In this document: piece by piece, positions 1 through 64,000 of the stretch
Position numbering within the stretch: position 1 is the first letter of the stretch
How the letters are laid out: each line of letters starts with the position of its first letter
Origin: Celeribacter marinus
GTDB taxonomy: Bacteria > Pseudomonadota > Alphaproteobacteria > Rhodobacterales > Rhodobacteraceae
Reading direction: 5' to 3'
Assembly (NCBI RefSeq): GCF_001308265.1
Contig: NZ_CP012023.1
Coordinates: 2,246,932 to 2,310,931, forward strand
DNA: 64,000 bases
Notes under the pieces: generated by a model
The model's database searches: none
Told to the model about the DNA's origin: nothing
What the model saw: the letters and a program-made list of their open reading frames with translations, nothing else
Program-made: the position numbers and the translations under genes

Positions 1-743
1 AACTTGAAGATTGTGGATTGATCGAAACCGAAAGCCAAAAAGCGCGCAAGGGCAGCCAGAAAATATGCCGCGCAGTCCACGACGAAATCGTGGTGTCTTT
101 TGCGGGATCAAGCAAGCCGCAAGACGATGTCATCAAGGTCGCGATGCCCGTTGGCCTGTATTCAGGATATGAGGTCGCAGCCCCGTGCGGGCTATGCTCA
201 GACACAGGGATTATCGGCTTCCTCGATAGCCCGGACACATTCCTTTTGCCCGACCGGATGAAGTCAGGTTTGATATGGTTTACAAAGGGATACCTAGAGT
301 ATCAGTTCCCGAACAACGCCCGCATTGCTGGCAAAGCGGTGCGCGAACTCGACGTCCAAATGGAGCTATCATCAGAGGTTCCGGGCACATCGGACAATTG
401 GCCATCCGACATCACCATCGCCATCAACGGTACGGTTATTGGCGCATGGACCGCGCCCGGAGACTACGGTGACAGACGCGGAAAATACACGCCCGACTGG
501 TGGAAATTGGAAGGTAGCCAGTATGGCCACCTCAAGACATTTCGCGTCACGCCAGAGGGCACGTTCCTCGACGGGACACGCCTGTCCAATGTGGGTCTTG
601 ATGACCTTCACCTTGATGAACATCGCTCGATTCGGGTCCGTATTATGGTTCCTGACACAGCCGATCACCCCGGCGGCGTGAACATCTTTGGTCGTGGTTT
701 TGGTAATTACGACGAAGATATTGTTCTAAGTCTAAGGACTTAA
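1..743 (+). CDS. ArsR-type winged-helix regulator with large C-terminal domain (5' end outside window)
   Basis: The frame is open to the window edge, so the TTG at 18 is not a true start and the N-terminal helix-turn-helix is missing. What remains begins with the last strand of a winged helix (AGLI-like segment followed by KARKGSQKIC). About 200 residues follow of the C-terminal domain found in ArsR-like regulators beside glycosidase genes: PVGLYSGYEV, PCGLCS, a LIWFTKGYLEYQFPN stretch, SNDIT-like NWPSDITIAI, and PGDYGDRRGKYTPDWW. I recognise this conserved pattern from regulators next to arabinofuranosidase genes in Bacillus and Rhizobium. It lies directly upstream of, and in the same direction as, the GH51 gene, so it probably controls arabinoside use. 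Ligand and mode (repressor or activator) are inferred, not seen. Confidence 0.75.
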   Translation, partial: LEDCGLIETESQKARKGSQKICRAVHDEIVVSFAGSSKPQDDVIKVAMPVGLYSGYEVAAPCGLCSDTGIIGFLDSPDTFLLPDRMKSGLIWFTKGYLEYQFPNNARIAGKAVRELDVQMELSSEVPGTSDNWPSDITIAINGTVIGAWTAPGDYGDRRGKYTPDWWKLEGSQYGHLKTFRVTPEGTFLDGTRLSNVGLDDLHLDEHRSIRVRIMVPDTADHPGGVNIFGRGFGNYDEDIVLSLRT

Positions 744-754
744 TTATATCCGAA

Positions 755-850
755 AAACTGATATGCCAGTATCCGCAAAAAGCATTGACCGAACGACACA
801 TCACCCCTTACCATCACATCAACTGATATAAATCAGATATACTGATACAT
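755..850 (+). promoter_or_regulatory. Promoter region with repeated CTGATA motifs before the arabinofuranosidase gene
   Basis: CTGATA occurs three times (758-763, 823-828, 842-847). The middle copy is part of the 14-bp palindrome CTGATATAAATCAG at 823-836. The repeats lie in the 125-bp gap between the ArsR-type regulator gene and the GH51 start. They are candidate operators for that regulator; binding is inferred. Confidence 0.45.
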
Positions 851-868
851 AGGGACGAGACGCATATT

Positions 869-2374
869 ATGCGTGCTACGGTGACTGCTCACCGCGATTA
901 TACAGTCGCGGAAATTGACCCCCGTCTATACGGATCGTTTGTCGAACATTTGGGACGTGCGGTTTACACAGGTATTTACGAGCCTGACCACCCGACAGCC
1001 GATGCTGATGGATTTCGCCAAGATGTCATTGATCTTGTGAAAGAAATCGATGTGCCGATTACGCGCTACCCCGGCGGGAATTTTGTGTCTGCCTACAATT
1101 GGGAAGATGGTATCGGCCCAAAAGAGGACCGCCCCGTACGCCTTGATCTGGCGTGGCACACCTCCGAGAGCAATGAGGTTGGCATCCATGAGTTCGCGGA
1201 TTGGGCGGAAAAGGCAGGCACCGAAATGATGCTCGCGGTTAACCTCGGCTCACGTGGTCTGGATGAGGCGCGTAACTTTCTTGAATACGTCAACCATCCG
1301 GGTGGCTCCTATTGGTCCGATCTGCGCAAGGCAAACGGGCGGGACGCACCATGGGACGTCAAACTTTGGTGCCTTGGCAACGAAATGGACGGCCCGTGGC
1401 AAATCGGTCAAAAAACCGCTGCCGAATATGGCCGGATTGCATTTGAAACCGCCAAAGCCATGCGCGCATCCGACAAATCAATCGAATTGGTGGTGTGCGG
1501 GTCATCCTCGCCCAAAATGGCGACCTACCCTGAATGGGAGGCCACCGTTCTCGACTACACGTACGATGCGGTCGACTACGTGTCCTTGCATATGTATTTC
1601 GACGATCACGATGCAAATCCTCAAAGTTTCTTGGGGAAATCTGTTTTACTCGACGATTACATCGACACAATCGCCGCCGTTATCAAACAGACGAAGACCA
1701 AAAAACGCTCGTCCCATGATGTCTACATTTCCTTTGACGAATGGAACGTCTGGTATCATTCCGCCGAACAGGACAAAGCGATCTTGCAAGGCAACGAAGG
1801 ATGGCCGTTTGCGCCGCCGTTGCTCGAAGACACCTATGACTTCGCGGACGTCCTCCAAGTCGGATCGATCATCAACTCGTTTATTCGTCGCGCAGATGTC
1901 GTGAAAATCGGCTGCCTTGCGCAATTGGTCAACGTGATCGCCCCTATCATGACGGTCAAGGGCGGACCCGCGTGGCGACAAACGATCTTTTACCCCTACC
2001 TTTACGGCTCACAATATGGTCGCGGTACATCTCTCGACATCCGCATTGACAGCCCAACCTTTGATACAGACTTTGCGAAAGGTATCAAATACTTGGATGC
2101 CTCCGCAGTGGCCGCGGATGACGGCGCGCTGACGTTCTTTTTCGTCAACCGCAACCTGTCTGAACCCATTGAATTGGATGTGGCGCTTGGTGGTTTTGAT
2201 CAGTCCAAAATTATCATGGATAAGGTCATCGAAGGCTTCGACCTAAAGGCCGTTAACGGCCCCGATGGGGAACCTGTCGCTCCGACAGATGGCAAAAACG
2301 CCACCGTGACCAATGGTCGCCTGAGCGCGACCCTGCCCCCCGCAAGCTACCGCATGATCCGGATCGGGGCGTAA
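869..2374 (+). CDS. abfA: GH51 alpha-L-arabinofuranosidase, intracellular type
   Basis: This is a 501-residue retaining glycosidase that removes non-reducing L-arabinofuranosyl groups from oligosaccharides such as arabino-oligosaccharides. The sequence opens with the GH51 signature DPRLYGSFVEHLGRAVYTGI (residues 17-36) and has RYPGGNFVSAYNWEDGIGP. The acid/base glutamate is E172 in CLGNEMDGPW, and the nucleophile is E291 in SFDEWNVWY. A beta-sandwich C-terminal domain ends in SYRMIRIG. There is no signal peptide, so it acts in the cytoplasm on imported substrates, matching the ABC importer that follows 50 bp downstream. Length and motifs are normal for the family. Exact substrate (arabinan, arabinoxylan or other arabinosides) is not decided by the sequence. 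Confidence 0.93.
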   Translation: MRATVTAHRDYTVAEIDPRLYGSFVEHLGRAVYTGIYEPDHPTADADGFRQDVIDLVKEIDVPITRYPGGNFVSAYNWEDGIGPKEDRPVRLDLAWHTSESNEVGIHEFADWAEKAGTEMMLAVNLGSRGLDEARNFLEYVNHPGGSYWSDLRKANGRDAPWDVKLWCLGNEMDGPWQIGQKTAAEYGRIAFETAKAMRASDKSIELVVCGSSSPKMATYPEWEATVLDYTYDAVDYVSLHMYFDDHDANPQSFLGKSVLLDDYIDTIAAVIKQTKTKKRSSHDVYISFDEWNVWYHSAEQDKAILQGNEGWPFAPPLLEDTYDFADVLQVGSIINSFIRRADVVKIGCLAQLVNVIAPIMTVKGGPAWRQTIFYPYLYGSQYGRGTSLDIRIDSPTFDTDFAKGIKYLDASAVAADDGALTFFFVNRNLSEPIELDVALGGFDQSKIIMDKVIEGFDLKAVNGPDGEPVAPTDGKNATVTNGRLSATLPPASYRMIRIGA

Positions 2375-2424
2375 TCGCCCCCATCCTCTTCGCGTCGCTC
2401 ATACGGCCTACCAAAGGAAACCTC

Positions 2425-3525
2425 ATGTCTGCGCCTATCGAAATTACAAACCTGACCAAACGCTACGGCGCGGTAACAGTGCTTTCTGATATCTCATTGT
2501 CGATAGATGCCGGTGAATTCGTGGTCTTCTTGGGGCCGTCGGGCTGTGGGAAGTCCACACTTTTACGCATGATTGCGGGGCTAGAGGCCGTAGATGGCGG
2601 CGAAATCCATTTGGGCGGGGCGCGCATTGATGCCCTGCCCCCCGGCCAGCGTGGTGTGGCCATGGTGTTTCAATCCTACGCGCTTTATCCGCACATGACC
2701 GTGGCGCAAAACATGAGCTTTGGCCTTGAAAACATTGGCACCGGCAAAGCAGATATTGAGCGCCGCGTGACGGAAACCGCCAAAGTCCTTGAAATCGATC
2801 ATCTTTTGGACCGCAAACCGGCAAAGCTATCGGGCGGCCAGAGACAGCGCGTTGCCATTGGCCGCGCAATCACCAAAGAGCCAAAAGCGTTTTTGTTCGA
2901 TGAGCCATTGTCCAATCTCGATGCAGCGTTGCGCGGGCGTACACGGCTTGAGCTGGCGCAACTCCACCGCCGTTTAGGGGCAACGATGATTTTCGTGACC
3001 CATGATCAGGTTGAGGCCATGACACTGGCCGATCGCATCGTCATTCTCAACAATCAAGGCATCGAACAGGTCGGCACACCGATGGACATCTACCATCGCC
3101 CCGTAAGCAAATTTGTTGCGGGCTTTGTCGGCTCGCCTGCAATGTCATTTTTGCCCATCGCCGCTGTCACGTCGTCCACTGGTGGAACGGTCGTAAGTGT
3201 AGATGCCGTGGGCGATATCGATACGAACGTTGTGGTGCCAGAATACTTCAAGCCGCAAGGGGCCGAAATCGGCATTCGCGCAGAAGATGCCCATGTCATC
3301 CGTGATGGGTCCAACGGCTTGCGCCTGTCCGTCGATGTTGTCGAGCGCCTGGGCGAGCGCACGTTGATTTACGGCACATTGGACAACGGATCGGAAATTG
3401 TCGTTGAGGATGATGGGCGCTCGGACGTCACAACGGGCACAACGATCTGCGTTTCCATCGACGCCGCATCCATCCACATTTTTGATGCTGACGGACAAGC
3501 CTACCCGCACAAGGAACCGGTATAA
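2425..3525 (+). CDS. ugpC: CUT1 sugar ABC transporter ATPase (UgpC/MalK type)
   Basis: The protein is 366 residues, the usual length for the MalK/UgpC family. It has Walker A GPSGCGKST (residues 37-45), Q-loop MVFQSYALYPHMT, signature LSGGQRQRVAIGRA, Walker B FLFDEPLSNLD and the H-loop THDQ. The last ~120 residues form the regulatory TOBE/OB-fold tail of this family (GIRAEDAH). It energises import by the two permeases encoded immediately after it; its stop codon overlaps the next start by one base (TAATG). By position the importer probably supplies arabinosides to the GH51 enzyme. Such ATPases can serve several CUT1 systems, so the symbol marks the family, not glycerol-phosphate specificity. 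Confidence 0.9.
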   Translation: MSAPIEITNLTKRYGAVTVLSDISLSIDAGEFVVFLGPSGCGKSTLLRMIAGLEAVDGGEIHLGGARIDALPPGQRGVAMVFQSYALYPHMTVAQNMSFGLENIGTGKADIERRVTETAKVLEIDHLLDRKPAKLSGGQRQRVAIGRAITKEPKAFLFDEPLSNLDAALRGRTRLELAQLHRRLGATMIFVTHDQVEAMTLADRIVILNNQGIEQVGTPMDIYHRPVSKFVAGFVGSPAMSFLPIAAVTSSTGGTVVSVDAVGDIDTNVVVPEYFKPQGAEIGIRAEDAHVIRDGSNGLRLSVDVVERLGERTLIYGTLDNGSEIVVEDDGRSDVTTGTTICVSIDAASIHIFDADGQAYPHKEPV

Positions 3526-4400
3526 TGGCACGGTCCTACCGCCGCTCTTCATGGGCCAACGGGCTATTTGCCCTGCCCTTTCTCATCTTCTTTGTCGTCC
3601 TTCTCGTGTTTCCACTGATCTGGGGCATGTGGTTGTCCCTCAATAAAGTCGACCTGTTTGGTGGCGCGCAATTTATCGGCCTCAAAAACTATTCTCCCGT
3701 GCTCAAAGATCCCGTTTTTGCCCAAGCGGTACGCAACACGGTGTTGTTCGTTGCGGTATCAGTCCCGACATTGGTGACCCTTGGCCTGTTCCTCGCCCTC
3801 GCGTTGAACAAGGCCTCTCGCGGGTCGTCCTTTCTGCGCGGCTTGTTCTTTTCGTCCTCCATCCTGTCGGTCACGATCGTCACCTTGATCTGGCGGATCG
3901 TGTTTATCCCCGGAGACGGGCTTATGTCTGTGATATTTGACCATTTCGGTTGGGCGCAAATCGGCTTTTTGTCCGAACGCGGATGGTCGTTGTTCTCGGT
4001 CGGCGTGGCGACCGTGTGGTGGAGCCTCGGCCTGCCCATGATCTTGATCCTTGCGGCGTTGCAACAGATCCCCAAAGACCTCTATGAGGCCGCAGCCCTC
4101 GACAACGCCTCCAAATGGCGTGGCCTTACGCGTATCACCCTCCCCTCGATCAAAGGCACGTTGGCGATGGTCGCGATCATTCAGATTGTTTTGCAATTCC
4201 AACTGTTTGGACAGGCACAATTGATGACCAATGGCGGCCCTGCGGGATCATCGCGCCCCATCGTGATGTATATCTATGAAACGGGGTTTGTGCGGTGGGA
4301 AATCGGTATGGGCACCGCCGCATCCGAAATCCTGTTCCTCATCATATTGGCCGCCGCAATGGTCCAATATTGGCTCTCAACCCGCAAAGAGGAGCAGTGA
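3525..4400 (+). CDS. CUT1 sugar ABC transporter permease (MalF type)
   Basis: This 291-residue inner-membrane protein has about six hydrophobic segments, the first at residues 15-35. The EAA loop, which contacts the ATPase, reads YEAAALDNASKWRGLTRITLP near residues 187-207. The family imports mono- and oligosaccharides with a second permease and a periplasmic binding protein. The start overlaps the ATPase stop by one base, and the second permease begins two bases after this stop, so the three are translated together. Substrate is inferred as an arabinoside from the neighbouring GH51 gene. Confidence 0.88.
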   Translation: MARSYRRSSWANGLFALPFLIFFVVLLVFPLIWGMWLSLNKVDLFGGAQFIGLKNYSPVLKDPVFAQAVRNTVLFVAVSVPTLVTLGLFLALALNKASRGSSFLRGLFFSSSILSVTIVTLIWRIVFIPGDGLMSVIFDHFGWAQIGFLSERGWSLFSVGVATVWWSLGLPMILILAALQQIPKDLYEAAALDNASKWRGLTRITLPSIKGTLAMVAIIQIVLQFQLFGQAQLMTNGGPAGSSRPIVMYIYETGFVRWEIGMGTAASEILFLIILAAAMVQYWLSTRKEEQ

Positions 4401-4402
4401 TT

Positions 4403-5245
4403 ATGGCGCGCCCTTACGATCCCGATACGTTTACTGCGCACAGACGCCTGTTTTGGATATCTGCCGTCTTTGCGGTGATCATGCTTGCCCCTGTCGCATG
4501 GATTGTCGGGTTATCGTTCAAGGATAACGCGGAGCTGATGGTGGGCACACAATCTGTGTTCTCGCCCCCCTACACGCTGGCCAACTATGTCAACATATTC
4601 AAATCCAGCTCGGTCTTTGGGTGGCTGTGGAACTCGATCATCGTGGCCACGGGACAAACGATTGGGGTGCTGATCTTGTCGTCTATGGCCGGCTATGCGT
4701 TTGCCCGTCTTGAATTTCCCTTTCGCAAAACGTTGTTCATCATTGTGCTGTTTGGTTTGGCCGTTCCCGAACAGGCGATCATTATCGCGCGCCACCAAAT
4801 GTTTAATTGGTTCGCCCTGCATAATACCTATCTGGGCTTGATCCTTCCGGGGATGTCATCCGCATTTGGCGTCTATTTGATGACACAGTTTTTTCGGGCG
4901 ATTCCCAAGGAAATTGACGAGGCGGCATTGCTTGATAATGCATCGGCGTGGCGCATTTTCTGGAAAGTCCTTTTGCCGCTCACGCTGCCTGCACAGGCGA
5001 CACTCGGTATCTTTACCTTTTTGATGGCGTGGAACGATTACTGGTGGCCCCTCATCTCCGCGACCAAAAAAGAGATGTTCACACTGACCATCGGCATCGC
5101 GTCCAGCCAGTCCAATTTCGCTCAGTCAGAGGGCTTGGGCTTTTTGACCGCGCAGGCGGTGTTTGCCTCGCTGCCCGTGGTGGTCGTCTACATTTTCTTT
5201 CAGCGCCACATCGTGACCGCTGTCTCGGGCGGCGCGGTGAAATAG
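4403..5245 (+). CDS. CUT1 sugar ABC transporter permease (MalG type)
   Basis: This permease has 280 residues when started at the ATG at 4403, just after the preceding TGA and behind the purine-rich GAGGAGCAG. The frame is open further upstream, but that would overlap the first permease by about 100 bp. MalG features are the N-terminal transmembrane helix (FAVIMLAPVAWIVGLSF), the EAA loop IDEAALLDNASAWRIFWKVLLPL and the C-terminal FFQRHIVTAVSGGAVK ending. It forms the heterodimeric channel with the preceding permease. The binding protein gene follows after a 94-bp gap. Confidence 0.88.
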   Translation: MARPYDPDTFTAHRRLFWISAVFAVIMLAPVAWIVGLSFKDNAELMVGTQSVFSPPYTLANYVNIFKSSSVFGWLWNSIIVATGQTIGVLILSSMAGYAFARLEFPFRKTLFIIVLFGLAVPEQAIIIARHQMFNWFALHNTYLGLILPGMSSAFGVYLMTQFFRAIPKEIDEAALLDNASAWRIFWKVLLPLTLPAQATLGIFTFLMAWNDYWWPLISATKKEMFTLTIGIASSQSNFAQSEGLGFLTAQAVFASLPVVVVYIFFQRHIVTAVSGGAVK

Positions 5246-5339
5246 CTGCGCCCGCCCCACATGAATACCCCACTCGGGAGGAGACTTGAGCGGGCAATTT
5301 GCGGGACTATCCCGCCACACAAACCTAGGGAGACGACCA

Positions 5340-6653
5340 ATGAAACGACTACTGCTCGGCACCGCCTCGGCTTTCATGCTTTCCGGCATGGCCGCCTCGG
5401 CACAAACCACCATCGAACTACAGCGCTTTTTCGGCGCCTGTGACGCAGAGTACGGCGATGTGACGGATGTCTCCGCCGCGGTGGGTGAATGTGGTATTAT
5501 CACGGCGCTCGTGAATGCGTTCGAGGCGCAAAACCCCGACATCGACGTTAACGTCACCACCGTCGAATGGCCAGGTTACGATCAGCTGAACGCACAGCTG
5601 GCATCGCGCGCCGCACCTGACGTTGTATCCATGCACTACTAGGTCATTTCCGATTACCAGTCGCGCGGCCTTCTCGATCCGATTGATGATATCCTTGCCG
5701 CACAAGGTATTGATCCTGCGGCCTTTACCGATGCGGGCCGCGGGGGCGTAACCAAAGACGGTCAAATGTTCGGCCTCCCCTTTGACAACTGGACCATGTT
5801 GTTCCACGTCAACACCAACCTGATGGCAGAAGCCGACATGATGAACGCGGACGGCACGCCGATGCTACCGTCCTCGGTTGACGAGTTTTTCGAAATGGGC
5901 GCCAAATTCAAAGCGGCGACTGGCAAACCGTTCCTCGTGCAGATCCTTGCGAACGAAACGTCCGCCTACACGCGCATGCTGTACACCCTCTTGCAACAAC
6001 AAAACTCTGACTTCTTTTCAGACCCAAGCGCTATCAAGCTGGAAACACCCGAAGCCAAAGCCGCCGTGGAATTCATGAAACGGATCGTCGACGAAGGTCT
6101 CACAACGGTCAATCTTGACTACCCTGCTGCGGTGTCGGGCTTTACCGATGGCGAGGGCGCGATCGCGGTCAACGGCACATGGCTTATCGGGGCGTTTGAG
6201 GATCAGGCCCAACAAGACGGCAACGCGCTTTCTGGCGGTGGCTACACCGTATATCCGGTCCCCCAATTCTTTGGTGGCAAAGACAGCACCTACGCGGACG
6301 GACACGGCTGGGTCGTACCAAAGAACCCCAACCGCGATGACGAGACCACAGATGCCATCGGCAAACTGTTCAAATATCTCTCCGACAATGACTTCCAATG
6401 GGCGCGGACAGGCCATTTGCCCGCCGTTTCGGCCGTCTTTGACATGGCTGAATTCAAGGCCTTGCCGCATCGCGACAACATTGCTGAAATTGCGGACACA
6501 GGGGAAAGCCTCCCCGCTGAAGTGCAACGCCAGTTCGCCATTCAAGACATTATTGGCGAAGAAGTTGGCTCGGCGATCACCGGCAACAAGTCGGTCGACG
6601 ATGCCTTGTCCACTGCACAAGCCCGCATCAACGATTTGCTTGCCAACCTATAA
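5340..6653 (+). pseudogene. ABC sugar substrate-binding protein interrupted by an in-frame amber codon
   Basis: Read through, this is a 437-residue periplasmic binding protein of the UgpB/MalE-like type. It starts at 5340 with a Sec signal peptide (MKRLLLGTASAFMLSGMAASA). The reading frame is broken only by a TAG at 5640-5642, after residue 100 (PDVVSMHY-stop-VISDYQSRGLL). The same frame then runs open to the natural TAA at 6651-6653 with good family features (VNGTWLIGAF, DGHGWVVPK, DFQWARTGHLPA). There is no frameshift and no length anomaly. It is the last gene of the arabinoside importer operon, so loss would disable uptake unless another binding protein substitutes. Alternatives are a recent point mutation, a sequencing error or suppression of amber. 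Downstream internal ATGs (for example 5766) would give a protein lacking its signal and N lobe. Confidence 0.85.
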
Positions 6654-6730
6654 GCCGCCTCCCAGGGCTTAAGTCAGGACGTCGAACGACCGTTTCTCTC
6701 CACGTCACGGCGTTTGACGTCCACATAAAA

Positions 6731-6760
6731 CCCCCTGCGAAAGACGTCTTTCGCAGGGGG
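6731..6760. terminator. Bidirectional intrinsic terminator between the arabinoside operon and rhaI
   Basis: A perfect 30-bp palindrome with arms CCCCCTGCGAAAGAC and its complement is flanked by AAAA on the left and TATTTTT on the right. It can therefore stop transcripts from both converging units. It lies midway between the binding-protein stop (6653) and the rhaI stop (6791). Confidence 0.85.
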
Positions 6761-6790
6761 TATTTTTGATCGGTTATAGATATGTCGGAT

Positions 6791-8065
6791 TTAAACGATA
6801 CCGCCGCCGGCGCCCGACACTTTGGGCCGAACTGACGCCACTTGGGCGCGGTAGCCTGAGGCGCGGTAGGTCATAATCGGGTCAATCGCCCCACCTGTCT
6901 CCAAACGCGCCCTTGCCAAAATCGGCTCGACATCGGTGCGAAACGCACCGCGCAACGTGGCCGAAGCCATCAACGCATCATTGTCATCTTGGTAGCCCTT
7001 GAGAGCATCGCGGTCCACGAGAGACGCCTGCACAAAGGCGCGTTGAATCTCGATCGCCGAAATCATCAGGCTCTCTATCGGGTCGGTGACATTGTGGGAC
7101 TGGTCGATCATATGTGCCAGATCAAGCCCCGATGTCGCCTGCGCATCCACCAATTCATTCCACACAAGGAACAAGCGATAGGGTTCGATGGTTCCGCTAT
7201 CCAGATCGTCGTCGCCGTACTTGCTATCGTTGAAATGGAACCCGCCAAGCTTGCCTGCATGAATCAGGCGCGACACGATCATCTCGATATTCACATTGGG
7301 CGCATGGTGGCCGAGATCGACAAGACACATCGCCTTGTCACCCAACTCCTGCGCCGTCAAAAGCGAGCTACCCCAGTCCTGAACCACGGTGGAATAGAAT
7401 GCAGGCTCGTAGATTTTATGCTCGGAGAAGATCCGCCAATCGTCTGGCAAGCCTTTGTAAATCTCTTTCATCGATGCCAGATACCGTTCGAATTGACGCC
7501 CCATGTGGGTTTGTCCGGGGAAATTGGCCCCGTCCCCGATCCAAACCGTCAATGCCTTTGACCCGAGCGACTGGCCAATCTCGATACATTCGAGATTGTG
7601 CTCCACCGCCTGCGCGCGCGTTGCCGCATCCGTATGGCTCAGTGAGCCGAATTTGTAGGATTGCGCTTGGTCCGGTTGATCTTGGAACGTGTTGGAATTC
7701 ATCGCATCAAACGACAATCCGTATTGCGCGGCCTTTGCCAGCAAATCGGATGGATCGGCCTTATCCCACGGGATGTGCAACGATACAGTAGGCGTGGCTT
7801 GCGTCAGGGTTTGAATGACGCCGCAATCGTCAAGTTTGTCGAAAATATCGCGCGGCTCACCTGCACCGGGAAAACGCGCAAACCGTGTGCCCCCTGTGCC
7901 CGTCCCCCACGATGGCACCGCCACGCCAAAGGTTTTGGCACGCTCCACAAGGGCATTAATATCCACACCACGGCGGGCAAGTTTCGCGCCCAAGGCGTCG
8001 AAATCGGCATCCAAGTCAGCGGCGCGTTTGGCGTTTTGCGCCTCAATTACGGAACTCTCAATCAT
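6791..8065 (-). CDS. rhaI: L-rhamnose isomerase, RhaI (non-E. coli) type
   Basis: This enzyme interconverts L-rhamnose and L-rhamnulose, the first intracellular step. At 424 residues it matches the Pseudomonas stutzeri/rhizobial RhaI family (TIM barrel, divalent metal), not E. coli RhaA. Likely metal and catalytic residues are E215 (SEHKIYEP), D250 in LVDLGHHAPN, H277 in GGFHFNDSKYGDDDLDSG, and D285/D287 in the same stretch. It follows the rhaD gene by 22 bp on the same strand, so the two form a rhaDI operon. This is the order known from Rhizobium leguminosarum. The upstream bidirectional terminator closes the operon on its 3' side. Confidence 0.92.
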   Translation of the reverse strand: MIESSVIEAQNAKRAADLDADFDALGAKLARRGVDINALVERAKTFGVAVPSWGTGTGGTRFARFPGAGEPRDIFDKLDDCGVIQTLTQATPTVSLHIPWDKADPSDLLAKAAQYGLSFDAMNSNTFQDQPDQAQSYKFGSLSHTDAATRAQAVEHNLECIEIGQSLGSKALTVWIGDGANFPGQTHMGRQFERYLASMKEIYKGLPDDWRIFSEHKIYEPAFYSTVVQDWGSSLLTAQELGDKAMCLVDLGHHAPNVNIEMIVSRLIHAGKLGGFHFNDSKYGDDDLDSGTIEPYRLFLVWNELVDAQATSGLDLAHMIDQSHNVTDPIESLMISAIEIQRAFVQASLVDRDALKGYQDDNDALMASATLRGAFRTDVEPILARARLETGGAIDPIMTYRASGYRAQVASVRPKVSGAGGGIV

Positions 8066-8087
8066 GATCTATCCTCTCTCGACCGGA

Positions 8088-10184
8088 TCAGCGCGTAAAC
8101 GCCTGAACGTTGCCCGCATCCACGTTGATGATATTGCCCGTCGACTTTGACGACTTTTCAGACGCAAAGAAATAAGCAGCTTCTGCGATATCTTCAGGCA
8201 GCACAGACCGCTTGAGCATGGACCGAGCACGATACATCTCCTCAAGCCCTTCTTTGTCGGTGCCATAGGTGGATGCACGTTGATCGAGCCAATCGCCCTC
8301 CCAAATCTTGGAACCACGCAACACCGCGTCAGGATTGACCACATTCACACGGATGCCCGCCTCAGCGCCCTCAAGAGCGAGACAGCGCGCAAGGTGGATT
8401 TCGGACGCTTTCGCCGTACAATACGCTGCGGCGTTCGGGCTTGCGGCCAAACCGTTCTTGGATGCGATAAACACGACCGATCCGCCAATATCCTGTGTGC
8501 GCATCATTTTGAACGCTTCGCGCGAGACGAGGAAATAACCCGTGGACAAGATATCCATGTTCTTGTTCCACAAGGCCAAAGTTGTCTCCTCGATCGGAGC
8601 CGACGAGGCAATACCGGCGTTGGACACCAGAATATCGACGCCCCCGAATTCAACCGCCATATCCGCATAGGCCGCAATAATAGCGTCCTCATCTGTGACG
8701 TTCATTTCGACCGCACGCACCACGTCCGCGCCGAACTGTTTGGCGAACCCGTCACGCACTTCGCCAAGGGCATCCATGTTGATATCGGCGAGCATGACAC
8801 AGGCCCCTTCAGACAGGTAACGCGCCGCGGTAGCGGCACCGATCCCGCCCGCGCCACCCGTAATAAGCGCCACACGACCAGCCAGCGATTTGGGCTTTGG
8901 CATACGCTGTAACTTGGCTTCCTCGAGGAGCCAGTATTCGATATCAAACGCCTCTTGTTCGGGCAATCCGCAATACTCGGAGACAGCAGACGCGCCGCGC
9001 ATCACATTGATTGCGTTGACATAGAACTCGCCCGAGATTCGCGCGGTTGCGCGGTCTTTGGCAAAGGTAATCATGCCCACACCCGGAACGATATAGACCA
9101 CTGCATTGGGGTCGCGCAGTGCGGGACTGTCATCGTGTTTACAGCGATCATAATAGGCTTTGTAGCCCTCACGGTAGGCGGCCACTTGTGCCTCAAGACC
9201 TGCGAGAACGGCGTCGATATTGTTTTTGGCCGGATCGAAATCGACCACAAGCGGGCAAATTTTGGTGCGCAAGAAATGGTCGGGGCAAGAGGTGCCAAGG
9301 GCAGCTAAAGCACGCATATCCTTTGCATTAACGAACTCGAGCACCGTTTCGCTATCAACAAAATTACCCGTCATATGCTGATCACCCGACACAAAGCCGC
9401 GAATAGCGGGCATCAACTGTGCCGCCACCGCACGGCGCGCATCGGCCGCTAGACTTTGATGAACAGCGCCACCAAATGCGGGGACGTTCGCGGTCTTTTC
9501 CTCGAAATACCCAATCGCTTTATTGATGATCTCAAGTGTGATTTCGTAGCAGGTTTTGGCGTCATCATCCCATGTGAACAACCCGTGAGATTCGAGCACG
9601 ACCCCCTTTGCATCCGGATTTTTGAGGCAGAAATCCTCAAGCCAAAGGCCAAGCTCGTAGCCCGGTTTTTTCCATGGAAGCCAACCGATATCATTGCCAA
9701 AAATCTCCGCCGTCATAGCCTTGCTGTCCTTGGACGCAGCGATGGCGATGATGGCATCGGGGTGCATGTGATCGACGTGATTTTTAGGCACGTAGGCGTG
9801 CAACGGCGTATCAATGGAGGCCGCGCGCGGATTGAGGTTAAAGGTGCAATGGGGCAAATAACCGACCATTTCGTCCTCGAACTCAAGCCCGCGATACTTT
9901 CCCTTCAGGGCGCGCAGCTTGTCCATATACAGCGTGGAAAACCCGTCCATTTTGATCGAGCCAACATCACCACCCGACCCTTTCACCCAAAGAACTTCGG
10001 CTTTTTCGCCCGTGAGCGGATCATCCTCCATGACTTTCGCCGAGGTGTTGCCGCCACCGTAATTGGTGACGCGCTTGTCCGAACCCAACAGGTTCGAACG
10101 ATACAGCAATTTCTCGGATTCGCTCATTTTGGCAGCTTTTGCGTCATCCCAAAGTGATGCAAGCCGCGTAGGTGCGGATGTCAT
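8088..10184 (-). CDS. rhaD: Bifunctional rhamnulose-1-phosphate aldolase / short-chain dehydrogenase
   Basis: The 698-residue protein is a fusion. The N-terminal ~400 residues are a class II aldolase (NYGGGNTSAK, zinc-type histidines in NHVDHMHPDA), which splits L-rhamnulose-1-phosphate into dihydroxyacetone phosphate and L-lactaldehyde. The C-terminal ~260 residues are a short-chain dehydrogenase with the NAD motif TGGAGGIG and the active-site YxxxK (AAYCTAKAS), expected to oxidise or reduce lactaldehyde. This fusion is the standard form in rhizobia and roseobacters. It is the first gene of the minus-strand rhaDI operon, divergent from rhaR across a 191-bp control region. Direction of the dehydrogenase step is from family knowledge. 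Confidence 0.92.
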   Translation of the reverse strand: MTSAPTRLASLWDDAKAAKMSESEKLLYRSNLLGSDKRVTNYGGGNTSAKVMEDDPLTGEKAEVLWVKGSGGDVGSIKMDGFSTLYMDKLRALKGKYRGLEFEDEMVGYLPHCTFNLNPRAASIDTPLHAYVPKNHVDHMHPDAIIAIAASKDSKAMTAEIFGNDIGWLPWKKPGYELGLWLEDFCLKNPDAKGVVLESHGLFTWDDDAKTCYEITLEIINKAIGYFEEKTANVPAFGGAVHQSLAADARRAVAAQLMPAIRGFVSGDQHMTGNFVDSETVLEFVNAKDMRALAALGTSCPDHFLRTKICPLVVDFDPAKNNIDAVLAGLEAQVAAYREGYKAYYDRCKHDDSPALRDPNAVVYIVPGVGMITFAKDRATARISGEFYVNAINVMRGASAVSEYCGLPEQEAFDIEYWLLEEAKLQRMPKPKSLAGRVALITGGAGGIGAATAARYLSEGACVMLADINMDALGEVRDGFAKQFGADVVRAVEMNVTDEDAIIAAYADMAVEFGGVDILVSNAGIASSAPIEETTLALWNKNMDILSTGYFLVSREAFKMMRTQDIGGSVVFIASKNGLAASPNAAAYCTAKASEIHLARCLALEGAEAGIRVNVVNPDAVLRGSKIWEGDWLDQRASTYGTDKEGLEEMYRARSMLKRSVLPEDIAEAAYFFASEKSSKSTGNIINVDAGNVQAFTR

Positions 10185-10256
10185 AGTGATCTCCTCCCGA
10201 TCGTCAGGTATTAGTGAACTTCAATTTAAACCAAGTCTGCGCAGGGTGCGTCAGCT

Positions 10257-10337
10257 TGTCAATCACAAACGATCATATACAGTCATTTTGCAGTCGCAGC
10301 ATGATTTTTTTGACAATTTATGATTGACAGTGATCAT
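10257..10337. promoter_or_regulatory. Divergent rhaD / rhaR control region with inverted repeats
   Basis: In the 191-bp gap between the divergent rhaD and rhaR starts, TGTCAATCA (10257-10265) is matched by its exact reverse complement TGATTGACA (10321-10329). GATCAT lies just inside the left arm (10271-10276), and TGATCAT just outside the right arm (10331-10337). Symmetric sites in this place are expected for the DeoR-family regulator encoded next door. Operator function is inferred. Confidence 0.5.
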
Positions 10338-10375
10338 TTCTTTGCGGCAGTCTCATCGTCATTGGGAGGAATTCA

Positions 10376-11176
10376 ATGCACGAAAAGGAACGCCACGGGG
10401 TTATTCTATCCGCAGCTCAGGACCGTCCGGTCGTGACTGTGGTGGAGTTGTGCAGCCTCACAGGTGCCTCAGAGGCCACTATACGTCGCGATATCGCGTC
10501 GTTGGATACGGCTAAAAAGCTGCGTCGTGTGCGCGGTGGAGCCGAAGCGCTTTCCCCAAAACCTTTCCCGGGACTCGCGGGACGTCCATTTGCAATCAAC
10601 AAAACTCTCAACAACGCTCAAAAACAATCAATCGCACGCGCCGCAGTGGAACTGTGCGAGGATGGCGACCCCATTATTATCAACGGTGGGACCACAACAT
10701 TCCAGATGGTTCACCCGCTCGCCTCGCGCCGCTGTCAGGTCTTTACCAACTCGTTCCCGATTGCAGAGCACCTGCTCAAAAATTCCAAGAACACCGTGCT
10801 TTTGTCGGGTGGGATCGTCTACCGCGAGCAAAATATCGTGCTCTCGCCGTTCGAGAATGATGTGACAGGCAATTTCTACGCCCGCCGCATGTTCCTTGGC
10901 GCGCAGGGTGTCGGCCCGCTTGGCGTTATGGAGGGGGATCCGCTCATCATTCAGGCGGAGCAAAAACTAATCGGTCAGGCCGACGAGGTCGTGTTGCTGG
11001 TCGATTCCACGAAATTCGAAAACCGGTCAAGCTTGGTCCTATGCCCGCTTGAACGGATCGACGTTCTGATCACCGACGAAGGGATCAGCGACCGCGCTGC
11101 CGCCATGATCGAGGCGGCGGACATCAAACTTATCGTCGCGGGCCCATCCACGACGAAGGAGGACGCGGCACCGTAG
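10376..11176 (+). CDS. rhaR: DeoR-family regulator of rhamnose catabolism
   Basis: The protein has 266 residues with an N-terminal DeoR helix-turn-helix (VVELCSLTGASEATIRRDIASLD, then KKLRRVRGGA). A phosphosugar-isomerase-like effector domain follows (INGGTTTFQMV, VLLSGGIVY, LVDSTKF). DeoR regulators usually repress until a sugar phosphate binds. The start at 10376 follows a GGGAGGAATTCA ribosome site. It is first in the plus-strand rha operon, 53 bp before the binding-protein gene, as in Rhizobium, where RhaR is a regulator of this locus. The sensed ligand is not shown by the sequence. Confidence 0.88.
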   Translation: MHEKERHGVILSAAQDRPVVTVVELCSLTGASEATIRRDIASLDTAKKLRRVRGGAEALSPKPFPGLAGRPFAINKTLNNAQKQSIARAAVELCEDGDPIIINGGTTTFQMVHPLASRRCQVFTNSFPIAEHLLKNSKNTVLLSGGIVYREQNIVLSPFENDVTGNFYARRMFLGAQGVGPLGVMEGDPLIIQAEQKLIGQADEVVLLVDSTKFENRSSLVLCPLERIDVLITDEGISDRAAAMIEAADIKLIVAGPSTTKEDAAP

Positions 11177-11229
11177 CATAGACCACGCGCGGCGCCGTCA
11201 AACACGGGTAAACCAGGGAGGAACCCACG

Positions 11230-12219
11230 ATGAAACTGACCAAACTTTTGACGACCGCGGCCGTTGCCACGGGTCTGTTTGCAGGTGCCGCACAGGCGGA
11301 CGACATGCGCATCGCGCTCGTTGTCAAAGCCCTCGGTATCGGCTTTTTTGAGGCCGCAGCAAAAGGCGCAGAAGAAGCCGCAGGCGAACTTGGCGGCGTA
11401 GAAATCATCTATACCGGCCCCACCGACACGACAGCAGAGGGCCAGATCGAAGTGATCAACTCGCTGATTGCCCAAAACGTCGATGCGATTGCGATATCCG
11501 CAAACGACACCGATGCCCTTGTCCCCACGCTCAAAAAAGCGATGGATCGCGGCATCACCGTAATCTCATGGGATAGCGGCGTGGCCGACGATGGCCGTCA
11601 GGCCCACCTGAACCCTTCATCCAATGCGCTCATCGGCAACATGATCATTAAACTTGCCGCCGACCATCTGCCCGAAGGTGGCGATGTTGCCGTGTTGTCG
11701 GCCACCACCACCTCCACGAACCAGAACATCTGGATCGAGGAAATGACCAAGGTGATGGGCAATTACCCCGGCATCAATGTTGTCGGCACCGTTTACGGCG
11801 ACGACCTAGCCGATAAATCTTACCGCGAGGCCACAGGCCTGATGCAGTCCTATCCTGATCTTGACGCCATCATCGCACCTACATCTGTTGGAATCGTGGC
11901 GGCGGCACAAGCCGTAGCGGATGCGGGCAAAATCGGTCAGGTCAACGTGACAGGTCTGGGCCTCCCCTCCGAGATGGCGGGCGCAATTGAAAGCGGCGCA
12001 TCGCAGTCGTTTGCGATCTGGAACCCGATTGATCTGGGCTACTCGGCAACGATGCTTGCGTATCAGCTTGCCACCGAGGCGGCCAAAGCCGAACCAGGTG
12101 CCGAGATTGCGATCGGTCGCATGGGCACAATCACGCTGGACGAGACAAATTCAGCGGCCATGGCGGATCCGTTCGTCTACGACAGCTCCAACATCGACGC
12201 GTTCAAGGATATCTTCTAA
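11230..12219 (+). CDS. rhaS: Rhamnose ABC transporter periplasmic binding protein
   Basis: The 329-residue protein has a signal peptide ending in AGAAQA (residues ~1-23) followed by a type I periplasmic fold of the ribose/autoinducer family (Peripla_BP_4). Seen motifs are the opening strand MRIALVVKALGIGFFEAAAKG, IDAIAISANDTDALVP-like ligand region, and VTGLGLPSEMAGAIESG. It captures rhamnose in the periplasm for RhaT/P/Q. Gene order (rhaR-rhaS-rhaT-rhaP-rhaQ-rhaU-rhaK) matches the characterised rhizobial locus, which is the main reason for the substrate call. A stem-loop follows the gene and probably sets its excess over the downstream genes. Confidence 0.88.
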   Translation: MKLTKLLTTAAVATGLFAGAAQADDMRIALVVKALGIGFFEAAAKGAEEAAGELGGVEIIYTGPTDTTAEGQIEVINSLIAQNVDAIAISANDTDALVPTLKKAMDRGITVISWDSGVADDGRQAHLNPSSNALIGNMIIKLAADHLPEGGDVAVLSATTTSTNQNIWIEEMTKVMGNYPGINVVGTVYGDDLADKSYREATGLMQSYPDLDAIIAPTSVGIVAAAQAVADAGKIGQVNVTGLGLPSEMAGAIESGASQSFAIWNPIDLGYSATMLAYQLATEAAKAEPGAEIAIGRMGTITLDETNSAAMADPFVYDSSNIDAFKDIF

Positions 12220-12236
12220 ACGCTGCGGCTGATCCG

Positions 12237-12265
12237 AGGCGGCGCAGAGCAATCTTGCGCCGCCT
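12237..12265 (+). terminator. Stem-loop between rhaS and rhaT
   Basis: Arms AGGCGGCGCA (12237-12246) and TGCGCCGCCT (12256-12265) form a perfect 10-bp stem with a 9-base loop, followed by TTCTTTCCTC. It is likely a partial terminator or 3' stabiliser giving more binding protein than transporter. Confidence 0.65.
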
Positions 12266-12303
12266 TTCTTTCCTCACATTCTCAAGAACGGTAGGGCTGA
12301 GCC

Positions 12304-13851
12304 ATGGGCGCGGACCAAAACATGCGAACGCAATCGACCGACACGGGGACACCCGTTCTCGCACTTGATCGCATCACCAAAACCTTTCCGGGGGTCAAAG
12401 CACTTGATGGTGTCACGCTTGAGCTGTTCGCGGGCAAAGTCACATCACTGATCGGCGAAAACGGCGCTGGAAAATCAACCGTTGTTAAAATTCTAACGGG
12501 TATTTACCAGCCTGACGGCGGGCAAATCCTACTCGACGGCACGCCTTTCTCCTTTCCGATGGCGCAAGATGCCTCGGACGCGGGTGTGACGGCCATACAC
12601 CAAGAGACGGTCCTGTTCGACGAGTTGACTGTCGCCGAAAACATCTACATCGGGCACGCGCCCAAAGGTCGGTTTGGCCTGATCGACCGCACAGCAATGC
12701 GCGACAAGGCCCATGCGATCCTGACCGAAATCGGCGCGCACATTGACCCGATGATCAAACTCAAAGACCTATCGATCGCCTCACGCCACTTGGTCGCCAT
12801 TGCCCGCGCCCTGTCGGTGGATGCGCGCGTGGTCATCATGGACGAACCGACTGCCGCCCTCTCTCAAAAGGAGATCGAGGAGCTTTATGATCTCGTGGAT
12901 GTGCTCAAAAAACAGGGCAAAGCAATCTTGTTCATCTCCCACAAATTCGACGAAGTGTTCCGTATTTCAGACCGCTATACCGTGTTTCGCGATGGCCAGT
13001 TCGTTGGTGCGGGCGATATTGCGGGCGTTGCCGAGGATGATTTGGTGCAAATGATGGTTGGCCGCTCGGTCGATCAGATTTTCCCGAAGCGTGTTCCAAA
13101 CATCGGCGACGAGGTTATGAAAGTTGTGGGCTACAGTCATCCGACCGAGTTCGAGGACATCACATTCGATCTACATCGTGGTGAAATCCTTGGCTTTTAC
13201 GGTCTCGTGGGCGCGGGCCGCTCCGAGTTCATGCAATCTCTGATCGGGATCACAAAACCTGCCAAAGGTGTGACGCGGATCGATGGGCACATTACCGTTA
13301 TACGCTCGCCCGCTGATGCAATTGCGGCGGGTGTGGTCTACGTCCCCGAGGATCGTGGCAAACAGGGCGCGATTTTGGACATGCCTATTTTCCAGAACGT
13401 CACCCTGCCCTCTTTGGGGCAAACCTCCCGCAGAGGCTTTATCAAACTGGCTGAGGAATTTGCCCTCGCGCGTCAATACACCGAGCGGCTCGACCTGCGC
13501 GCGGCCTCGCTTGATACATCGGTAGGCAGCCTGTCGGGCGGCAACCAGCAAAAGGTCGTGATCGCAAAATGGCTCGCCACAAAACCGCGTGTCATTATCC
13601 TCGACGAGCCAACCAAAGGCATAGACATCGGATCAAAGGCAGCGGTGCACGGATTTATGTCCGAATTAGCGGCACAAGGGCTATCCGTGATCATGGTCAG
13701 CTCCGAAATCCCCGAGATCCTTGGCATGTCCGACCGTGTGATCGTCATGCGTGAGGGCCGGATTGCGGCAGAGCTATCAGGGGACACCCTGACACCCGAA
13801 ACATTGGTGCGTCACGCCGCAGGCATAGGTATCAAAGGAGACGCGTCATGA
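12304..13851 (+). CDS. rhaT: Rhamnose ABC transporter ATPase (double-domain CUT2)
   Basis: The 515-residue protein has two ABC domains. The first has Walker A GENGAGKST and Walker B VVIMDEPTAAL. The second has the degenerate Walker A LVGAGRSE and intact signature LSGGNQQKVVIAKWLA with Walker B VIILDEPTKGIDIG. This asymmetry is normal for CUT2 ATPases (RbsA/AraG type). It powers the RhaP/RhaQ permeases. The start codon ATG at 12304 is preceded by GTAGGG; a second in-frame ATG at 12325 is possible. The 3' end overlaps rhaP by four bases (ATGA). The name follows rhizobial usage and is unrelated to E. coli RhaT symporter. Confidence 0.9.
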   Translation: MGADQNMRTQSTDTGTPVLALDRITKTFPGVKALDGVTLELFAGKVTSLIGENGAGKSTVVKILTGIYQPDGGQILLDGTPFSFPMAQDASDAGVTAIHQETVLFDELTVAENIYIGHAPKGRFGLIDRTAMRDKAHAILTEIGAHIDPMIKLKDLSIASRHLVAIARALSVDARVVIMDEPTAALSQKEIEELYDLVDVLKKQGKAILFISHKFDEVFRISDRYTVFRDGQFVGAGDIAGVAEDDLVQMMVGRSVDQIFPKRVPNIGDEVMKVVGYSHPTEFEDITFDLHRGEILGFYGLVGAGRSEFMQSLIGITKPAKGVTRIDGHITVIRSPADAIAAGVVYVPEDRGKQGAILDMPIFQNVTLPSLGQTSRRGFIKLAEEFALARQYTERLDLRAASLDTSVGSLSGGNQQKVVIAKWLATKPRVIILDEPTKGIDIGSKAAVHGFMSELAAQGLSVIMVSSEIPEILGMSDRVIVMREGRIAAELSGDTLTPETLVRHAAGIGIKGDAS

Positions 13852-14825
13852 CGATTTTGAAATCGCGCGAAGTCATCTTGCTTGGGGCGATCCTCGTCTT
13901 GGTGGCACTCATTTCAACCCGGTTTATTGGCTTTATCGCGCCCAAGAACCTCGTCAATGTGTTCAACGACACCTCACCATTGATCATTCTGGCCCTTGGC
14001 CAGATGGTGGTCATCCTCACGCGCTGTATCGACTTGTCGGTGGCCGCCAACCTCGCCCTCACGGGTATGATCTGTGCCATGATCAATGTGGCCGCCCCCG
14101 GCCTTCCGGTATCGGTCATTATCGTGGTCGCGGTGAGCATTGGAGCGTTTTTGGGGGCTATAAACGGTCTACTTGTCTGGAAACTCGACATTCCGCCAAT
14201 CGTAGTCACGCTCGGCACAATGACGATTTTTCGCGGTGTGATTTTCCTTTTGACTGACGGTCAATGGATCAATGCACATGAGATGAGCACCGCCTTTACC
14301 GGTGTGCCGCGAGGTGTGATTTTAGGTATTCCTGTGCTGGGGTGGATTGCCATTGCCATCGTGGTCATCATGGCGCTGGTGATGTCGCGAACGACACTTG
14401 GTCGCGCGTTTTATGCGGTGGGCGGCAACCCGCACGCAGCGGTGTACACAGGCATTAATGTCGGACGCACCCAATTCTTTGCCTTTGTTATTTCAGGCGC
14501 TTTGGCGGGTCTTACCGGCTATCTTTGGATCGCGCGCTACGCTGTGGCCTATGTTGATATCGCGGGCGGATTCGAATTGGACGTGGTTGCGGCCTGTGTG
14601 ATTGGCGGGATTTCGATTGCTGGCGGTTCAGGCACCGTCATTGGCACATTGCTTGGCGCACTGTTCCTTGGCGTGGTCAAAAATGCGCTGCCTGTGGTGG
14701 ATATCTCACCATTTTGGCAGCTCGCCATTTCAGGCGCGGCCATCATCATCGCTGTTACCTTCAACTCACGCGCAGGCCGCACCAAAGGCCGCGTCATTCT
14801 CAAATCCGCAGAGGTGACACAATGA
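13848..14825 (+). CDS. rhaP: Rhamnose ABC transporter permease
   Basis: This 325-residue protein belongs to the BPD_transp_2 permease family, with about nine hydrophobic helices and the conserved stretch FYAVGGNPHAAVYTGINV. It has the usual glycine-rich helix near the C-terminus (VIGGISIAGGSGTVIGTLLGAL). Together with the next permease it forms the inner-membrane channel. Four-base ATGA overlaps with both neighbours show coupled translation. Substrate call rests on locus context. Confidence 0.88.
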   Translation: MTILKSREVILLGAILVLVALISTRFIGFIAPKNLVNVFNDTSPLIILALGQMVVILTRCIDLSVAANLALTGMICAMINVAAPGLPVSVIIVVAVSIGAFLGAINGLLVWKLDIPPIVVTLGTMTIFRGVIFLLTDGQWINAHEMSTAFTGVPRGVILGIPVLGWIAIAIVVIMALVMSRTTLGRAFYAVGGNPHAAVYTGINVGRTQFFAFVISGALAGLTGYLWIARYAVAYVDIAGGFELDVVAACVIGGISIAGGSGTVIGTLLGALFLGVVKNALPVVDISPFWQLAISGAAIIIAVTFNSRAGRTKGRVILKSAEVTQ

Positions 14826-15829
14826 GCCGTACCGACCCCCAAGCGCCCCATCACGTCTCCCGCCACATCCCCGACCAATTGCGATCCTCGTTGGAACGCA
14901 AACTGAAAAGTTGGGAAACGCTCTTGCTGGCTGTGGCTGTAGGGATCTTTATTTTGAACTCCTTCGCCTCGCCGTACTTCTTGAACGCGTGGAACCTAAG
15001 CGACGCGACATTCAACTTTACCGAAAAGGCGATGATCGCCTTTGCCATGGCGCTCTTGATCATTTCGGGCGAAATCGACCTGTCGGTGGCGGCCATCATT
15101 GCGCTGTCCTCAACCATCATGGGGGTCGTAATGCAGGCAGGGTTCGGCACACCCGTCATCGTCCTCGCGGGTCTGGGTGCGGGTCTTATATGCGGTGCCT
15201 TTAACGGTATACTCGTCACCCGACTGGGCCTGCCGTCCATCGTCGTGACCATCGGCACCATGAGCCTGTTTCGCGGCATCAGCTACATCATATTGGGGGA
15301 CGGCGCGTTTCGCGGCTACCCCGCAGATTTCGCATGGTTCGGTCAGGGCTATGTTTTTTGGGTGATCTCCGTCGAACTGGTGATCTTTGCCATTCTCGCC
15401 GTGATTTACACAATCGTTTTACACAAAACCAATTTCGGCCGCGCCGTCTATGCCATTGGCAACAACCCTACCGGCGCGTTGTTTTCGGGCATTCGCGTGC
15501 AGCGGGTCAAGATGATCCTGTTTTTACTCACGGGGTTGATGTCGGGGCTGGCCGCCGTGTGCCTGACCTCTCGCCTCGGCTCGACCCGCCCGTCGATTGC
15601 AACAGGGATGGAGTTGGAAGTCGTCACGATGGTTGTGCTTGGCGGGATTAATATTCTGGGTGGTTCGGGGTCAATCCCCGGCGTTGTGATCGCCGCATTT
15701 GTGATGGGGCTTGTCACCTTTGGTCTTGGCCTGCTCAATATTCCGGGCATTGTGATGTCGATCTTTATCGGCTTGTTATTGATCGGCGTTATCGCCTTGC
15801 CGCGCCTGTGGGTCAAAATCAAAGGATGA
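14822..15829 (+). CDS. rhaQ: Rhamnose ABC transporter permease (second subunit)
   Basis: The protein has 335 residues from the ATG at 14822, which overlaps the rhaP stop. The open frame upstream would run far into rhaP and is rejected. It is a BPD_transp_2 permease with a longer hydrophilic N-terminus, then several membrane helices and the family stretches [17 protein letters not shown] and [14 protein letters not shown]. It pairs with RhaP. The stop TGA overlaps a possible ATG of rhaU at 15826. Confidence 0.88.
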
Positions 15830-15834
15830 ACGTG

Positions 15835-16149
15835 ATGGAGAAATACGCCTTTCGCATGGTTTTGAAAGCGGGCCAGTTGGCCGAGTACAAGAAACGTCAT
15901 GACGAAATCTGGCCGGAGTTGTCCGCGCTCATTTCGGACGCGGGTGTCGAGGACTATTCAATCCACTACGACCCAGAAACACGTCATCTGTTTGGGGTAC
16001 TCTGGCGGCGCAAGACCCACACCATGGACGCCCTCCCCGATCACCCCGTGATGCAAAAATGGTGGGCCTACATGGCGGATATCATGGAGACAAACGCAGA
16101 CAACAGTCCCCGCCAAAGCGACCTGCAAACGGTGTTTCATCTGCCATGA
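15835..16149 (+). CDS. rhaU: L-rhamnose mutarotase
   Basis: RhaU interconverts alpha and beta anomers of L-rhamnose, feeding RhaI. The product is 104 residues from ATG 15835 ([10 protein letters not shown]), the usual start in the family; an in-frame ATG at 15826 adds three residues and overlaps the rhaQ stop. The family active-site stretch is present: [12 protein letters not shown] (H and E), [10 protein letters not shown], and the tryptophan pair in [12 protein letters not shown]. It overlaps rhaK by four bases. Confidence 0.92.
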
Positions 16150-17516
16150 CCGTGTTGCGCCATATCGCCGTACTTGATGTTGGAAAGACCAATGCAAAGC
16201 TCGCCTTGGTGGACGAACAAACGTTCACCGAGATCGCAGTGGTCACACGCCCGAACACCGTCATCGACACGGCACCCTATCCCCATTTCGACCTAGACGG
16301 GCATTGGGCGTTTTTTGTCGACCACCTTGCACAGTTCCACAAAACCCACGGGATTGATGCAATTTCGATCACCACACATGGCGCGTCCTGCGTGCTTTTG
16401 GGGGCGGACGGCGCATTAGCCACGCCGATGCTGGATTACGAGCACACCGGCCCAGACGATCTGGCGGTGGCGTATGATGAGATCCGCCCTGATTTTGCAC
16501 AAACCGGAAGCCCGCGCCTCCCTGCGGGTCTGAATGTCGGGGCGCAACTGTATTGGCTGTTCAACCGTGATCCGGACCTGTTGGACCGCACAGCGCATAT
16601 TGTGACCTATCCACAATACTGGGGGTTTCGCCTCACTGGCGCCGTTGCCACTGATGTTACATCATTGGGCTGTCACACCGATCTTTGGCAACCGCGCGAG
16701 GGGCAATTTTCCGATCTCGTGGACCGTCTCAACATCCGCGCCAAACTCGCGCCCGCGCAGACATCAAACACAGTCCTCGGCACCTTGACCCAAGAGGTTG
16801 CAACCGCCACGGGCCTCCCCCGATCGACACCCGTGTCGTGCGGCATTCATGACAGCAATGCCTCGCTACTGCCGCATATAATAAGACGCAAAGCACCATT
16901 TAGCGTGATATCGACCGGCACTTGGGTCGTTGCATTGGCGGTTGGAGCCGATGAAAGCCAACTCGATCCAACCCGCGACACTCTCATCAATGTTTCGGCA
17001 TTTGGCGATCCAGTGCCGTCAGCGCGCTTTATGGGCGGACGTGAATTCGACATGATACGCGATGGATCAACTGCGACACCAACGGATGGCGACCGCAAGG
17101 CGGTGCTCGGTGGCACGATAATGCTATTGCCATCTGTTGTGCGTGACAGCGGGCCGTTCAAAGAGCGGAACCACGTCTGGACACATGCGCCAACAACAGA
17201 TGGCGCGCGGATATATGCCCTCTCCCTGTATCTGGCGCTGATGACACAGACCTGTCTCGACCTGATCGGGGCGCGCGGCCCCGCGGTTGTGGAAGGCCCG
17301 TTTGCGCGAAACTCCGACTACCTCAACATGCTCGCGGCCCTGCGCCCCGATGGTGTCGAGATCGAAGGCTCCGCCACGGGAACGAGCATCGGCGCGGCCA
17401 TGTTGCTCGGTCAAGGTACGACAGAAAACACAGCCACCCGTATCGACGCGCCCAGTCAGGACGAATTGCGCGCCTATGCGCGCGACTGGACACGTATGGT
17501 CAACGCGCGGGCCTAA
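16146..17516 (+). CDS. rhaK: L-rhamnulose kinase (FGGY family)
   Basis: It phosphorylates L-rhamnulose at C1 for the RhaD aldolase. The protein is 456 residues from ATG 16146; it would be longer if started further upstream, but that would overlap rhaU almost entirely. FGGY features seen are the phosphate-binding loop [16 protein letters not shown] at the N-terminus, the substrate strand [25 protein letters not shown], and the ATP-site [10 protein letters not shown]. In rhizobia the orthologous kinase is also needed for rhamnose transport. It closes the plus-strand rha operon and converges with rlmF 22 bp away; no clear terminator is seen between them. Confidence 0.88.
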
Positions 17517-17537
17517 ACGCCGTCGAACACGCGACCC

Positions 17538-18479
17538 CTATGTCATTGCTTTACTGGCAAACGCAGAGCGTTGGTTTTTTGTCATGTAGGTCCACGCAAT
17601 AAAGCGACTGGTTTTTTGCCCCTGCGCCATATCAACGACTTTCACATCGGCAACTCTGGATTTGCCTAGAAGCCGGTGGAGCGGCTCGAGGTTGTCTTTC
17701 TTTGACACAAGCGATGTAAACCAGAGGCATTGATTGGCGAACTGCGCGCTTTGTCCAATCATCCGCGCGATAAATTTCACCTCGCCCCCCGGATACCAAA
17801 GCTCAGCGTTTTGCCCGCCAAAATTGAGCTGTTTTGACGGCCCCTTTCCAAGGTTCGACCATTTGCGTTGCGTGCCTTTGCGCGCCTGTTCCATAGACGC
17901 GTGAAACGGCGGATTGCACATCGTCACATGAAAGGCATCGCGAGGCTCGATGACACCGCGAAAGATGTTCTCAGGAGCGGTTTGCATCTTCAGCGTGATA
18001 TCCATCGCATTGCTGTCGCAAATCTGCTGTGCCGATTTGATCGCGCCCGCGTCAATATCAACACCCGTAAAGTGCCACCCATATTCGCGTTGTCCTATCA
18101 AAGGATACACCAAACTCGCACCCGTTCCGATGTCTAACACTTTGATCTGACGCCCGCGCGGGATGCCGTGGCTATGACTCTCGGCGAGCAAGTCCGCCAG
18201 ATAGTGGATGTAATCGACACGACCGGGAATCGGCGGGCATAGATAACCGCTCGGAAGATCCCAAAAATCGATGTCGTAATGTGTCTTCAACAACGCCCGA
18301 TTGAGCATCCGAACCGCATTCACGTCTTGGAAATCAATCGTCGTCTGACCGCGCGGATTGCGGATCGTAAACGCCTCAAGGTCAGGGGTCTGCGCCACCA
18401 AACGCGCAAAATCGTACCCTGCCATGTGTTGATTGCGTGGATGCAGCTTTGTCTTCAGGGCCATGTGGGACGCTTTCAT
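17538..18479 (-). CDS. rlmF: 23S rRNA (adenine-1618-N6)-methyltransferase
   Basis: RlmF methylates A1618 of 23S rRNA using S-adenosylmethionine. The protein is 313 residues, normal for the family, with the family N-terminus LHPRNQHMAGYDF, the SAM motif VLDIGTGASLVYPL (residues ~114-127) and the catalytic NPPFHAS beginning at N189. It stands alone between the rhamnose locus and rpsU. ATG 18479 and the internal ATG six codons later (MALKTKLHPRN) are both plausible starts. Confidence 0.9.
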   Translation of the reverse strand: MKASHMALKTKLHPRNQHMAGYDFARLVAQTPDLEAFTIRNPRGQTTIDFQDVNAVRMLNRALLKTHYDIDFWDLPSGYLCPPIPGRVDYIHYLADLLAESHSHGIPRGRQIKVLDIGTGASLVYPLIGQREYGWHFTGVDIDAGAIKSAQQICDSNAMDITLKMQTAPENIFRGVIEPRDAFHVTMCNPPFHASMEQARKGTQRKWSNLGKGPSKQLNFGGQNAELWYPGGEVKFIARMIGQSAQFANQCLWFTSLVSKKDNLEPLHRLLGKSRVADVKVVDMAQGQKTSRFIAWTYMTKNQRSAFASKAMT

Positions 18480-18924
18480 GAAAGGTGGTAGACGCCACGC
18501 GCCAGACGGTCGGTTGGTTGTAGTCGCTCACGCCCAAAGAGTAAAACCATGAGCCGCACCCCATTCGCCTGTCTGGACGGCACAGTGTCGTCACGGCCCC
18601 CAACGCGAATCCACAAGCGGCGCTTGCGCGCCTTGATACCCGTGTAAGTGCTTGGGCGGCGCGCATTACTTTGGTGACTCGGAGGGGCGGCGTCAGACTC
18701 CTAGGCAACGGAGACGGCCAGATTCTAGATTCGCGGCCAAATGCGCGACCCGTTCCACAGTAGCCTTTAGACACAAAAATTTCCCCTACACCTTCTTCGT
18801 TCACGAAGGTGTAGGGGAAATAAGGACTATACAGACCGCATAACACTCACGAATTCGGAGCCGTTCAGCAGGTCTGTTGATTTACGTAAGCTAGCGCAAA
18901 GGCCGCCCACGCAAGCGCGGTAGG
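18480..18924. other. Intergenic region between rlmF and rpsU
   Basis: These 445 bases hold the rpsU terminator hairpin (18779-18821). No convincing gene was found. One open frame on the minus strand (18382-18846) overlaps rlmF, crosses the hairpin and has no recognisable motif. The part from 18480 to 18760 is unassigned. Confidence 0.5.
18779..18821 (-). terminator. Long intrinsic terminator downstream of rpsU
   Basis: A perfect 17-bp stem (left arm ATTTCCCCTACACCTTC at 18779-18795, right arm 18805-18821) encloses a 9-base loop. On the minus strand the stem is followed by TTTTTGTGTC, a U-tract, so it fits termination of the rpsU transcript about 100 bases after its stop codon. The stem is longer than usual. 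Confidence 0.8.
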
Positions 18925-19125
18925 TTACCCTTCGCGCTCTGCCTTTTTGCGCGCCAGTTTACGCTGACGGCTCACGGCTTCTTTCTTTTCGCGCGCTTTG
19001 CGCACGGAAGGCTTTTCAAAGTACTCTTTGAGCCTCATTTCACGAAATACACCTTCACGTTGCAGCTTTTTCTTGAGCGCACGTAGAGCTTGATCGACGT
19101 TGTTGTCGCGAACACTGACTTCCAT
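18925..19125 (-). CDS. rpsU: 30S ribosomal protein S21
   Basis: The 66-residue protein is the family's normal length when started at the ATG at 19125 ([20 protein letters not shown]). The open frame continues upstream for 49 codons without family similarity, so the longer form is rejected. It has [18 protein letters not shown] and a lysine/arginine-rich tail. S21 sits on the small subunit platform and helps initiation. The gene ends in a strong terminator and lies just outside the left boundary of the integrative element. Confidence 0.95.
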
Positions 19126-19395
19126 TTGAATTCTGCCATCTTTCCTGAATTGATTTGCGGAATTGTGCAGGAAAGCGGGGATGAGATCAAACGAAATCGT
19201 ACCAATCGGAGCCATTATACCCGTTTGAGCCAAAAATTGTGCGCTACCACCAAGGGTAATACAAAAAATCAAGCCGCGAGCGCGTCAATATGGACCTAAA
19301 GCAGCAGTGACACTGGAGGGGCTGCTGTTGCAACGCCAAGAGAGGACCACAATGGAACCGCAGTCTTTAATTTGAGTGGGTTTCAACAAAAATCA

Positions 19396-19411
19396 AATGG
19401 CGGAGGCTCAG
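19396..19411. repeat. Left attachment site, copy of tRNA-Ser 3' end
   Basis: AATGGCGGAGGCTCAG is identical to 38263-38278, which is the acceptor-stem 3' end of tRNA-Ser including its CCA. The similarity stops sharply on both sides, as expected for the crossover duplication made by a tyrosine integrase. No other part of a tRNA is present here. Confidence 0.88.
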
Positions 19412-19556
19412 ACCGCCAGCGTTACATTCGCAACGCATCGGCAACATCCGCAACATTTTGAAAACAATCACTTTAAAGCTTTCTCTTGTTCGCCGTCATT
19501 CGCTGCAGTACGGTGAAAGTCGCGATGCATTGGGGGAAGAAAAGGGGGAAGCTCAA

Positions 19557-20852
19557 ATGGGGGACGATACGGTCGAAGCCAAAGGCGGCGGGCTGACAGT
19601 GGCCAAGGTGAAAACTGCCAAGCCCGGCAAGTATCACGACGGCGCAGGCACCGGCCTATTCTTGCGCGTGGATCCTAACGGCGGGCGCTTTTGGATTCAG
19701 CGCGTGACCATTCATGGCAAGCGACGAGAGATTGGCCTCGGTGGCTTCCCCATCGTCGGGCTGGCAGATGCGCGCAAGGCAGCACTCGCCAACAAGCAGC
19801 TAGCCTATAGCGGTGGCGACCCCCTAGCCGAACGTCGGAAGGCGCGCGAAACGCTTTCCTTCGCGGACGCGGTCGACCGCTACCTTTCCGTAAAGCTGGA
19901 TGAGTTTAGGAACGACAAACATCGCAAGCAGTGGCGCGCGACGCTCGACACATACGCCCGCCCTGTGCTGGGGGATATGCCTGTGCGCTCAGTCGGCGTC
20001 TCCGATGTGCTGCGTGCCGTGCAACCGATCTGGTCAGACAAGACGGAAACCGCCTCGCGGCTGCGCGGGCGCATTGAAAACGTGCTGTCTTGGGCAACGG
20101 TGGCCGGGCATCGCGAAGGGCCAAATCCTGCCCGATGGAAGGGCAATCTATCAGAACTCCTTCCCAAGGCCGCGAAAGTGGCGAAGTCCGAAAATCAACC
20201 CGCTTTGGCGTTGACCGATGTCGCGGGCTGGTGGTCTGATCTGGCTCAGCGCGACGGCATGGCTGCCCGGGCTTTGGAGTTCCTCACCCTTACTGCTGCC
20301 CGCTCGGGCGAAGTGCGGGGCATGACGTGGGACGAGGTCGACTTTGGGCTACAAAGCAAAGCCGACACACAGCCTAGCGGGGCTTGGACGATCCCCGCTT
20401 CGCGAATGAAGAACGGGCGTGAGCATCGCGTCCCATTGACGAAAGAGGCGGTGGCGCTGCTAGAGTCGCTCCCTCGGCTGGAGGATAGCCCATTCGTTTT
20501 CTTCGCCCCGCGTGGTGGGGCATTGTCCGACATGAGCATTTCAGCCGTTATGCGGCGGATGCAGGAAACCGAAGTTAAGGCAGGTCGTGCTGGCTGGCTC
20601 GACCCCAAGAACAAGCGCCCAGCCGTGCCGCACGGTTTACGCTCGACCTTCCGGCAATGGGCAGCGGAGCGTGGCCACCCCCGCGAAATGGCAGAAATGG
20701 CCTTGGCGCACTTCATCGGCTCGGAAGTGGAGCGGGCCTATCAGCGTTCTGACATGCTGGACCGTCGGCGCGCGATGATGGCAGATTGGGCTGATTTCCT
20801 GCGCGGTAAAGCTGTAGCTAGCAACGTGGTAAAGATGGGAGAAGTCGGATGA
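19557..20852 (+). CDS. int: Tyrosine integrase, P4/DUF4102 type
   Basis: It catalyses site-specific integration and excision. The protein is 431 residues from ATG 19557, chosen because AGGGGGAAG lies just upstream; an open frame reaches back to 19458 without family similarity. The N-terminal DUF4102 arm-binding domain has AKPGKYHDGAGTGLFLRV and GKRREIGLGGFP. The catalytic residues are R249 (TAARSGEVRG), H359 and R362 (PHGLRSTFR), H385 (ALAHF) and nucleophile Y395 (AYQRSD). All are present, so the enzyme looks active. It sits 146 bp inside the left att copy, at the end away from the tRNA gene. It overlaps the next gene by four bases. Confidence 0.93.
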   Translation: MGDDTVEAKGGGLTVAKVKTAKPGKYHDGAGTGLFLRVDPNGGRFWIQRVTIHGKRREIGLGGFPIVGLADARKAALANKQLAYSGGDPLAERRKARETLSFADAVDRYLSVKLDEFRNDKHRKQWRATLDTYARPVLGDMPVRSVGVSDVLRAVQPIWSDKTETASRLRGRIENVLSWATVAGHREGPNPARWKGNLSELLPKAAKVAKSENQPALALTDVAGWWSDLAQRDGMAARALEFLTLTAARSGEVRGMTWDEVDFGLQSKADTQPSGAWTIPASRMKNGREHRVPLTKEAVALLESLPRLEDSPFVFFAPRGGALSDMSISAVMRRMQETEVKAGRAGWLDPKNKRPAVPHGLRSTFRQWAAERGHPREMAEMALAHFIGSEVERAYQRSDMLDRRRAMMADWADFLRGKAVASNVVKMGEVG

Positions 20853-21295
20853 AACGGGATGAATACCCAACTTTTCTCGATTGGTGGGCTGCCAACGAAG
20901 TAGAATATTGCGCGCTCACCGATGCACAGGACGGGAACCCTACCACTTTAGCAGATCTGATACGCTCGGTTGGAACCCTAAAAACGCGGGAGGCCAGGGA
21001 ATTCATTGCGGATCGACTGGAAGGCAAGAAAAAGCGGAGAGGAAATAAGCGTACAATTGCACAGCAAGCCAAAGAGCTGGGCATCCTCGGAATGGTCCGG
21101 GAGATTCAGTTAGAACTTGGATGTGCCGAATACCATGCACTTGGGATTTTCTTGGACCGCTATCCCAATGAGTGCGGCAATAATCTAGACACTTTAAGGA
21201 CGTACATTAGAAGAGCAAAAGCCACAAGCAAGGCTGCGGTCGGCCGTGAGCCACCACCAGTGGTTCAGAAAAGACGAAATTCTGAACCTGAATAA
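20849..21295 (+). CDS. Hypothetical protein of the element
   Basis: The 148-residue soluble protein is not recognised. The start ATG overlaps the integrase stop (ATGA), so it is probably co-expressed. Visible features are an acidic/aromatic N-terminus (TFLDWWAANEVEYCALTD), a basic block KKKRRGNKRT at residues ~69-78, and a lysine/proline-rich tail. There is no signal peptide or membrane segment. The basic block would suit nucleic-acid binding, but this is only suggestive. Position between integrase and alpA points to a role in element maintenance. Confidence 0.7.
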   Translation: MKRDEYPTFLDWWAANEVEYCALTDAQDGNPTTLADLIRSVGTLKTREAREFIADRLEGKKKRRGNKRTIAQQAKELGILGMVREIQLELGCAEYHALGIFLDRYPNECGNNLDTLRTYIRRAKATSKAAVGREPPPVVQKRRNSEPE

Positions 21296-21352
21296 CTGAA
21301 AAGAAATCCGACAATGTCCAGAGACGATATTTGAACGTCAAAGGATACGGAT

Positions 21353-21538
21353 ATGACCAACGAAATTCTGCGCAAACCGCGCGTTCTCGCACTCATCGGC
21401 ATTGGGAACACTTCCCTGTATGCCGCAATCAAGCGCGGAGACTTTCCTGCACCGGTGAAGCTTGGTGTGCGTGCCGTCGGCTGGCGACGCTCGGACATCG
21501 AGAACTGGCTGGCCAGTCGCGAAACCAAGGTCACTTGA
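21353..21538 (+). CDS. alpA: AlpA-family small DNA-binding regulator / excisionase-like
   Basis: This 61-residue protein is one MerR-like winged helix: LRKPRVLALIGIGNTSLYAAIKRG with the recognition helix, then FPAPVKLGVRAVGWRRSDIENWLASR. The family in phage P4-like and CP4-57-like elements activates integrase expression or helps excision. It lies between the integrase and the replicase genes, the usual place. The stop is followed immediately by the next gene (ATG at 21540). Confidence 0.88.
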   Translation: MTNEILRKPRVLALIGIGNTSLYAAIKRGDFPAPVKLGVRAVGWRRSDIENWLASRETKVT

Positions 21539-21539
21539 T

Positions 21540-21893
21540 ATGAGTGGCCGGCAAATAAAAACTCCGGTGCGCGGGCAAGCGCAACCCGAGCAGGATAACC
21601 GCTTTGCGACTGCGGCGGGCGTCCCCTCACACCGTGAAAAAGACGATAGTTATCGTTCGGTGATCGTACGGCTCGCGCCACGCTGGCGCGTCATCCTATG
21701 TAAGGATCGCGCTCAGTGGATCATCCAATATCGCACGGCTGACCCTTTGCACCGGGGCGTTTGGCGAGGGCGCGTGTATGTGACGACCAAAGACAGCCTC
21801 ATCCGCTCCTGTGCAAGGCTAGGATGCCGGTCAGGGTCGTCCGTGACGGCCATCCTCTCGGCCCTGCCTGATCGAATTGGGGGCGAAGCATGA
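21540..21893 (+). CDS. Hypothetical protein upstream of the replicase
   Basis: The 117-residue protein starts at ATG 21540, directly behind the alpA stop; the frame is open further upstream, but that would overlap alpA. The middle contains VRLAPRWRVILCKDRAQWIIQYR, a short beta-rich stretch, and the C-terminus is helical. No known domain is recognised. The stop overlaps the start of the prim-pol gene by four bases, so translation is coupled with the replicase. Confidence 0.7.
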   Translation: MSGRQIKTPVRGQAQPEQDNRFATAAGVPSHREKDDSYRSVIVRLAPRWRVILCKDRAQWIIQYRTADPLHRGVWRGRVYVTTKDSLIRSCARLGCRSGSSVTAILSALPDRIGGEA

Positions 21894-24241
21894 AAGATCA
21901 ATCGTCAGCCGAGACCGCAATCGACAAAGCCAAAGCGATGATTGAAGGCGGCTGGCGCATTGTGCCAATTCTGCCCAAGCAAAAACGGCCCGCCCACACT
22001 GGTTGGACAGAACGCGAGTTCACCTCGGAGGACTTTCGGCCAGACAGCGGCATTGGAATTGTCACGGGTCAGGGTATCGTGGCTCTGGATGTGGACGCCT
22101 ATTGCGAGGACGTGAGCGCGGCTATCGTAACGGAAGCCATGCGGCGTTTCGGCGCCACGCTAGAGCGCGTCGGGCACCCCCCCAAGACGGCGCTGTTCTA
22201 TCGTGGTCTCGACATCAAGAAACGCGACGTCACGCTCAAGCCGACTGGCAAAGCGCCCAATGGCAAGCAAGAGAAGCTCGAAGTGCTTGGCAACGGCCAG
22301 CAAATCGTGGCCTTCGGAATTCACCCAGACACTGGCCAACCCTACAAATGGAGAGACCTGAAGCCGTGGGACACGTTTGTGGGTGGAGTTGATGATTTGT
22401 TGCCTGAGATCACCCAAGCGGGGTTGGACGATTTCCTTGATTGGGTCGCCGCTGAATACGGCGAACAACGCAAGCTTTCACAACGGGCCGCGCCAATGAT
22501 GGTAGCCTCTGCCGCTCGTGGTTGGGGGGAAACCGCTCTGTCAAACGAGACCGCTGAACTGGTCAGAACGCCCGAAGGCGACCGAAACAACGCGCTCAAT
22601 ACAGCCGCCTTCCGCATGGGCCAGATTGTCGGTGGCGGTCACTTGGACGAGGACGAAGCGGTGGCCGCGTTAAAACAGGCGGCATTGCAGATGGGCTTGG
22701 AGGCTCGCGAGATCCACCCCACGATCAAGAGTGGTCTGACCGCAGGGAAGAGTGAGCCGAGGCACCCCGAAAACCGCGCAGCAGAAGCCCATCTGGACGC
22801 CAAAACAACAAAGGACGCCGATCGGATTGCTAAGCGTATCAAAGACGGCCTGAAAGCCGTTTTGGCAGAAGTCGGAATCAAAGTCGACGCCATTGCCGTT
22901 GATGCCGAGCGCGTCGGGAAGATGATAGGTCGGTCGTTCTGGTCCGCGTCTCAATCGAAGCTTCACTTTCTTAACCGAGAGGGTCACTTGGTCAAATTCA
23001 CTCAATCTGAAGGCTGGAAGTTCTTGCTGGCTACATTCGGCTCGCCAATCGATCCAGATGACGTCAACGAGTGGGTGTCGCAAGTCATACCTAAGGATCA
23101 GAAAGCGGTGGAAAAGTGCCTGAGGGCAGCCATTCGTGCACCAGTCATGGATCACATCCTCCTGTATCGGCAGCGAGATATGATTGCATGGGCCGTGGAT
23201 ATGTTTGCGACTCATGAGGTATTCGTATTGCGCGAAAATGACGCCCAGATTGTCCTACCCCACATACCGTGGATGACCGGACCAATCGAAATGCTCTACA
23301 TAGATGACTTTCGTACTCACTGGCCTGACGTTGATCAGGTGCTAAAATTCATCATTGACACGCGTTTTGCAGGGGATCGCAAGAAGGCCTACCTTTGGTG
23401 GCAAGCCGACTCTGACTTCGGTAAAGGCCTGTTTACGGGTCTTCTCAAGGACCTTGGGGTGGTGGTTGAAACATCAACAAAGGAAATCGAGAAAGTGATG
23501 GAGGGCCAGCCCGTGGGCTTGAGCGCCGACAACTTCAAGCGGGCGATTGTCTTGCTTGTGGACGAGTTCAAGTCGGTTAAATCCGAGCTGAAGCAGCTTC
23601 AGAACGAGATCGAGTTGTCGCCCAAGAACCAACTGCGCCAACGGGCGGCGATCTACACAAAGCTGTTCATGAGCGCGGAAAACGTGGCCAGCCTTGTGAC
23701 CTCCCACGGGGTCGAGGACCAGTTTGCGAACCGGATGAGCTTCATCGAGAACTCCGGTCGGATTGATGATCGCCCAGTCTTTGCTGCAAACAAGTCGGCC
23801 TACGCGGTAAACCTGCGGAACTGGATAGCCCTAACCCTCAATCAGCACGTCGAAGAATACCGCAAGTTAGGCAGCAGCGGGGCCGTCACTGTTGCAGATG
23901 CAGCTGTGACAGCGTTTCATGCCAGCCGGGGGATCGGCAAGCAGCTGGGGCGAGTGTCTGAAAGCCTATACCAGATCGCGGACGCCTTCCGCGAAGCGAT
24001 GCTTAACAAGGACCACGATTTCAGTCCTGATGTCATAAACCTGACCAATGGTGGCGTCGGGTTAATTCGCCCGCGCAAACTGTTCGAAGATTGGCTGGCC
24101 GACAATTACGACCAGTCGGAGCGCATGACGTTCGTGAAAAAGGCGAAGAACGTTCTTGCCCTCGCCAGTAGGGATGGCGAAGTTAAAGTTCGGCTCACAT
24201 CAGACCGGAAGTCGGTCAAGTGCCTTCTCCTGAAGGAATAA
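21890..24241 (+). CDS. Replicase: prim-pol domain fused to a superfamily 3-like helicase
   Basis: The 783-residue protein is probably the replication initiator of the element. Residues 1-190 are a bifunctional primase/polymerase domain: WRIVPILPKQKRPAHTGW, metal-binding D67 and D69 (VALDVDAY), HPPKTALFYRG and EVLGNGQQIVAFG. Residues ~228-285 (GDRNNALNTAAFRMGQIV) look like a PriCT region. The C-terminal half is helicase-like with P-loop ADSDFGKG (K512) and Walker B IVLLVDEF (D558, E559). The usual serine/threonine after the P-loop lysine is glycine here. Domain order resembles P4 alpha and related satellite replicases. The iteron array begins 55 bp after the stop codon. Confidence 0.88.
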   Translation: MKDQSSAETAIDKAKAMIEGGWRIVPILPKQKRPAHTGWTEREFTSEDFRPDSGIGIVTGQGIVALDVDAYCEDVSAAIVTEAMRRFGATLERVGHPPKTALFYRGLDIKKRDVTLKPTGKAPNGKQEKLEVLGNGQQIVAFGIHPDTGQPYKWRDLKPWDTFVGGVDDLLPEITQAGLDDFLDWVAAEYGEQRKLSQRAAPMMVASAARGWGETALSNETAELVRTPEGDRNNALNTAAFRMGQIVGGGHLDEDEAVAALKQAALQMGLEAREIHPTIKSGLTAGKSEPRHPENRAAEAHLDAKTTKDADRIAKRIKDGLKAVLAEVGIKVDAIAVDAERVGKMIGRSFWSASQSKLHFLNREGHLVKFTQSEGWKFLLATFGSPIDPDDVNEWVSQVIPKDQKAVEKCLRAAIRAPVMDHILLYRQRDMIAWAVDMFATHEVFVLRENDAQIVLPHIPWMTGPIEMLYIDDFRTHWPDVDQVLKFIIDTRFAGDRKKAYLWWQADSDFGKGLFTGLLKDLGVVVETSTKEIEKVMEGQPVGLSADNFKRAIVLLVDEFKSVKSELKQLQNEIELSPKNQLRQRAAIYTKLFMSAENVASLVTSHGVEDQFANRMSFIENSGRIDDRPVFAANKSAYAVNLRNWIALTLNQHVEEYRKLGSSGAVTVADAAVTAFHASRGIGKQLGRVSESLYQIADAFREAMLNKDHDFSPDVINLTNGGVGLIRPRKLFEDWLADNYDQSERMTFVKKAKNVLALASRDGEVKVRLTSDRKSVKCLLLKE

Positions 24242-24295
24242 GCCCCACCGCGCCTGCTGGGCCACCCGCCGCGGTGGCTCAGTTCGTTGCCAATG

Positions 24296-24560
24296 ATTAC
24301 CTCTGATTACCTCGATATTACCTCCATATTACCTCCATATTACCTCCATATTACCTGAAAAATCGTTTAAAAACAGTATGATTACCTGATTACCTCTGAT
24401 TTCTATTTTTGGGATAAAAGAAGAAGAAATAAGAGAAGAGTAGTACCGCCGCTGCGGCAACTGGAAAATACAGGTAATCAAGGTAATCAAGGTAATCACA
24501 TTGAATTTAAAGGGCTTTTTTTGCCATCTTGAGGTAATCGAGAGATAATCAAGAGGTAAT
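24296..24560. repeat. Iteron array, candidate replication origin of the element
   Basis: ATTACCT occurs eight times in forward orientation (starts 24296, 24306, 24317, 24328, 24339, 24350, 24381, 24389). Five exact inverse copies AGGTAAT follow (24472, 24481, 24490, 24532, 24554), with one variant AGATAAT at 24543. Several forward copies are 11 bp apart, about one helical turn. Between the clusters lies a purine-rich, A-rich stretch (about 24405-24440) and a small stem (GCCG CTG CGGC). Two inverted iteron clusters beside a prim-pol/helicase gene fit a replication origin, as in P4 ori/crr. Function is inferred. Confidence 0.75.
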
Positions 24561-24845
24561 CACTCTCCCCTTGGCCCACTGCCGCGCCGCCATTCAGGCG
24601 TAGGATACAAAACCCCAAAACAGGCATTTGAAGATATGACTTGGAAAATGGCCGCATAGGGTCAATAATCAAACTGTTCGGAAACAGGGACGAACTTCAT
24701 CGCCCACGGCGGCAAAAAAAGATACGGCCCCGTCAAATTGGGGGCTTCACAGTAAAGAGATAGCCTACAAGTAACACAGCCAGCTAGCAGGGCGAGCCTT
24801 GCGCGCGCACGCAAGGACCTCCTCCCCGCTGTAAAATAAAAATCC
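24561..24845. other. Non-coding gap between iterons and cargo
   Basis: No gene is seen. The only structure is a 7-bp hairpin (CCTTGCG 24797-24803, CGCAAGG 24810-24816) that could follow the aldo/keto reductase transcript, but it lacks a U-tract. The stretch marks the border between the replication backbone and the catabolic cargo. Confidence 0.5.
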
Positions 24846-25895
24846 TCAGGTTGAAGAAGATGCTAGAGCTAGCTCAGCTGTTCCGAAGCGTGGTGATGCA
24901 AACTGCTGCTGATGCCAGAGAGGGTAAACCTGAGCTGGCCGGCTGACAGCATCTAACCGGCTCAGATCATCGGCGGAGAGTGTGAGCGAAACTGCACGAA
25001 AGTTATTCTGGAACTGTGCTACCGATGTGCCGCCGACGATCAAAGAGGCCACAGCGGGGCGTGTCAAAGTCCAGGCGAGTGCCACTTGCGCAGCTTCAAC
25101 CTCGTGGGCGATTGCGATATCGGTCAACACATCGACGATGTTCCAAAGTCGATCGTAGTCACGGATTGGCGGTTCGCTCCAGCCCCGGTCCTGACGGCTT
25201 TCCGGGGCAACGGGCTGCTTACGTGTGTGCTTGCCACTCAGCAATCCCGCGGCCAATGGACTCCATACCGTTACACCAACCCCCTGATCAACCGAAAGCG
25301 GAAGCAACTCATATTCCGCTTCGCGTGCTTCGAGCGTATAATGAATCTGCTGGGTCACGAATCGTTGAAAATTACATCGCTCTGACGCCATCAGGGACTT
25401 CATGATCTGCCATCCGGTGTAATTCGAGCACCCAGCGTAGCGGATTTTTCCCTGACGGATCAAGGTATCAAGAGCTTCCATCGTCTCTTCGACAGGCGTC
25501 TGACCATCCCATTCGTGAATGTGATAAATATCAATATGATCGCGCCGCAAACGCTTCAGCGAGCGTTCGCATTCGCGGATAAGATGCCAGCGGCTAGCGC
25601 CTTCGTCATTGGGACCATCGCCGATCCGCATCCGCGCTTTGGATGAAATCAGAAGGTCGGGACTACGATCTGCAAGAACCTCGCCCACAATCTCTTCGGA
25701 TAGGCCGGTCGAATACATGTTTGCCGTGTCGATAAGATTGACGCCGTGATCGGTACAGCAGTCGATTAAGCGAGCAGCATCTGGCACGTCCTGACTGGCG
25801 ATGGCACCGAATGGACCCCGGCCCCCGAAGGAAAACGTGCCCATGGCCAGCGTTGAGACCTTTAGGCCAGTGCGCCCAAGCGTGCGATATTCCAT
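24846..25895 (-). CDS. Aldo/keto reductase
   Basis: The 349-residue NADPH-type oxidoreductase has an (alpha/beta)8 barrel. It starts with EYRTLGRTGLKVSTLAMGTF, and the catalytic tetrad is visible: D56 and Y61 (LIDTANMYSTG), K86 (ISSKAR) and H127 (IHEWD). It belongs to the YhdN/IolS-like branch by overall look. Such enzymes interconvert sugar aldehydes or ketones and alcohols. It is the last gene of the seven-gene minus-strand cargo operon, 28 bp after dhaL, so it probably acts on the transported sugar or polyol or on a product of it. Exact substrate is unknown. Confidence 0.85.
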   Translation of the reverse strand: MEYRTLGRTGLKVSTLAMGTFSFGGRGPFGAIASQDVPDAARLIDCCTDHGVNLIDTANMYSTGLSEEIVGEVLADRSPDLLISSKARMRIGDGPNDEGASRWHLIRECERSLKRLRRDHIDIYHIHEWDGQTPVEETMEALDTLIRQGKIRYAGCSNYTGWQIMKSLMASERCNFQRFVTQQIHYTLEAREAEYELLPLSVDQGVGVTVWSPLAAGLLSGKHTRKQPVAPESRQDRGWSEPPIRDYDRLWNIVDVLTDIAIAHEVEAAQVALAWTLTRPAVASLIVGGTSVAQFQNNFRAVSLTLSADDLSRLDAVSRPAQVYPLWHQQQFASPRFGTAELALASSST

Positions 25896-25923
25896 TGTTA
25901 GTTCTTCCCTTCAGACGCCAAGA

Positions 25924-26577
25924 TCAAACGGCTTGCGCCGCATCGCCATTTACGAATTGTGCCATCGTGTCGATCAGAATGACCGCCACCGTGCTGCCCG
26001 CGTCTTGAATGCCGCGAGTCTTTTCTTGAAATGCTGCGGCCTTGCCACGCTGCGCCACAAGATCCTTGCCCTCTTCCAAGGCCGTCACCGCCCGTGTGTG
26101 AGCTGCCGTCAGAGCGGCAGACAAGGGAATGCCGGCTTCTGCCTGCGCGGTCATGGTGTCGGCGATCGGATGAAGCACATCCAAAACGGTCTTGTCGCCG
26201 ACCTGGGCCCGCCCACGTTGGGCAACACCTTCACAAAAAGCAGTCCAGAAATGGGCCAGTTCTAATGTGCCAAGCGCGTCTTGATCCTTGGCTGCAACCG
26301 ATCCGCGCATGAATCCCGTGGCCATCAGGGTGCCCATTGTAGACGGCGCGGCGCGGGCGATGGCTGCCCCAGCAGTTTTCAACTGCTTTTCGATCGGAGC
26401 GTCATTCAGATCGGCGACCGCGGCGCTTGCCGCGGCAAATCCCTTAGCCATTGTCAGGCCAAGATCGCTGTCGCCGACCTTGCCGTCTAAGGCGATCAGC
26501 GCCTCTTTCTGCTCGGCAAAGACAGTTGCAAACCGGGCAAACATGCCCGGGATATCTTTTGCTGTTAGGGTATCCAT
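25924..26577 (-). CDS. dhaL: DhaL-type ATP-binding subunit of a dihydroxyacetone/tetrulose kinase
   Basis: The 217-residue helical-barrel protein binds ADP/ATP-Mg and passes phosphate to the ketose held by DhaK. The three metal-binding aspartates are D31, D36 and D38 (DGKVGDSDLGLTM). The common GDGDHG motif is GDSDLG here, with leucine replacing histidine. Also seen are APSTMGTL and GRAQVGDKTVLDVL. It follows dhaK by 10 bp. No DhaM phosphotransferase gene is present, so it probably uses ATP directly. Families with this split arrangement include kinases for dihydroxyacetone and for erythrulose; the sequence does not decide. Confidence 0.88.
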   Translation of the reverse strand: MDTLTAKDIPGMFARFATVFAEQKEALIALDGKVGDSDLGLTMAKGFAAASAAVADLNDAPIEKQLKTAGAAIARAAPSTMGTLMATGFMRGSVAAKDQDALGTLELAHFWTAFCEGVAQRGRAQVGDKTVLDVLHPIADTMTAQAEAGIPLSAALTAAHTRAVTALEEGKDLVAQRGKAAAFQEKTRGIQDAGSTVAVILIDTMAQFVNGDAAQAV

Positions 26578-26587
26578 GGTGCCTCTC

Positions 26588-27589
26588 TTAACGCGCGATG
26601 TGTTTAAAGAACGGTGTGTTGGCTCCGACGGCGATCAGCGGCTCCAATTCGTCATCCAACTGCAGGACAGAAATCGAGGCACCGGCCATTTCCATTGATG
26701 TCGCATATTCACCGATAAAGACGTGACGGATGTTCGCACCTGCCTTTTCCAGCACCTGCGCCGTACGGCGGTAGATGACGTAAAGCTCCTCCAACGGCGT
26801 TGCACCAAGGCCGTTGATCAAGACAGCAACGTCTTTTTCCGTATCATAGGATTGCTCGGCAAGGACGCGCTCCATCATCTCATCGACCAATGCATCGGCC
26901 GGGGTCAGCTTTTTTCGCGTGATACCCGGCTCACCGTGGATACCCATGCCGATCTCCATCTCGTCCGCGCCGATTTCGAAGCTGGGCTTACCCACCTCGG
27001 GCACAATGCATGGCGAGAGCGCCACACCGATGGTGCGGGTACGTGCGCTGGCTTTCTCTGTCAGGCGCACGACCTCAGCCAAAGGCTTCATTGCGGAGGC
27101 GGCGGCTCCTGCCACTTTGTATAGAAAGACAATACCAGCCACACCACGACGCTTATGCTCTTCGCCGACGACGGACGACGCAACATCATCACGACCCACT
27201 ACCGTGGCGGTTTCGATCCCTTCGAGGTCGGCCAGTTCGCCCGCCATGTCAAAGTTCATTAGATCGCCGCTATAATTCCCATAAAGATAAAGGACGCCCG
27301 CGCCCTGATCAACGTAGCGGGTCACCTCCAGCACCTGTTCCGACGACGGGGATTGGAAAACGCCCCCGACCCCTGCACCGTCAAGCATGTTGTCGCCAAC
27401 GTACCCCAGAAACAGGGGCAAGTGGCCCGAACCGCCACCTGTTACAATGGCGACCTTGCCCTTTACCGGAGTCGTGCGGACGTAGCAGTGCAGGTCTTCA
27501 CCGACGTGGGTTACTTCGGGGTGCGCGAGATAGATGCCTTCCAGCATTTCGTCGACGAAATTTTCAGGATTATTGATAAATTTTTTCAT
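26588..27589 (-). CDS. dhaK: DhaK-type ketose-binding subunit of a dihydroxyacetone/tetrulose kinase
   Basis: DhaK binds the short ketose covalently as a hemiaminal on a histidine. The product is 333 residues from ATG 27589 (MKKFINNPENFVDEML); a longer open frame upstream lacks similarity and enters the permease. Key residues are H56 in TGGGSGHLPLF, D109 in YSGDLMNFDM and the covalent H218 in MGIHGEPG. All match the functional family. It follows the permease gene by 14 bp and precedes dhaL. It differs clearly from the fused DhaKL at 53.6-55.4 kb, so it is not a recent duplicate. Confidence 0.9.
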   Translation of the reverse strand: MKKFINNPENFVDEMLEGIYLAHPEVTHVGEDLHCYVRTTPVKGKVAIVTGGGSGHLPLFLGYVGDNMLDGAGVGGVFQSPSSEQVLEVTRYVDQGAGVLYLYGNYSGDLMNFDMAGELADLEGIETATVVGRDDVASSVVGEEHKRRGVAGIVFLYKVAGAAASAMKPLAEVVRLTEKASARTRTIGVALSPCIVPEVGKPSFEIGADEMEIGMGIHGEPGITRKKLTPADALVDEMMERVLAEQSYDTEKDVAVLINGLGATPLEELYVIYRRTAQVLEKAGANIRHVFIGEYATSMEMAGASISVLQLDDELEPLIAVGANTPFFKHIAR

Positions 27590-27603
27590 TGGTTTCTCCG
27601 GTA

Positions 27604-28662
27604 TCAGTATTTTATTTTGCGGTCCCGCAGGACAAAAAAGGCGGCTGCCATCAGGATGAAGGCACCAACGACGACCCGCTGCCATGTGCTTGGGATGCCA
27701 ACGAGGACCAGCACGTTGTTCACCACTGTCACGAGGAAAACACCGATTACGGTGCCCAGAACTGACCCCGTGCCCCCTGTAATCCGTGCGCCGCCTAGTA
27801 TGACGGCGGCGATAACGCCGATCTCAGTGCCTGCGAAATCGAAGGGGTTAGCCATGCGGTTGGCGCTGGCCTGAATGACACCGGCCATGCCGGCCAAAGC
27901 ACCAGCAAACGCGAAGGCAAAGACATTGACCGTCCGCAGATTATAACCGAGGCGACTCGCGACCTGCGCATTGCCGCCGACGGCGAAGATTGCACGGCCC
28001 ATTAGTGTCCGGTTGAACACGAACCATGTAAGAAAGGCGGCCAGTGGGAAACTAAGGAAGTAGACTGGCAGGCTGACGGTCACCCCGCTGTTCGCCGTGA
28101 TGTCGATGAGTGACCATTTGCCGAAGGCTACCATTTGTGAAGGCAATTCCATCAGCCAGACCGTCCCAATACAAACAAGAAGGATGCCGCGATAGAAATA
28201 TTGAGTACCGATGGTGACGATCAGCGCGGGAGCTTTCAGGCCATGGACCAAAACTCCGTTGATGGCACCCAGAACTGTCCCAACAAGCACCGATAAGACG
28301 ATGATCAGTGCCATAGGCATATCCGGAAATACGTCGAGGACCAGTTTGCTAATGCCGTACATTGCAAGCGCTCCGATGGCGGGGAAGGACACATCGATCC
28401 CCCCTGCTGCTAGAACAGTGAATACACCTAATGCGAAAAGACCCGTCACCACGCTGGCGCGCCCCATGTCGATCAGGGACGAAGCCTGCAAAAACGAAGG
28501 ATTGATGACCGCGACTGCGACGCAGATGATCACCAGTAACAAAAGGCTCGCCGACTCTGGGTAGCGTTGCAAGAAGACGAATGGACTTTTCGAAACGGTG
28601 ACCTGCGCATCAAGTTTAGGAGTCTTTTGGTTCTTGTCGGTCATTGTCTGCACCACCGTCAT
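27604..28662 (-). CDS. CUT2 sugar ABC transporter permease (RbsC type)
   Basis: The 352-residue permease has about nine or ten hydrophobic helices and the family stretches FAVGGNAQVASRLGYN and LGGARITGGTGSVLGT. The start ATG overlaps the ATPase stop by four bases. With the second permease at 31374-32384 it makes the channel of the cargo importer. The fold is that of ribose, erythritol and autoinducer-2 importers; specificity comes from the binding protein and is unknown. Confidence 0.87.
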   Translation of the reverse strand: MTVVQTMTDKNQKTPKLDAQVTVSKSPFVFLQRYPESASLLLLVIICVAVAVINPSFLQASSLIDMGRASVVTGLFALGVFTVLAAGGIDVSFPAIGALAMYGISKLVLDVFPDMPMALIIVLSVLVGTVLGAINGVLVHGLKAPALIVTIGTQYFYRGILLVCIGTVWLMELPSQMVAFGKWSLIDITANSGVTVSLPVYFLSFPLAAFLTWFVFNRTLMGRAIFAVGGNAQVASRLGYNLRTVNVFAFAFAGALAGMAGVIQASANRMANPFDFAGTEIGVIAAVILGGARITGGTGSVLGTVIGVFLVTVVNNVLVLVGIPSTWQRVVVGAFILMAAAFFVLRDRKIKY

Positions 28663-30206
28663 TCTGCTGCCTCGCGCTGGTTTGCGAGCATGGATTGATA
28701 GATGCGATCCTCGTCAACCTGAGCCGCAACAAGATCCTCAACGATGCGTCCTGCGTTCATCACAAGGATCCGGTCGCAATTCTGAAGAAGTTCGGGCAGA
28801 TCGTCAGAAATAATCAACAGCCCAATACCGCGCTGCGCCATCTCTTGAATCGCATGAAAAATCGTCTCTTTAGAGCCAACGTCGACACCAACAGTTGGCC
28901 CATGCAGAATCAGAAGACGTGGATTAATACTAAGCCAACGGCCGATTAAGACCCGCTGCTGGTTGCCACCTGACAGCGCCCCAACCGGCAGGTCGATGTC
29001 TACGGTGTTCAGCTTCATGCCGGCCGAAATTTCGCGGGCTGCGGCGCGGCCCTTCTTGTCGTCGATCATGCCGGACTTGCGCGAGATCCGGTCAAGGATC
29101 AGCGGCACCTCGTTTTCATAGATCGATTTTTCGATGAATAGGCCCTCGGCCAAGCGATCTTCGGGTACATAACCGATGCCATGCGCGATCGCCTCTGCGG
29201 GCGACCCTACGCGGATCTGCTCACCTTCCAGCGTTACCGTCCCGCTTTGGATCGGAATATGCCCAGCCAGCGCCAGCGCCAGTTCGTTGCGGCCAGAATC
29301 GGACAGACCAGTGATGCCAAGGATTTCGCCGTGCTTCAGGCTAAAGCTAATCTCACGGAAGCTGTGACCAGCATTCAGGTTTTTCGCCTCTATTAAGACC
29401 GTATCGTCAGGGGTCCCCGTGCGATAACGTACTGAATCGATGGAACGTCCTGTCATCAGTTCTGCTAACTGACTGCGACTATAGTTTTCCAATGGCCCCT
29501 GCGCGACGCTCAGGCCATCGCGAAAGACGATCGCCTCGCCGCCAATCCGGTAACATTCTTCCAGCTTATGAGTCACGAACAGTACAGCCACGTTGTTATT
29601 CAACAAGCGCCCCACCACTTCGATCAATGCCTCGACCTCGTGACGTGTTAGTGACGTCGTTGGTTCGTCCATGATTACAAGGCGCGCCTCGGCGGCGATG
29701 GCGCGCGCGATGGCGACACGTTGGCGGATTGCCAGCGGCAGGTCAGATACAATACGACCCAGCAACGCCTTATCCGGATCAAGGCCGACCTGGCGCAATG
29801 CCTTTACCGCAGTGGTCTCGATCCGCTTGCGATCCAGCATACGTAGCAGGCGCCCTTTTCCCGCAACAAGCTGTTCGCCTAATGCCACATTCTCAGCCAC
29901 AGAGAGGTTCGGCAGCAAGGACAGGTCTTGATAGACGGTCTCTATCCCGGCCTCCAAGGCCGCCATCGGTGTCAGATGAGCGATTTGCTTGCCGTCGAGG
30001 AAGATGTCGCCTTCGGAAGGTGCGTGCGCGCCCGACATGATCTTGATGACAGTGCTTTTGCCGCAGCCGTTTTCGCCAAGTAGATGATAGGCTTTGCCCT
30101 CTTGGATTGTCAGATCTACGCCGGACAGGGCATGAACACCCCCGAACCGCTTATGAATTCCACGAAGTTCGAGAAAGGGAGTGGTATTGGTAGATTGTTC
30201 AGTCAT
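28659..30206 (-). CDS. CUT2 sugar ABC transporter ATPase (RbsA type)
   Basis: The product has 515 residues when started at ATG 30206 (MTEQSTNTTPFLELRG), preceded by CGGAGC; twelve further codons upstream are open but less likely. Two ABC domains are seen: first Walker A GENGCGKST and Walker B LVIMDEPTTSL; second degenerate P-loop TGLSDSGRNEL, signature LSGGNQQRVLIGRWL. The second Walker B reads LILHGPTVGVD, where the usual aspartate-glutamate pair is replaced by HG. It energises the cargo importer. A stem-loop precedes the gene. Confidence 0.88.
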   Translation of the reverse strand: MTEQSTNTTPFLELRGIHKRFGGVHALSGVDLTIQEGKAYHLLGENGCGKSTVIKIMSGAHAPSEGDIFLDGKQIAHLTPMAALEAGIETVYQDLSLLPNLSVAENVALGEQLVAGKGRLLRMLDRKRIETTAVKALRQVGLDPDKALLGRIVSDLPLAIRQRVAIARAIAAEARLVIMDEPTTSLTRHEVEALIEVVGRLLNNNVAVLFVTHKLEECYRIGGEAIVFRDGLSVAQGPLENYSRSQLAELMTGRSIDSVRYRTGTPDDTVLIEAKNLNAGHSFREISFSLKHGEILGITGLSDSGRNELALALAGHIPIQSGTVTLEGEQIRVGSPAEAIAHGIGYVPEDRLAEGLFIEKSIYENEVPLILDRISRKSGMIDDKKGRAAAREISAGMKLNTVDIDLPVGALSGGNQQRVLIGRWLSINPRLLILHGPTVGVDVGSKETIFHAIQEMAQRGIGLLIISDDLPELLQNCDRILVMNAGRIVEDLVAAQVDEDRIYQSMLANQREAAE

Positions 30207-30255
30207 GGCGCAAAGCTCCGGAGCGGCTGTCGTGTGCGCCAATGGGCGCAGGTAA

Positions 30256-30301
30256 ACCGGTCGGACCGACGCAATACATTGCTCAGTCCGGACCGACCGG
30301 T
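30256..30301 (-). promoter_or_regulatory. Stem-loop between binding-protein and ATPase genes
   Basis: Arms 30256-30268 (ACCGGTCGGACCG) and 30289-30301 (CGGACCGACCGGT) pair at 12 of 13 positions with a 20-base loop. On the minus-strand transcript it lies just after the binding-protein stop. Such hairpins usually protect the upstream message or stop part of the transcripts. Confidence 0.6.
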
Positions 30302-30320
30302 CCGTTTTATTGGATAGCCT

Positions 30321-31337
30321 TTAGAAAAGGCGCTCTTTGTAGGTATCCTTATCGACGATCACCATTCCGTTGCCGACGACCAGCTTACCCTCGCCCGCAC
30401 CCTGACGGACGGAAACGGCATTATAGCCTTCGACGCCCAGATCCATGCCATCGGTGAGCTCGCCGCCGTCCAGCAGAATCCGTGCGACTTCGTTCATCGC
30501 CATACCTGCTTTCTGGGGATCCCAAAAACCAATGGCTGTGATTGCTCCGCTATCTAGGTAAGCAGCCGAAGGGTTCGGCAGACCGGTACCAACCAGACAA
30601 ACCTTGCCCGTCAGACCGGCTTCCTCGATCGCACGACCAACACCGAGAACGTCGTTTCCAGCAGAGGTTTGAAAGCCCTTTATGTCAGGATGCTTGCGCA
30701 GAATTTCCTTTGCCTTTTCATAGGTGCCGTTGGCATCATCAAAGGATTCGTTGTTCGCATCGACAAGTTCCATTCCGGGATATTGGCTGGCGTTTTCTTC
30801 ACCCGCGCCGACCCACTGCATGTGCGTACGACTGCCCAGCGAGCCAACAAACGTGGTCCACTTGCCTTGTTGATCCATGCATTCGGCTAGTCGCGCATTC
30901 AACGCCGCACCGTATTCTGCGTTATCAAAGGCTTCGACGTCGGCCATCGTGTTGACCTGGTTATCAGCCTCGTGCGTCACGACGATCGTGCCGCGATCCA
31001 TGGCACGCTTTAGTAGCCCCTCAAGAATGGTCGGATCCATCGGAACTACAGCAAGCGCATCTGTACCCTTGGCGATTAAGTCCTGAATGATTTGAAGTTG
31101 CTGGGCAGAGTCGGCCGTTGCCGGCCCGACTTGACTGATGTTCAGCTCAGGGTGCTCTTGCGCGTATAGATCGACGCCGGTTTCCATGCGATCAAACCAT
31201 GGAATACCGCTGATCTTAACCACGGTCGTTATAGTCTTTCCGTCCTGCGCCCAAGCCGCCTGCCCAGCTACGCCCATGACGGTCGTGACGAGTGCAACCT
31301 TTAGGCCTGTATTTAATACGTGACGTGCGTTCTTCAT
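30321..31337 (-). CDS. CUT2 periplasmic sugar-binding protein
   Basis: The 338-residue protein has a signal peptide ending AGQAAWA (residues ~1-30) and a type I periplasmic fold of the ribose/autoinducer-2 group. Visible motifs are KISGIPWFDRMETGVDLYA, ALAVVPMDPTILEGLLKRAMDRG, VVTHEAD and CLVGTGLPNPSAAYLDSG. The overall pattern resembles LsrB/RhaS-like proteins. It gives the cargo importer its specificity, which cannot be read from sequence. It is the second gene of the minus-strand operon, 36 bp after the first permease. Confidence 0.87.
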   Translation of the reverse strand: MKNARHVLNTGLKVALVTTVMGVAGQAAWAQDGKTITTVVKISGIPWFDRMETGVDLYAQEHPELNISQVGPATADSAQQLQIIQDLIAKGTDALAVVPMDPTILEGLLKRAMDRGTIVVTHEADNQVNTMADVEAFDNAEYGAALNARLAECMDQQGKWTTFVGSLGSRTHMQWVGAGEENASQYPGMELVDANNESFDDANGTYEKAKEILRKHPDIKGFQTSAGNDVLGVGRAIEEAGLTGKVCLVGTGLPNPSAAYLDSGAITAIGFWDPQKAGMAMNEVARILLDGGELTDGMDLGVEGYNAVSVRQGAGEGKLVVGNGMVIVDKDTYKERLF

Positions 31338-31373
31338 TTTCTAACTCCTAACCAGAAATCCCTCATCCTCCCT

Positions 31374-32384
31374 TTACTTCGTGGCGTGAGGGATACGCCG
31401 CGAAGGTCGGAACACCATGACCTGATTAATCAGGTCAAAGCGTGCCACGGCCAGGAAGCACAAAAGCAATGCGCCCCAAGCCAAATCTCGAACGAAATTG
31501 GACAGCCCGATGAAGTTCAACAGACTGGACAAAAGTTGCAGCACAATGGCCGACAGAACGACGTTGACAACACGCCCGTAACCGCCCTCTGGCCGCACGC
31601 CGGCCATCACGGCAATCAGGATGGCGACAAGAAGGTAGGACGTGCCGTAATCCCATTTCACGTTCACATTGCGCGCAGCGATGATGATCCCCGCAATACC
31701 GGCCAGTAAGCCAGAGATCGCATAAGTCGTCATGATAATCCGCCCGCTGGGAAAACCACTGTAAATTGCGGCCTTAGGATTTGCGCCAGTCAACATTAGA
31801 CGCAGACCATAGGGCGTGAACCGTAAAATCAGCCCCAGCACGATTCCAATTAAGATGAATATTAGAAAGCTTGTCGGAACCCCAAAAATGAGGCCGTTCC
31901 CAAGCGCGTACAGCGGATCCGGCGCACCGATGGTCACGGATCGGCCATCGGACAGAACCACTGCAAGCCCTGTGAATAGCATTTGCGTCCCAAGGGTGCC
32001 TAGGATGGGCGTGATGCCAAATCGCGAGATGATGATGCCATTCAAAATACCCCCCATTAGGCCAACAACCATGCAGCCGACCGCGAAGGTCACGGTGAAA
32101 AGCATTGGGGATTGGTAGGCATCGAAAAGGGACAGTGCAAAAATACCGGACGCGACACCAGACATGTTTGCATTGGCAATACCCGACAGGTCAATACCGC
32201 CGTTTCCGGCGCACATAGCCAGCATGACGCCAATAGCAAGCAGGCCAATTTCAGGCACTTGGGTCGCCATCGATTGCAGATTGAACATTGATAGGTAAGT
32301 GCCGCCCGAAACGGCCCCACCAAGGCTCAGTAGGACCACTATCAAGGCGCAAAGCACCAGTAAGTTTGCGTCGCGTTTCACCAC
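31374..32384 (-). CDS. CUT2 sugar ABC transporter permease, first gene of the cargo operon
   Basis: This 336-residue BPD_transp_2 permease has many hydrophobic helices and the family stretches LMLTGANPKAAIYSGFPSG and GNGGIDLSGIANANMSG. It is the promoter-proximal gene of the minus-strand operon permease, binding protein, ATPase, permease, dhaK, dhaL, aldo/keto reductase. It faces the LacI-family gene across a 162-bp region with repeated operators. Having a permease first and the two permeases separated by other genes is less usual for CUT2 systems. Confidence 0.85.
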   Translation of the reverse strand: MVKRDANLLVLCALIVVLLSLGGAVSGGTYLSMFNLQSMATQVPEIGLLAIGVMLAMCAGNGGIDLSGIANANMSGVASGIFALSLFDAYQSPMLFTVTFAVGCMVVGLMGGILNGIIISRFGITPILGTLGTQMLFTGLAVVLSDGRSVTIGAPDPLYALGNGLIFGVPTSFLIFILIGIVLGLILRFTPYGLRLMLTGANPKAAIYSGFPSGRIIMTTYAISGLLAGIAGIIIAARNVNVKWDYGTSYLLVAILIAVMAGVRPEGGYGRVVNVVLSAIVLQLLSSLLNFIGLSNFVRDLAWGALLLCFLAVARFDLINQVMVFRPSRRIPHATK

Positions 32385-32399
32385 CGCTCCTCCCGAGAC

Positions 32400-32434
32400 T
32401 TTAGTAAAACTGTACTTAATTTAGTAAATTACTA
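32400..32434. promoter_or_regulatory. Candidate LacI-family operator between divergent cargo units
   Basis: TTTAGTAAA occurs twice, at 32400-32408 and 32420-32428, exactly 20 bp (two helical turns) apart. The second copy is part of the perfect odd palindrome TAGTAAATTACTA (32422-32434). Lying between the divergent importer operon and regulator gene, these are likely binding sites of the LacI-family protein. The motif lacks the central CG usual for this family. Confidence 0.6.
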
Positions 32435-32546
32435 GCAGTTCGTTTTGCACCGTGCAACAAGTTTCTGGGGGCCATCAGCAGTGCGCCCTTGGATCAAGGG
32501 CGGATTGCTATATTATGTATCCTCACCCGAAGCGGCGGATTTAATA

Positions 32547-33593
32547 ATGGACAAGATCGACACAAAGCCAGTGACCCTGCGACAGGTCGCAGAGTCTGCC
32601 GGGGTCTCCGCTTCGACGGCGTCTTTGGTACTGAATGCAAAGGGGGACATCCCAAAAGCAACACGCGACCGCGTACTAGAAGCTGCGTCCAAGCTGAACT
32701 ACACACCTCGCGCCTCTAAATCTAAGCCCGGGACAACACGTACGCTTCGCTTCATCAAGATTTCGAAGCATGGCGAAACCGTGAACCGTGACCACAACCA
32801 CTTCATCTCGGATTACATTGACGGCATGTCGATGGAAGCGACGCGTCGCGACTACGCGCTAGAAGTCGTAACCTACAACGACGCAGATCTATCTGGACTG
32901 CTGTCATCTAGTGATCTGCGGAACCTGCACGGCGCAATCATACTTGGCACGGAGTTGTCAGAAAACGATATCCAAATCCTTGCTGGATGCGGCGAGCATA
33001 TTGTCTTTGTCGACACCTTCTATCCGCAATTGAACGCAAATTTCGTGGATATGGATAACGACCAGACAGTCTTTGCCGTCATCTGCCACATAAAGGATGC
33101 GGGGTTTGCGCGTGTCGGTTTCGTTGGCAGTAATTCTGACGTCACGAACTTTCGCCTGCGTGAAGACGCCTTCCATCGCGCTTGCGACAAACTTGATATA
33201 AAAGTGTGCAATCAAGACAGTATCTCGGTCGCTGCGACGCGGGATGGCGCTTATAAGCAAGCAAAAATGCATCTTGAAGCGCAGGATAGCATCGCAGACG
33301 CATATTTTTGCGTGAATGACATCGTCGCTTTCGGGATGATGCGCGCCCTGCAAGAGCTTGGATACGCCATTCCCGCTGACGTCTCGGTTTACGGGTTCGA
33401 CAACCTACCGATGAGCAGCCTGCTATCTCCAAGCCTATCGACGGTCGATGTGCCCAAACAGCAAATCGGTGCGATGGCTGTGCGCCTGCTTGACGATATG
33501 ATCATCAACGGTAATAGCCAGCCATCGATGAAGGTTCTAGTGACCGGGCGACTGATCCTGAGGAAAAGCACTCGCAGAGTCCCGGCAAGGTAG
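32547..33593 (+). CDS. LacI-family regulator of the cargo operon
   Basis: The regulator has 348 residues from ATG 32547 (MDKIDTKPVTLRQVAE). The open frame extends 34 codons upstream without similarity, across the probable promoter region. The N-terminal helix-turn-helix is VTLRQVAESAGVSASTASLVLN with hinge helix region LEAASKLNYTPRA. The effector domain is of periplasmic-binding type (FVDTFYPQLNANFVDMDND, FCVNDIVAFGMMRALQELG, YGFDNLPMSSLLSPSLSTVD). It probably represses the divergent importer/kinase operon until the sugar or its phosphate is present. Confidence 0.88.
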   Translation: MDKIDTKPVTLRQVAESAGVSASTASLVLNAKGDIPKATRDRVLEAASKLNYTPRASKSKPGTTRTLRFIKISKHGETVNRDHNHFISDYIDGMSMEATRRDYALEVVTYNDADLSGLLSSSDLRNLHGAIILGTELSENDIQILAGCGEHIVFVDTFYPQLNANFVDMDNDQTVFAVICHIKDAGFARVGFVGSNSDVTNFRLREDAFHRACDKLDIKVCNQDSISVAATRDGAYKQAKMHLEAQDSIADAYFCVNDIVAFGMMRALQELGYAIPADVSVYGFDNLPMSSLLSPSLSTVDVPKQQIGAMAVRLLDDMIINGNSQPSMKVLVTGRLILRKSTRRVPAR

Positions 33594-33689
33594 ACCCTCG
33601 CCATCCACTCCGAAAGTGTACGTGAAGTGGCGCGACACGCCGCCCCTGATGAAAGGATTCCGTCGCACATATCTATCCGATGGACAGTT

Positions 33690-35321
33690 TCACGACAGTA
33701 GCGCAGCTTGTCTAGCAATTGACTGGAGCTGTTCAAAGATCGCGAACCGCGCATCGTGCCGGGCACTCACTGCACCGCTTTGTGGCGCAAACTTTTTCGA
33801 TAGCGACGACATCTTGGCCATGGCAACTGAAACATCCGGATGCACCCCTGCGGCCACACTTCCAAGGATCGCAGCTCCTAGCATAACAGGCTCCTCAGTT
33901 CCAGGTGCCGTCAATTCGATACCCGTCGCGTCGGCCAGCAGTTGGCGAACCAGCCCGCTCCGGCCGGCACCACCACTGATGATGATCCTTTCGACATGCG
34001 CGCCTTCTTTGTGTTGCGCCGCGATGATCTGGCGCAACCCATAACCGATCCCACAAAGTCCCGCGATGTAAAGTGAGACAAGGCTGTCGAGATCGCGCGC
34101 CATGCCCAGACCGGCAATAACGGCCCGAGTTTCAGGATCTGCAAAAGGTGCACGATTTCCTAAAAACTCTGGTACAACATGGATCTTTCCCGCAAGGCTG
34201 GAGGTATCACGATCCCCTGCGAGCTGTTCCTCGGCCCGGTTCGCCAACCAAGTCGGCAATGTCATGCCCTCGAGTGTAGCGGCGGCGCTGGCCTCTGTTG
34301 AATGAGGATGAAAATTTAGCAATTGATCAATGGCAGCGCCGGCGGCGGATTGCCCGCCTTCGTTCAACCACAGCCCAGGCACCATAGCCGAAAAATACGG
34401 CCCCCAAACACCCGGCACGAAAAGAGGCTCTGTCGTGCTGGTCATCGTGCACGAGGAGGTTCCGAAAACGTAGGCCAGATTGTCGACCGCACCTCTGCCA
34501 CCTTCAGCACCAACAGACCCGACACCTCCTGCATGTGCGTCGATCAAGCCGGCCGCCACTGGCGTTCCGGCTGTCAGTCCAAAGTCGCGGGCAGCCTGTA
34601 CAGACAGACCGTTCGCAAGCCGGGTCCCCGCGGGCACAATATTAGTACCGATCCGCTGAAAGCCTTCGTTCGCCAGATCACCCAAGCCGATAGTGTGGAA
34701 ATAGTCCGCGTCCCAACTGTTCTCGTGTCCCATGTAAGTCCACTTACAGGTCACCGTGCAGATCGAGCGGGCAAGATCTCCTGTTGCCCGCCACGTCAGG
34801 TAGTCAGTCAGGTCCAAGAATTGCCAGGCCCCGGCATAGATGTTGGGGCGGTTTTCCTTCAACCACAGCAACTTGGGCGTTTCCATCTCGGGAGAAATAC
34901 GTCCACCGACATAATCGAGGACACGGTGGCCCGTCGCGTTGATACGTTCAGACTGGTCCAGCGCCCGGTGGTCCATCCAGACCATGATGTTCCGCTCTGG
35001 ATGGTTTGGGTCCCCCACGGGCAGCGGTGCGCCATCAGGTCCGAGCACGACCAGCGAACAAGTCGCGTCAAAACCGATGCCTTTCACGGCCCGCGGCGTG
35101 ACCTCCGCATGCGCAATCACACCGCGCACGGATGTGACGACCGCCTGCCATATCTCCTCGCTGGATTGTTCTACGCTGTCGCCGTCCCGGTGGATAGAAA
35201 TGGCACAGGTATCGGTTCCAACCATTCGCCCATCGGTCGTGAACAACCCTGCGCGGGCACTGCCTGTCCCCACGTCGATCCCAAGCAGGTAGCCGCTTGC
35301 ATCATCCGATGCCTGTTTCAT
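33690..35321 (-). CDS. FGGY-family pentulose kinase-like protein
   Basis: The ATP-dependent carbohydrate kinase has 543 residues from ATG 35321, chosen for the AAGGA site eight bases upstream. FGGY features are GIDVGTGSARAGLF near the N-terminus, GFDATCSLVVLGPDG, MVWMDHRA, GGRISPEMETPKLLWLKE, CKWTYMGHE, LIDAHAGGVG and the ATP-site ISGGAGRSGLVRQLLAD. The pattern suits the D-ribulokinase/5-carbon-kinase branch and not rhamnulokinase or glycerol kinase. It converges with the LacI gene 97 bp away and is probably part of the same catabolic set. A second kinase beside DhaK/DhaL suggests a route with two phosphorylations or two substrates. Confidence 0.85.
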   Translation of the reverse strand: MKQASDDASGYLLGIDVGTGSARAGLFTTDGRMVGTDTCAISIHRDGDSVEQSSEEIWQAVVTSVRGVIAHAEVTPRAVKGIGFDATCSLVVLGPDGAPLPVGDPNHPERNIMVWMDHRALDQSERINATGHRVLDYVGGRISPEMETPKLLWLKENRPNIYAGAWQFLDLTDYLTWRATGDLARSICTVTCKWTYMGHENSWDADYFHTIGLGDLANEGFQRIGTNIVPAGTRLANGLSVQAARDFGLTAGTPVAAGLIDAHAGGVGSVGAEGGRGAVDNLAYVFGTSSCTMTSTTEPLFVPGVWGPYFSAMVPGLWLNEGGQSAAGAAIDQLLNFHPHSTEASAAATLEGMTLPTWLANRAEEQLAGDRDTSSLAGKIHVVPEFLGNRAPFADPETRAVIAGLGMARDLDSLVSLYIAGLCGIGYGLRQIIAAQHKEGAHVERIIISGGAGRSGLVRQLLADATGIELTAPGTEEPVMLGAAILGSVAAGVHPDVSVAMAKMSSLSKKFAPQSGAVSARHDARFAIFEQLQSIARQAALLS

Positions 35322-35375
35322 ATCAATTCCTTCCAACGAGGTCCCCTACAGATTGATGCTTTTAGGCAAAATGAC

Positions 35376-36435
35376 TGTTGATTTCCACTTAGAAGTGAGC
35401 CGGTTTAGCGAATAATTTCCACTGAGAATTGAGCCATGTGACCCTTCCCCCAGCGCGCTGCGCCACGGGGAGCAATGGAGTGATACACATGGGACTTTTG
35501 AACATAATTCGGCGCATGTCTTTGCGCGAGAAGCTATCGATCCTGGAGATTTCGCGCCGCACCGGTTTGTCGCGCAATACGATCACGAAGAATCTGAACG
35601 CGGGCACGATTGAGCCGCAGTTCACGACGCCAGAGCGGCAAAGCAAGCTTGATCCTTTTGCTGACAAACTGACCGGATGGCTAAAGACGGAGGCGGGCAA
35701 GTCGCGCAAGCAGCGGCGAACATCGAAGCAGCTTTATGAAGATTTGGTGAATCTGGGTTTCACTGGGTCCTACGGTCGTGTGGCCGCATTTGCTCGTGAT
35801 TGGCGGGCCGATCGGCAGCGTGAGCAGCAGACAACAGGGCGCGGAACCTTTGTGCCTCTGACTTTCCGTCCTGGAGAGGCGTTCCAATTCGATTGGAGCG
35901 AGGACTTTGCGGTTCTGGCCGGTGAACGCACCAAACTGCAAGTGGCCCATATCAAGCTATCGCATAGCCGCGCATTCTTGATCCGCGCCTATTTGCTCCA
36001 AACCCATGAGATGCTGTTTGACGCACATTGGCATGGGTTTCGTGTCTTTGGCGGCGTGCCTGAACGTGGCATCTATGACAACATGCGCACCGCCGTTGAC
36101 CGTGTCGGGCGCGGCAAAGAGCGTCAAATCAACATGCGCTTTCTGGCCATGACGAACCACTATGTGTTCGGACCAGAGTTCTGCAACCCGGCGGCTGGAT
36201 GGGAGAAGGGCCAGGTTGAGAAGAATGTCCGGGATGCTCGCCATAGGTTTTGGCAGCCTATGCCCGAGCTTCCCAATCTCGATGCGCTGAATGATTGGCT
36301 AGAGCAGCGTTGCATGGAGATGTGGCATGATATCCCGCATGGCGGAGTGCTCGGCAGTATTGCCGATGTTTGGGCCGCCGAACAGGTGGCGTTGATGCCG
36401 CTGCCCTGCGCCTTCGATGGTTTTGTTGAACACAG
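35376..36435 (+). mobile_element. Truncated IS21-family element (left part only)
   Basis: The left end begins with TGT and has the doubled internal repeats typical of IS21: TTTCCACTTAGAAGTGAGCC (35382-35401) and TTTCCACTGAGAATTGAGCC (35416-35435). The istA gene follows but breaks off at about 36435, where an IS3-type end begins. istB and the right end are missing. Confidence 0.82.
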
Positions 36436-36475
36436 TGTCCGTCGTCAAATAAAATGGGACATCAGAGCGGTTTGA
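35489..36475 (+). pseudogene. istA: IS21-family transposase IstA, 3'-truncated
   Basis: The visible protein is 328 residues from ATG 35489 (MGLLNIIRRMSLREKLSI) against roughly 500 for intact IstA. The N-terminal helix-turn-helix (ISRRTGLSRNTITKNL) and the integrase core (FQFDWSEDFAVL, GIYDNMRTAVD, WEKGQVEKNVRDAR) are present. Similarity ends in DGFVEHS, after which the frame runs into the inserted sequence and stops at 36475 with a foreign tail (VRRQIKWDIRAV). The C-terminal beta domain and istB are lost, so it cannot transpose on its own. Confidence 0.85.
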
Positions 36476-37477
36476 GTTTTGGAGGCTCTGGTACGTTTGT
36501 GTGATTGATTATGCAGCTTGTTTTTGATGTTGCAAGCGGCGTTGGCGGATTGTTTGTTTCTTGATTGTCTCCCTTTCCCTTAGAATGACTTTGTCCCGTC
36601 CGAAGTAGACATCGGCTGGTGTGACGTTGTTCAAACTCTCGTGGTAGCGCTGGTTGTTGTAGTAATCGACGAAGGCCCCGATCTGACGTTCGAGATCGCC
36701 AGGCAGATAGTAATTTTCTAACAGCACCCGGTTTTTCATCGTCTGATGCCAGCGCTCGATCTTGCCCTGCGTTTGCGGGTGAAACGGTGCGCCGCGGACA
36801 TGCGTCATTTTATGATCCTCCAGCCATTCCGCCAGATCACCCGAGATATAGCACGATCTATTGTCACTGAGCAGACGTGGCTTGTGGCGCACGACAGCCT
36901 GGTCGCAGCCGGATGCCGTCAAAGCGAGCTTGATCGTGGCGGTGACGTCATCAGCTCGCATGTTTGTGCAAAGCTTCCATGCGATGATGTAGCGGCTGTA
37001 ATCATCAAGGATCGTGCTGAGGTAATACCAACCCCAGCCGATGATCTTGAAGTAGGTAAAGTCGGTCTGCCACATCTGGTTGATGGCCGTGGTTTTGTCC
37101 GTGAACTCATCAGCGGCCTTGATCACCACATAATCGGGTGCCGTGATCAGGTCGGCTGCTTTCAGAATGCGGTATGCCGATGATTCAGATATAAAATACC
37201 GCTTCTCATCGGTGTATTTGACCGCCAGTTCCCGCGTGGTCAGAGCCTCATGTTCCAGCGCGAACTCAATCAGATCGTCCCGCCTGGCTTGTGGAATGCG
37301 GTTCCAGACAGACCCGGGACGCGGCGAGATCGTCAGGTCGCAGAGATCCAAATCCGCGCCGCTATCCTCAACGGTTTCACAGCTCTTGGCATACCCCGTA
37401 CCGTGGCCGTAGGCTAAATCCGTCCGGGGTAAGGGGAGGCCCGTCCTCAAGCGGGTTTGTGCAACAAAGCCGGTCAA
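36436..37477 (-). pseudogene. IS3-family element remnant with DDE transposase, 5'-truncated
   Basis: An IS3-type terminus begins at 36436 (TGTCCGTCGTCAAATAAAAT), exactly where IstA similarity stops. The transposase frame (36509-37477, minus) carries the DDE core: QTDFTYFK, LLSDNRSCYISGD and GKIERWHQT. The second motif reads DNR where relatives have DNG. Family similarity starts near VWNRIPQARRDDL; the preceding ~55 residues derive from another IS sequence, so the OrfA part and the other terminus are gone. At 37457-37472 the sequence TTTGTGCAACAAAGCC looks like the tip of a further IS. It is probably inactive. Confidence 0.75.
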
Positions 37478-37532
37478 ATGGTGCTGTCAGACGAATGCGA
37501 ACCAGTCTCTGCAAGGGCAATGAAGCTGCCCT

Positions 37533-37850
37533 TTATGCCATGCCCAACTGACGCCACTCAGCGAGAGCGGCAGCGCGGTTAAGCTTGAAGTTTTCTCGGC
37601 TGTAGAGGTGGCGTTCCTGGTTGAAATGATTGTGGACCGAAGAGTGGACGGAGACGAATTTCTGCAAGGTTCGCATGCGCCTAAAGCGGATCATTGCCCG
37701 TTCTCTTCGTCGGAATGGCTGATGTGAATTCTCCGCCCGATTGTTGAGCCAGCGGCCAGTTTCCTGTTTGTCCGCGTTGCCAACGACTTTCATCGCAGCG
37801 CCGTAAGATCGCAGTTTGTCGGTCACGATGACATGTGGCGGACCAACGCA
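37533..37850 (-). pseudogene. IS6-family transposase C-terminal fragment
   Basis: About 105 C-terminal residues of an IS6-type transposase are readable: IVTDKLRSYGAAMKVVGNAD, RWLNNRAENSHQPFRRRERAM, SVHNHFNQERHLYSRENFKLNR and the end AEWRQLG. The open frame extends to 38045, but the upstream part has no similarity, so the N-terminal half with the first catalytic aspartate is missing. It completes the row of broken IS copies at the right end of the element. A possible left terminus GGTGCTGTCAGACG lies near 37481. Confidence 0.75.
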
Positions 37851-38199
37851 ATGCAGCAGCAGAGATCTGTCGTCTGCGCGTATGGCTAGCTTGGCTGTGG
37901 TGAGGCGATCACACACGCGCCGACACGGCACCGCGCGGGTATGCGCGCGGCTATCACAAGGCGCCCACACCTGCCAACTAAATGTTATATTATAACACTC
38001 ATGTAATATATTGACGCACCTGACCGCTGTCTCTTTTGGGTACACTCTTGCTGGGTGTCTCCTGTTTTACACGGTATTGAGTTTTTCACGTTAATGGACA
38101 GTCGTTTTGCGGAGGCTAGAGCTAAAGAAGACAGATCGTTCGCCACATCTGCATCGGCCGGCGCGATCCGCTTTGATCCGTTGGCAGCCGCAATCAAGA

Positions 38200-38219
38200 G
38201 GGGGAAATAAAGGGGGAAG
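38200..38219. repeat. G-rich 20-mer shared with the integrase leader
   Basis: GGGGGAAATAAAGGGGGAAG here and GGGGGAAGAAAAGGGGGAAG at 19532-19551 match at 18 of 20 positions. One copy lies just inside each end of the element (44 bp from the right att copy, 121 bp from the left). They may be arm-type integrase sites or a remnant of an earlier integrase leader. In the left copy the motif also acts as the ribosome site of the integrase gene. Confidence 0.45.
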
Positions 38220-38262
38220 TGATTTTCACATTCCATTTAAAATCAATTACTTAAGTTGATTT

Positions 38263-38278
38263 AATGGCGGAGGCTCAG
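38263..38278. repeat. Right attachment site within tRNA-Ser
   Basis: AATGGCGGAGGCTCAG matches 19396-19411 exactly. It covers the encoded CCA, discriminator and acceptor 3' strand of tRNA-Ser, so integration left the tRNA gene whole. Confidence 0.88.
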
Positions 38279-38354
38279 GGATTCGAACCCTGGGGACGCT
38301 TTCACGCCCGTCGGTTTTCAAGACCGGTGCATTCGACCACTCTGCCAAGCCTCC
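38265..38354 (-). tRNA. tRNA-Ser (UGA anticodon)
   Basis: The gene is 90 bases on the minus strand including the encoded CCA. The acceptor stem pairs GGAGGCT (5') with AGCCTCC (3'); the D arm has GCAGAGTGGTCGAATGC. The anticodon loop CTTGAAA gives UGA, reading UCA codons. A long variable arm typical of serine tRNAs is present, and the T loop is GTTCGAATC. Its 3' end is the integration target of the element. The gene remains intact. Confidence 0.95.
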
Positions 38355-38619
38355 GACGAGATGGGGTTTAGCGGCCTCATTGCGATTCTAAAAGCCCATC
38401 TTGCATTGTTTGTTGAACTCATTTCACCGCGCCCCCAAACGACGACCTGCTGAATTTCGCGCATTGGCCGTTGCGGGGCTTTCCTCAGCCCCGCCATGTG
38501 GTTAGAGTACGCGCAAAGCCCATGTTGGGTGTAGGATGTGCCGTGCATACCTGCCCAAAACGGCGACGAGCAATTATAACGCGCCGAACGCGCGAAACGG
38601 GATCAAGGGGCACACGCAC

Positions 38620-39534
38620 ATGGCAACTATGGGCAAAACCATGGGAACAAAAACGGGCACAGCGCGCAAAATAGCGCTTTTGCTCGCAGGAACGGTTGCA
38701 CTCACCGCGTGCGAAGGCGGGCAGATGTCAGGCTTTTTTGACACGATGAAGCCTAAGGCGTCGACAGACGCAAATACGCCCCCAACCGCCGCAACGTCCG
38801 CCAAACTGGTCGAGCGCGATGTCGAAGCCCCCGATGTGTTCCAAGTCACGGACAAAGGCCTGTGGGACGGACGCCCCTCACTTGGTGGGGTTTGGGTCGC
38901 ACATTCATCCGTCACGGACCCCGAACGTGTGATCATTCGCAACACCAAAAACGGCAAGTTCGTCATCGGCGCGCTGTTCAAACGCGAAGCGACATCACCT
39001 GGCCCCGAGGTTCAGGTGTCATCTGACGCCGCCGAGGCCCTTGGCATGTTGGCGGGATCTCCGGTTGAATTGAACGTCACGGCACTGCGCCGCGAGGAAG
39101 TTGCCGTAGCGCCCCCCGCGCCTCAGGTCGATATGATTGATGCGCCAGATGCGATTGCGGCTACGCCACTTGACCCGATTGCGGATGCCGCGGCGGTCCT
39201 TGATGCGCTTGACGCCCCAGCGATGACGCCAACCGCGCCGATCGCGGCACCAACTGCACCGCGCCCCAAACCCGCCGCCGCGCCAAAGCCCACATCGTCG
39301 CTGGATAAATCCTACATCCAGATCGGTATTTTCTCTGTTCAAGAGAACGCCAATCGCACCAAGGAAATGCTGGCCAGCCAAGGCCTCGTGGCGACAATCA
39401 AGACGGGCGAAAGTGCGGGCAAATCATTCTGGCGCGTTGTTGTCGGCCCCGCCACAAATGCGACTGAACGCAGAACGCTTCTCACAAATGTGAAGAAAGC
39501 GGGCTTCACAGACGCCTATGCCGTCACGCACTAA
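38620..39534 (+). CDS. SPOR-domain lipoprotein
   Basis: The 304-residue protein starts at ATG 38620 with a lipoprotein signal ending in the lipobox LTAC (residues ~28-31), so it is lipid-anchored in the envelope. The middle has a folded region (LWDGRPSLGGVWVAHSS, VIIRNTKNGKFVIGALF) similar to RlpA-like barrels. A long Ala/Pro-rich linker follows, then a C-terminal SPOR domain (SYIQIGIFSVQENANRTKEML, FWRVVVGP). SPOR domains bind denuded peptidoglycan at the septum. It lies 74 bp before a D,D-carboxypeptidase gene, which fits a cell-wall role. Confidence 0.85.
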   Translation: MATMGKTMGTKTGTARKIALLLAGTVALTACEGGQMSGFFDTMKPKASTDANTPPTAATSAKLVERDVEAPDVFQVTDKGLWDGRPSLGGVWVAHSSVTDPERVIIRNTKNGKFVIGALFKREATSPGPEVQVSSDAAEALGMLAGSPVELNVTALRREEVAVAPPAPQVDMIDAPDAIAATPLDPIADAAAVLDALDAPAMTPTAPIAAPTAPRPKPAAAPKPTSSLDKSYIQIGIFSVQENANRTKEMLASQGLVATIKTGESAGKSFWRVVVGPATNATERRTLLTNVKKAGFTDAYAVTH

Positions 39535-39607
39535 TACGGTGAACACGCGCTGCCACTCGGCGGCGCGCCCTTGCCCCATACGGCCCAAGCAAAGGACAAA
39601 CTGCCCG

Positions 39608-40786
39608 ATGTTGCGCTTTTTCGCCCGCCTACCTCGCCTGATCCTCATAACCACAACGTTTGCGCTCGCCTGTGCGACTGCGGCAACGGCGTTTGAAACC
39701 CGTGCGCGGGCGGCATGGGTCTATGACCTGTCGACGCAGACGGTTTTGATGTCAAAAGAGGCGCAAACGCCCCTGCCCCCAGCATCGATGTCCAAATTGA
39801 TGACAATGAACATGTTGTTCGAGGCCCTGCGTGACGGGCGCGTCACCCTTGATACACAGTTTTCGGTGTCGACACGAGCCAAGGAAATGGGCGGCTCCAC
39901 CATGTTTCTCAACGAGACTGACCGCCCCACGGTTGAGGAGTTGATCCAAGGGATCATCGTGCTGTCAGGCAATGACGCCTGTGTGACCGTCGCGGAAGGC
40001 CTTGCAGGGACCGAGGATAATTTCGCCCGCTTGATGAATGACCGCGCCAAAGAAATCGGCATGACCAACTCGACCTTTGCCAATGCAAGCGGGTGGCCGA
40101 ACCCCGCGCAGCGCATGTCAATGGAAGATCTGGGCGTTTTGGCCACACGTCTGATTACCGAGTTTCCCGAGTATTACGGCTACTTTGGTCAGCGCGAATT
40201 CCCCTATGACAACCGCGCACCGCAAAACAAGAACAACCGCAACCCGCTTTTAAGGCTTGGCATTGGCGCAGACGGTCTAAAGACGGGCCACACCCAAGAG
40301 GCGGGATACGGCCTTGTTGGATCAGCGACCCAAGGGACGCGCCGCATTGTGTTCGTCATCACTGGGCTCGACTCCGAAGCCGAGCGCGCCCAAGAGGCAG
40401 AGCGGGTTGTGAACTGGGCCTTTCGTCAATTCGTCGAAAAACCCATAGCCGATGAGGGCCACGAATTTGCCCGTGCGCCGGTTTGGATGGGCAGCGAAAG
40501 TGACGTTGGACTGGTCGCACCGCGCGCCATGAGCTTGTTGTTGCCCGGATCGCAACTGGATGGATTGACGGCCCATGTCGTCTATACAGGCCCACTTGAG
40601 GCACCATTTCAACAAGGCGATATGCTTGCCGAGTTGGTGATTGAACGCGACGATCTCCCCGAGGCCCGCTTGCCCCTTGTCGCGGATCGCACCGTGGAGC
40701 GCGGCGGTATCGGCCCGCGCCTGCGCACGGCCGCCACGGTTTTGCGCCGCAAACTCGAAGGACAGGCCGTTTCGGCCGAGCAATAA
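39608..40786 (+). CDS. dacC: D-alanyl-D-alanine carboxypeptidase (PBP5/6 family, peptidase S11)
   Basis: It removes the terminal D-alanine from peptidoglycan pentapeptides in the periplasm. The protein is 392 residues from ATG 39608 with a signal peptide (to about ATAATA). The penicillin-binding motifs are complete: SxxK S60-M-S-K63, SxN S120-G-N122 and KTG K225-T-G227. A C-terminal beta-rich domain (~residues 290-365) and a basic helix at the end (RTAATVLRRKLEG) may hold it to the membrane. It is followed after six bases by tmk. The symbol marks the family; PBP5 and PBP6 types are not separated here. Confidence 0.9.
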   Translation: MLRFFARLPRLILITTTFALACATAATAFETRARAAWVYDLSTQTVLMSKEAQTPLPPASMSKLMTMNMLFEALRDGRVTLDTQFSVSTRAKEMGGSTMFLNETDRPTVEELIQGIIVLSGNDACVTVAEGLAGTEDNFARLMNDRAKEIGMTNSTFANASGWPNPAQRMSMEDLGVLATRLITEFPEYYGYFGQREFPYDNRAPQNKNNRNPLLRLGIGADGLKTGHTQEAGYGLVGSATQGTRRIVFVITGLDSEAERAQEAERVVNWAFRQFVEKPIADEGHEFARAPVWMGSESDVGLVAPRAMSLLLPGSQLDGLTAHVVYTGPLEAPFQQGDMLAELVIERDDLPEARLPLVADRTVERGGIGPRLRTAATVLRRKLEGQAVSAEQ

Positions 40787-40792
40787 TCCGAC

Positions 40793-41425
40793 ATGTTCAT
40801 TACACTTGAAGGCATCGACGGGTCTGGAAAATCCACACAAGCCCGTCTTTTGGCGGCGATGCTTGAGGCGCAGGGCATCAAGGTTGTATTGACCCGCGAA
40901 CCGGGCGGCTCAAAGGGTGCCGAAGAAATTCGGACACTTGTGCTTGAGGGCGATCCGGATCGTTGGTCTGCCGAGACGGAGATTTTGCTCTTCACCGCAG
41001 CGCGGCGCGACCATCTGGAAAAGACAATCCGCCCCGCATTGGCAGCCGGACATGTCGTAATTTGCGACCGTTTTGCCGATAGCACACGCGTATTCCAAGG
41101 TGTCACACGCGGCGATCTCCAAGATAAGGTGAATTTGTTGCATGAGGCGATGATTGGCGTTGAGCCCGACTTGACCTTGTTGTTCGACATGGACCCGACC
41201 ATAGGACTGTCACGGGCCAAATCGCGCCAGACCGCAGAAGAGCGGTTTGAGGATTTCGGGGCTGATTTTCAAATCAAAGTGCGCGCCGCATTTCTGGAAC
41301 TGGCCGCTGTTCATCCGCGCTTTGCCCTGATCGATGCGGGGCGTTCCATTGATGCAATCGCCGCAGACGTGGCGCAGGTTGTCACCGCACGCCTCGCCAA
41401 GCACCGCACACAGGCCCACGCATGA
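40793..41425 (+). CDS. tmk: Thymidylate kinase
   Basis: It phosphorylates dTMP to dTDP. The 210-residue protein starts with FITLEGIDGSGKST (P-loop) and has TREPGGSKGAEEIR, the DRFADSTRVFQG motif and LFDMDPTIGLSRAKSR. Size and motifs are standard. The stop overlaps holB by four bases, a usual arrangement in alphaproteobacteria. Confidence 0.95.
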   Translation: MFITLEGIDGSGKSTQARLLAAMLEAQGIKVVLTREPGGSKGAEEIRTLVLEGDPDRWSAETEILLFTAARRDHLEKTIRPALAAGHVVICDRFADSTRVFQGVTRGDLQDKVNLLHEAMIGVEPDLTLLFDMDPTIGLSRAKSRQTAEERFEDFGADFQIKVRAAFLELAAVHPRFALIDAGRSIDAIAADVAQVVTARLAKHRTQAHA

Positions 41426-42582
41426 GAGCGCCCGTGGGCGACATGGAACTGCCTCCCGAGGCCGACCGCACCGCCGGCGCGCCGCATCCGCGCGAGACCT
41501 TGCACTTGTTTGGACAAACGGCAGCAGAGACCGATTTTCTGGATGCGTTCAACGCGGACCGCTTGCACCATGCGTGGCTCATCACGGGACCGAAGGGCGT
41601 TGGCAAAGCCACCTTGGCGTGGCGCATTGCGCGGTTCTTGTTGGATCGTCCCATTGATGCGGGCCATGATGGCGGCATGTTCGGGGACGCGATTGCCCGA
41701 CCAAACGCCGACACATTGCAGATCGGTTACGACACCCCCGTATATCGGCGCTCCGCGCAATTGGCCGAGCCGCGTCTGTGCCTTGTGCGCCGCGCGTGGG
41801 ACGCCAAAAAAGGCAAACATGCCGCCCAAATTTCGGTCGACGAAGTGCGCAAGCTGAATTCATTTTTCCACATGTCCGCAGCAGACGGCGGACGGCGCGT
41901 GGTGATTGTCGATGCCGCCGACGAACTGAACGTTTCGGCGGCCAATGCGTTGTTAAAAACGCTCGAAGAGCCGCCAAAAGATGCGTTTCTTTTGCTCGTG
42001 TCCCATCAGCCCTCGCGCTTGTTGCCCACCATCCGAAGCCGGTGCCGCGAATTGCGCCTTGGCCCACTTGATCCCGAAAATCTCGCACAAGCCCTTGACG
42101 CGGCGGGGTTTGATGCCGCAGATCGCACTGACGCGCTTGCCGAATTGGCGGGCGGCTCAGTGGGAGAGGCGTTGCGATTGACCAATCAAGACGGGATAGA
42201 GACCTACGCGGAACTCATCGCGCTGTTTTCCAAAATGCCCCAGTTCGAGCGCCCACGCGCCCTCAAACTCGCCGAAAGCTGTGTCGGAGCGGCCAATGTG
42301 GCGCGCTACGATTTGGTGGTTGGCCTCATGGATAAATTCCTCATTCGCTTGGCGCGCTCTGGCGCGGGACGCCCACCCCTTGTGGAGGCGGCAAACGGCG
42401 AGGCCGCGTTGATGGTGCGACTGGCCCCCGAGGGCCAAGCGGCCAAAGCATGGGCAGTTTTGCAACAGACCTTATCGGCACGCGCCGCCCACGCAAAGGC
42501 CGTCAACCTTGACCCCGCCGCGCTGATCCTTGATATGATATTCGAGATCAACGACACGGCGTCGCGCGTGGCCGCCCCGTAG
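41422..42582 (+). CDS. holB: DNA polymerase III subunit delta'
   Basis: The 386-residue clamp-loader subunit has an N-terminal AAA+ module with WLITGPKGVGKAT. The sensor-like SAADGGRRVVIVDAADELN and ANALLKTLEEPPKDAFLLLVSHQPSRLLPTI stretches are hallmarks of delta'. It forms part of the clamp loader with gamma/tau and delta. It lies in a tmk-holB-tatD-MBL row that is widely kept in alphaproteobacteria, with ATGA overlap with tmk. Confidence 0.92.
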   Translation: MRAPVGDMELPPEADRTAGAPHPRETLHLFGQTAAETDFLDAFNADRLHHAWLITGPKGVGKATLAWRIARFLLDRPIDAGHDGGMFGDAIARPNADTLQIGYDTPVYRRSAQLAEPRLCLVRRAWDAKKGKHAAQISVDEVRKLNSFFHMSAADGGRRVVIVDAADELNVSAANALLKTLEEPPKDAFLLLVSHQPSRLLPTIRSRCRELRLGPLDPENLAQALDAAGFDAADRTDALAELAGGSVGEALRLTNQDGIETYAELIALFSKMPQFERPRALKLAESCVGAANVARYDLVVGLMDKFLIRLARSGAGRPPLVEAANGEAALMVRLAPEGQAAKAWAVLQQTLSARAAHAKAVNLDPAALILDMIFEINDTASRVAAP

Positions 42583-42624
42583 AGGCCCGCACAGACGCCC
42601 AAGACCAACAGGCGCTTTAAACCC

Positions 42625-43410
42625 ATGCTCCCGACCCTCACTGACAGCCATTGCCATCTCGATTTTCCAGATTTTGACACCGAGCGTGACGCCGTTGTGC
42701 AACGCGCGTTGGACGCGGGTGTCAAACGCATGGTGACAATCTGCACCAAGCTCAAAAACGCGGATCAGGTACGTGCGATATCAGAGCAATACGCGCCGGT
42801 ATTTTGGGCCGCAGGCACGCATCCGATGTCGGTGGCGGACGAGCCTATGGCGACCCTCGACGCGCTTTTGACACTCGCCAAGCATCCCAAGTTTGTGGGC
42901 ATCGGCGAGACGGGTCTGGATTATCACTACACCGCCGAGAGTGCGCAAAAGCAACAAGAGAGCCTCAGACTTCATATCGAAGCGGCCCGTCAAACGGGCT
43001 TGCCGCTGATCATTCACGCCCGCGCAGCCGATGACGACATGGCGCGGATTTTGACCGAAGAGCACAACGCGGGCGCCTATACCTGCGTCATGCATTGTTT
43101 TTCCTCGTCGCGCGAACTGGGTCAGGCCGCGCTTGATCTGGGGTTTTACCTGTCGATGTCGGGTATCACCACATTCCCGAAATCCGAGGAGCTGCGCGAG
43201 ATTTTCCGCGCCGTGCCTCGCGACCGTATTTTGGTGGAAACTGACAGTCCCTATCTGGCCCCCCCGCCCCATCGCGGTCGCCGCAACGAGCCGTCTTATG
43301 TAGCGCACACCGCCGCCAAAGCGGCCGAAACGTTTGGGATGGAATTAGCCGACCTCGCGACACAGACCGAAGCCAATTTTGACCGCCTGTTCACCAAGGC
43401 GCGCCTATGA
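42625..43410 (+). CDS. tatD: TatD-family metal-dependent deoxyribonuclease
   Basis: The 261-residue TIM-barrel hydrolase has the metal-site motifs TDSHCHLDF at the N-terminus, GIGETGLDYHY, LIIHARAADDD, VMHCFSSS and LVETDSPYLAPPPHRG. Family members (TatD/YcfH/YjjV) are 3'-5' exonucleases or related hydrolases. The stop overlaps the next gene by four bases (ATGA). It is closest to YcfH-like proteins, which are commonly encoded beside holB. Confidence 0.9.
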   Translation: MLPTLTDSHCHLDFPDFDTERDAVVQRALDAGVKRMVTICTKLKNADQVRAISEQYAPVFWAAGTHPMSVADEPMATLDALLTLAKHPKFVGIGETGLDYHYTAESAQKQQESLRLHIEAARQTGLPLIIHARAADDDMARILTEEHNAGAYTCVMHCFSSSRELGQAALDLGFYLSMSGITTFPKSEELREIFRAVPRDRILVETDSPYLAPPPHRGRRNEPSYVAHTAAKAAETFGMELADLATQTEANFDRLFTKARL

Positions 43411-44201
43411 GCCTGCGCTTTACCATATTGGGCTGTGGCTCATCGGGGGGCGTGCCGCGCATCGGCGGGCTTTGGGGGGCATGCGATCCAAGTAACCCCA
43501 AAAACCGCCGCCAACGCTGTTCGGCACTGGTTGAGCGCACAGGGCCAAACGGCACCACAACCGTATTGATAGACACCTCGCCCGACATGCGTGCACAGCT
43601 TTTGCAAGCCGAGGTGGCACGTCTTGACGGGGTCATTTATACCCACCCCCATGCCGATCACGTCCACGGGCTGGACGATCTGCGCCAAGTCGCTTTTTTG
43701 ATGAAAGACCGGATCAAGGTCTGGGCGGACAGTGAAACAGAGAACGACCTGATCTCGCGCTTTGGCTACGCCTTTGTACAGCCGCATGGCTCGGACTATC
43801 CGCCGATCCTTGATCTGCATGCAATACGCGGCCCTGTTACAATCGACGGTCCGGGCGGTCCAATTACGCTTACTCCGATCCCCGTGCAACACGGACGGAT
43901 TACGGCGCTCGGGTTTCGCATCGGCGATCTAGCCTATGTGCCGGACGTGTCGGATATTTCAGAGGACAGTTTTGCGCTTTTGGCGGGGTTGGAGCATTTC
44001 GTGATCGACGCGCTACGGTATACGCCGCACTCATCGCACGCGCATGTGGCCCGCACATTGGAGTGGATTGAGCGCCTACGGCCATCACGGGCAATCATCA
44101 CCAACATGCACATCGACCTCGACTATGAGACGCTAGATCGCGAGACCCCCGATCATGTCACCCCTGCCTATGACGGCATGACCATCGCGTTCGGAGACTG
44201 A
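43407..44201 (+). CDS. MBL-fold metal-dependent hydrolase (PhnP-like)
   Basis: The 264-residue metallo-beta-lactamase fold protein has CGSSGGVPRIGGLWGACD near its start, the zinc motif THPHADHVHGLDDLR, PVQHGRITALGFRIGD and ITNMHIDLDYE. The nearest family is PhnP-like cyclic phosphodiesterases, but the gene here is in the holB-tatD row and not in a phosphonate locus, so its substrate is unknown. Its start overlaps tatD, and one base separates its stop from the transporter start. Confidence 0.87.
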   Translation: MSLRFTILGCGSSGGVPRIGGLWGACDPSNPKNRRQRCSALVERTGPNGTTTVLIDTSPDMRAQLLQAEVARLDGVIYTHPHADHVHGLDDLRQVAFLMKDRIKVWADSETENDLISRFGYAFVQPHGSDYPPILDLHAIRGPVTIDGPGGPITLTPIPVQHGRITALGFRIGDLAYVPDVSDISEDSFALLAGLEHFVIDALRYTPHSSHAHVARTLEWIERLRPSRAIITNMHIDLDYETLDRETPDHVTPAYDGMTIAFGD

Positions 44202-44202
44202 C

Positions 44203-45141
44203 ATGCAAGCGCTGCTCGAAGTTGTCTTTCCCGTCTTCATCATTGTTGGCTACGGATACCTTGCGGCGTGGCGCAAATGGGTGTCGGAGACCACAATCGA
44301 CGGCGTGATGTCGTTTGCGCAAAACTTTGCCGTGCCGCTTTTGTTGTTTTCGGGCATCTCGCAAATCAATCTGGGGCAGAACTTTCACGCGCCCCTCTTG
44401 CTATCGTTCTACGCAGGGGCATTTGCGGGCGGTGCATTTGCCTTTTTGGGGGCGCGCTACATCTTCAAACGTAGCCTGACAGATTGCGTCGCCATCGGGT
44501 TTATCGGCTTGTTTTCAAACTCGCTCCTGCTCGGCATTCCCATTACTGAACGCGCTTATGGCACGGACGCCTTGGGGTGGAATTTTGCCATTGTCTCTAT
44601 TCATGCGCCCATCCTGTATTCGGTTGGCATCGCGTTCATGGAATACGCCAAGGCGAAGGGGCAAGGCCTCTCACCCGCCAAACTGGCGCGCCAGATTGCC
44701 CGTTCGGTGCTCCGTAACCCGCTTGTCCTTGGGATCGCTGCGGGGTGGATCGTCAATATCGGTCAGATCGAGTTGCCTAAGTTCGCGTGGGACGCGGTGG
44801 GCATGATGAAATCTGCGGCCATTCCCGCCGCCCTATTCGGTTTGGGTGGCGTGTTGGTGCGCTACAAACCCGAAGGCGACATGCGGGTCATTTTGTGGGC
44901 CATCACGGCCTCGCTTTTGGTGCATCCGCTGATCACTTACGGCATGGGTCACTTTGTGTTTGACCTTGAGACCGGCGCGCTGCGCTCGGCCACAATCACC
45001 GCCGCGATGGCCCCCGGCGTGAACGCCTATTTGTTCGCAAATATGTACGGATCTGCGAAACGTGTCGCCGCCACATCGGTGTTGCTCGCAACCGCGCTGA
45101 CCGTTGTGACCTCTTGGGTTTGGCTCGCGGTCCTGCCGTAA
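44203..45141 (+). CDS. AEC-family (auxin efflux carrier-like) transporter
   Basis: The 312-residue membrane protein has about ten hydrophobic helices, starting with LLEVVFPVFIIVGYGYLA. Family stretches include FAVPLLLFSGIS, SNSLLLGIPITERAYG, and the C-terminal TAAMAPGVNAYLFANMYG. AEC members in bacteria export or take up malate, malonate or similar organic acids; the substrate here is not readable. It starts one base after the MBL gene and ends 4 bp from the convergent RTX gene. Confidence 0.87.
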   Translation: MQALLEVVFPVFIIVGYGYLAAWRKWVSETTIDGVMSFAQNFAVPLLLFSGISQINLGQNFHAPLLLSFYAGAFAGGAFAFLGARYIFKRSLTDCVAIGFIGLFSNSLLLGIPITERAYGTDALGWNFAIVSIHAPILYSVGIAFMEYAKAKGQGLSPAKLARQIARSVLRNPLVLGIAAGWIVNIGQIELPKFAWDAVGMMKSAAIPAALFGLGGVLVRYKPEGDMRVILWAITASLLVHPLITYGMGHFVFDLETGALRSATITAAMAPGVNAYLFANMYGSAKRVAATSVLLATALTVVTSWVWLAVLP

Positions 45142-45145
45142 ATCT

Positions 45146-47959
45146 CTAGGCGCGTTTGGGCAAACGGATATGACCCGCGCGCCAGTCGCGCCCCTTGGCA
45201 AAGCGCAGCACGGGTTGACCATACATGCGGGCCGCATCCGTTGCAGGTGCACCAGAGCGCAAAATGGTTTCGAGCGCGGGGAAAAGGTCGAACAACTCGG
45301 CCTTTGCCGCACGGTCGAAACCGGACAGTGCAAAACGACCCGGAAAAAGGCTTTCCGAGGCGCATCCATTCGCCAAAATCAATGCATGCCGGGGCAACAA
45401 CAGGTGATGATACGTCACATCGCGGCTCCCTTTTGCGCGCCGCACGCGACCGTCCCCATGCTCCAGTAGATGTTTTGCACGCACCAAAACACCTGCCTTT
45501 GCGTGTGAGCAAAGATCCGGCAACACAAGTCCATGCTGAGGCGACACCCATAAATCGCCCGAGTTGCCCAATGTCCCGTCACGAATGCGGATCGGCAATA
45601 GGTCGGGTTGTAGGGCAAGTCGCGCCCGTTTGAGAGTGGTGCGCCCCGCCCACAAGATCGGTTGCGCCCCACTGTTAAGGGTTGAGACGAGATCACCATG
45701 GCGCAACTCCTCGATCAAGCGGTTGCCCGACGGCGTCATGATCCGCGTGCCCGACACGAAACACGGAATCCCAATCGCATGCATCTGTTGTGCACCGTCC
45801 ACCTGTGTCGGTGCGATCCCGGTCAACGTGATGCTTTCGCCATTGGGGAAGGTGAGAACGGCATTTCCCAACCCGTCATCTGACACGACAACGTCCCATG
45901 CGTTGACGGGATTGCCATCGCTGTCCGTTAAGGCAGACACATCCAGTTGGTCGTCGGTATAGCCATCGGAGTTGCTATCGGTGAAATCGAAATCCGTGAT
46001 GATGTCATTGCCGAACCCGTCGGCGAAGACCATGGTATCCTGACCGTTGGAAGAGGTGATGGTGTCATCGCCCGCCCCCCCCGTGATTGTGTCGTCTCCG
46101 CGGCCGCCGTCGATCGCGTCATTGCCTGCGCCACCAAACAAGGTGTCAACCCCATCGCCGCCATACAGTTCATCATCGCCCGAGCCACCTATGATGGTAT
46201 CGCCCCCATCCCCGCCATCAAGCAACAGTCCTGATCCGTCAGGGCTCGCGTCAATAGTATCCGCACCCGAACCGCCTCGAATGGCCTCGATGTTATCAAA
46301 ATTGACTGAGTCGGCTCCGCTCGTGGCCGTGCCGTCTTCCCAATCTGAGAATGTGACAGTGACGTCGGTCGTCACATTGGAAAAATCTAGCGTATCCGCG
46401 TCCGAAATGCCTGCACCGCCAAAGACCGTATCCGAGCCCCATCCATCGCTATAGAAAAAGGTATCCGCGTCATCGCCGCCATAAAGGGTGTCGTTGCCCG
46501 TACCACCCTCAATCCAGTCTTCACCCGCATCACCATAGATCGTGTCGTTTCCCGCGCCACCTTCGGCGTAGTCACCGCCAGCTCCGAGGGTAATGGTATC
46601 CGCACCGTCGCCACCATAAACCGCGTCGTTGCCCGATCCGCCCGTAAATGTGTCATCCCCCGCGCGTAAGTCATATGTCGCACCGGTCGCGTCCAATGAC
46701 GCGTCGACCGTGTCGTTTTGGCCTGTCAGGATGAAATTCTCCATCGAGTTACCGCTGCCCGAACTGTTCCCCGTGTCGAAGGCGAAGTTGAACGCGTTGT
46801 CACCGCTATAGGTGACATCAACAGCACTGCCCGTGGAGTAGGCAAAGTCGACCGTATCCCAGTCGTCATCCCCGTACATCGTGCTCGTGCCGTCGCCCTC
46901 AAGGACGTAGAAACTGTCATTGCCGGTGCCGCCCGACATGGTGTCGTTGCCGGTGCCGCCGTAAAGGTGGTCGCCTCCGGCATCCCCCGAAAGCGTATCG
47001 TTGCCCGCGTCGCCATAGAGGACGTCGATTCCTGCGCCGCCATAAATCGTGTCGTCGTCGTTGCCCCCATACAGGGTATCATTGCCGTCATCGCCCCAGA
47101 TCAGATCGTAGCCATCACCGCCGTAAATCGTGTCGTCGCCGGTCCCGCCATGCAGTTCGTCATGCCCCCCCTCGCCGTGGATCCAGTCGTTGTCCGCGTC
47201 CCCGTAAACCTCATCGTCCCCACCCCCCGCGTAGATGGTGTCGTTGCCTGCACCGCCATAAAGCGTGTCATCGTAGTTGTGTTGAACAACGGCTTCATCA
47301 TCGATGATGTCATCGCCGTCGCCGCCATAGACCGTATCGCCATCGGCTTGTGTGGCGCCGCCGGTGCCATAATAAATGGTGTCGTTACCGGCGCCGCCCT
47401 CGATGCTGTCCGCACCCGCACCCGCATTGATGATATCGTCACCCGCACCTGCGACGATCTCGTCGTTATACGCACCCCCATTATAGGTTTGCGCCAGATC
47501 GGGATCATAGGTTGGCGTGGCCATGTCAACATAGTCGGGAAGGTTGAACGCGCTGACGTTGCTGACACTGCTGACCTGGTAGGTGACACCGGGGACGAGT
47601 TCGGGGTTGCTGACAACACCGACCTGAGTACCGCCGATCTCTACCGAGTAGACGTCAAAAAGGTTGCCCTGCCCGTCGGACAGGGTGATCTGATCCTCAA
47701 GATAAACTCCTCCAGACGCGACCGTTCCGCCACTCACATTCGTGACGACAGCAGTCTGGGTGAAATCATCCCCCACCTCGTTGATTGTTGCATCACCGCC
47801 AAACCGTACATCGTCGTCGTTAATCGTATAGGTCAGGTGATCGTTCGAATTGTCCCATGACGGATCAAGCCGCCACACATGACCAACCTGCGCCGTCAGA
47901 TTACCTGACGTCGACGAGAGGCTTGATGCGGCATAGCCCTTGAGAATATACGTCGCCAT
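45146..47959 (-). CDS. RTX-repeat protein with C-terminal Hint_2 domain
   Basis: The 937-residue acidic protein is probably secreted by a type I system. Residues 1-150 form a beta-rich N-terminal domain, also found in the divergent neighbour. Residues ~165-700 carry many GGxGxDxx calcium-binding nonapeptides (for example GGAGNDTIYGG). The C-terminal ~205 residues are a Hedgehog/intein (Hint_2) domain starting at C733 in CFVSGTRIMTP, with RHGDLVSTLN and SPQHGLVLPD. Hint domains can self-cleave at the cysteine, here releasing the RTX part. No classical signal peptide is seen. Partner secretion genes are not in the window. Function, perhaps surface adhesion, is unknown. Confidence 0.88.
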   Translation of the reverse strand: MATYILKGYAASSLSSTSGNLTAQVGHVWRLDPSWDNSNDHLTYTINDDDVRFGGDATINEVGDDFTQTAVVTNVSGGTVASGGVYLEDQITLSDGQGNLFDVYSVEIGGTQVGVVSNPELVPGVTYQVSSVSNVSAFNLPDYVDMATPTYDPDLAQTYNGGAYNDEIVAGAGDDIINAGAGADSIEGGAGNDTIYYGTGGATQADGDTVYGGDGDDIIDDEAVVQHNYDDTLYGGAGNDTIYAGGGDDEVYGDADNDWIHGEGGHDELHGGTGDDTIYGGDGYDLIWGDDGNDTLYGGNDDDTIYGGAGIDVLYGDAGNDTLSGDAGGDHLYGGTGNDTMSGGTGNDSFYVLEGDGTSTMYGDDDWDTVDFAYSTGSAVDVTYSGDNAFNFAFDTGNSSGSGNSMENFILTGQNDTVDASLDATGATYDLRAGDDTFTGGSGNDAVYGGDGADTITLGAGGDYAEGGAGNDTIYGDAGEDWIEGGTGNDTLYGGDDADTFFYSDGWGSDTVFGGAGISDADTLDFSNVTTDVTVTFSDWEDGTATSGADSVNFDNIEAIRGGSGADTIDASPDGSGLLLDGGDGGDTIIGGSGDDELYGGDGVDTLFGGAGNDAIDGGRGDDTITGGAGDDTITSSNGQDTMVFADGFGNDIITDFDFTDSNSDGYTDDQLDVSALTDSDGNPVNAWDVVVSDDGLGNAVLTFPNGESITLTGIAPTQVDGAQQMHAIGIPCFVSGTRIMTPSGNRLIEELRHGDLVSTLNSGAQPILWAGRTTLKRARLALQPDLLPIRIRDGTLGNSGDLWVSPQHGLVLPDLCSHAKAGVLVRAKHLLEHGDGRVRRAKGSRDVTYHHLLLPRHALILANGCASESLFPGRFALSGFDRAAKAELFDLFPALETILRSGAPATDAARMYGQPVLRFAKGRDWRAGHIRLPKRA

Positions 47960-48272
47960 AGAACCAAAACCCTAACAAATCAGAGTTAGATTTATGGTTT
48001 AAATCCAAACAAATTGTGTATTCGCGCGTTCCAATTGCCTCAATTTTGAAAGATTTTTGGCCTGCCGTGCGCATGAGGTCCACAGACGTCAAATGAATGG
48101 GCCGTGCGCGGGCATATCTGTGACCCTATGGAAACAAGCCACCCTAAAGTTTTAAGATTTCGTCAATTGAGCAAACATGTGCCCCATTCTTGCCACATTT
48201 GGACGGTGTTTATGATCCTGAGCAGATCCGCGCCGTCAGAGTGTGGACTAAAAATAAAGATGCAGGTTCACA
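47960..48272. promoter_or_regulatory. Divergent promoter region of the two RTX/Hint genes
   Basis: These 313 bases separate the starts of the two divergent RTX genes. The sequence is relatively AT-rich near both starts and must hold both promoters. No clear inverted repeat or known operator was recognised. A short open frame (48104-48307) overlaps the neighbouring start and is not supported. Confidence 0.5.
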
Positions 48273-51200
48273 ATGCCAACGTATACGGTTCAGTATTACG
48301 CCTATGATCCCCGTGGAAATTTGCCCAATTCGGGCATATTTACTTATGGTGGGCCAAGCACCTATGCAGGGTCCGCCCTGATCACCGACACTCAAACGGG
48401 AACCGATGGTGCGGGCCTTGACGATGACAACGCGGGTGAAAACGCAACTGTCGATATCACGCTTGGCGGCACCGCATATACGGGACTAGCGATCGACGCC
48501 GAAGAAAGCTGGACGCTGACCAACGCAGCCACGGGCCAAGAATTCAATGTGGTGGCCGTCGAGGTCGATACCCCTGGCGGCAACCAGTGGATTATGCTGT
48601 CCGAAGCCCCTCTTGTTGCGGGCACCGCCTATACCGTCATTTCACACGATACCTTGCCCGATGGTGGCACGGACGATCCGGGCTTTGTCTATTCCTTCTA
48701 CGAGGATGGCGTGATCACGGGCACGTCTGGCGACGACACCATTGATACAACCTACGCAGGCGATCCTGAGGGCGAGCGTGTCGATGACGGCATCCTGAAT
48801 GGCGGCGTATTCCACTGGAATGACTTGGGCAATCAGACCAACTACATGAACGGTTCGGGGTCGTTGACCTCCGAAGGCATGACGATGAATTTCGCGGTCG
48901 TCGATGATGGAACTGGGCAAATTGCCTATGACCCAACGGGCAACGGTGCCTACAACGCGAACGGCTATACCGAGTCAGGCGAAGTCTTTGATCCGGATAG
49001 CACGATGTTCCTGTTTGGCGATCGTGGCGCGGGCGATGGTGCGGACACCATGACCATGACCATGGATTTCTCGGCTACAACCCCTGCAAGCGGGTTGAGC
49101 GACGAAGTCCGCAACGTCTCCTTTCGGCTCAATGACCTCGATCAGGTTGCGGGCGGTTTCACAGACGTTATCACGATCAGAGCCTATGACGCCTTGGGCA
49201 ACGAGGTGCCTGTTGCGTTCGACATAGCGGCCAGTCAATCCTTGTCCGGCAACACCGTCACAGGAACAGGAAGTACGAACACAGGCGATCAAAACGGCTC
49301 GCTTTTGGTGAACATTGCGGGGCCAGTGGCCTCCATCGTGATCGACTACGACAACACAGGCACGTCCACACAGGGCGTGTGGATGTCTGATGTGGCGTTT
49401 GACGCCTCCTACCCAGATTACGACGATGTGATCGAAGCGGGTGACGGCGACGACATCATTGACGCCGGTCTTGGCGATGACATCATCTACGGCGGCACAG
49501 GCAACGACACGATCATGGGAGGCCTCGGCGCCGACCAAAACTATGGCGGCATCGGTCAGGACACCCTCGATTATTCCGGCTCGGACGCAGGCGTCAACGT
49601 CAACCTTGCTACCAACACCTATTCGGGCGGCTATGCGGCAGGTGACACAGGCAGCGGCATGGACGGCATCATCGGGTCTGATTTTGACGACACGCTGATC
49701 GGCTTTGACGGGATGGATCCCGACCCTCTCACAGGCTTTACCAACGTCTTTTACGGCGGGGACGGCGACGACTATCTCGATGGTGCGGGCGGCGATGACG
49801 ACCTATACGGCGAGGCTGGCGAGGACACCATTCTAGGCGGCGCAGGTGACGACTACATTGACGGCGGCACAGGTGATGACACCCTTGACGGTGGTGACGG
49901 CGATGATGACATTTATGCAGGCGCAGGGGATGACATCATCACTGGCGGCGCAGGCAACGACAACCTCCACGGCAACGCGGGGAGCGACTGGGTCGATGGC
50001 GGCGATGGTGACGACTATATCAACACGCGGACCACACTCGGCACAGGCTTGCCTGACACGGGCTACACCCACCCTGACGATCCCGCACTCAGCTACGGCG
50101 CGGACACCAACCCGACCAATGACATGGACACCGTGTATGGCGGCGCTGGCAATGACACGATCCTGACAGGCGATGACAACGATTATATCGAGGGCGGCAC
50201 AGGCGCCGATAGCGTCGATGCGGGTTTTGACGACGATACGGTTCTGGGCGGCGCAGGCGATGACCTTTTGGAAGGCAACGAAGGCAACGACACGATCTAC
50301 GGCGGCGATGACGACGATATTATCTACGGCGAACTTGGCCCGACCAACGCGGATTACGCACTGAGCGAGCTGTACAACCTTGATGACGCAGGAGAAACCA
50401 CCTCCGCCGATACAGACCCAACCAACAATTCCGACACGCTCTATGGCGGCGCGGGCAATGATACGATCTACGGTCAGGACGATGCCGACACGCTTTATGG
50501 CGAGGACGGCGACGACACACTGGACGGCGGCGTCGACGACGATAGTCTTTCTGGCGGGGCCGGAAACGATACGCTGATCGGGGGTCAGGGCAATGATACC
50601 TTGAACGGTGATGGCGGCTATGACATCCTGAATGGCGGCTTGGGTGACGACATCATCTACGCGGGCAGTGGCGACACGGCCAATGGCGGCGACGGATCGG
50701 ATATCATCTACATCGACCCCTCCCAGCTTGATGGTACGGCCATCACCATAGACGGTGAGGAAACCAACGACACCGGCGCGGGCGATGTGCTCAACCTCTC
50801 CTTGCTTGGTCCGGGGCTTTACACGCCCGGCTCGGCCGTGTTCACCACACCAGATGAGGAAAACGGATCGGTCACCTTGTCGGATGGCACGGTCATTACC
50901 TTTGCCAATATCGAGACGATCATTTGTTTCGGGCGCGGCACCCGCATTGAAACCCCCTACGGTCCCCGCCCTGTCGAGAGTCTGCGTGCGGGCGATTTGA
51001 TCCTCACCATGGACAACGGCCCGCAACCGTTGCGGTGGGTCGGCTCACGCGAAGTTCCCGCGTTAGGCACCTTTGCCCCTATCGAATTTGCCGCAGGTGC
51101 GATGGGCAACACCGAGACCCTCATCGTCTCTCCACAACACCGCATGTTGATACAGGATTGGCGCGCGCAAGTCTTGTTTGACACCGAGCAAGTGTTCACG

Positions 51201-51479
51201 GCGGCCACCCATTTGGTCAACGACGACACCATCCGCCGTCTTGAGGGCGGAACAGTGGAGTATTTCCACCTGATGTTCGACGGCCATGAGGTCGTGTTTG
51301 CCGAAGGCGCACCATCCGAAAGCCTCTACCCCTCCGATCACACACTCGGCGCGCTCGATGACGCAGGGCGCGAGGAACTGTTCCAAATCTTCCCTGACCT
51401 GCGCGCCATGCCCTACGCCGCTCACCCAACCGCGCGGCGCTGCCTCAAAGGGTACGAGACCAAGCTATTGATTGCATAA
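48273..51479 (+). CDS. Large RTX-repeat protein with C-terminal Hint_2 domain
   Basis: The protein has 1068 residues. The N-terminal ~140 residues resemble the start of the divergent neighbour (shared pattern of VEVDT..LVAGTAYTVIS). Residues ~210-385 form a further beta-domain of the kind found in extracellular proteins. RTX nonapeptides fill ~390-860 (GGTGNDTIMGG, GGDGDDYLDGAG). The C-terminal 184 residues are a Hint_2 domain from C885 in CFGRGTRIETP, with RAGDLILTMDNGPQPLRWVG, IVSPQHRML and EGAPSESLYP. No classical signal peptide is visible, consistent with type I export. A strong terminator follows the stop. Function is unknown. Confidence 0.88.
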   Translation: MPTYTVQYYAYDPRGNLPNSGIFTYGGPSTYAGSALITDTQTGTDGAGLDDDNAGENATVDITLGGTAYTGLAIDAEESWTLTNAATGQEFNVVAVEVDTPGGNQWIMLSEAPLVAGTAYTVISHDTLPDGGTDDPGFVYSFYEDGVITGTSGDDTIDTTYAGDPEGERVDDGILNGGVFHWNDLGNQTNYMNGSGSLTSEGMTMNFAVVDDGTGQIAYDPTGNGAYNANGYTESGEVFDPDSTMFLFGDRGAGDGADTMTMTMDFSATTPASGLSDEVRNVSFRLNDLDQVAGGFTDVITIRAYDALGNEVPVAFDIAASQSLSGNTVTGTGSTNTGDQNGSLLVNIAGPVASIVIDYDNTGTSTQGVWMSDVAFDASYPDYDDVIEAGDGDDIIDAGLGDDIIYGGTGNDTIMGGLGADQNYGGIGQDTLDYSGSDAGVNVNLATNTYSGGYAAGDTGSGMDGIIGSDFDDTLIGFDGMDPDPLTGFTNVFYGGDGDDYLDGAGGDDDLYGEAGEDTILGGAGDDYIDGGTGDDTLDGGDGDDDIYAGAGDDIITGGAGNDNLHGNAGSDWVDGGDGDDYINTRTTLGTGLPDTGYTHPDDPALSYGADTNPTNDMDTVYGGAGNDTILTGDDNDYIEGGTGADSVDAGFDDDTVLGGAGDDLLEGNEGNDTIYGGDDDDIIYGELGPTNADYALSELYNLDDAGETTSADTDPTNNSDTLYGGAGNDTIYGQDDADTLYGEDGDDTLDGGVDDDSLSGGAGNDTLIGGQGNDTLNGDGGYDILNGGLGDDIIYAGSGDTANGGDGSDIIYIDPSQLDGTAITIDGEETNDTGAGDVLNLSLLGPGLYTPGSAVFTTPDEENGSVTLSDGTVITFANIETIICFGRGTRIETPYGPRPVESLRAGDLILTMDNGPQPLRWVGSREVPALGTFAPIEFAAGAMGNTETLIVSPQHRMLIQDWRAQVLFDTEQVFTAATHLVNDDTIRRLEGGTVEYFHLMFDGHEVVFAEGAPSESLYPSDHTLGALDDAGREELFQIFPDLRAMPYAAHPTARRCLKGYETKLLIA

Positions 51480-51514
51480 CACAAAACCCCGCCCAATGAG
51501 GCGGGGTTTTGTGT
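51479..51514 (+). terminator. Intrinsic terminator after the large RTX/Hint gene
   Basis: A perfect 15-bp stem (arms ACACAAAACCCCGCC and complement) has a 6-base loop CAATGA, followed by TTAG. The right arm contains TTTT, and the left arm AAAA, so it may act in both directions. It begins at the last base of the stop codon. Confidence 0.85.
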
Positions 51515-51567
51515 TTAGTGCCACGCGTAGCACCGAAAATCTCTGGACAATGCCGCGCAGCTGCTAT

Positions 51568-51581
51568 TTTGGTATACCAAA
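51568..51581. promoter_or_regulatory. Palindromic operator before the Ldh_2 gene
   Basis: TTTGGTATACCAAA is a perfect 14-bp palindrome 24 bp before the ATG at 51606. It matches the TGGTATACCA type site of GntR/FadR-subfamily repressors. No GntR gene is seen in the window, so the regulator would be encoded elsewhere. Confidence 0.6.
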
Positions 51582-51605
51582 TCAACTAGCATATTAGGCA
51601 GTACC

Positions 51606-52661
51606 ATGACCCAGCGTTTTGACCGCACCGCCCTGTTCACCCTCGCCCGCGATCTTTTGACCGGTGCCGGTTTGGAAAAAGCCAAAGCTGACATTGTGGC
51701 CGAACTTCTGATCCAGACCGACGAGATCGGCGTGACCACGCACGGCATCTCTATGGTCCCCTACTATGTCCCCGAACTCAAAGCCGGAAACATGACCACC
51801 ACCGGTAGCCATGATGTGATTGCCGACAATAAGGTGACGATGCTGTGGGATGGGAATTACCTGCCCGGTCACTGGGTGATGACACAAGCGCTTGAGACCT
51901 GCATGGCGCGGGCGGCTGAGTTTGGCATGGCCGCAATGGCGATCCGGCGCAGCCATCACATCGGGTGTCTGTCTGCCCTGACGCGCATAGCCGCGATGCG
52001 GGGCTACGTGTGCTACATCGCCACCTCCGATCCATCAGGTGAATGGGTCGCGCCGTTCGGCGGCACCGAGCCGCTTTTGACGCCAAACCCGTGGGCTGTG
52101 GGCTACCCGGCCACCGATCACCCCGTGCTGATCGACACCTGCGCCTCCATCACCACCGTGTCCAAAGTGCGAGAACATATCAACACGGGGGTGCCGTTTG
52201 CGCATGAATGGATGCTCGACAACACGGGGCACGCCACAACCGATCCGACCGTGTTCAACACCACGCCCAAAGGGTCCATCTTGCCCGTGGGTGGCATGGA
52301 TCACGGCCATAAGGGCTTTGCTATGGGGCTCATGGTCGAAATGCTCACACAAGCCCTCGCCGCTCATGGTCGTGTCGAGGCCCCAACCCGTTGGGGCGCG
52401 AACGTCTTTCTCCAAGTACTTGATCCCAAAGCATTTGGCGGACTTGACGCGTTCAAGGCACAGACCGACCATCTCAATGCCGCCTGCCGCGCCAATACAC
52501 CAATTGATGCCGCCCGCCCCGTACGCGTGCCCGGGGACCGCGCCGCAAGCGCACGCGCGGCAAGCGCGTCCAAGGGCGTGGTTGTGGTCGACGAAGTGCT
52601 CACCCGCGTGGCCGCCTGTGCGACAGACGCAGGGCTCACCATGCCGACACCCCTAAGCTGA
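51606..52661 (+). CDS. Ldh_2-family NAD(P)H-dependent 2-oxoacid reductase / dehydrogenase
   Basis: The 351-residue protein belongs to the malate/lactate dehydrogenase family unrelated to classical LDH (YlbC, YiaK, ComC). Motifs seen are the N-terminal TDEIGVTTHGIS, the catalytic-region RRSHHIGCL, TPNPWAVGYP and GHKGFAMGLMVEML. Members act on (S)-2-hydroxyacids, ureidoglycolate, 2,3-diketogulonate or cyclic imino acids. It opens a unit followed by a sugar isomerase/epimerase and a fused DhaKL, which points to a sugar-acid or polyol route. Substrate is undetermined. Confidence 0.85.
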   Translation: MTQRFDRTALFTLARDLLTGAGLEKAKADIVAELLIQTDEIGVTTHGISMVPYYVPELKAGNMTTTGSHDVIADNKVTMLWDGNYLPGHWVMTQALETCMARAAEFGMAAMAIRRSHHIGCLSALTRIAAMRGYVCYIATSDPSGEWVAPFGGTEPLLTPNPWAVGYPATDHPVLIDTCASITTVSKVREHINTGVPFAHEWMLDNTGHATTDPTVFNTTPKGSILPVGGMDHGHKGFAMGLMVEMLTQALAAHGRVEAPTRWGANVFLQVLDPKAFGGLDAFKAQTDHLNAACRANTPIDAARPVRVPGDRAASARAASASKGVVVVDEVLTRVAACATDAGLTMPTPLS

Positions 52662-52817
52662 GGCGCGGCCCCACTTAAACACATCTAAACCTCATCTGAA
52701 GCAAATCTTCTCGTCCGTGCTGTATCTTTCCATTTTCCAAACGGCCGATGTTCTCTAGGATCATCGGCCAAGGGAAGGCCGTAACCGCGGTCTTTATCAA
52801 GACATAGGGAGAGCGCC

Positions 52818-53636
52818 ATGAAACTCGGACTAGGCAGTTACGCCTATCGTTGGTCTATCGGGATCAAAGATCAGGTTCCCGCCAACCCCCTAGATGCGTT
52901 CGATATTCTGGATCGCGCCGAGGCACTTGGCCTTGAGGTTGTGCAATATGCCGACAATATGCCGCTTGACCGCTACTCAGAGGCCGATCATCACCGCCTG
53001 TATGAGGTCGCTCAAGACAAGGGATTGATCCTTGAACTTGGGACGCAGTGTTTCGATGCCGACGAAGTGGACCGCTATCTCGACATCGGGCAGAGGTTGC
53101 ACGCAAAAATCATGCGTGTTGCCCTTGATGAGGCCGACAGCCATGTGCCCGTCACCGAACTGGCCGAGCAATTGCGCCCGCGCGTGGAAAAAGCCCGCTC
53201 CAAAGGCATGAAAATCGCAATCGAGAACCATTTCAACTACCCCTCGCCGCGTATGGTCGAATTGCTCGACGCGGTGAACGACGATCACCTTGGGGTTTGT
53301 TTGGACGTGGCCAACTCGATCTGTGCCAATGAGTGGCCCGAGCAAACCATTTCCATGCTCGCGCCCTACACAATCAACCTGCACCTCAAGGACTATGAGA
53401 TCACGCCTGACCCATATGGCGTTGGGTTTCGCATTCACGGCGTGCCACTCGGACAGGGCCGCGCGCCGATTGCGTGGACCCTTGATCAACTCAAACACTG
53501 CCCTGCGGATATGAGCGTCATTTTAGAGCACTGGCTGATGTTGGACGAGGGTGGCCTCGACGTGGCCATTGCCAAAGAACAACCATGGATCGAGGCGACA
53601 ACCGCCGCTGCCAAAGATTTTGTAGGGGGACGTTAA
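52818..53636 (+). CDS. Sugar phosphate isomerase/epimerase (xylose isomerase-like TIM barrel)
   Basis: The 272-residue protein is of the AP endonuclease 2/xylose isomerase-like fold. Putative metal ligands are E in IAIENHFNYPS, D in LGVCLDVANS, H in INLHLKDYE and E in VILEHWLM. The family interconverts aldoses, ketoses, tetruloses or hydroxypyruvate. It starts behind an AGGGAGAG site and ends one base before the DhaKL gene, so the two products probably act in sequence. The likely reaction is isomerisation or epimerisation of a short sugar before or after phosphorylation; this is inference. Confidence 0.82.
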   Translation: MKLGLGSYAYRWSIGIKDQVPANPLDAFDILDRAEALGLEVVQYADNMPLDRYSEADHHRLYEVAQDKGLILELGTQCFDADEVDRYLDIGQRLHAKIMRVALDEADSHVPVTELAEQLRPRVEKARSKGMKIAIENHFNYPSPRMVELLDAVNDDHLGVCLDVANSICANEWPEQTISMLAPYTINLHLKDYEITPDPYGVGFRIHGVPLGQGRAPIAWTLDQLKHCPADMSVILEHWLMLDEGGLDVAIAKEQPWIEATTAAAKDFVGGR

Positions 53637-53637
53637 T

Positions 53638-55383
53638 ATGACCGACGACATTCGCACCAAAAAGCTGATCAACGCGCCTGAGGACATCATCACCCACGCC
53701 CTTGAGGGCATGATCGCCGCCCACCCCGACATGCTCACAATCGAGGGCGCAACAGGGCGTGCGGTCGTGGCAAAAGACGGCCCGCGTGACGGCAAAGTCG
53801 GCGTGATCATCGGGGGCGGATCGGGACACGAGCCTGCGTTCGCGGGCTATGTCGGGCGAGGACTGGCCGATGCCGCCGCCGTTGGCAACGTGTTTGCCTC
53901 TCCCTCTCCCGAACAGATCCTTGACGCGGCCAAAGCCGCTGATGGCGGTGCTGGCGTGTTCTTTCTCTACGGAAATTATACCGGCGATGTGATGAATTTC
54001 GACATGGCCGCCGAGGCGTGCGAGCGCTTGGGCATCCCTGCCCGCTCTGTCCAAGTGACTGACGATGTGGCCTCCGCGCCCAGAGGCCGCGAGGATGAGC
54101 GGCGCGGTATTGCGGGCGACTTTTTCGTGTTCAAAATCGCGGGGGCCGCCGCCGAGCAGGGCCGCGATCTGGACGCTTGCGTGGCTGCGGCTCAATCGGC
54201 CAACGACAATTGCCGTTCTATGGGCGTGGCACTCACCGCGTGCTCCATGCCGCAAACGGGCAAGCTGAATTTCGAGATCGGTCACAACGAGATGGAAATC
54301 GGCATGGGCGTACACGGCGAGCCGGGAATGCGCCGTGGTCCCCTTGAAACCGCCGACGCCGTGACCGACGAATTGATGGGGATGATCCTCGACGATATGG
54401 CGCTTGATACGGGCGACGAGGTGGCGGTTTTGGTCAACGGACTTGGCGCTACGGGCCAGTTGGAGCTTTACATCATCCACCGCCGCGTGGCGCAGATTTT
54501 GGCCGAACGCGGTGTGAGCATCCATTACGCATGGGTGGGCGAATACTGCACCTCACTGGAGATGGCTGGCGCATCTGTGACGCTGCTTAAACTCGACGCC
54601 GACCTCAAAAACCTGCTCGACACACCGTGCCGCACCCCTGCGCTCACGGTCGCTGGCGCGCTTGCCCCCAAAGGGACGCGCACCGCGCGCCACCATGAAA
54701 GCGCGGCTGAAACCACACGTATCGACCGTTCTCTCCTCAAAACCGATGGGATCATCACGCCCGAGCGGTTCCGCACCATGATGCTCGCGGTTGCGGATGC
54801 CATTTTTGCCAACCGCGACTGGTTGTCCGAACTGGATGGTGTCATTGGCGATGGCGACCACGGCGTGACGATGGACATCGGGTTTGCCGCCGTGCGTCAG
54901 GGGTTTGACACGCCACGCGACGAGACCATAACGCAGATGTGCGACCGCATGGGCAAGGTATTCTTGGACGCTGTTGGCGCCTCATCTGGCCCGCTTTATG
55001 CCTCAGCCTTCCAATCGGCAGGCGCGGCCGTGTCGGACCGTCTCAATCTTGATGCCGCCGCAATGGTGGCATGGATCGAAGGGCTAAGTGACGGGATCGT
55101 CGCCCGTGGTGGCGCGTGCGTGGGTGAAAAAACCATGGTTGACGCCTATGTGCCTGCGGTCAACGCCGCCAAAGCCGCGCTTGGTGCGGGCGCGGATATC
55201 ACCGATTGCCTAAACGCCGCGACCATAGGCGCAAAAGAGGGCCGCGATTACACAGCCACAATCGAAAGCAAACGCGGGCGGTCAAAAAAGCTTGGCGACA
55301 GATCAATCGGCCATATGGACCCCGGTGCGGCCTCAGCACATGTGATCCTTGCGACCCTACAAAAGGCCGTCTCTGCGTTCTAA
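53638..55383 (+). CDS. dhaKL: Fused dihydroxyacetone-type kinase (DhaK-DhaL)
   Basis: The 581-residue single-chain, ATP-dependent kinase has an N-terminal DhaK domain (residues 1-330) with H64 in GGGSGHEPAF, D117 in YTGDVMNFD and the covalent H226 in MGVHGEPG. The C-terminal DhaL domain (~370-581) has the ATP-metal motif GDGDHGVTMD and GRDYTATIESKRGRS. All key residues are present. Such enzymes phosphorylate dihydroxyacetone, glyceraldehyde or tetruloses. It follows the isomerase by one base. Its stop overlaps that of the convergent histidine kinase. It is only distantly like the split DhaK/DhaL in the tRNA-Ser element. Confidence 0.9.
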   Translation: MTDDIRTKKLINAPEDIITHALEGMIAAHPDMLTIEGATGRAVVAKDGPRDGKVGVIIGGGSGHEPAFAGYVGRGLADAAAVGNVFASPSPEQILDAAKAADGGAGVFFLYGNYTGDVMNFDMAAEACERLGIPARSVQVTDDVASAPRGREDERRGIAGDFFVFKIAGAAAEQGRDLDACVAAAQSANDNCRSMGVALTACSMPQTGKLNFEIGHNEMEIGMGVHGEPGMRRGPLETADAVTDELMGMILDDMALDTGDEVAVLVNGLGATGQLELYIIHRRVAQILAERGVSIHYAWVGEYCTSLEMAGASVTLLKLDADLKNLLDTPCRTPALTVAGALAPKGTRTARHHESAAETTRIDRSLLKTDGIITPERFRTMMLAVADAIFANRDWLSELDGVIGDGDHGVTMDIGFAAVRQGFDTPRDETITQMCDRMGKVFLDAVGASSGPLYASAFQSAGAAVSDRLNLDAAAMVAWIEGLSDGIVARGGACVGEKTMVDAYVPAVNAAKAALGAGADITDCLNAATIGAKEGRDYTATIESKRGRSKKLGDRSIGHMDPGAASAHVILATLQKAVSAF

Positions 55384-56744
55384 GGCTTGGGAAAGGTGAA
55401 CACAGCACTCACGCCATCGTGCGCACCAATCGCGGGCGACAACAGCGTGAGCGTCCCACCCAGATTTCGGGCCACAGTGTCGGATATATATAGCCCAAGA
55501 CCAAGCCCGCCACCGCGCGCATCGTGGCGGGCAAATCGGGTGGTCAGCATAGACAAATCATCGGCGGCAATGACAGACCCGCTATTTGAGACACTCAGCG
55601 CGTGAATTCCAAGCGTGATAACAACGGGCTGTGTCTCGTCGCCGTAGCGCACAGCGTTGTCGATGAGGTTGGATGCAATGATCGCGAAATCATCCGCACT
55701 GATCCGCGACATGACAGGCGCGTCCTCGACGCAGACCTCCAATCGCGCCGCGACCAACGGATCGACACCACTGCGCTCTTGGACAATGAGGGCCAAGACG
55801 TCCCCCAGATCGGTTGGGATGCTTGACGCACGCGGCCCCGCGTCCGCACGCCCCAATTGCAACAATCGCTCGACGAGACGCGTCATGCGTTTCAATGCTT
55901 GTTCGACGGCTTCGATCTCACCCACATCGCCATCCCTGTGACGAGATTTTAGATGTTGCGTCTTGGCAAGGGCCACGGCAAGCGGCGTGCGCAATTCATG
56001 GGCGGCGTTCGAGGCAAAATGGCGCTCGGCGTCCAATGCTTTCGACAGGCGCGCCATGAATCCGTTTACGGTTGTCACAACCGCGCGCAATTCACTCGGC
56101 AAGCCCGCGCGTTCAATCGGCTCCAAAAGTTCATGACCACGTGCCGAAATCTCGTTGCTCACCTCAATGAGCGGACGCAGCGCACTGCGCGTCACCCAAC
56201 GCACCAATAAAAATGCAATCGCAATCAGCGGAATCATCGGACCAGAAAAGGCCAACAGGCTTTCCAATACGGCCTCTTTTCGTTCCGCAGCGACCTCTGC
56301 GAGGATCACAACTTCACCGCGCGCATTGGGTGCGCTAATATAAAACCGATGCATCGCATCAGCGTAAAACCGATCGGTGCCGACACGTTGGGGATCGGGA
56401 AACGCGGCATCGCCGTGCGACTTCAAAAGGAGACCTGCGCGCGGGTCCACAAGCGCAAACACCAAAGACGTCTGATGATCGTCAAGATCGCCCAAACCGT
56501 GTTGAGCGATATCAACACCCGCCGCGCCGCTCAACGGCACCGCACGCGTCAACAACGCCATAACAATCGGTGACATCTCGCGCAAAGCCTCGTCGCGCTG
56601 CTCGGTCGTCTCGGATTGAAGCACGGACGCCATGATCAAAATGGACAAGGACACAACTACGGCAAAACCGAGACTGGTGAACACCGCGACACGGCGCGCG
56701 AGGCTATGGGAGCGCGCAAGGCTATGAGGGCGCACGAGGCTCAT
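55380..56744 (-). CDS. Sensor histidine kinase
   Basis: The 454-residue membrane kinase has two transmembrane segments (about residues 18-42 and 165-183) enclosing a periplasmic sensor of ~120 residues. After a linker, the phosphoacceptor is H249 in AAHELRTPLA; the N-box reads SNLIDNAVRYG and the G-box GGGLGLGLYIS. Overall it resembles the QseC/TctE/PhoQ-like group. It overlaps the response regulator gene by four bases, which lies upstream on the same strand. Signal is unknown; neighbours suggest envelope or lipid A control. Confidence 0.88.
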   Translation of the reverse strand: MSLVRPHSLARSHSLARRVAVFTSLGFAVVVSLSILIMASVLQSETTEQRDEALREMSPIVMALLTRAVPLSGAAGVDIAQHGLGDLDDHQTSLVFALVDPRAGLLLKSHGDAAFPDPQRVGTDRFYADAMHRFYISAPNARGEVVILAEVAAERKEAVLESLLAFSGPMIPLIAIAFLLVRWVTRSALRPLIEVSNEISARGHELLEPIERAGLPSELRAVVTTVNGFMARLSKALDAERHFASNAAHELRTPLAVALAKTQHLKSRHRDGDVGEIEAVEQALKRMTRLVERLLQLGRADAGPRASSIPTDLGDVLALIVQERSGVDPLVAARLEVCVEDAPVMSRISADDFAIIASNLIDNAVRYGDETQPVVITLGIHALSVSNSGSVIAADDLSMLTTRFARHDARGGGLGLGLYISDTVARNLGGTLTLLSPAIGAHDGVSAVFTFPKP

Positions 56745-57400
56745 GTCCGCCCCATTTTATAGCCGATGCCGCGCACCGTCATCACCGCTGTCTTGCCCAA
56801 CTTTGCGCGCAAACGGCTAACATGGGCCTCGATAGCGTTGCTTTCGACCTCATAGCCGTGCCCATACAACGTGTCTTCCAGATCAGATTTAGAAAAGGTC
56901 ATATCGGGGCGCGACGACAAGCGATCAATCAGCCCCCATTCGCGGCGCGTAAGATCAACAGTGTGCCCCGCCACCGTTACGGATTTTGTCGAGCAATGCA
57001 CACAGACGTCACCAAACGCGCGCACCGGTGTCGCCAAAATTGTCTGGCGGCTCAAGTTTGCCTCGATCCGCGCGACCATCTCATCGAGATCAAAGGGCTT
57101 CACAAGGTAATCATCTGCCCCCGCCTTTAGCCCCTCGATACGCTCGGAAATGCGGTCGCGCGCCGTGGCAATCAAAACCGGTGGCGTAAACCCATCGTGC
57201 CGCAGCGCGCGCAAAAACGTCAGCCCGTCCCCGTCAGGCAAACCAAGGTCCAGCAACAGCAAATCATACATTGTCCCCGCCATACTTGCGCGGGCTGACG
57301 CCAGATCCGTGACGTGGTCAGCGGCGTGACTGGCATCGCGCAAATATGCGCACACGGTCTCACCCAAAGCCACCTCGTCCTCAATCACCAACAATCGCAT
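56741..57400 (-). CDS. OmpR-family response regulator
   Basis: The protein has 219 residues from ATG 57400 (MRLLVIEDEVALGET); upstream codons are open but without similarity. The receiver has D8, phosphoacceptor D51 in LLLLDLGLPDGDG and the lysine of YLVKPFD. The C-terminal OmpR winged helix has LTRREWGLIDRLSSRPDMTFSKSDLEDTLYG and ESNAIEAHVSRLRAKLG. It is the partner of the histidine kinase encoded next, and is divergent from the LpxB-N/GT39 pair 115 bp away, which it may control. Confidence 0.9.
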   Translation of the reverse strand: MRLLVIEDEVALGETVCAYLRDASHAADHVTDLASARASMAGTMYDLLLLDLGLPDGDGLTFLRALRHDGFTPPVLIATARDRISERIEGLKAGADDYLVKPFDLDEMVARIEANLSRQTILATPVRAFGDVCVHCSTKSVTVAGHTVDLTRREWGLIDRLSSRPDMTFSKSDLEDTLYGHGYEVESNAIEAHVSRLRAKLGKTAVMTVRGIGYKMGRT

Positions 57401-57515
57401 GGCCTGCGCCCCTCGCCGCTCTCTCTTTTGCCCTCTTATAGACCGCCCGTCAGGTTCTCGTAAGGCGCGATCGCCATAGGGCGTCAAAACACATCGCTAT
57501 CAAAGGACAACGCGC

Positions 57516-57788
57516 ATGTCGGACAGCTTTTGGATCAGCATCGGGTTTATTGGACAACTGCTCTTTACCTCACGCTTTTTGGTGCAGTGGATCGCCAGTG
57601 AACGCAAACGCCAAAGCGTGGTTCCGCATGCGTTTTGGTGGTTCAGCCTTGCAGGCGGCTCAACCCTCTTGGTCTACGCGCTCTGGCGCAAAGACCCCGT
57701 GTTTATCCTTGGTCAGGGGATGGGTCTGTTTATCTACGTGCGAAACCTGATGCTCTTGTCCAATACGGCAAAAGAGGACGCGGCATAA
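57516..57788 (+). CDS. LpxB N-terminal-like small membrane protein (LAB_N)
   Basis: The 90-residue protein has three hydrophobic helices: FWISIGFIGQLLFTSRFLVQW, FWWFSLAGGSTLLVYALW and a third near FILGQGMGLFIYVRNLML. This is the LAB_N pattern (lipid-A-disaccharide synthase N-terminal domain) and occurs as a separate small protein beside glycosyltransferases. It resembles small multidrug-resistance-like flippase subunits. Its TAA overlaps the GT39 start by one base (TAATG), so the two work together, probably in lipid-linked sugar transfer. Confidence 0.87.
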   Translation: MSDSFWISIGFIGQLLFTSRFLVQWIASERKRQSVVPHAFWWFSLAGGSTLLVYALWRKDPVFILGQGMGLFIYVRNLMLLSNTAKEDAA

Positions 57789-59356
57789 TGGGACATCCAA
57801 ACCGCTATGCTGCGCTCGCCGTGTTTGCTGTTGTGACCTTGTTCGGGATAGCCTTGCGCCCACTTTTACCGATTGATGAAACCCGTTACGTTGGTGTGGC
57901 CTGGGATATGCACCTAACAGGCGACTACCTTGTCCCCACGAAGAACTTTGAGCTTTACACGCATAAACCACCGCTGTTGTTTTGGGTGATGAACCTGCTT
58001 TGGGGGGTGTTTGGCGTGAGCGAATATGTCGCGCGCTTGGCCGCCCCCATGTTCTCGCTTGCCACGATATGGCTCACGGGTCGCTTGGCCACACAGCTTT
58101 GGCCAGACGACGCAGGCATCGGCGGACGTGCGATGTGGGCCTTGGCGGGCACATTTTCATTCGCCATTTACGGCGGGGCGACGATGTTCGACACCGCATT
58201 GGCCACCGCGACATTGCTAGGCCTGCTGTCACTTGTGGCCGCGCTCAAAACGGGTCGTTGGCGCTATTGGACGGGCTTTGGTGTGGCGCTGGCCGTGGGC
58301 GCATTGGCCAAAGGTCCGGTGATCTTCGTGCATCTCCTGCCCGCCGTCCTCTTTGCACCGGTGTGGGCCAAACACCTTGGCCCCGTCACACCGACCCGAT
58401 TGGGCGCGGGACTTGGCCTCGCTTTGATAACAGGTCTTGCAGTGGCCGCACTTTGGCTTGTGCCCGCGATCATCTCGGGCGGGGCGCAGTACCGTGACGC
58501 CATTTTGTGGAAGCAAAGCGCAGGACGTATTGCCCAATCGTTTGCCCATGCGCGTCCCTTTTATTGGTACGCGGCCCTCACCCCGCTGTTGTTGTTTCCG
58601 TGGGTCTTTGTCCCGCAACTTTGGCGCGCTATGGCAAAAGCCTCATGGGCGGACACAGGTCTACGCCTTGCCGCGATTTGGGGCGGCGCATCATTGATCT
58701 TGTTCAGCTTTATCAGCGGCAAGCAATTGCACTACCTTGTCCCTGAGCTGCCTGCCATTGCCCTAATTGTTGCCCGCTTAAGCCCCTCTTTTGGCGATGC
58801 ACGCCCTTGGATTCCCGCCGCACTTATCGCGTTGGCGGGCGCGCTGTTTTGCGCCGCGGGCGTGGGGGTCGTGGACGTGACGCACCTGTCCGAGCTGTTA
58901 ACACCCCAAATCACCCTATTGGCAGTGGGCTTCACGCTTTTGGCTCTATCTGGATTGGCGATGAGCGATAACATAGTGCGCGGCGGGGCGGTTCTATCAT
59001 TGGGGCTCCTGCTTTGCCTTGGCCTCACGATCCGGTTCACCGATCTGTTTGACGCCTATGATGCGCGTATCATCGCCCAGACCCTCGCGCCCTATGAGGA
59101 GGGCGGCATTGCCGTCTTTACCGACGAATATCATGCGCAGTTCAACTTTGGCGCGCGGGCCACCCGCCATATGACGCCGATCGCAACAATGGATGCCCTT
59201 AAGGACTGGGCCCATGCGCACCCAAATGGCGCTATTGTCGGCAGGCGCGACAAAACGCCGATCACCGATGCGCCCGCAACCACGATTGTGTACGACTCGC
59301 ACCCCTACGCAATTTGGCCCGTCGACGAGTTGACGCGCGAGATGTCACAAAAGTGA
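57788..59356 (+). CDS. GT39/ArnT-like membrane glycosyltransferase
   Basis: The 522-residue multi-helix membrane protein starts at ATG 57788; the frame is open upstream but would overlap the LAB_N gene. The first periplasmic loop has the catalytic acidic motif (LLPIDETRYVGVAWDM), followed by HKPPLLFWVMNLLWGVFG, typical of ArnT/PMT enzymes that move a sugar from polyprenyl phosphate to lipid A or a protein. At least ten hydrophobic segments follow, with a soluble C-terminal part. With LAB_N and the divergent two-component system it suggests regulated lipid A glycosylation. The sugar is unknown. Confidence 0.87.
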   Translation: MGHPNRYAALAVFAVVTLFGIALRPLLPIDETRYVGVAWDMHLTGDYLVPTKNFELYTHKPPLLFWVMNLLWGVFGVSEYVARLAAPMFSLATIWLTGRLATQLWPDDAGIGGRAMWALAGTFSFAIYGGATMFDTALATATLLGLLSLVAALKTGRWRYWTGFGVALAVGALAKGPVIFVHLLPAVLFAPVWAKHLGPVTPTRLGAGLGLALITGLAVAALWLVPAIISGGAQYRDAILWKQSAGRIAQSFAHARPFYWYAALTPLLLFPWVFVPQLWRAMAKASWADTGLRLAAIWGGASLILFSFISGKQLHYLVPELPAIALIVARLSPSFGDARPWIPAALIALAGALFCAAGVGVVDVTHLSELLTPQITLLAVGFTLLALSGLAMSDNIVRGGAVLSLGLLLCLGLTIRFTDLFDAYDARIIAQTLAPYEEGGIAVFTDEYHAQFNFGARATRHMTPIATMDALKDWAHAHPNGAIVGRRDKTPITDAPATTIVYDSHPYAIWPVDELTREMSQK

Positions 59357-59502
59357 CTGCGTTGTCCCGTCATTTGGGCCACAACAGTCTCGCAAACGCC
59401 ACCCCAAGCAGGTCAAACGACAACATGAGGGCCGTGCAATAAGGTGATCCGTGTGCTCTTGTGATGCGAGAAAATCCGCCGAAAGGTAAAATTTGTTACC
59501 CG

Positions 59503-59518
59503 CGTGATGCATGTCACA
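59503..59518. promoter_or_regulatory. CRP-like site before the desaturase gene
   Basis: CGTGATGCATGTCACA has the GTGA-N6-TCAC symmetry of CRP-type sites and lies 60 bp before the ATG at 59578. A single match of this length can be chance, so this is weak. Confidence 0.3.
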
Positions 59519-59577
59519 TTTGCGCTAGCGTCATAATCGGCTATGAGGTTGGCCGACACATAGAAAAAAGTAGGCGC

Positions 59578-60612
59578 ATGTCTGATAATTCCAAAATTGC
59601 CACACCCTCCCCTGCAATGCCCGAAGCCAAAGAATGGGTTCGCATTCTCGCAGGATACCGTGACCCCAATGTTATGCGCAGCGTCTTTGAACTCGCCGTC
59701 ACAGTGGGTCCATTCCTGCTTTTGTGGGTCTTGGCATGGAAGGCGCTTGCGGTCAGCTATTGGCTGACCTTTGCGATTTCGATCGTCAACGCGGCCTTTT
59801 TGTTGCGCCTGTTCGCCATCCAACACGATTGCGGCCACGGATCGTTTCTCAAGAATCGCACGGCCAGTGATTGGCTCGGGCGCGTCCTTGGCGTTATGAC
59901 CCTCACGCCCTATGATGTGTGGCGCAGCTCGCATTCGATTCATCATAGCTCGGCCGGCAACCTTGGACGGCGTGGAATTGGTGATGTCCACACGCTCACC
60001 GTTGCAGAGTATACCGCGCTGTCAGCGCCCAAGCGTCTGCTATACCGCCTGTACCGCCACCCGATTGTGTTGTTCGGGTTTGGCCCCGGCTATTTATTCT
60101 TTCTCCAAAACCGTCTCCCGCTCGGTTTGATGGCCCGCGCAAAATACTGGGTCAGCGCCATGAGCACCAATGCGGCGATCTTGATCATTTTGGGTCTGAT
60201 TTGGCATTTCGGCGGCGCAGTTGCGGTGTTCTTGATTTTCTTGCCTTCAACCCTTTTGGCGGCAACGGCAGGTGTCTGGCTGTTCTACGTACAGCATCAG
60301 TTTGAAACCACGCACTGGTCCTTTGAAGAGGATTGGCAAGTCCACGAAGCGGCACTTGAGGGCAGTTCCTACTACGTCCTGCCCCCCGTATTGCAATGGC
60401 TGAGCGCTAATATCGGCATTCACCACGTGCATCACCTATACGCGCGCATTCCGTTTTACCGTCTGCCTGAAGTGCTCAAAGATCACGCGGAATTGTCGCA
60501 AATCAACCGTATGACCATTCGCGAAAGCCTGCGTAGCGCACAATTGCACCTCTGGGATAGCAAGACAAAACGCCTCTTGTCGTTCACACAGGCCAAGGCT
60601 CTTTATAGCTAG
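59578..60612 (+). CDS. Membrane fatty acid desaturase
   Basis: The protein has 344 residues from ATG 59578 (MSDNSKIATPSPAMPEAKEW). The open frame runs 39 codons further upstream without similarity. The three histidine boxes that bind the di-iron centre are present: HDCGH, HSIHH and, near the end, HHVHH. Four or more membrane helices are seen. This is the omega-6/delta-12-like acyl-lipid desaturase family (PF00487), which adds double bonds to membrane fatty acids; position specificity is not readable. It stands alone with its own promoter region. Confidence 0.9.
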   Translation: MSDNSKIATPSPAMPEAKEWVRILAGYRDPNVMRSVFELAVTVGPFLLLWVLAWKALAVSYWLTFAISIVNAAFLLRLFAIQHDCGHGSFLKNRTASDWLGRVLGVMTLTPYDVWRSSHSIHHSSAGNLGRRGIGDVHTLTVAEYTALSAPKRLLYRLYRHPIVLFGFGPGYLFFLQNRLPLGLMARAKYWVSAMSTNAAILIILGLIWHFGGAVAVFLIFLPSTLLAATAGVWLFYVQHQFETTHWSFEEDWQVHEAALEGSSYYVLPPVLQWLSANIGIHHVHHLYARIPFYRLPEVLKDHAELSQINRMTIRESLRSAQLHLWDSKTKRLLSFTQAKALYS

Positions 60613-60737
60613 GTCCGCGACCACCCCAGACATCGACCGCAAGCGCATGAGAATGGCGCTTGCGTTACCAAGGCAGATCATCCACTGGTGTTGACGCGCA
60701 ATCGCGCCGATTGACGCTCACACCAAAGGAAACGGCC

Positions 60738-61781
60738 ATGCCACGCCGCGCGCCCTTTACCATAAAAAACACACAGATCGAGGCCGGCGCGCAGCGCACA
60801 GTCGCCCTACCCGTCAGCGTGTTATCCGACCACACCCCTGTCGCCATGTCCGTCCACGTCATCCATGGACGCCTAGACGGCCCCACGGTCTTTGTGAGTG
60901 CGGGAGTGCACGGTGACGAGGTCATCGGTGTCGAGATTGTGCGGCGACTATTGCGCACACCCAACCTTAAATCCTTACGCGGCACCCTGATTGTGATCCC
61001 CATCGTCAATGCTTTCGGATTTATGAACCACTCACGCTACCTACCCGACAGACGCGATCTCAACCGCTCGTTTCCGGGAAACTCGGACGGATCATTGGCC
61101 TCACGATTGGCGCATCTGTTTTTGAACGAAATTGTTGCGCGGTGTGATTTGGGCATTGATCTGCACTCTGCCGCTATCCACCGCACCAACCTGCCCCAAA
61201 TTCGCATATCGCCAGACAATGCGCGCACCGCTAAGCTGGCTGAAGTGTTCGGCGCACCTGTTATCTTGCAGTCCCCTTTGCGCGAGGGGTCACTGCGCGG
61301 GGCGGCCAAAGACATCGGCAAAGATGTGTTGCTGTTCGAGGCGGGCGAAGGGTTGAGGTTCGACGAAATGTCGGTGCGCTCAGGCGTAGCCGGCATCCTA
61401 CGCGTTCTCCATCATGTCGGCATGGTCTCCGCCAAAGGTATCTCGAAAACCAAAACACCGTCTCAATACTGTAGCTCTAGCAAATGGCTGCGCGCGCCCG
61501 TGGGCGGCTTGTTGCGGACCTTCAAAGCGGATGGTGATGTTGTGGCCGAGGGCGATGTGATGGCCGCAGTGTCCGACCCGTTTGGACAGGTGGAGCGCGA
61601 AATTCTAGCCCCGTTCAGCGGAATCATTGTTGGGCGCGCGGTCATGCCCGTGGTCAATGAGGGTGATGCGGTCTTTCACCTCGCCCGCGTCAAATCCGTA
61701 ATCCGCGCCGAAGAGATGATGGTCGAGATGAACGACCAACTCACCGACGATCCACTCTTTGACGAAGACGAAATCATCTAA
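60738..61781 (+). CDS. Succinylglutamate desuccinylase / aspartoacylase-family hydrolase
   Basis: The protein has 347 residues from ATG 60738, preceded by AAAGGA; upstream codons lack similarity. It is a zinc carboxypeptidase-like fold with metal motif GVHGDEVIG (H and E) and the third ligand in LGIDLHSA. It has RDLNRSFPG and a C-terminal beta domain (FSGIIVGRAVMPVVNEGDAVFHL), as in the AstE/AspA group of uncertain substrate. Such proteins remove acyl groups from amino acids or similar compounds. It is not near arginine or ectoine genes, so the substrate cannot be assigned. Confidence 0.85.
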   Translation: MPRRAPFTIKNTQIEAGAQRTVALPVSVLSDHTPVAMSVHVIHGRLDGPTVFVSAGVHGDEVIGVEIVRRLLRTPNLKSLRGTLIVIPIVNAFGFMNHSRYLPDRRDLNRSFPGNSDGSLASRLAHLFLNEIVARCDLGIDLHSAAIHRTNLPQIRISPDNARTAKLAEVFGAPVILQSPLREGSLRGAAKDIGKDVLLFEAGEGLRFDEMSVRSGVAGILRVLHHVGMVSAKGISKTKTPSQYCSSSKWLRAPVGGLLRTFKADGDVVAEGDVMAAVSDPFGQVEREILAPFSGIIVGRAVMPVVNEGDAVFHLARVKSVIRAEEMMVEMNDQLTDDPLFDEDEII

Positions 61782-62217
61782 ACCGCACCATCTCGCCACG
61801 ACATTACGAAAGACAGCCCACCACGCGCAAATACTGCGGGTGTTTCGGTCAAATACAGGCTGGAAAATGGTGCCCCCACACGGACTAATCTCAAAATGCT
61901 AAAGCATTTCTCTAACCGCCGTGAACTCACAAAGGTAATACCTGCAAGAGATATTATCAAACCTACTCAATTGCTTAGCCAATCTGACTGCCCATGAATC
62001 TTGCTGGATTAACTTCGGCATGTCAACCTTGTGTTCAGAGCCAAACACCACAAACACTGAAATGTAACCCAAAATGTATCCAAGAGGTGGAATTAAGGGG
62101 ATTACAGAATAGCTGTTGTTTTCCAGTAAGTTAAAGAAAAATTTGTTGAATTACAGGTGTTTATTCTTTGAGGATGTATCCCAGCTGCCTAACACCGCAT
62201 CCATGTTGCTGAGACAA
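61782..62217. other. Non-coding region before the replication-gene fragment
   Basis: These 436 bases have a lower GC content than the surrounding genes, and no gene, RNA or clear repeat was recognised. The region may be the decayed flank of a plasmid- or phage-derived segment, given the gene fragment that follows. Confidence 0.45.
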
Positions 62218-62517
62218 TCACTTTGATTTCACCTTCATCATAGGCCAAACACCCAACTGATCATAGAAAGCTTGGCGGTATATCTGTTCAGCTTGCTCTT
62301 TGTGTTTGAGGGGTACGATGATGCTGTCATGTAGGGGCAGCACCCCTACCCCGTGCTCGAGTAGCTGCTCCATTGTCACACGTAGAACCTCTGACTCACG
62401 GTAGTCTAGGTAGGCCCAATCCATGTGGCGCTTCTCTAGCATCACAATCTGAGGCATTCCCTTCATCATGGCTGACTTGATGTCCCGCCAAGGTAGAGTT
62501 GAGGCTACGTCTGGATG
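62218..62517 (-). pseudogene. C-terminal fragment of a plasmid/phage replication protein
   Basis: About 100 residues remain. They contain DWAYLDYRESEVLRVTMEQLLEHGVGVLPLHDSIIVP followed by KHKEQAEQIYRQAF, written here as visible order; the VLPLHDSIIVP motif recurs at the C-terminus of replication proteins of plasmids and prophages. The N-terminal part is missing because an IS21-family end (TGTCAACGGC) begins at 62518; the open frame only appears to continue into the IS. It shows that a second replicon or prophage piece was once here. Family assignment is moderate. Confidence 0.55.
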
Positions 62518-62603
62518 TGTCAACGGCAGAGTAAAATTGGACCAAAGGGCAGCGCAAAATGTTGCCACATTGAAGGTGGCGTGATGAGGGTGCAGCCGTA
62601 GGC

Positions 62604-62655
62604 CAGCATCCGGGCGGCCGCGCTTGTCATATAGCTGGCGGTTGCCCGGATGCTG
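62604..62655 (-). repeat. Inverted repeat downstream of istB
   Basis: CAGCATCCGGGC (62604-62615) and GCCCGGATGCTG (62644-62655) are exact inverse copies with a 28-base spacer. They lie 35 bases after the istB stop and inside the IS21 end, and could form a terminator-like hairpin. Confidence 0.6.
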
Positions 62656-62689
62656 TGGCCCGTCAGGGCCAATCTGTGCTGATTGTGGT

Positions 62690-63454
62690 TTAGGTTTTGG
62701 GTGTTGCCTGACGCGCCTTGCTCTGGCCAAGGCGGTAGCTTTCGCCATTCATCTCAAGGATGTTGACGTGGTGGGTTAGGCGGTCGAGCAGCGCGCCTGT
62801 CAGGCGTTCTGATCCAAAGGTCTCGGTCCATTCGTCAAATGGCAGGTTGCTTGTGATCAGCGTGGATCCGCGCTCGTAGCGTTGGGAGATCAACTCGAAC
62901 AAAAGCTCGGCCCCTGTTTTGCTCAACGGCACAAAGCCCAACTCGTCGATGATCAGCAGCCTGTAACCCACCATCTGCTTCTGAAGCCGCAGGAGCCTGC
63001 GTTCATCTCGGGCCTCCATCAGCTCGTGAACCAGCGCTGCAGCCGTGACAAAGCCGACAGACAGGCCTTTTTGACAGGCAGATAGGCCAAGGCCCAAGGC
63101 GACATGCGTTTTGCCGGTGCCTGAGGGACCGAGCGCTATGACATTCTCGCGCCGGTCAATCCATTCGCAACGCGCCAACTCCAGCACCTGCATCTTGTTC
63201 AAGGCAGGGATTGCCTTGAAGTCGAAGCTGTCCAGGCTTTTGACGGCCGGGAACTTGGCCGCTTTGATGCGCCGTTCGATCATCCGCCGTTCACGGTCGA
63301 TCATTTCCAATTCGACCAAACGTGCAAGGAACTGAACATGGTCATGCCCCTCTGTGGCGCATTGCCGGGCCAGTTTGCCATATTCCCGCAACACTGTTGG
63401 CAAGCGGAGAGATTTGAGCCGGTGATCTAGTAGGATTTGAGGCGCTTGTGTCAT
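62690..63454 (-). CDS. istB: IS21-family helper ATPase IstB
   Basis: The protein has 254 residues from ATG 63454, which overlaps the istA stop (ATGA); longer open frame upstream lies inside istA and is rejected. It is a DnaC-like AAA+ ATPase with Walker A GPSGTGKTH, Walker B LLIIDELGFVPL and the TSNLPFDEW sensor stretch. IstB cooperates with IstA in transposition. It looks intact. Confidence 0.92.
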   Translation of the reverse strand: MTQAPQILLDHRLKSLRLPTVLREYGKLARQCATEGHDHVQFLARLVELEMIDRERRMIERRIKAAKFPAVKSLDSFDFKAIPALNKMQVLELARCEWIDRRENVIALGPSGTGKTHVALGLGLSACQKGLSVGFVTAAALVHELMEARDERRLLRLQKQMVGYRLLIIDELGFVPLSKTGAELLFELISQRYERGSTLITSNLPFDEWTETFGSERLTGALLDRLTHHVNILEMNGESYRLGQSKARQATPKT

Positions 63455-64000
63455 GCGGCTTTCCCCCGCTTCATCAGGGACATGTAACTGGCCGCCGACG
63501 TCGTGCCAACATTGGCCTTTGGCAGATATGGATAGACATCCAGGTCCAGTTTGGGCGGTCGCTTCTCGACCTGGCACAAGACAAGATGCTTGATGGCATC
63601 AAAACCGATCGCGCCCATGCGCAGCGCATTTTTGACGGCGACATTCAGATCGGCCATCTCGAACGTTTCCAAGAGCCGCAAGACCTGCACATACTCGCGC
63701 CGGCCAGCCTTGATCATGCGGGCCTCCATCAAGCGGCGCAGGGTCGCAAAATCTTCTGGCAGTTCCCATGCGACCAGCGGAGCAGCTTGATCCAGAGCCC
63801 CGGTCTTTTGCTCCAACAGCGGCAGATAGTGAACAGGATCAAAGACCATGTCTTCGCGGTCCCAGCACCGCGGGTGGCGGGCGATCACATCGCCACCACA
63901 GCCAATGACGACCCGATCGACATAGCCGCGGACCCAGACGTCACGGTGGCCATAAGCAACGGGCACCGAGTAATCATTGGTTTTGTAGCGCACCAGGGAT
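63451..64000 (-). CDS. istA: IS21-family transposase IstA (C-terminal part; 5' end outside window)
   Basis: The visible ~183 residues are the C-terminal beta domain and tail of IstA: VRYKTNDYSVPVAYGHRDVWV-like start (RYKTNDYSVPV, GHRDVWVRGYVDRVVI), HYLPLLEQKTGALDQAAPL and the end YMSLMKRGKAA. The catalytic core lies outside the window. The stop overlaps istB. No break is seen in the visible part. Confidence 0.9.
   Translation of the reverse strand, partial: SLVRYKTNDYSVPVAYGHRDVWVRGYVDRVVIGCGGDVIARHPRCWDREDMVFDPVHYLPLLEQKTGALDQAAPLVAWELPEDFATLRRLMEARMIKAGRREYVQVLRLLETFEMADLNVAVKNALRMGAIGFDAIKHLVLCQVEKRPPKLDLDVYPYLPKANVGTTSAASYMSLMKRGKAA

Follow-up and report, generated by a model that had tools for sequence, protein, structure and literature searches.

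A probable iteron-based replication origin behind the Prim-Pol/helicase gene of a small integrated element in Celeribacter marinus

The stretch of Celeribacter marinus chromosome analysed here (64 kb, referred to below as the window) carries a tyrosine integrase gene, two short open reading frames and a replicase gene, all on the forward strand, followed by a dense cluster of ATTACCT heptamers organised in two opposed arms around a common centre. In each arm, an outer array stepping at 10-11 bp is joined by an inner set of tandem copies stepping at 8-9 bp, and the features, in window positions, are as follows:

19458..20852, + strand: tyrosine integrase (Arm-DNA-bind_3, Phage_int_M and Phage_integrase; Pfam E 1e-26 and 7e-13)
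20849..21295, + strand: ORF of 148 aa without family match, overlapping the integrase stop
21462..21893, + strand: ORF of 143 aa without family match, overlapping the replicase start
21890..24241, + strand: replicase of 783 aa, with N-terminal Prim-Pol, SF3-type helicase and C-terminal domain
24242..24294, + strand: GC-rich spacer that may form a hairpin (-22.8 kcal/mol), though without significance (z -1.5)
24295..24356, + strand: left outer array of six ATTACCT copies, five of which keep an 11 bp step
24380..24395, + strand: left inner pair of (G)ATTACCT copies at a distance of 8 bp
24396..24471, no strand: central segment of 76 bp, 61% AT and 63% purine, GC-rich at about 24442-24461
24472..24497, - strand: right inner set of three AGGTAAT copies, each 9 bp from the next
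24498..24531, no strand: AT-rich spacer containing ATTGAATTTAAAGGGCTTTTTTT
24532..24561, - strand: right outer array, AGGTAATC twice plus the variant AGATAATC, at 11 bp steps

The true translation start of the integrase may lie further in than annotated. Only the two short ORFs separate it from the replicase, and the 143 aa one has a distant relative near a Prim-Pol gene in another genome (L010 in G148, 32% over 83 aa). An RNA methyltransferase gene and rpsU form the left flank and an aldo/keto reductase gene the right flank, and the next gene past the cluster (24846-25895) is oriented toward the iterons. From integrase to heptamer cluster, the region has the appearance of an integrative element reduced to a minimum, about 5 kb long. 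The rpsU (bS21) gene adjoining the integrase, at 18925-19272, is a second copy, the other being found at 1265163 in the genome; in genome G402 a similar rpsU copy has an integrase-like ORF (L035) about 1.8 kb away. The gap separating the RNA methyltransferase gene from rpsU holds a perfect inverted repeat of 17 bp (18779-18821; loop of 9 bp) that resembles a terminator. The Celeribacter marinus genome encodes another Prim-Pol ORF, 787 aa long (L002, G000:C1:53636), and the locus examined there showed no iteron cluster.

The heptamer cluster spans 24296-24560 and comprises 13 exact copies, eight forward (24296, 24306, 24317, 24328, 24339, 24350, 24381 and 24389) and five inverse (24472, 24481, 24490, 24532 and 24554), as well as a single-mismatch copy, AGATAATC, at 24543. 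All of the copies counted in a preliminary description of the DNA, made from the sequence alone, could thus be located exactly, and the 11-bp period that it ascribed to several of them holds for five (24306-24350). Because the replicase stop ends at 24241, the first iteron lies 54 bp behind it, which confirms the placement described there and shortens the distance given, 55 bp, by one. The segment described as A/purine-rich is likewise recovered between the two arms (24396-24471), with the correction that it is interrupted by its GC-rich part. Also borne out is the statement that the heptamers far exceed chance: about 0.01 copies are expected in 265 bp against the 13 found. Across the whole window ATTACCT occurs 20 times, 13 of them inside the cluster, against 2.4 expected and a maximum of 7 in 100 dinucleotide shuffles of the 64 kb. 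The commonest 7-mer of the 601 bp stretch 24242-24842 reaches 13 copies against a mean of 2.6 and a maximum of 5 in 200 shuffles, and a search for rival 7-mer clusters across the window returned none comparable, the runner-up having 5 copies. A chance origin of the cluster is excluded. The sole other double occurrence of ATTACCT in the genome, at 768673, was considered as a second origin-like locus and rejected, being a single pair that we take as chance.

The protein encoded directly upstream combines a Prim-Pol (AEP) domain at residues 14-156 (PF09250, E 8e-15) with an SF3-type AAA+ helicase at residues about 430-690, and its C-terminal half matches the phage DNA primase family phrog_35045 (E 1e-82). 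The SF3 core is recognised by the GK of Walker A (G511/K512) and the acidic Walker B residue E559, all invariant in alignment A2, with the residue following the GK being G, D or another in the helicase family and not always S/T. Sequence searches of solved structures with the replicase, SaPI proteins included, gave no meaningful match. An AlphaFold2 model has good confidence over residues 300-783 and is poor N-terminal to that; within it, residues 337-782 are best matched by the C-terminal region of the NrS-1 polymerase (6lrb; Z 12.8, 347 aligned, rmsd 6.8), and there are further matches to poxvirus D5/E5, the SaPI5 primase-helicase (7ola/7om0), papillomavirus E1 and SV40 T antigen. Residues about 690-783 are predicted to form a winged-helix-like domain, for which the fold matches of the isolated model are weak (best Z 5.1).

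Relatives of the helicase half are scarce in genomes, with one, the sister integrative element G130, among 395 genomes of the same family and no further ones in 385 genomes of the class and 398 of the phylum at E 1e-15. They are present in Vibrio, Pseudoalteromonas and Thiohalocapsa phages, in small enterobacterial plasmids and in IMG/VR contigs. The preliminary description had proposed to look for iterons behind homologous replicases and took their absence as grounds for refutation. The comparison went the other way: nearly all relatives do carry arrays, which in most cases have two arms and follow the gene. In our own tally of 18 distinct origins of the helicase family (phages, plasmids and the sister element, near-identical records being counted once), 16 have a clear iteron cluster and 2, those of CP-T1-like phages and L062, a weak one. 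Most of the clustered origins share the two-armed geometry of the window, with a centre of 68-92 bp and differing iteron words. This layout is found behind the replicase in G130 (same family, related integrase, iteron CGCTACC), L055, L060, L063, phage AL and the plasmids L045, L019, L020 and L042, with inner pairs spaced 7-9 bp, and L061 and L059 have arrays similar to it; L018 and L041 show clear clusters of another geometry, and PHS21 and L058 have the array ahead of the replicase operon instead of behind the replicase. The words used across the family are ATTACCT, CGCTACC, GGTTACA, GGTTCCA, GGTAACA, GTTAACAG, ACCTCAC and GGGAACA. The enterobacterial plasmids have a string similar to ATTGAATTTAAAGGGCTTTTTTT at the corresponding place, and some relatives have clearer stem-loops than the window hairpin at the position directly behind the replicase.

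Additional dense repeat clusters were seen at replicase gene ends in two genomes of the same family, with the word CGGGACA at L066:2596-2747 and GGGCCAA at about 4750-4979 of L067 (reverse strand); these replicases, which carry PriCT_2 and an AAA_25 helicase, have only the Prim-Pol part in common with the window replicase. An E. coli plasmid whose name refers to KPC (L044) carries at 3608-4555 a truncated copy of the replicase, 315 aa long and followed by ars genes, and no iterons.

Since the element encodes a tyrosine integrase with an arm-binding domain, and since P4 has annotated attP arm repeats, the heptamers might be arm-type integrase sites at the right end of the element. We regard such attP arms as extremely unlikely here: the P4 arm repeats surround the att core beside int, whereas those of the window lie on the far side, behind the replicase; the relatives' plasmids with the same arrays, circular replicons of 11-14 kb, show no annotated tyrosine integrase; and 13 copies that face each other in two arms across an AT-rich middle resemble an origin.

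Further insight comes from natural variation among the relatives. In two independent pairs of near-identical replicases, the iteron word switches along with the C-terminal ~75-135 residues. The first sets five plasmids with GGTTCCA (13 copies) against three with GGTTACA (9 copies), and all of the residues that distinguish the groups fall within 330-505 of the 523 residues of the replicase. At the DNA level, L045 and L019 differ by 3 nt in the first 900 bp of the replicase gene, a single tract of divergence covers the C-terminal codons and the iterons, and near-identical flanks resume past the last iteron. The second opposes L055 (GGTTACA) to L061 (GGTAACA): their last 160 residues show 10 changes, 8 of which are concentrated in the final 76. 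The L061 replicase frame is broken at L061:1906 by a frameshift relative to L055, either real or an assembly error. Both swaps are correlations drawn from a small number of lineages, and either tract could stem from one recombination event. The co-variation of word and C-terminus makes the latter the likely iteron reader, in line with the part of the protein to which the preliminary description had pointed, and argues that the region is a replication origin. Iteron-reading C-terminal domains are exemplified by SaPI Rep and Cch2. We further propose, at slightly better than even odds, that the replicase C-terminus and the iterons constitute a transferable specificity cassette recombining as one block, such that the origin word would diversify and the two-armed geometry stay fixed.

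The same variation bears on whether the repeats could be operators through which a regulator, for example one encoded by either short ORF (143 aa or 148 aa), governs how the replicase or integrase is expressed. In favour of this reading, repressors can use iterated sites, and in iteron plasmids iteron binding often also autoregulates. Regulation by a separate protein is nonetheless very improbable given that the repeat word follows the replicase C-terminus in both swaps, that plasmids and phages carry arrays of differing words beside the same helicase family, and that the repeats lie behind the replicase and not before it, with the gene at 24846-25895 pointing toward them.

Together, these data support a reading of 24296-24560 as the origin from which a small integrated and presumably mobile element replicates, to which we assign a probability of about 0.88 on the strength of sequence comparison; the arrays of the relatives lend weight to the origin assignment made in the preliminary description. 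The central segment 24396-24471 is the likely melting region. By analogy with SaPI Rep, P4 alpha and SF3 helicases, from which the steps of binding, melting, helicase loading and priming are drawn, the C-terminal winged-helix-like domain would bind the iterons of both arms, and two helicase hexamers would assemble face to face across the AT/purine-rich centre of 76 bp, opening it and loading themselves there. The first primers would then come from the Prim-Pol domain, and the host replisome would copy the excised circle.

The origin anatomy could also be that of a stranded remnant that has lost replication and excision. Gene content is minimal, and neither att repeats nor an empty site were found where they were sought: no exact repeat longer than 9 bp is common to 18480-19600 and 24560-25200, and no 12-mer is shared with 25200-29000; 20 relatives yielded no empty site, their flanks being unconserved except for rpsU (with some matches inside the integrase gene), and a search via the neighbouring aldo/keto reductase found no such gene at E 1e-100 in 19 other genomes of the genus. 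On the other hand, the reading frames of integrase and replicase run uninterrupted from end to end and the iterons hardly vary (13 exact, one variant), which argues for recent selection, and we consider decay unlikely. An origin still in use would represent a compact, testable replicon within a bacterial chromosome.

The origin of the window is a further case of an already known kind, its plan matching that of published PICI origins. What was less expected is that plasmids, phages and integrative elements all have this plan, and that C-terminus and iterons seem to form a cassette. A helicase family without a Pfam helicase match appears to use a PICI-like origin plan in all three, and, were the cassette to hold true, this plan would be common to them beyond the PICIs for which it was stated in 2018 (PMC6092414). 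From the near-identical pairs whose words have switched, only a few residues emerge as the likely determinants of origin specificity. This has a bearing on plasmid incompatibility and on the means by which related elements sharing a cell avoid cross-firing.

In PICIs, two iteron sets flank an AT-rich region 3' of rep, an arrangement functional in E. coli for EcCICFT073 (PMC6092414), and the C-terminal domain of SaPI Rep reads iterons directly downstream (PMC7581432). The window origin has the same plan, with two iteron sets and an AT-rich middle immediately 3' of the initiator-helicase gene. It differs from PICIs in that the stretch from integrase to origin contains no gene recognised as a PICI gene for regulation, packaging or interference, and in that its layout is also found in ordinary small plasmids and phages.

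The likeness to the ori/crr pair of P4 proposed in the preliminary description holds for the origin reading and for the crr-like placement: the cis-required crr, with 8-bp repeats facing each other around a purine-rich stretch, begins 46 bp behind the alpha stop. P4 requires two loci, crr and an ori at a distance from it, whereas the window has a single cluster placed like crr, which brings it closer to the single origin of PICIs and SaPIs. The initiators differ as well, P4 alpha having Toprim, D5_N and Pox_D5 domains and the window replicase Prim-Pol; the latter gives no match to the TIGR01613, D5_N and Pox_D5 profiles, whereas P4 alpha does, and membership in the P4-alpha family was rejected for want of any detectable sequence relation (hhalign probability 0.2%). 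The crenarchaeal plasmid pRN1 likewise has a Prim-Pol and helicase replicase (ORF904), behind whose gene a putative origin also starts at 54 bp (PMC4234260); that origin element is a stem-loop of ~100 bp in which its authors could not find iterons (PMC4234260), in contrast to the iterons of the window. Finally, the NrS-1 polymerase, the PrimPol-helicase that matches the window replicase best in structure, belongs to a genome where the 8-nt recognition site is present in only two copies and not in arrays (PMC7102993).
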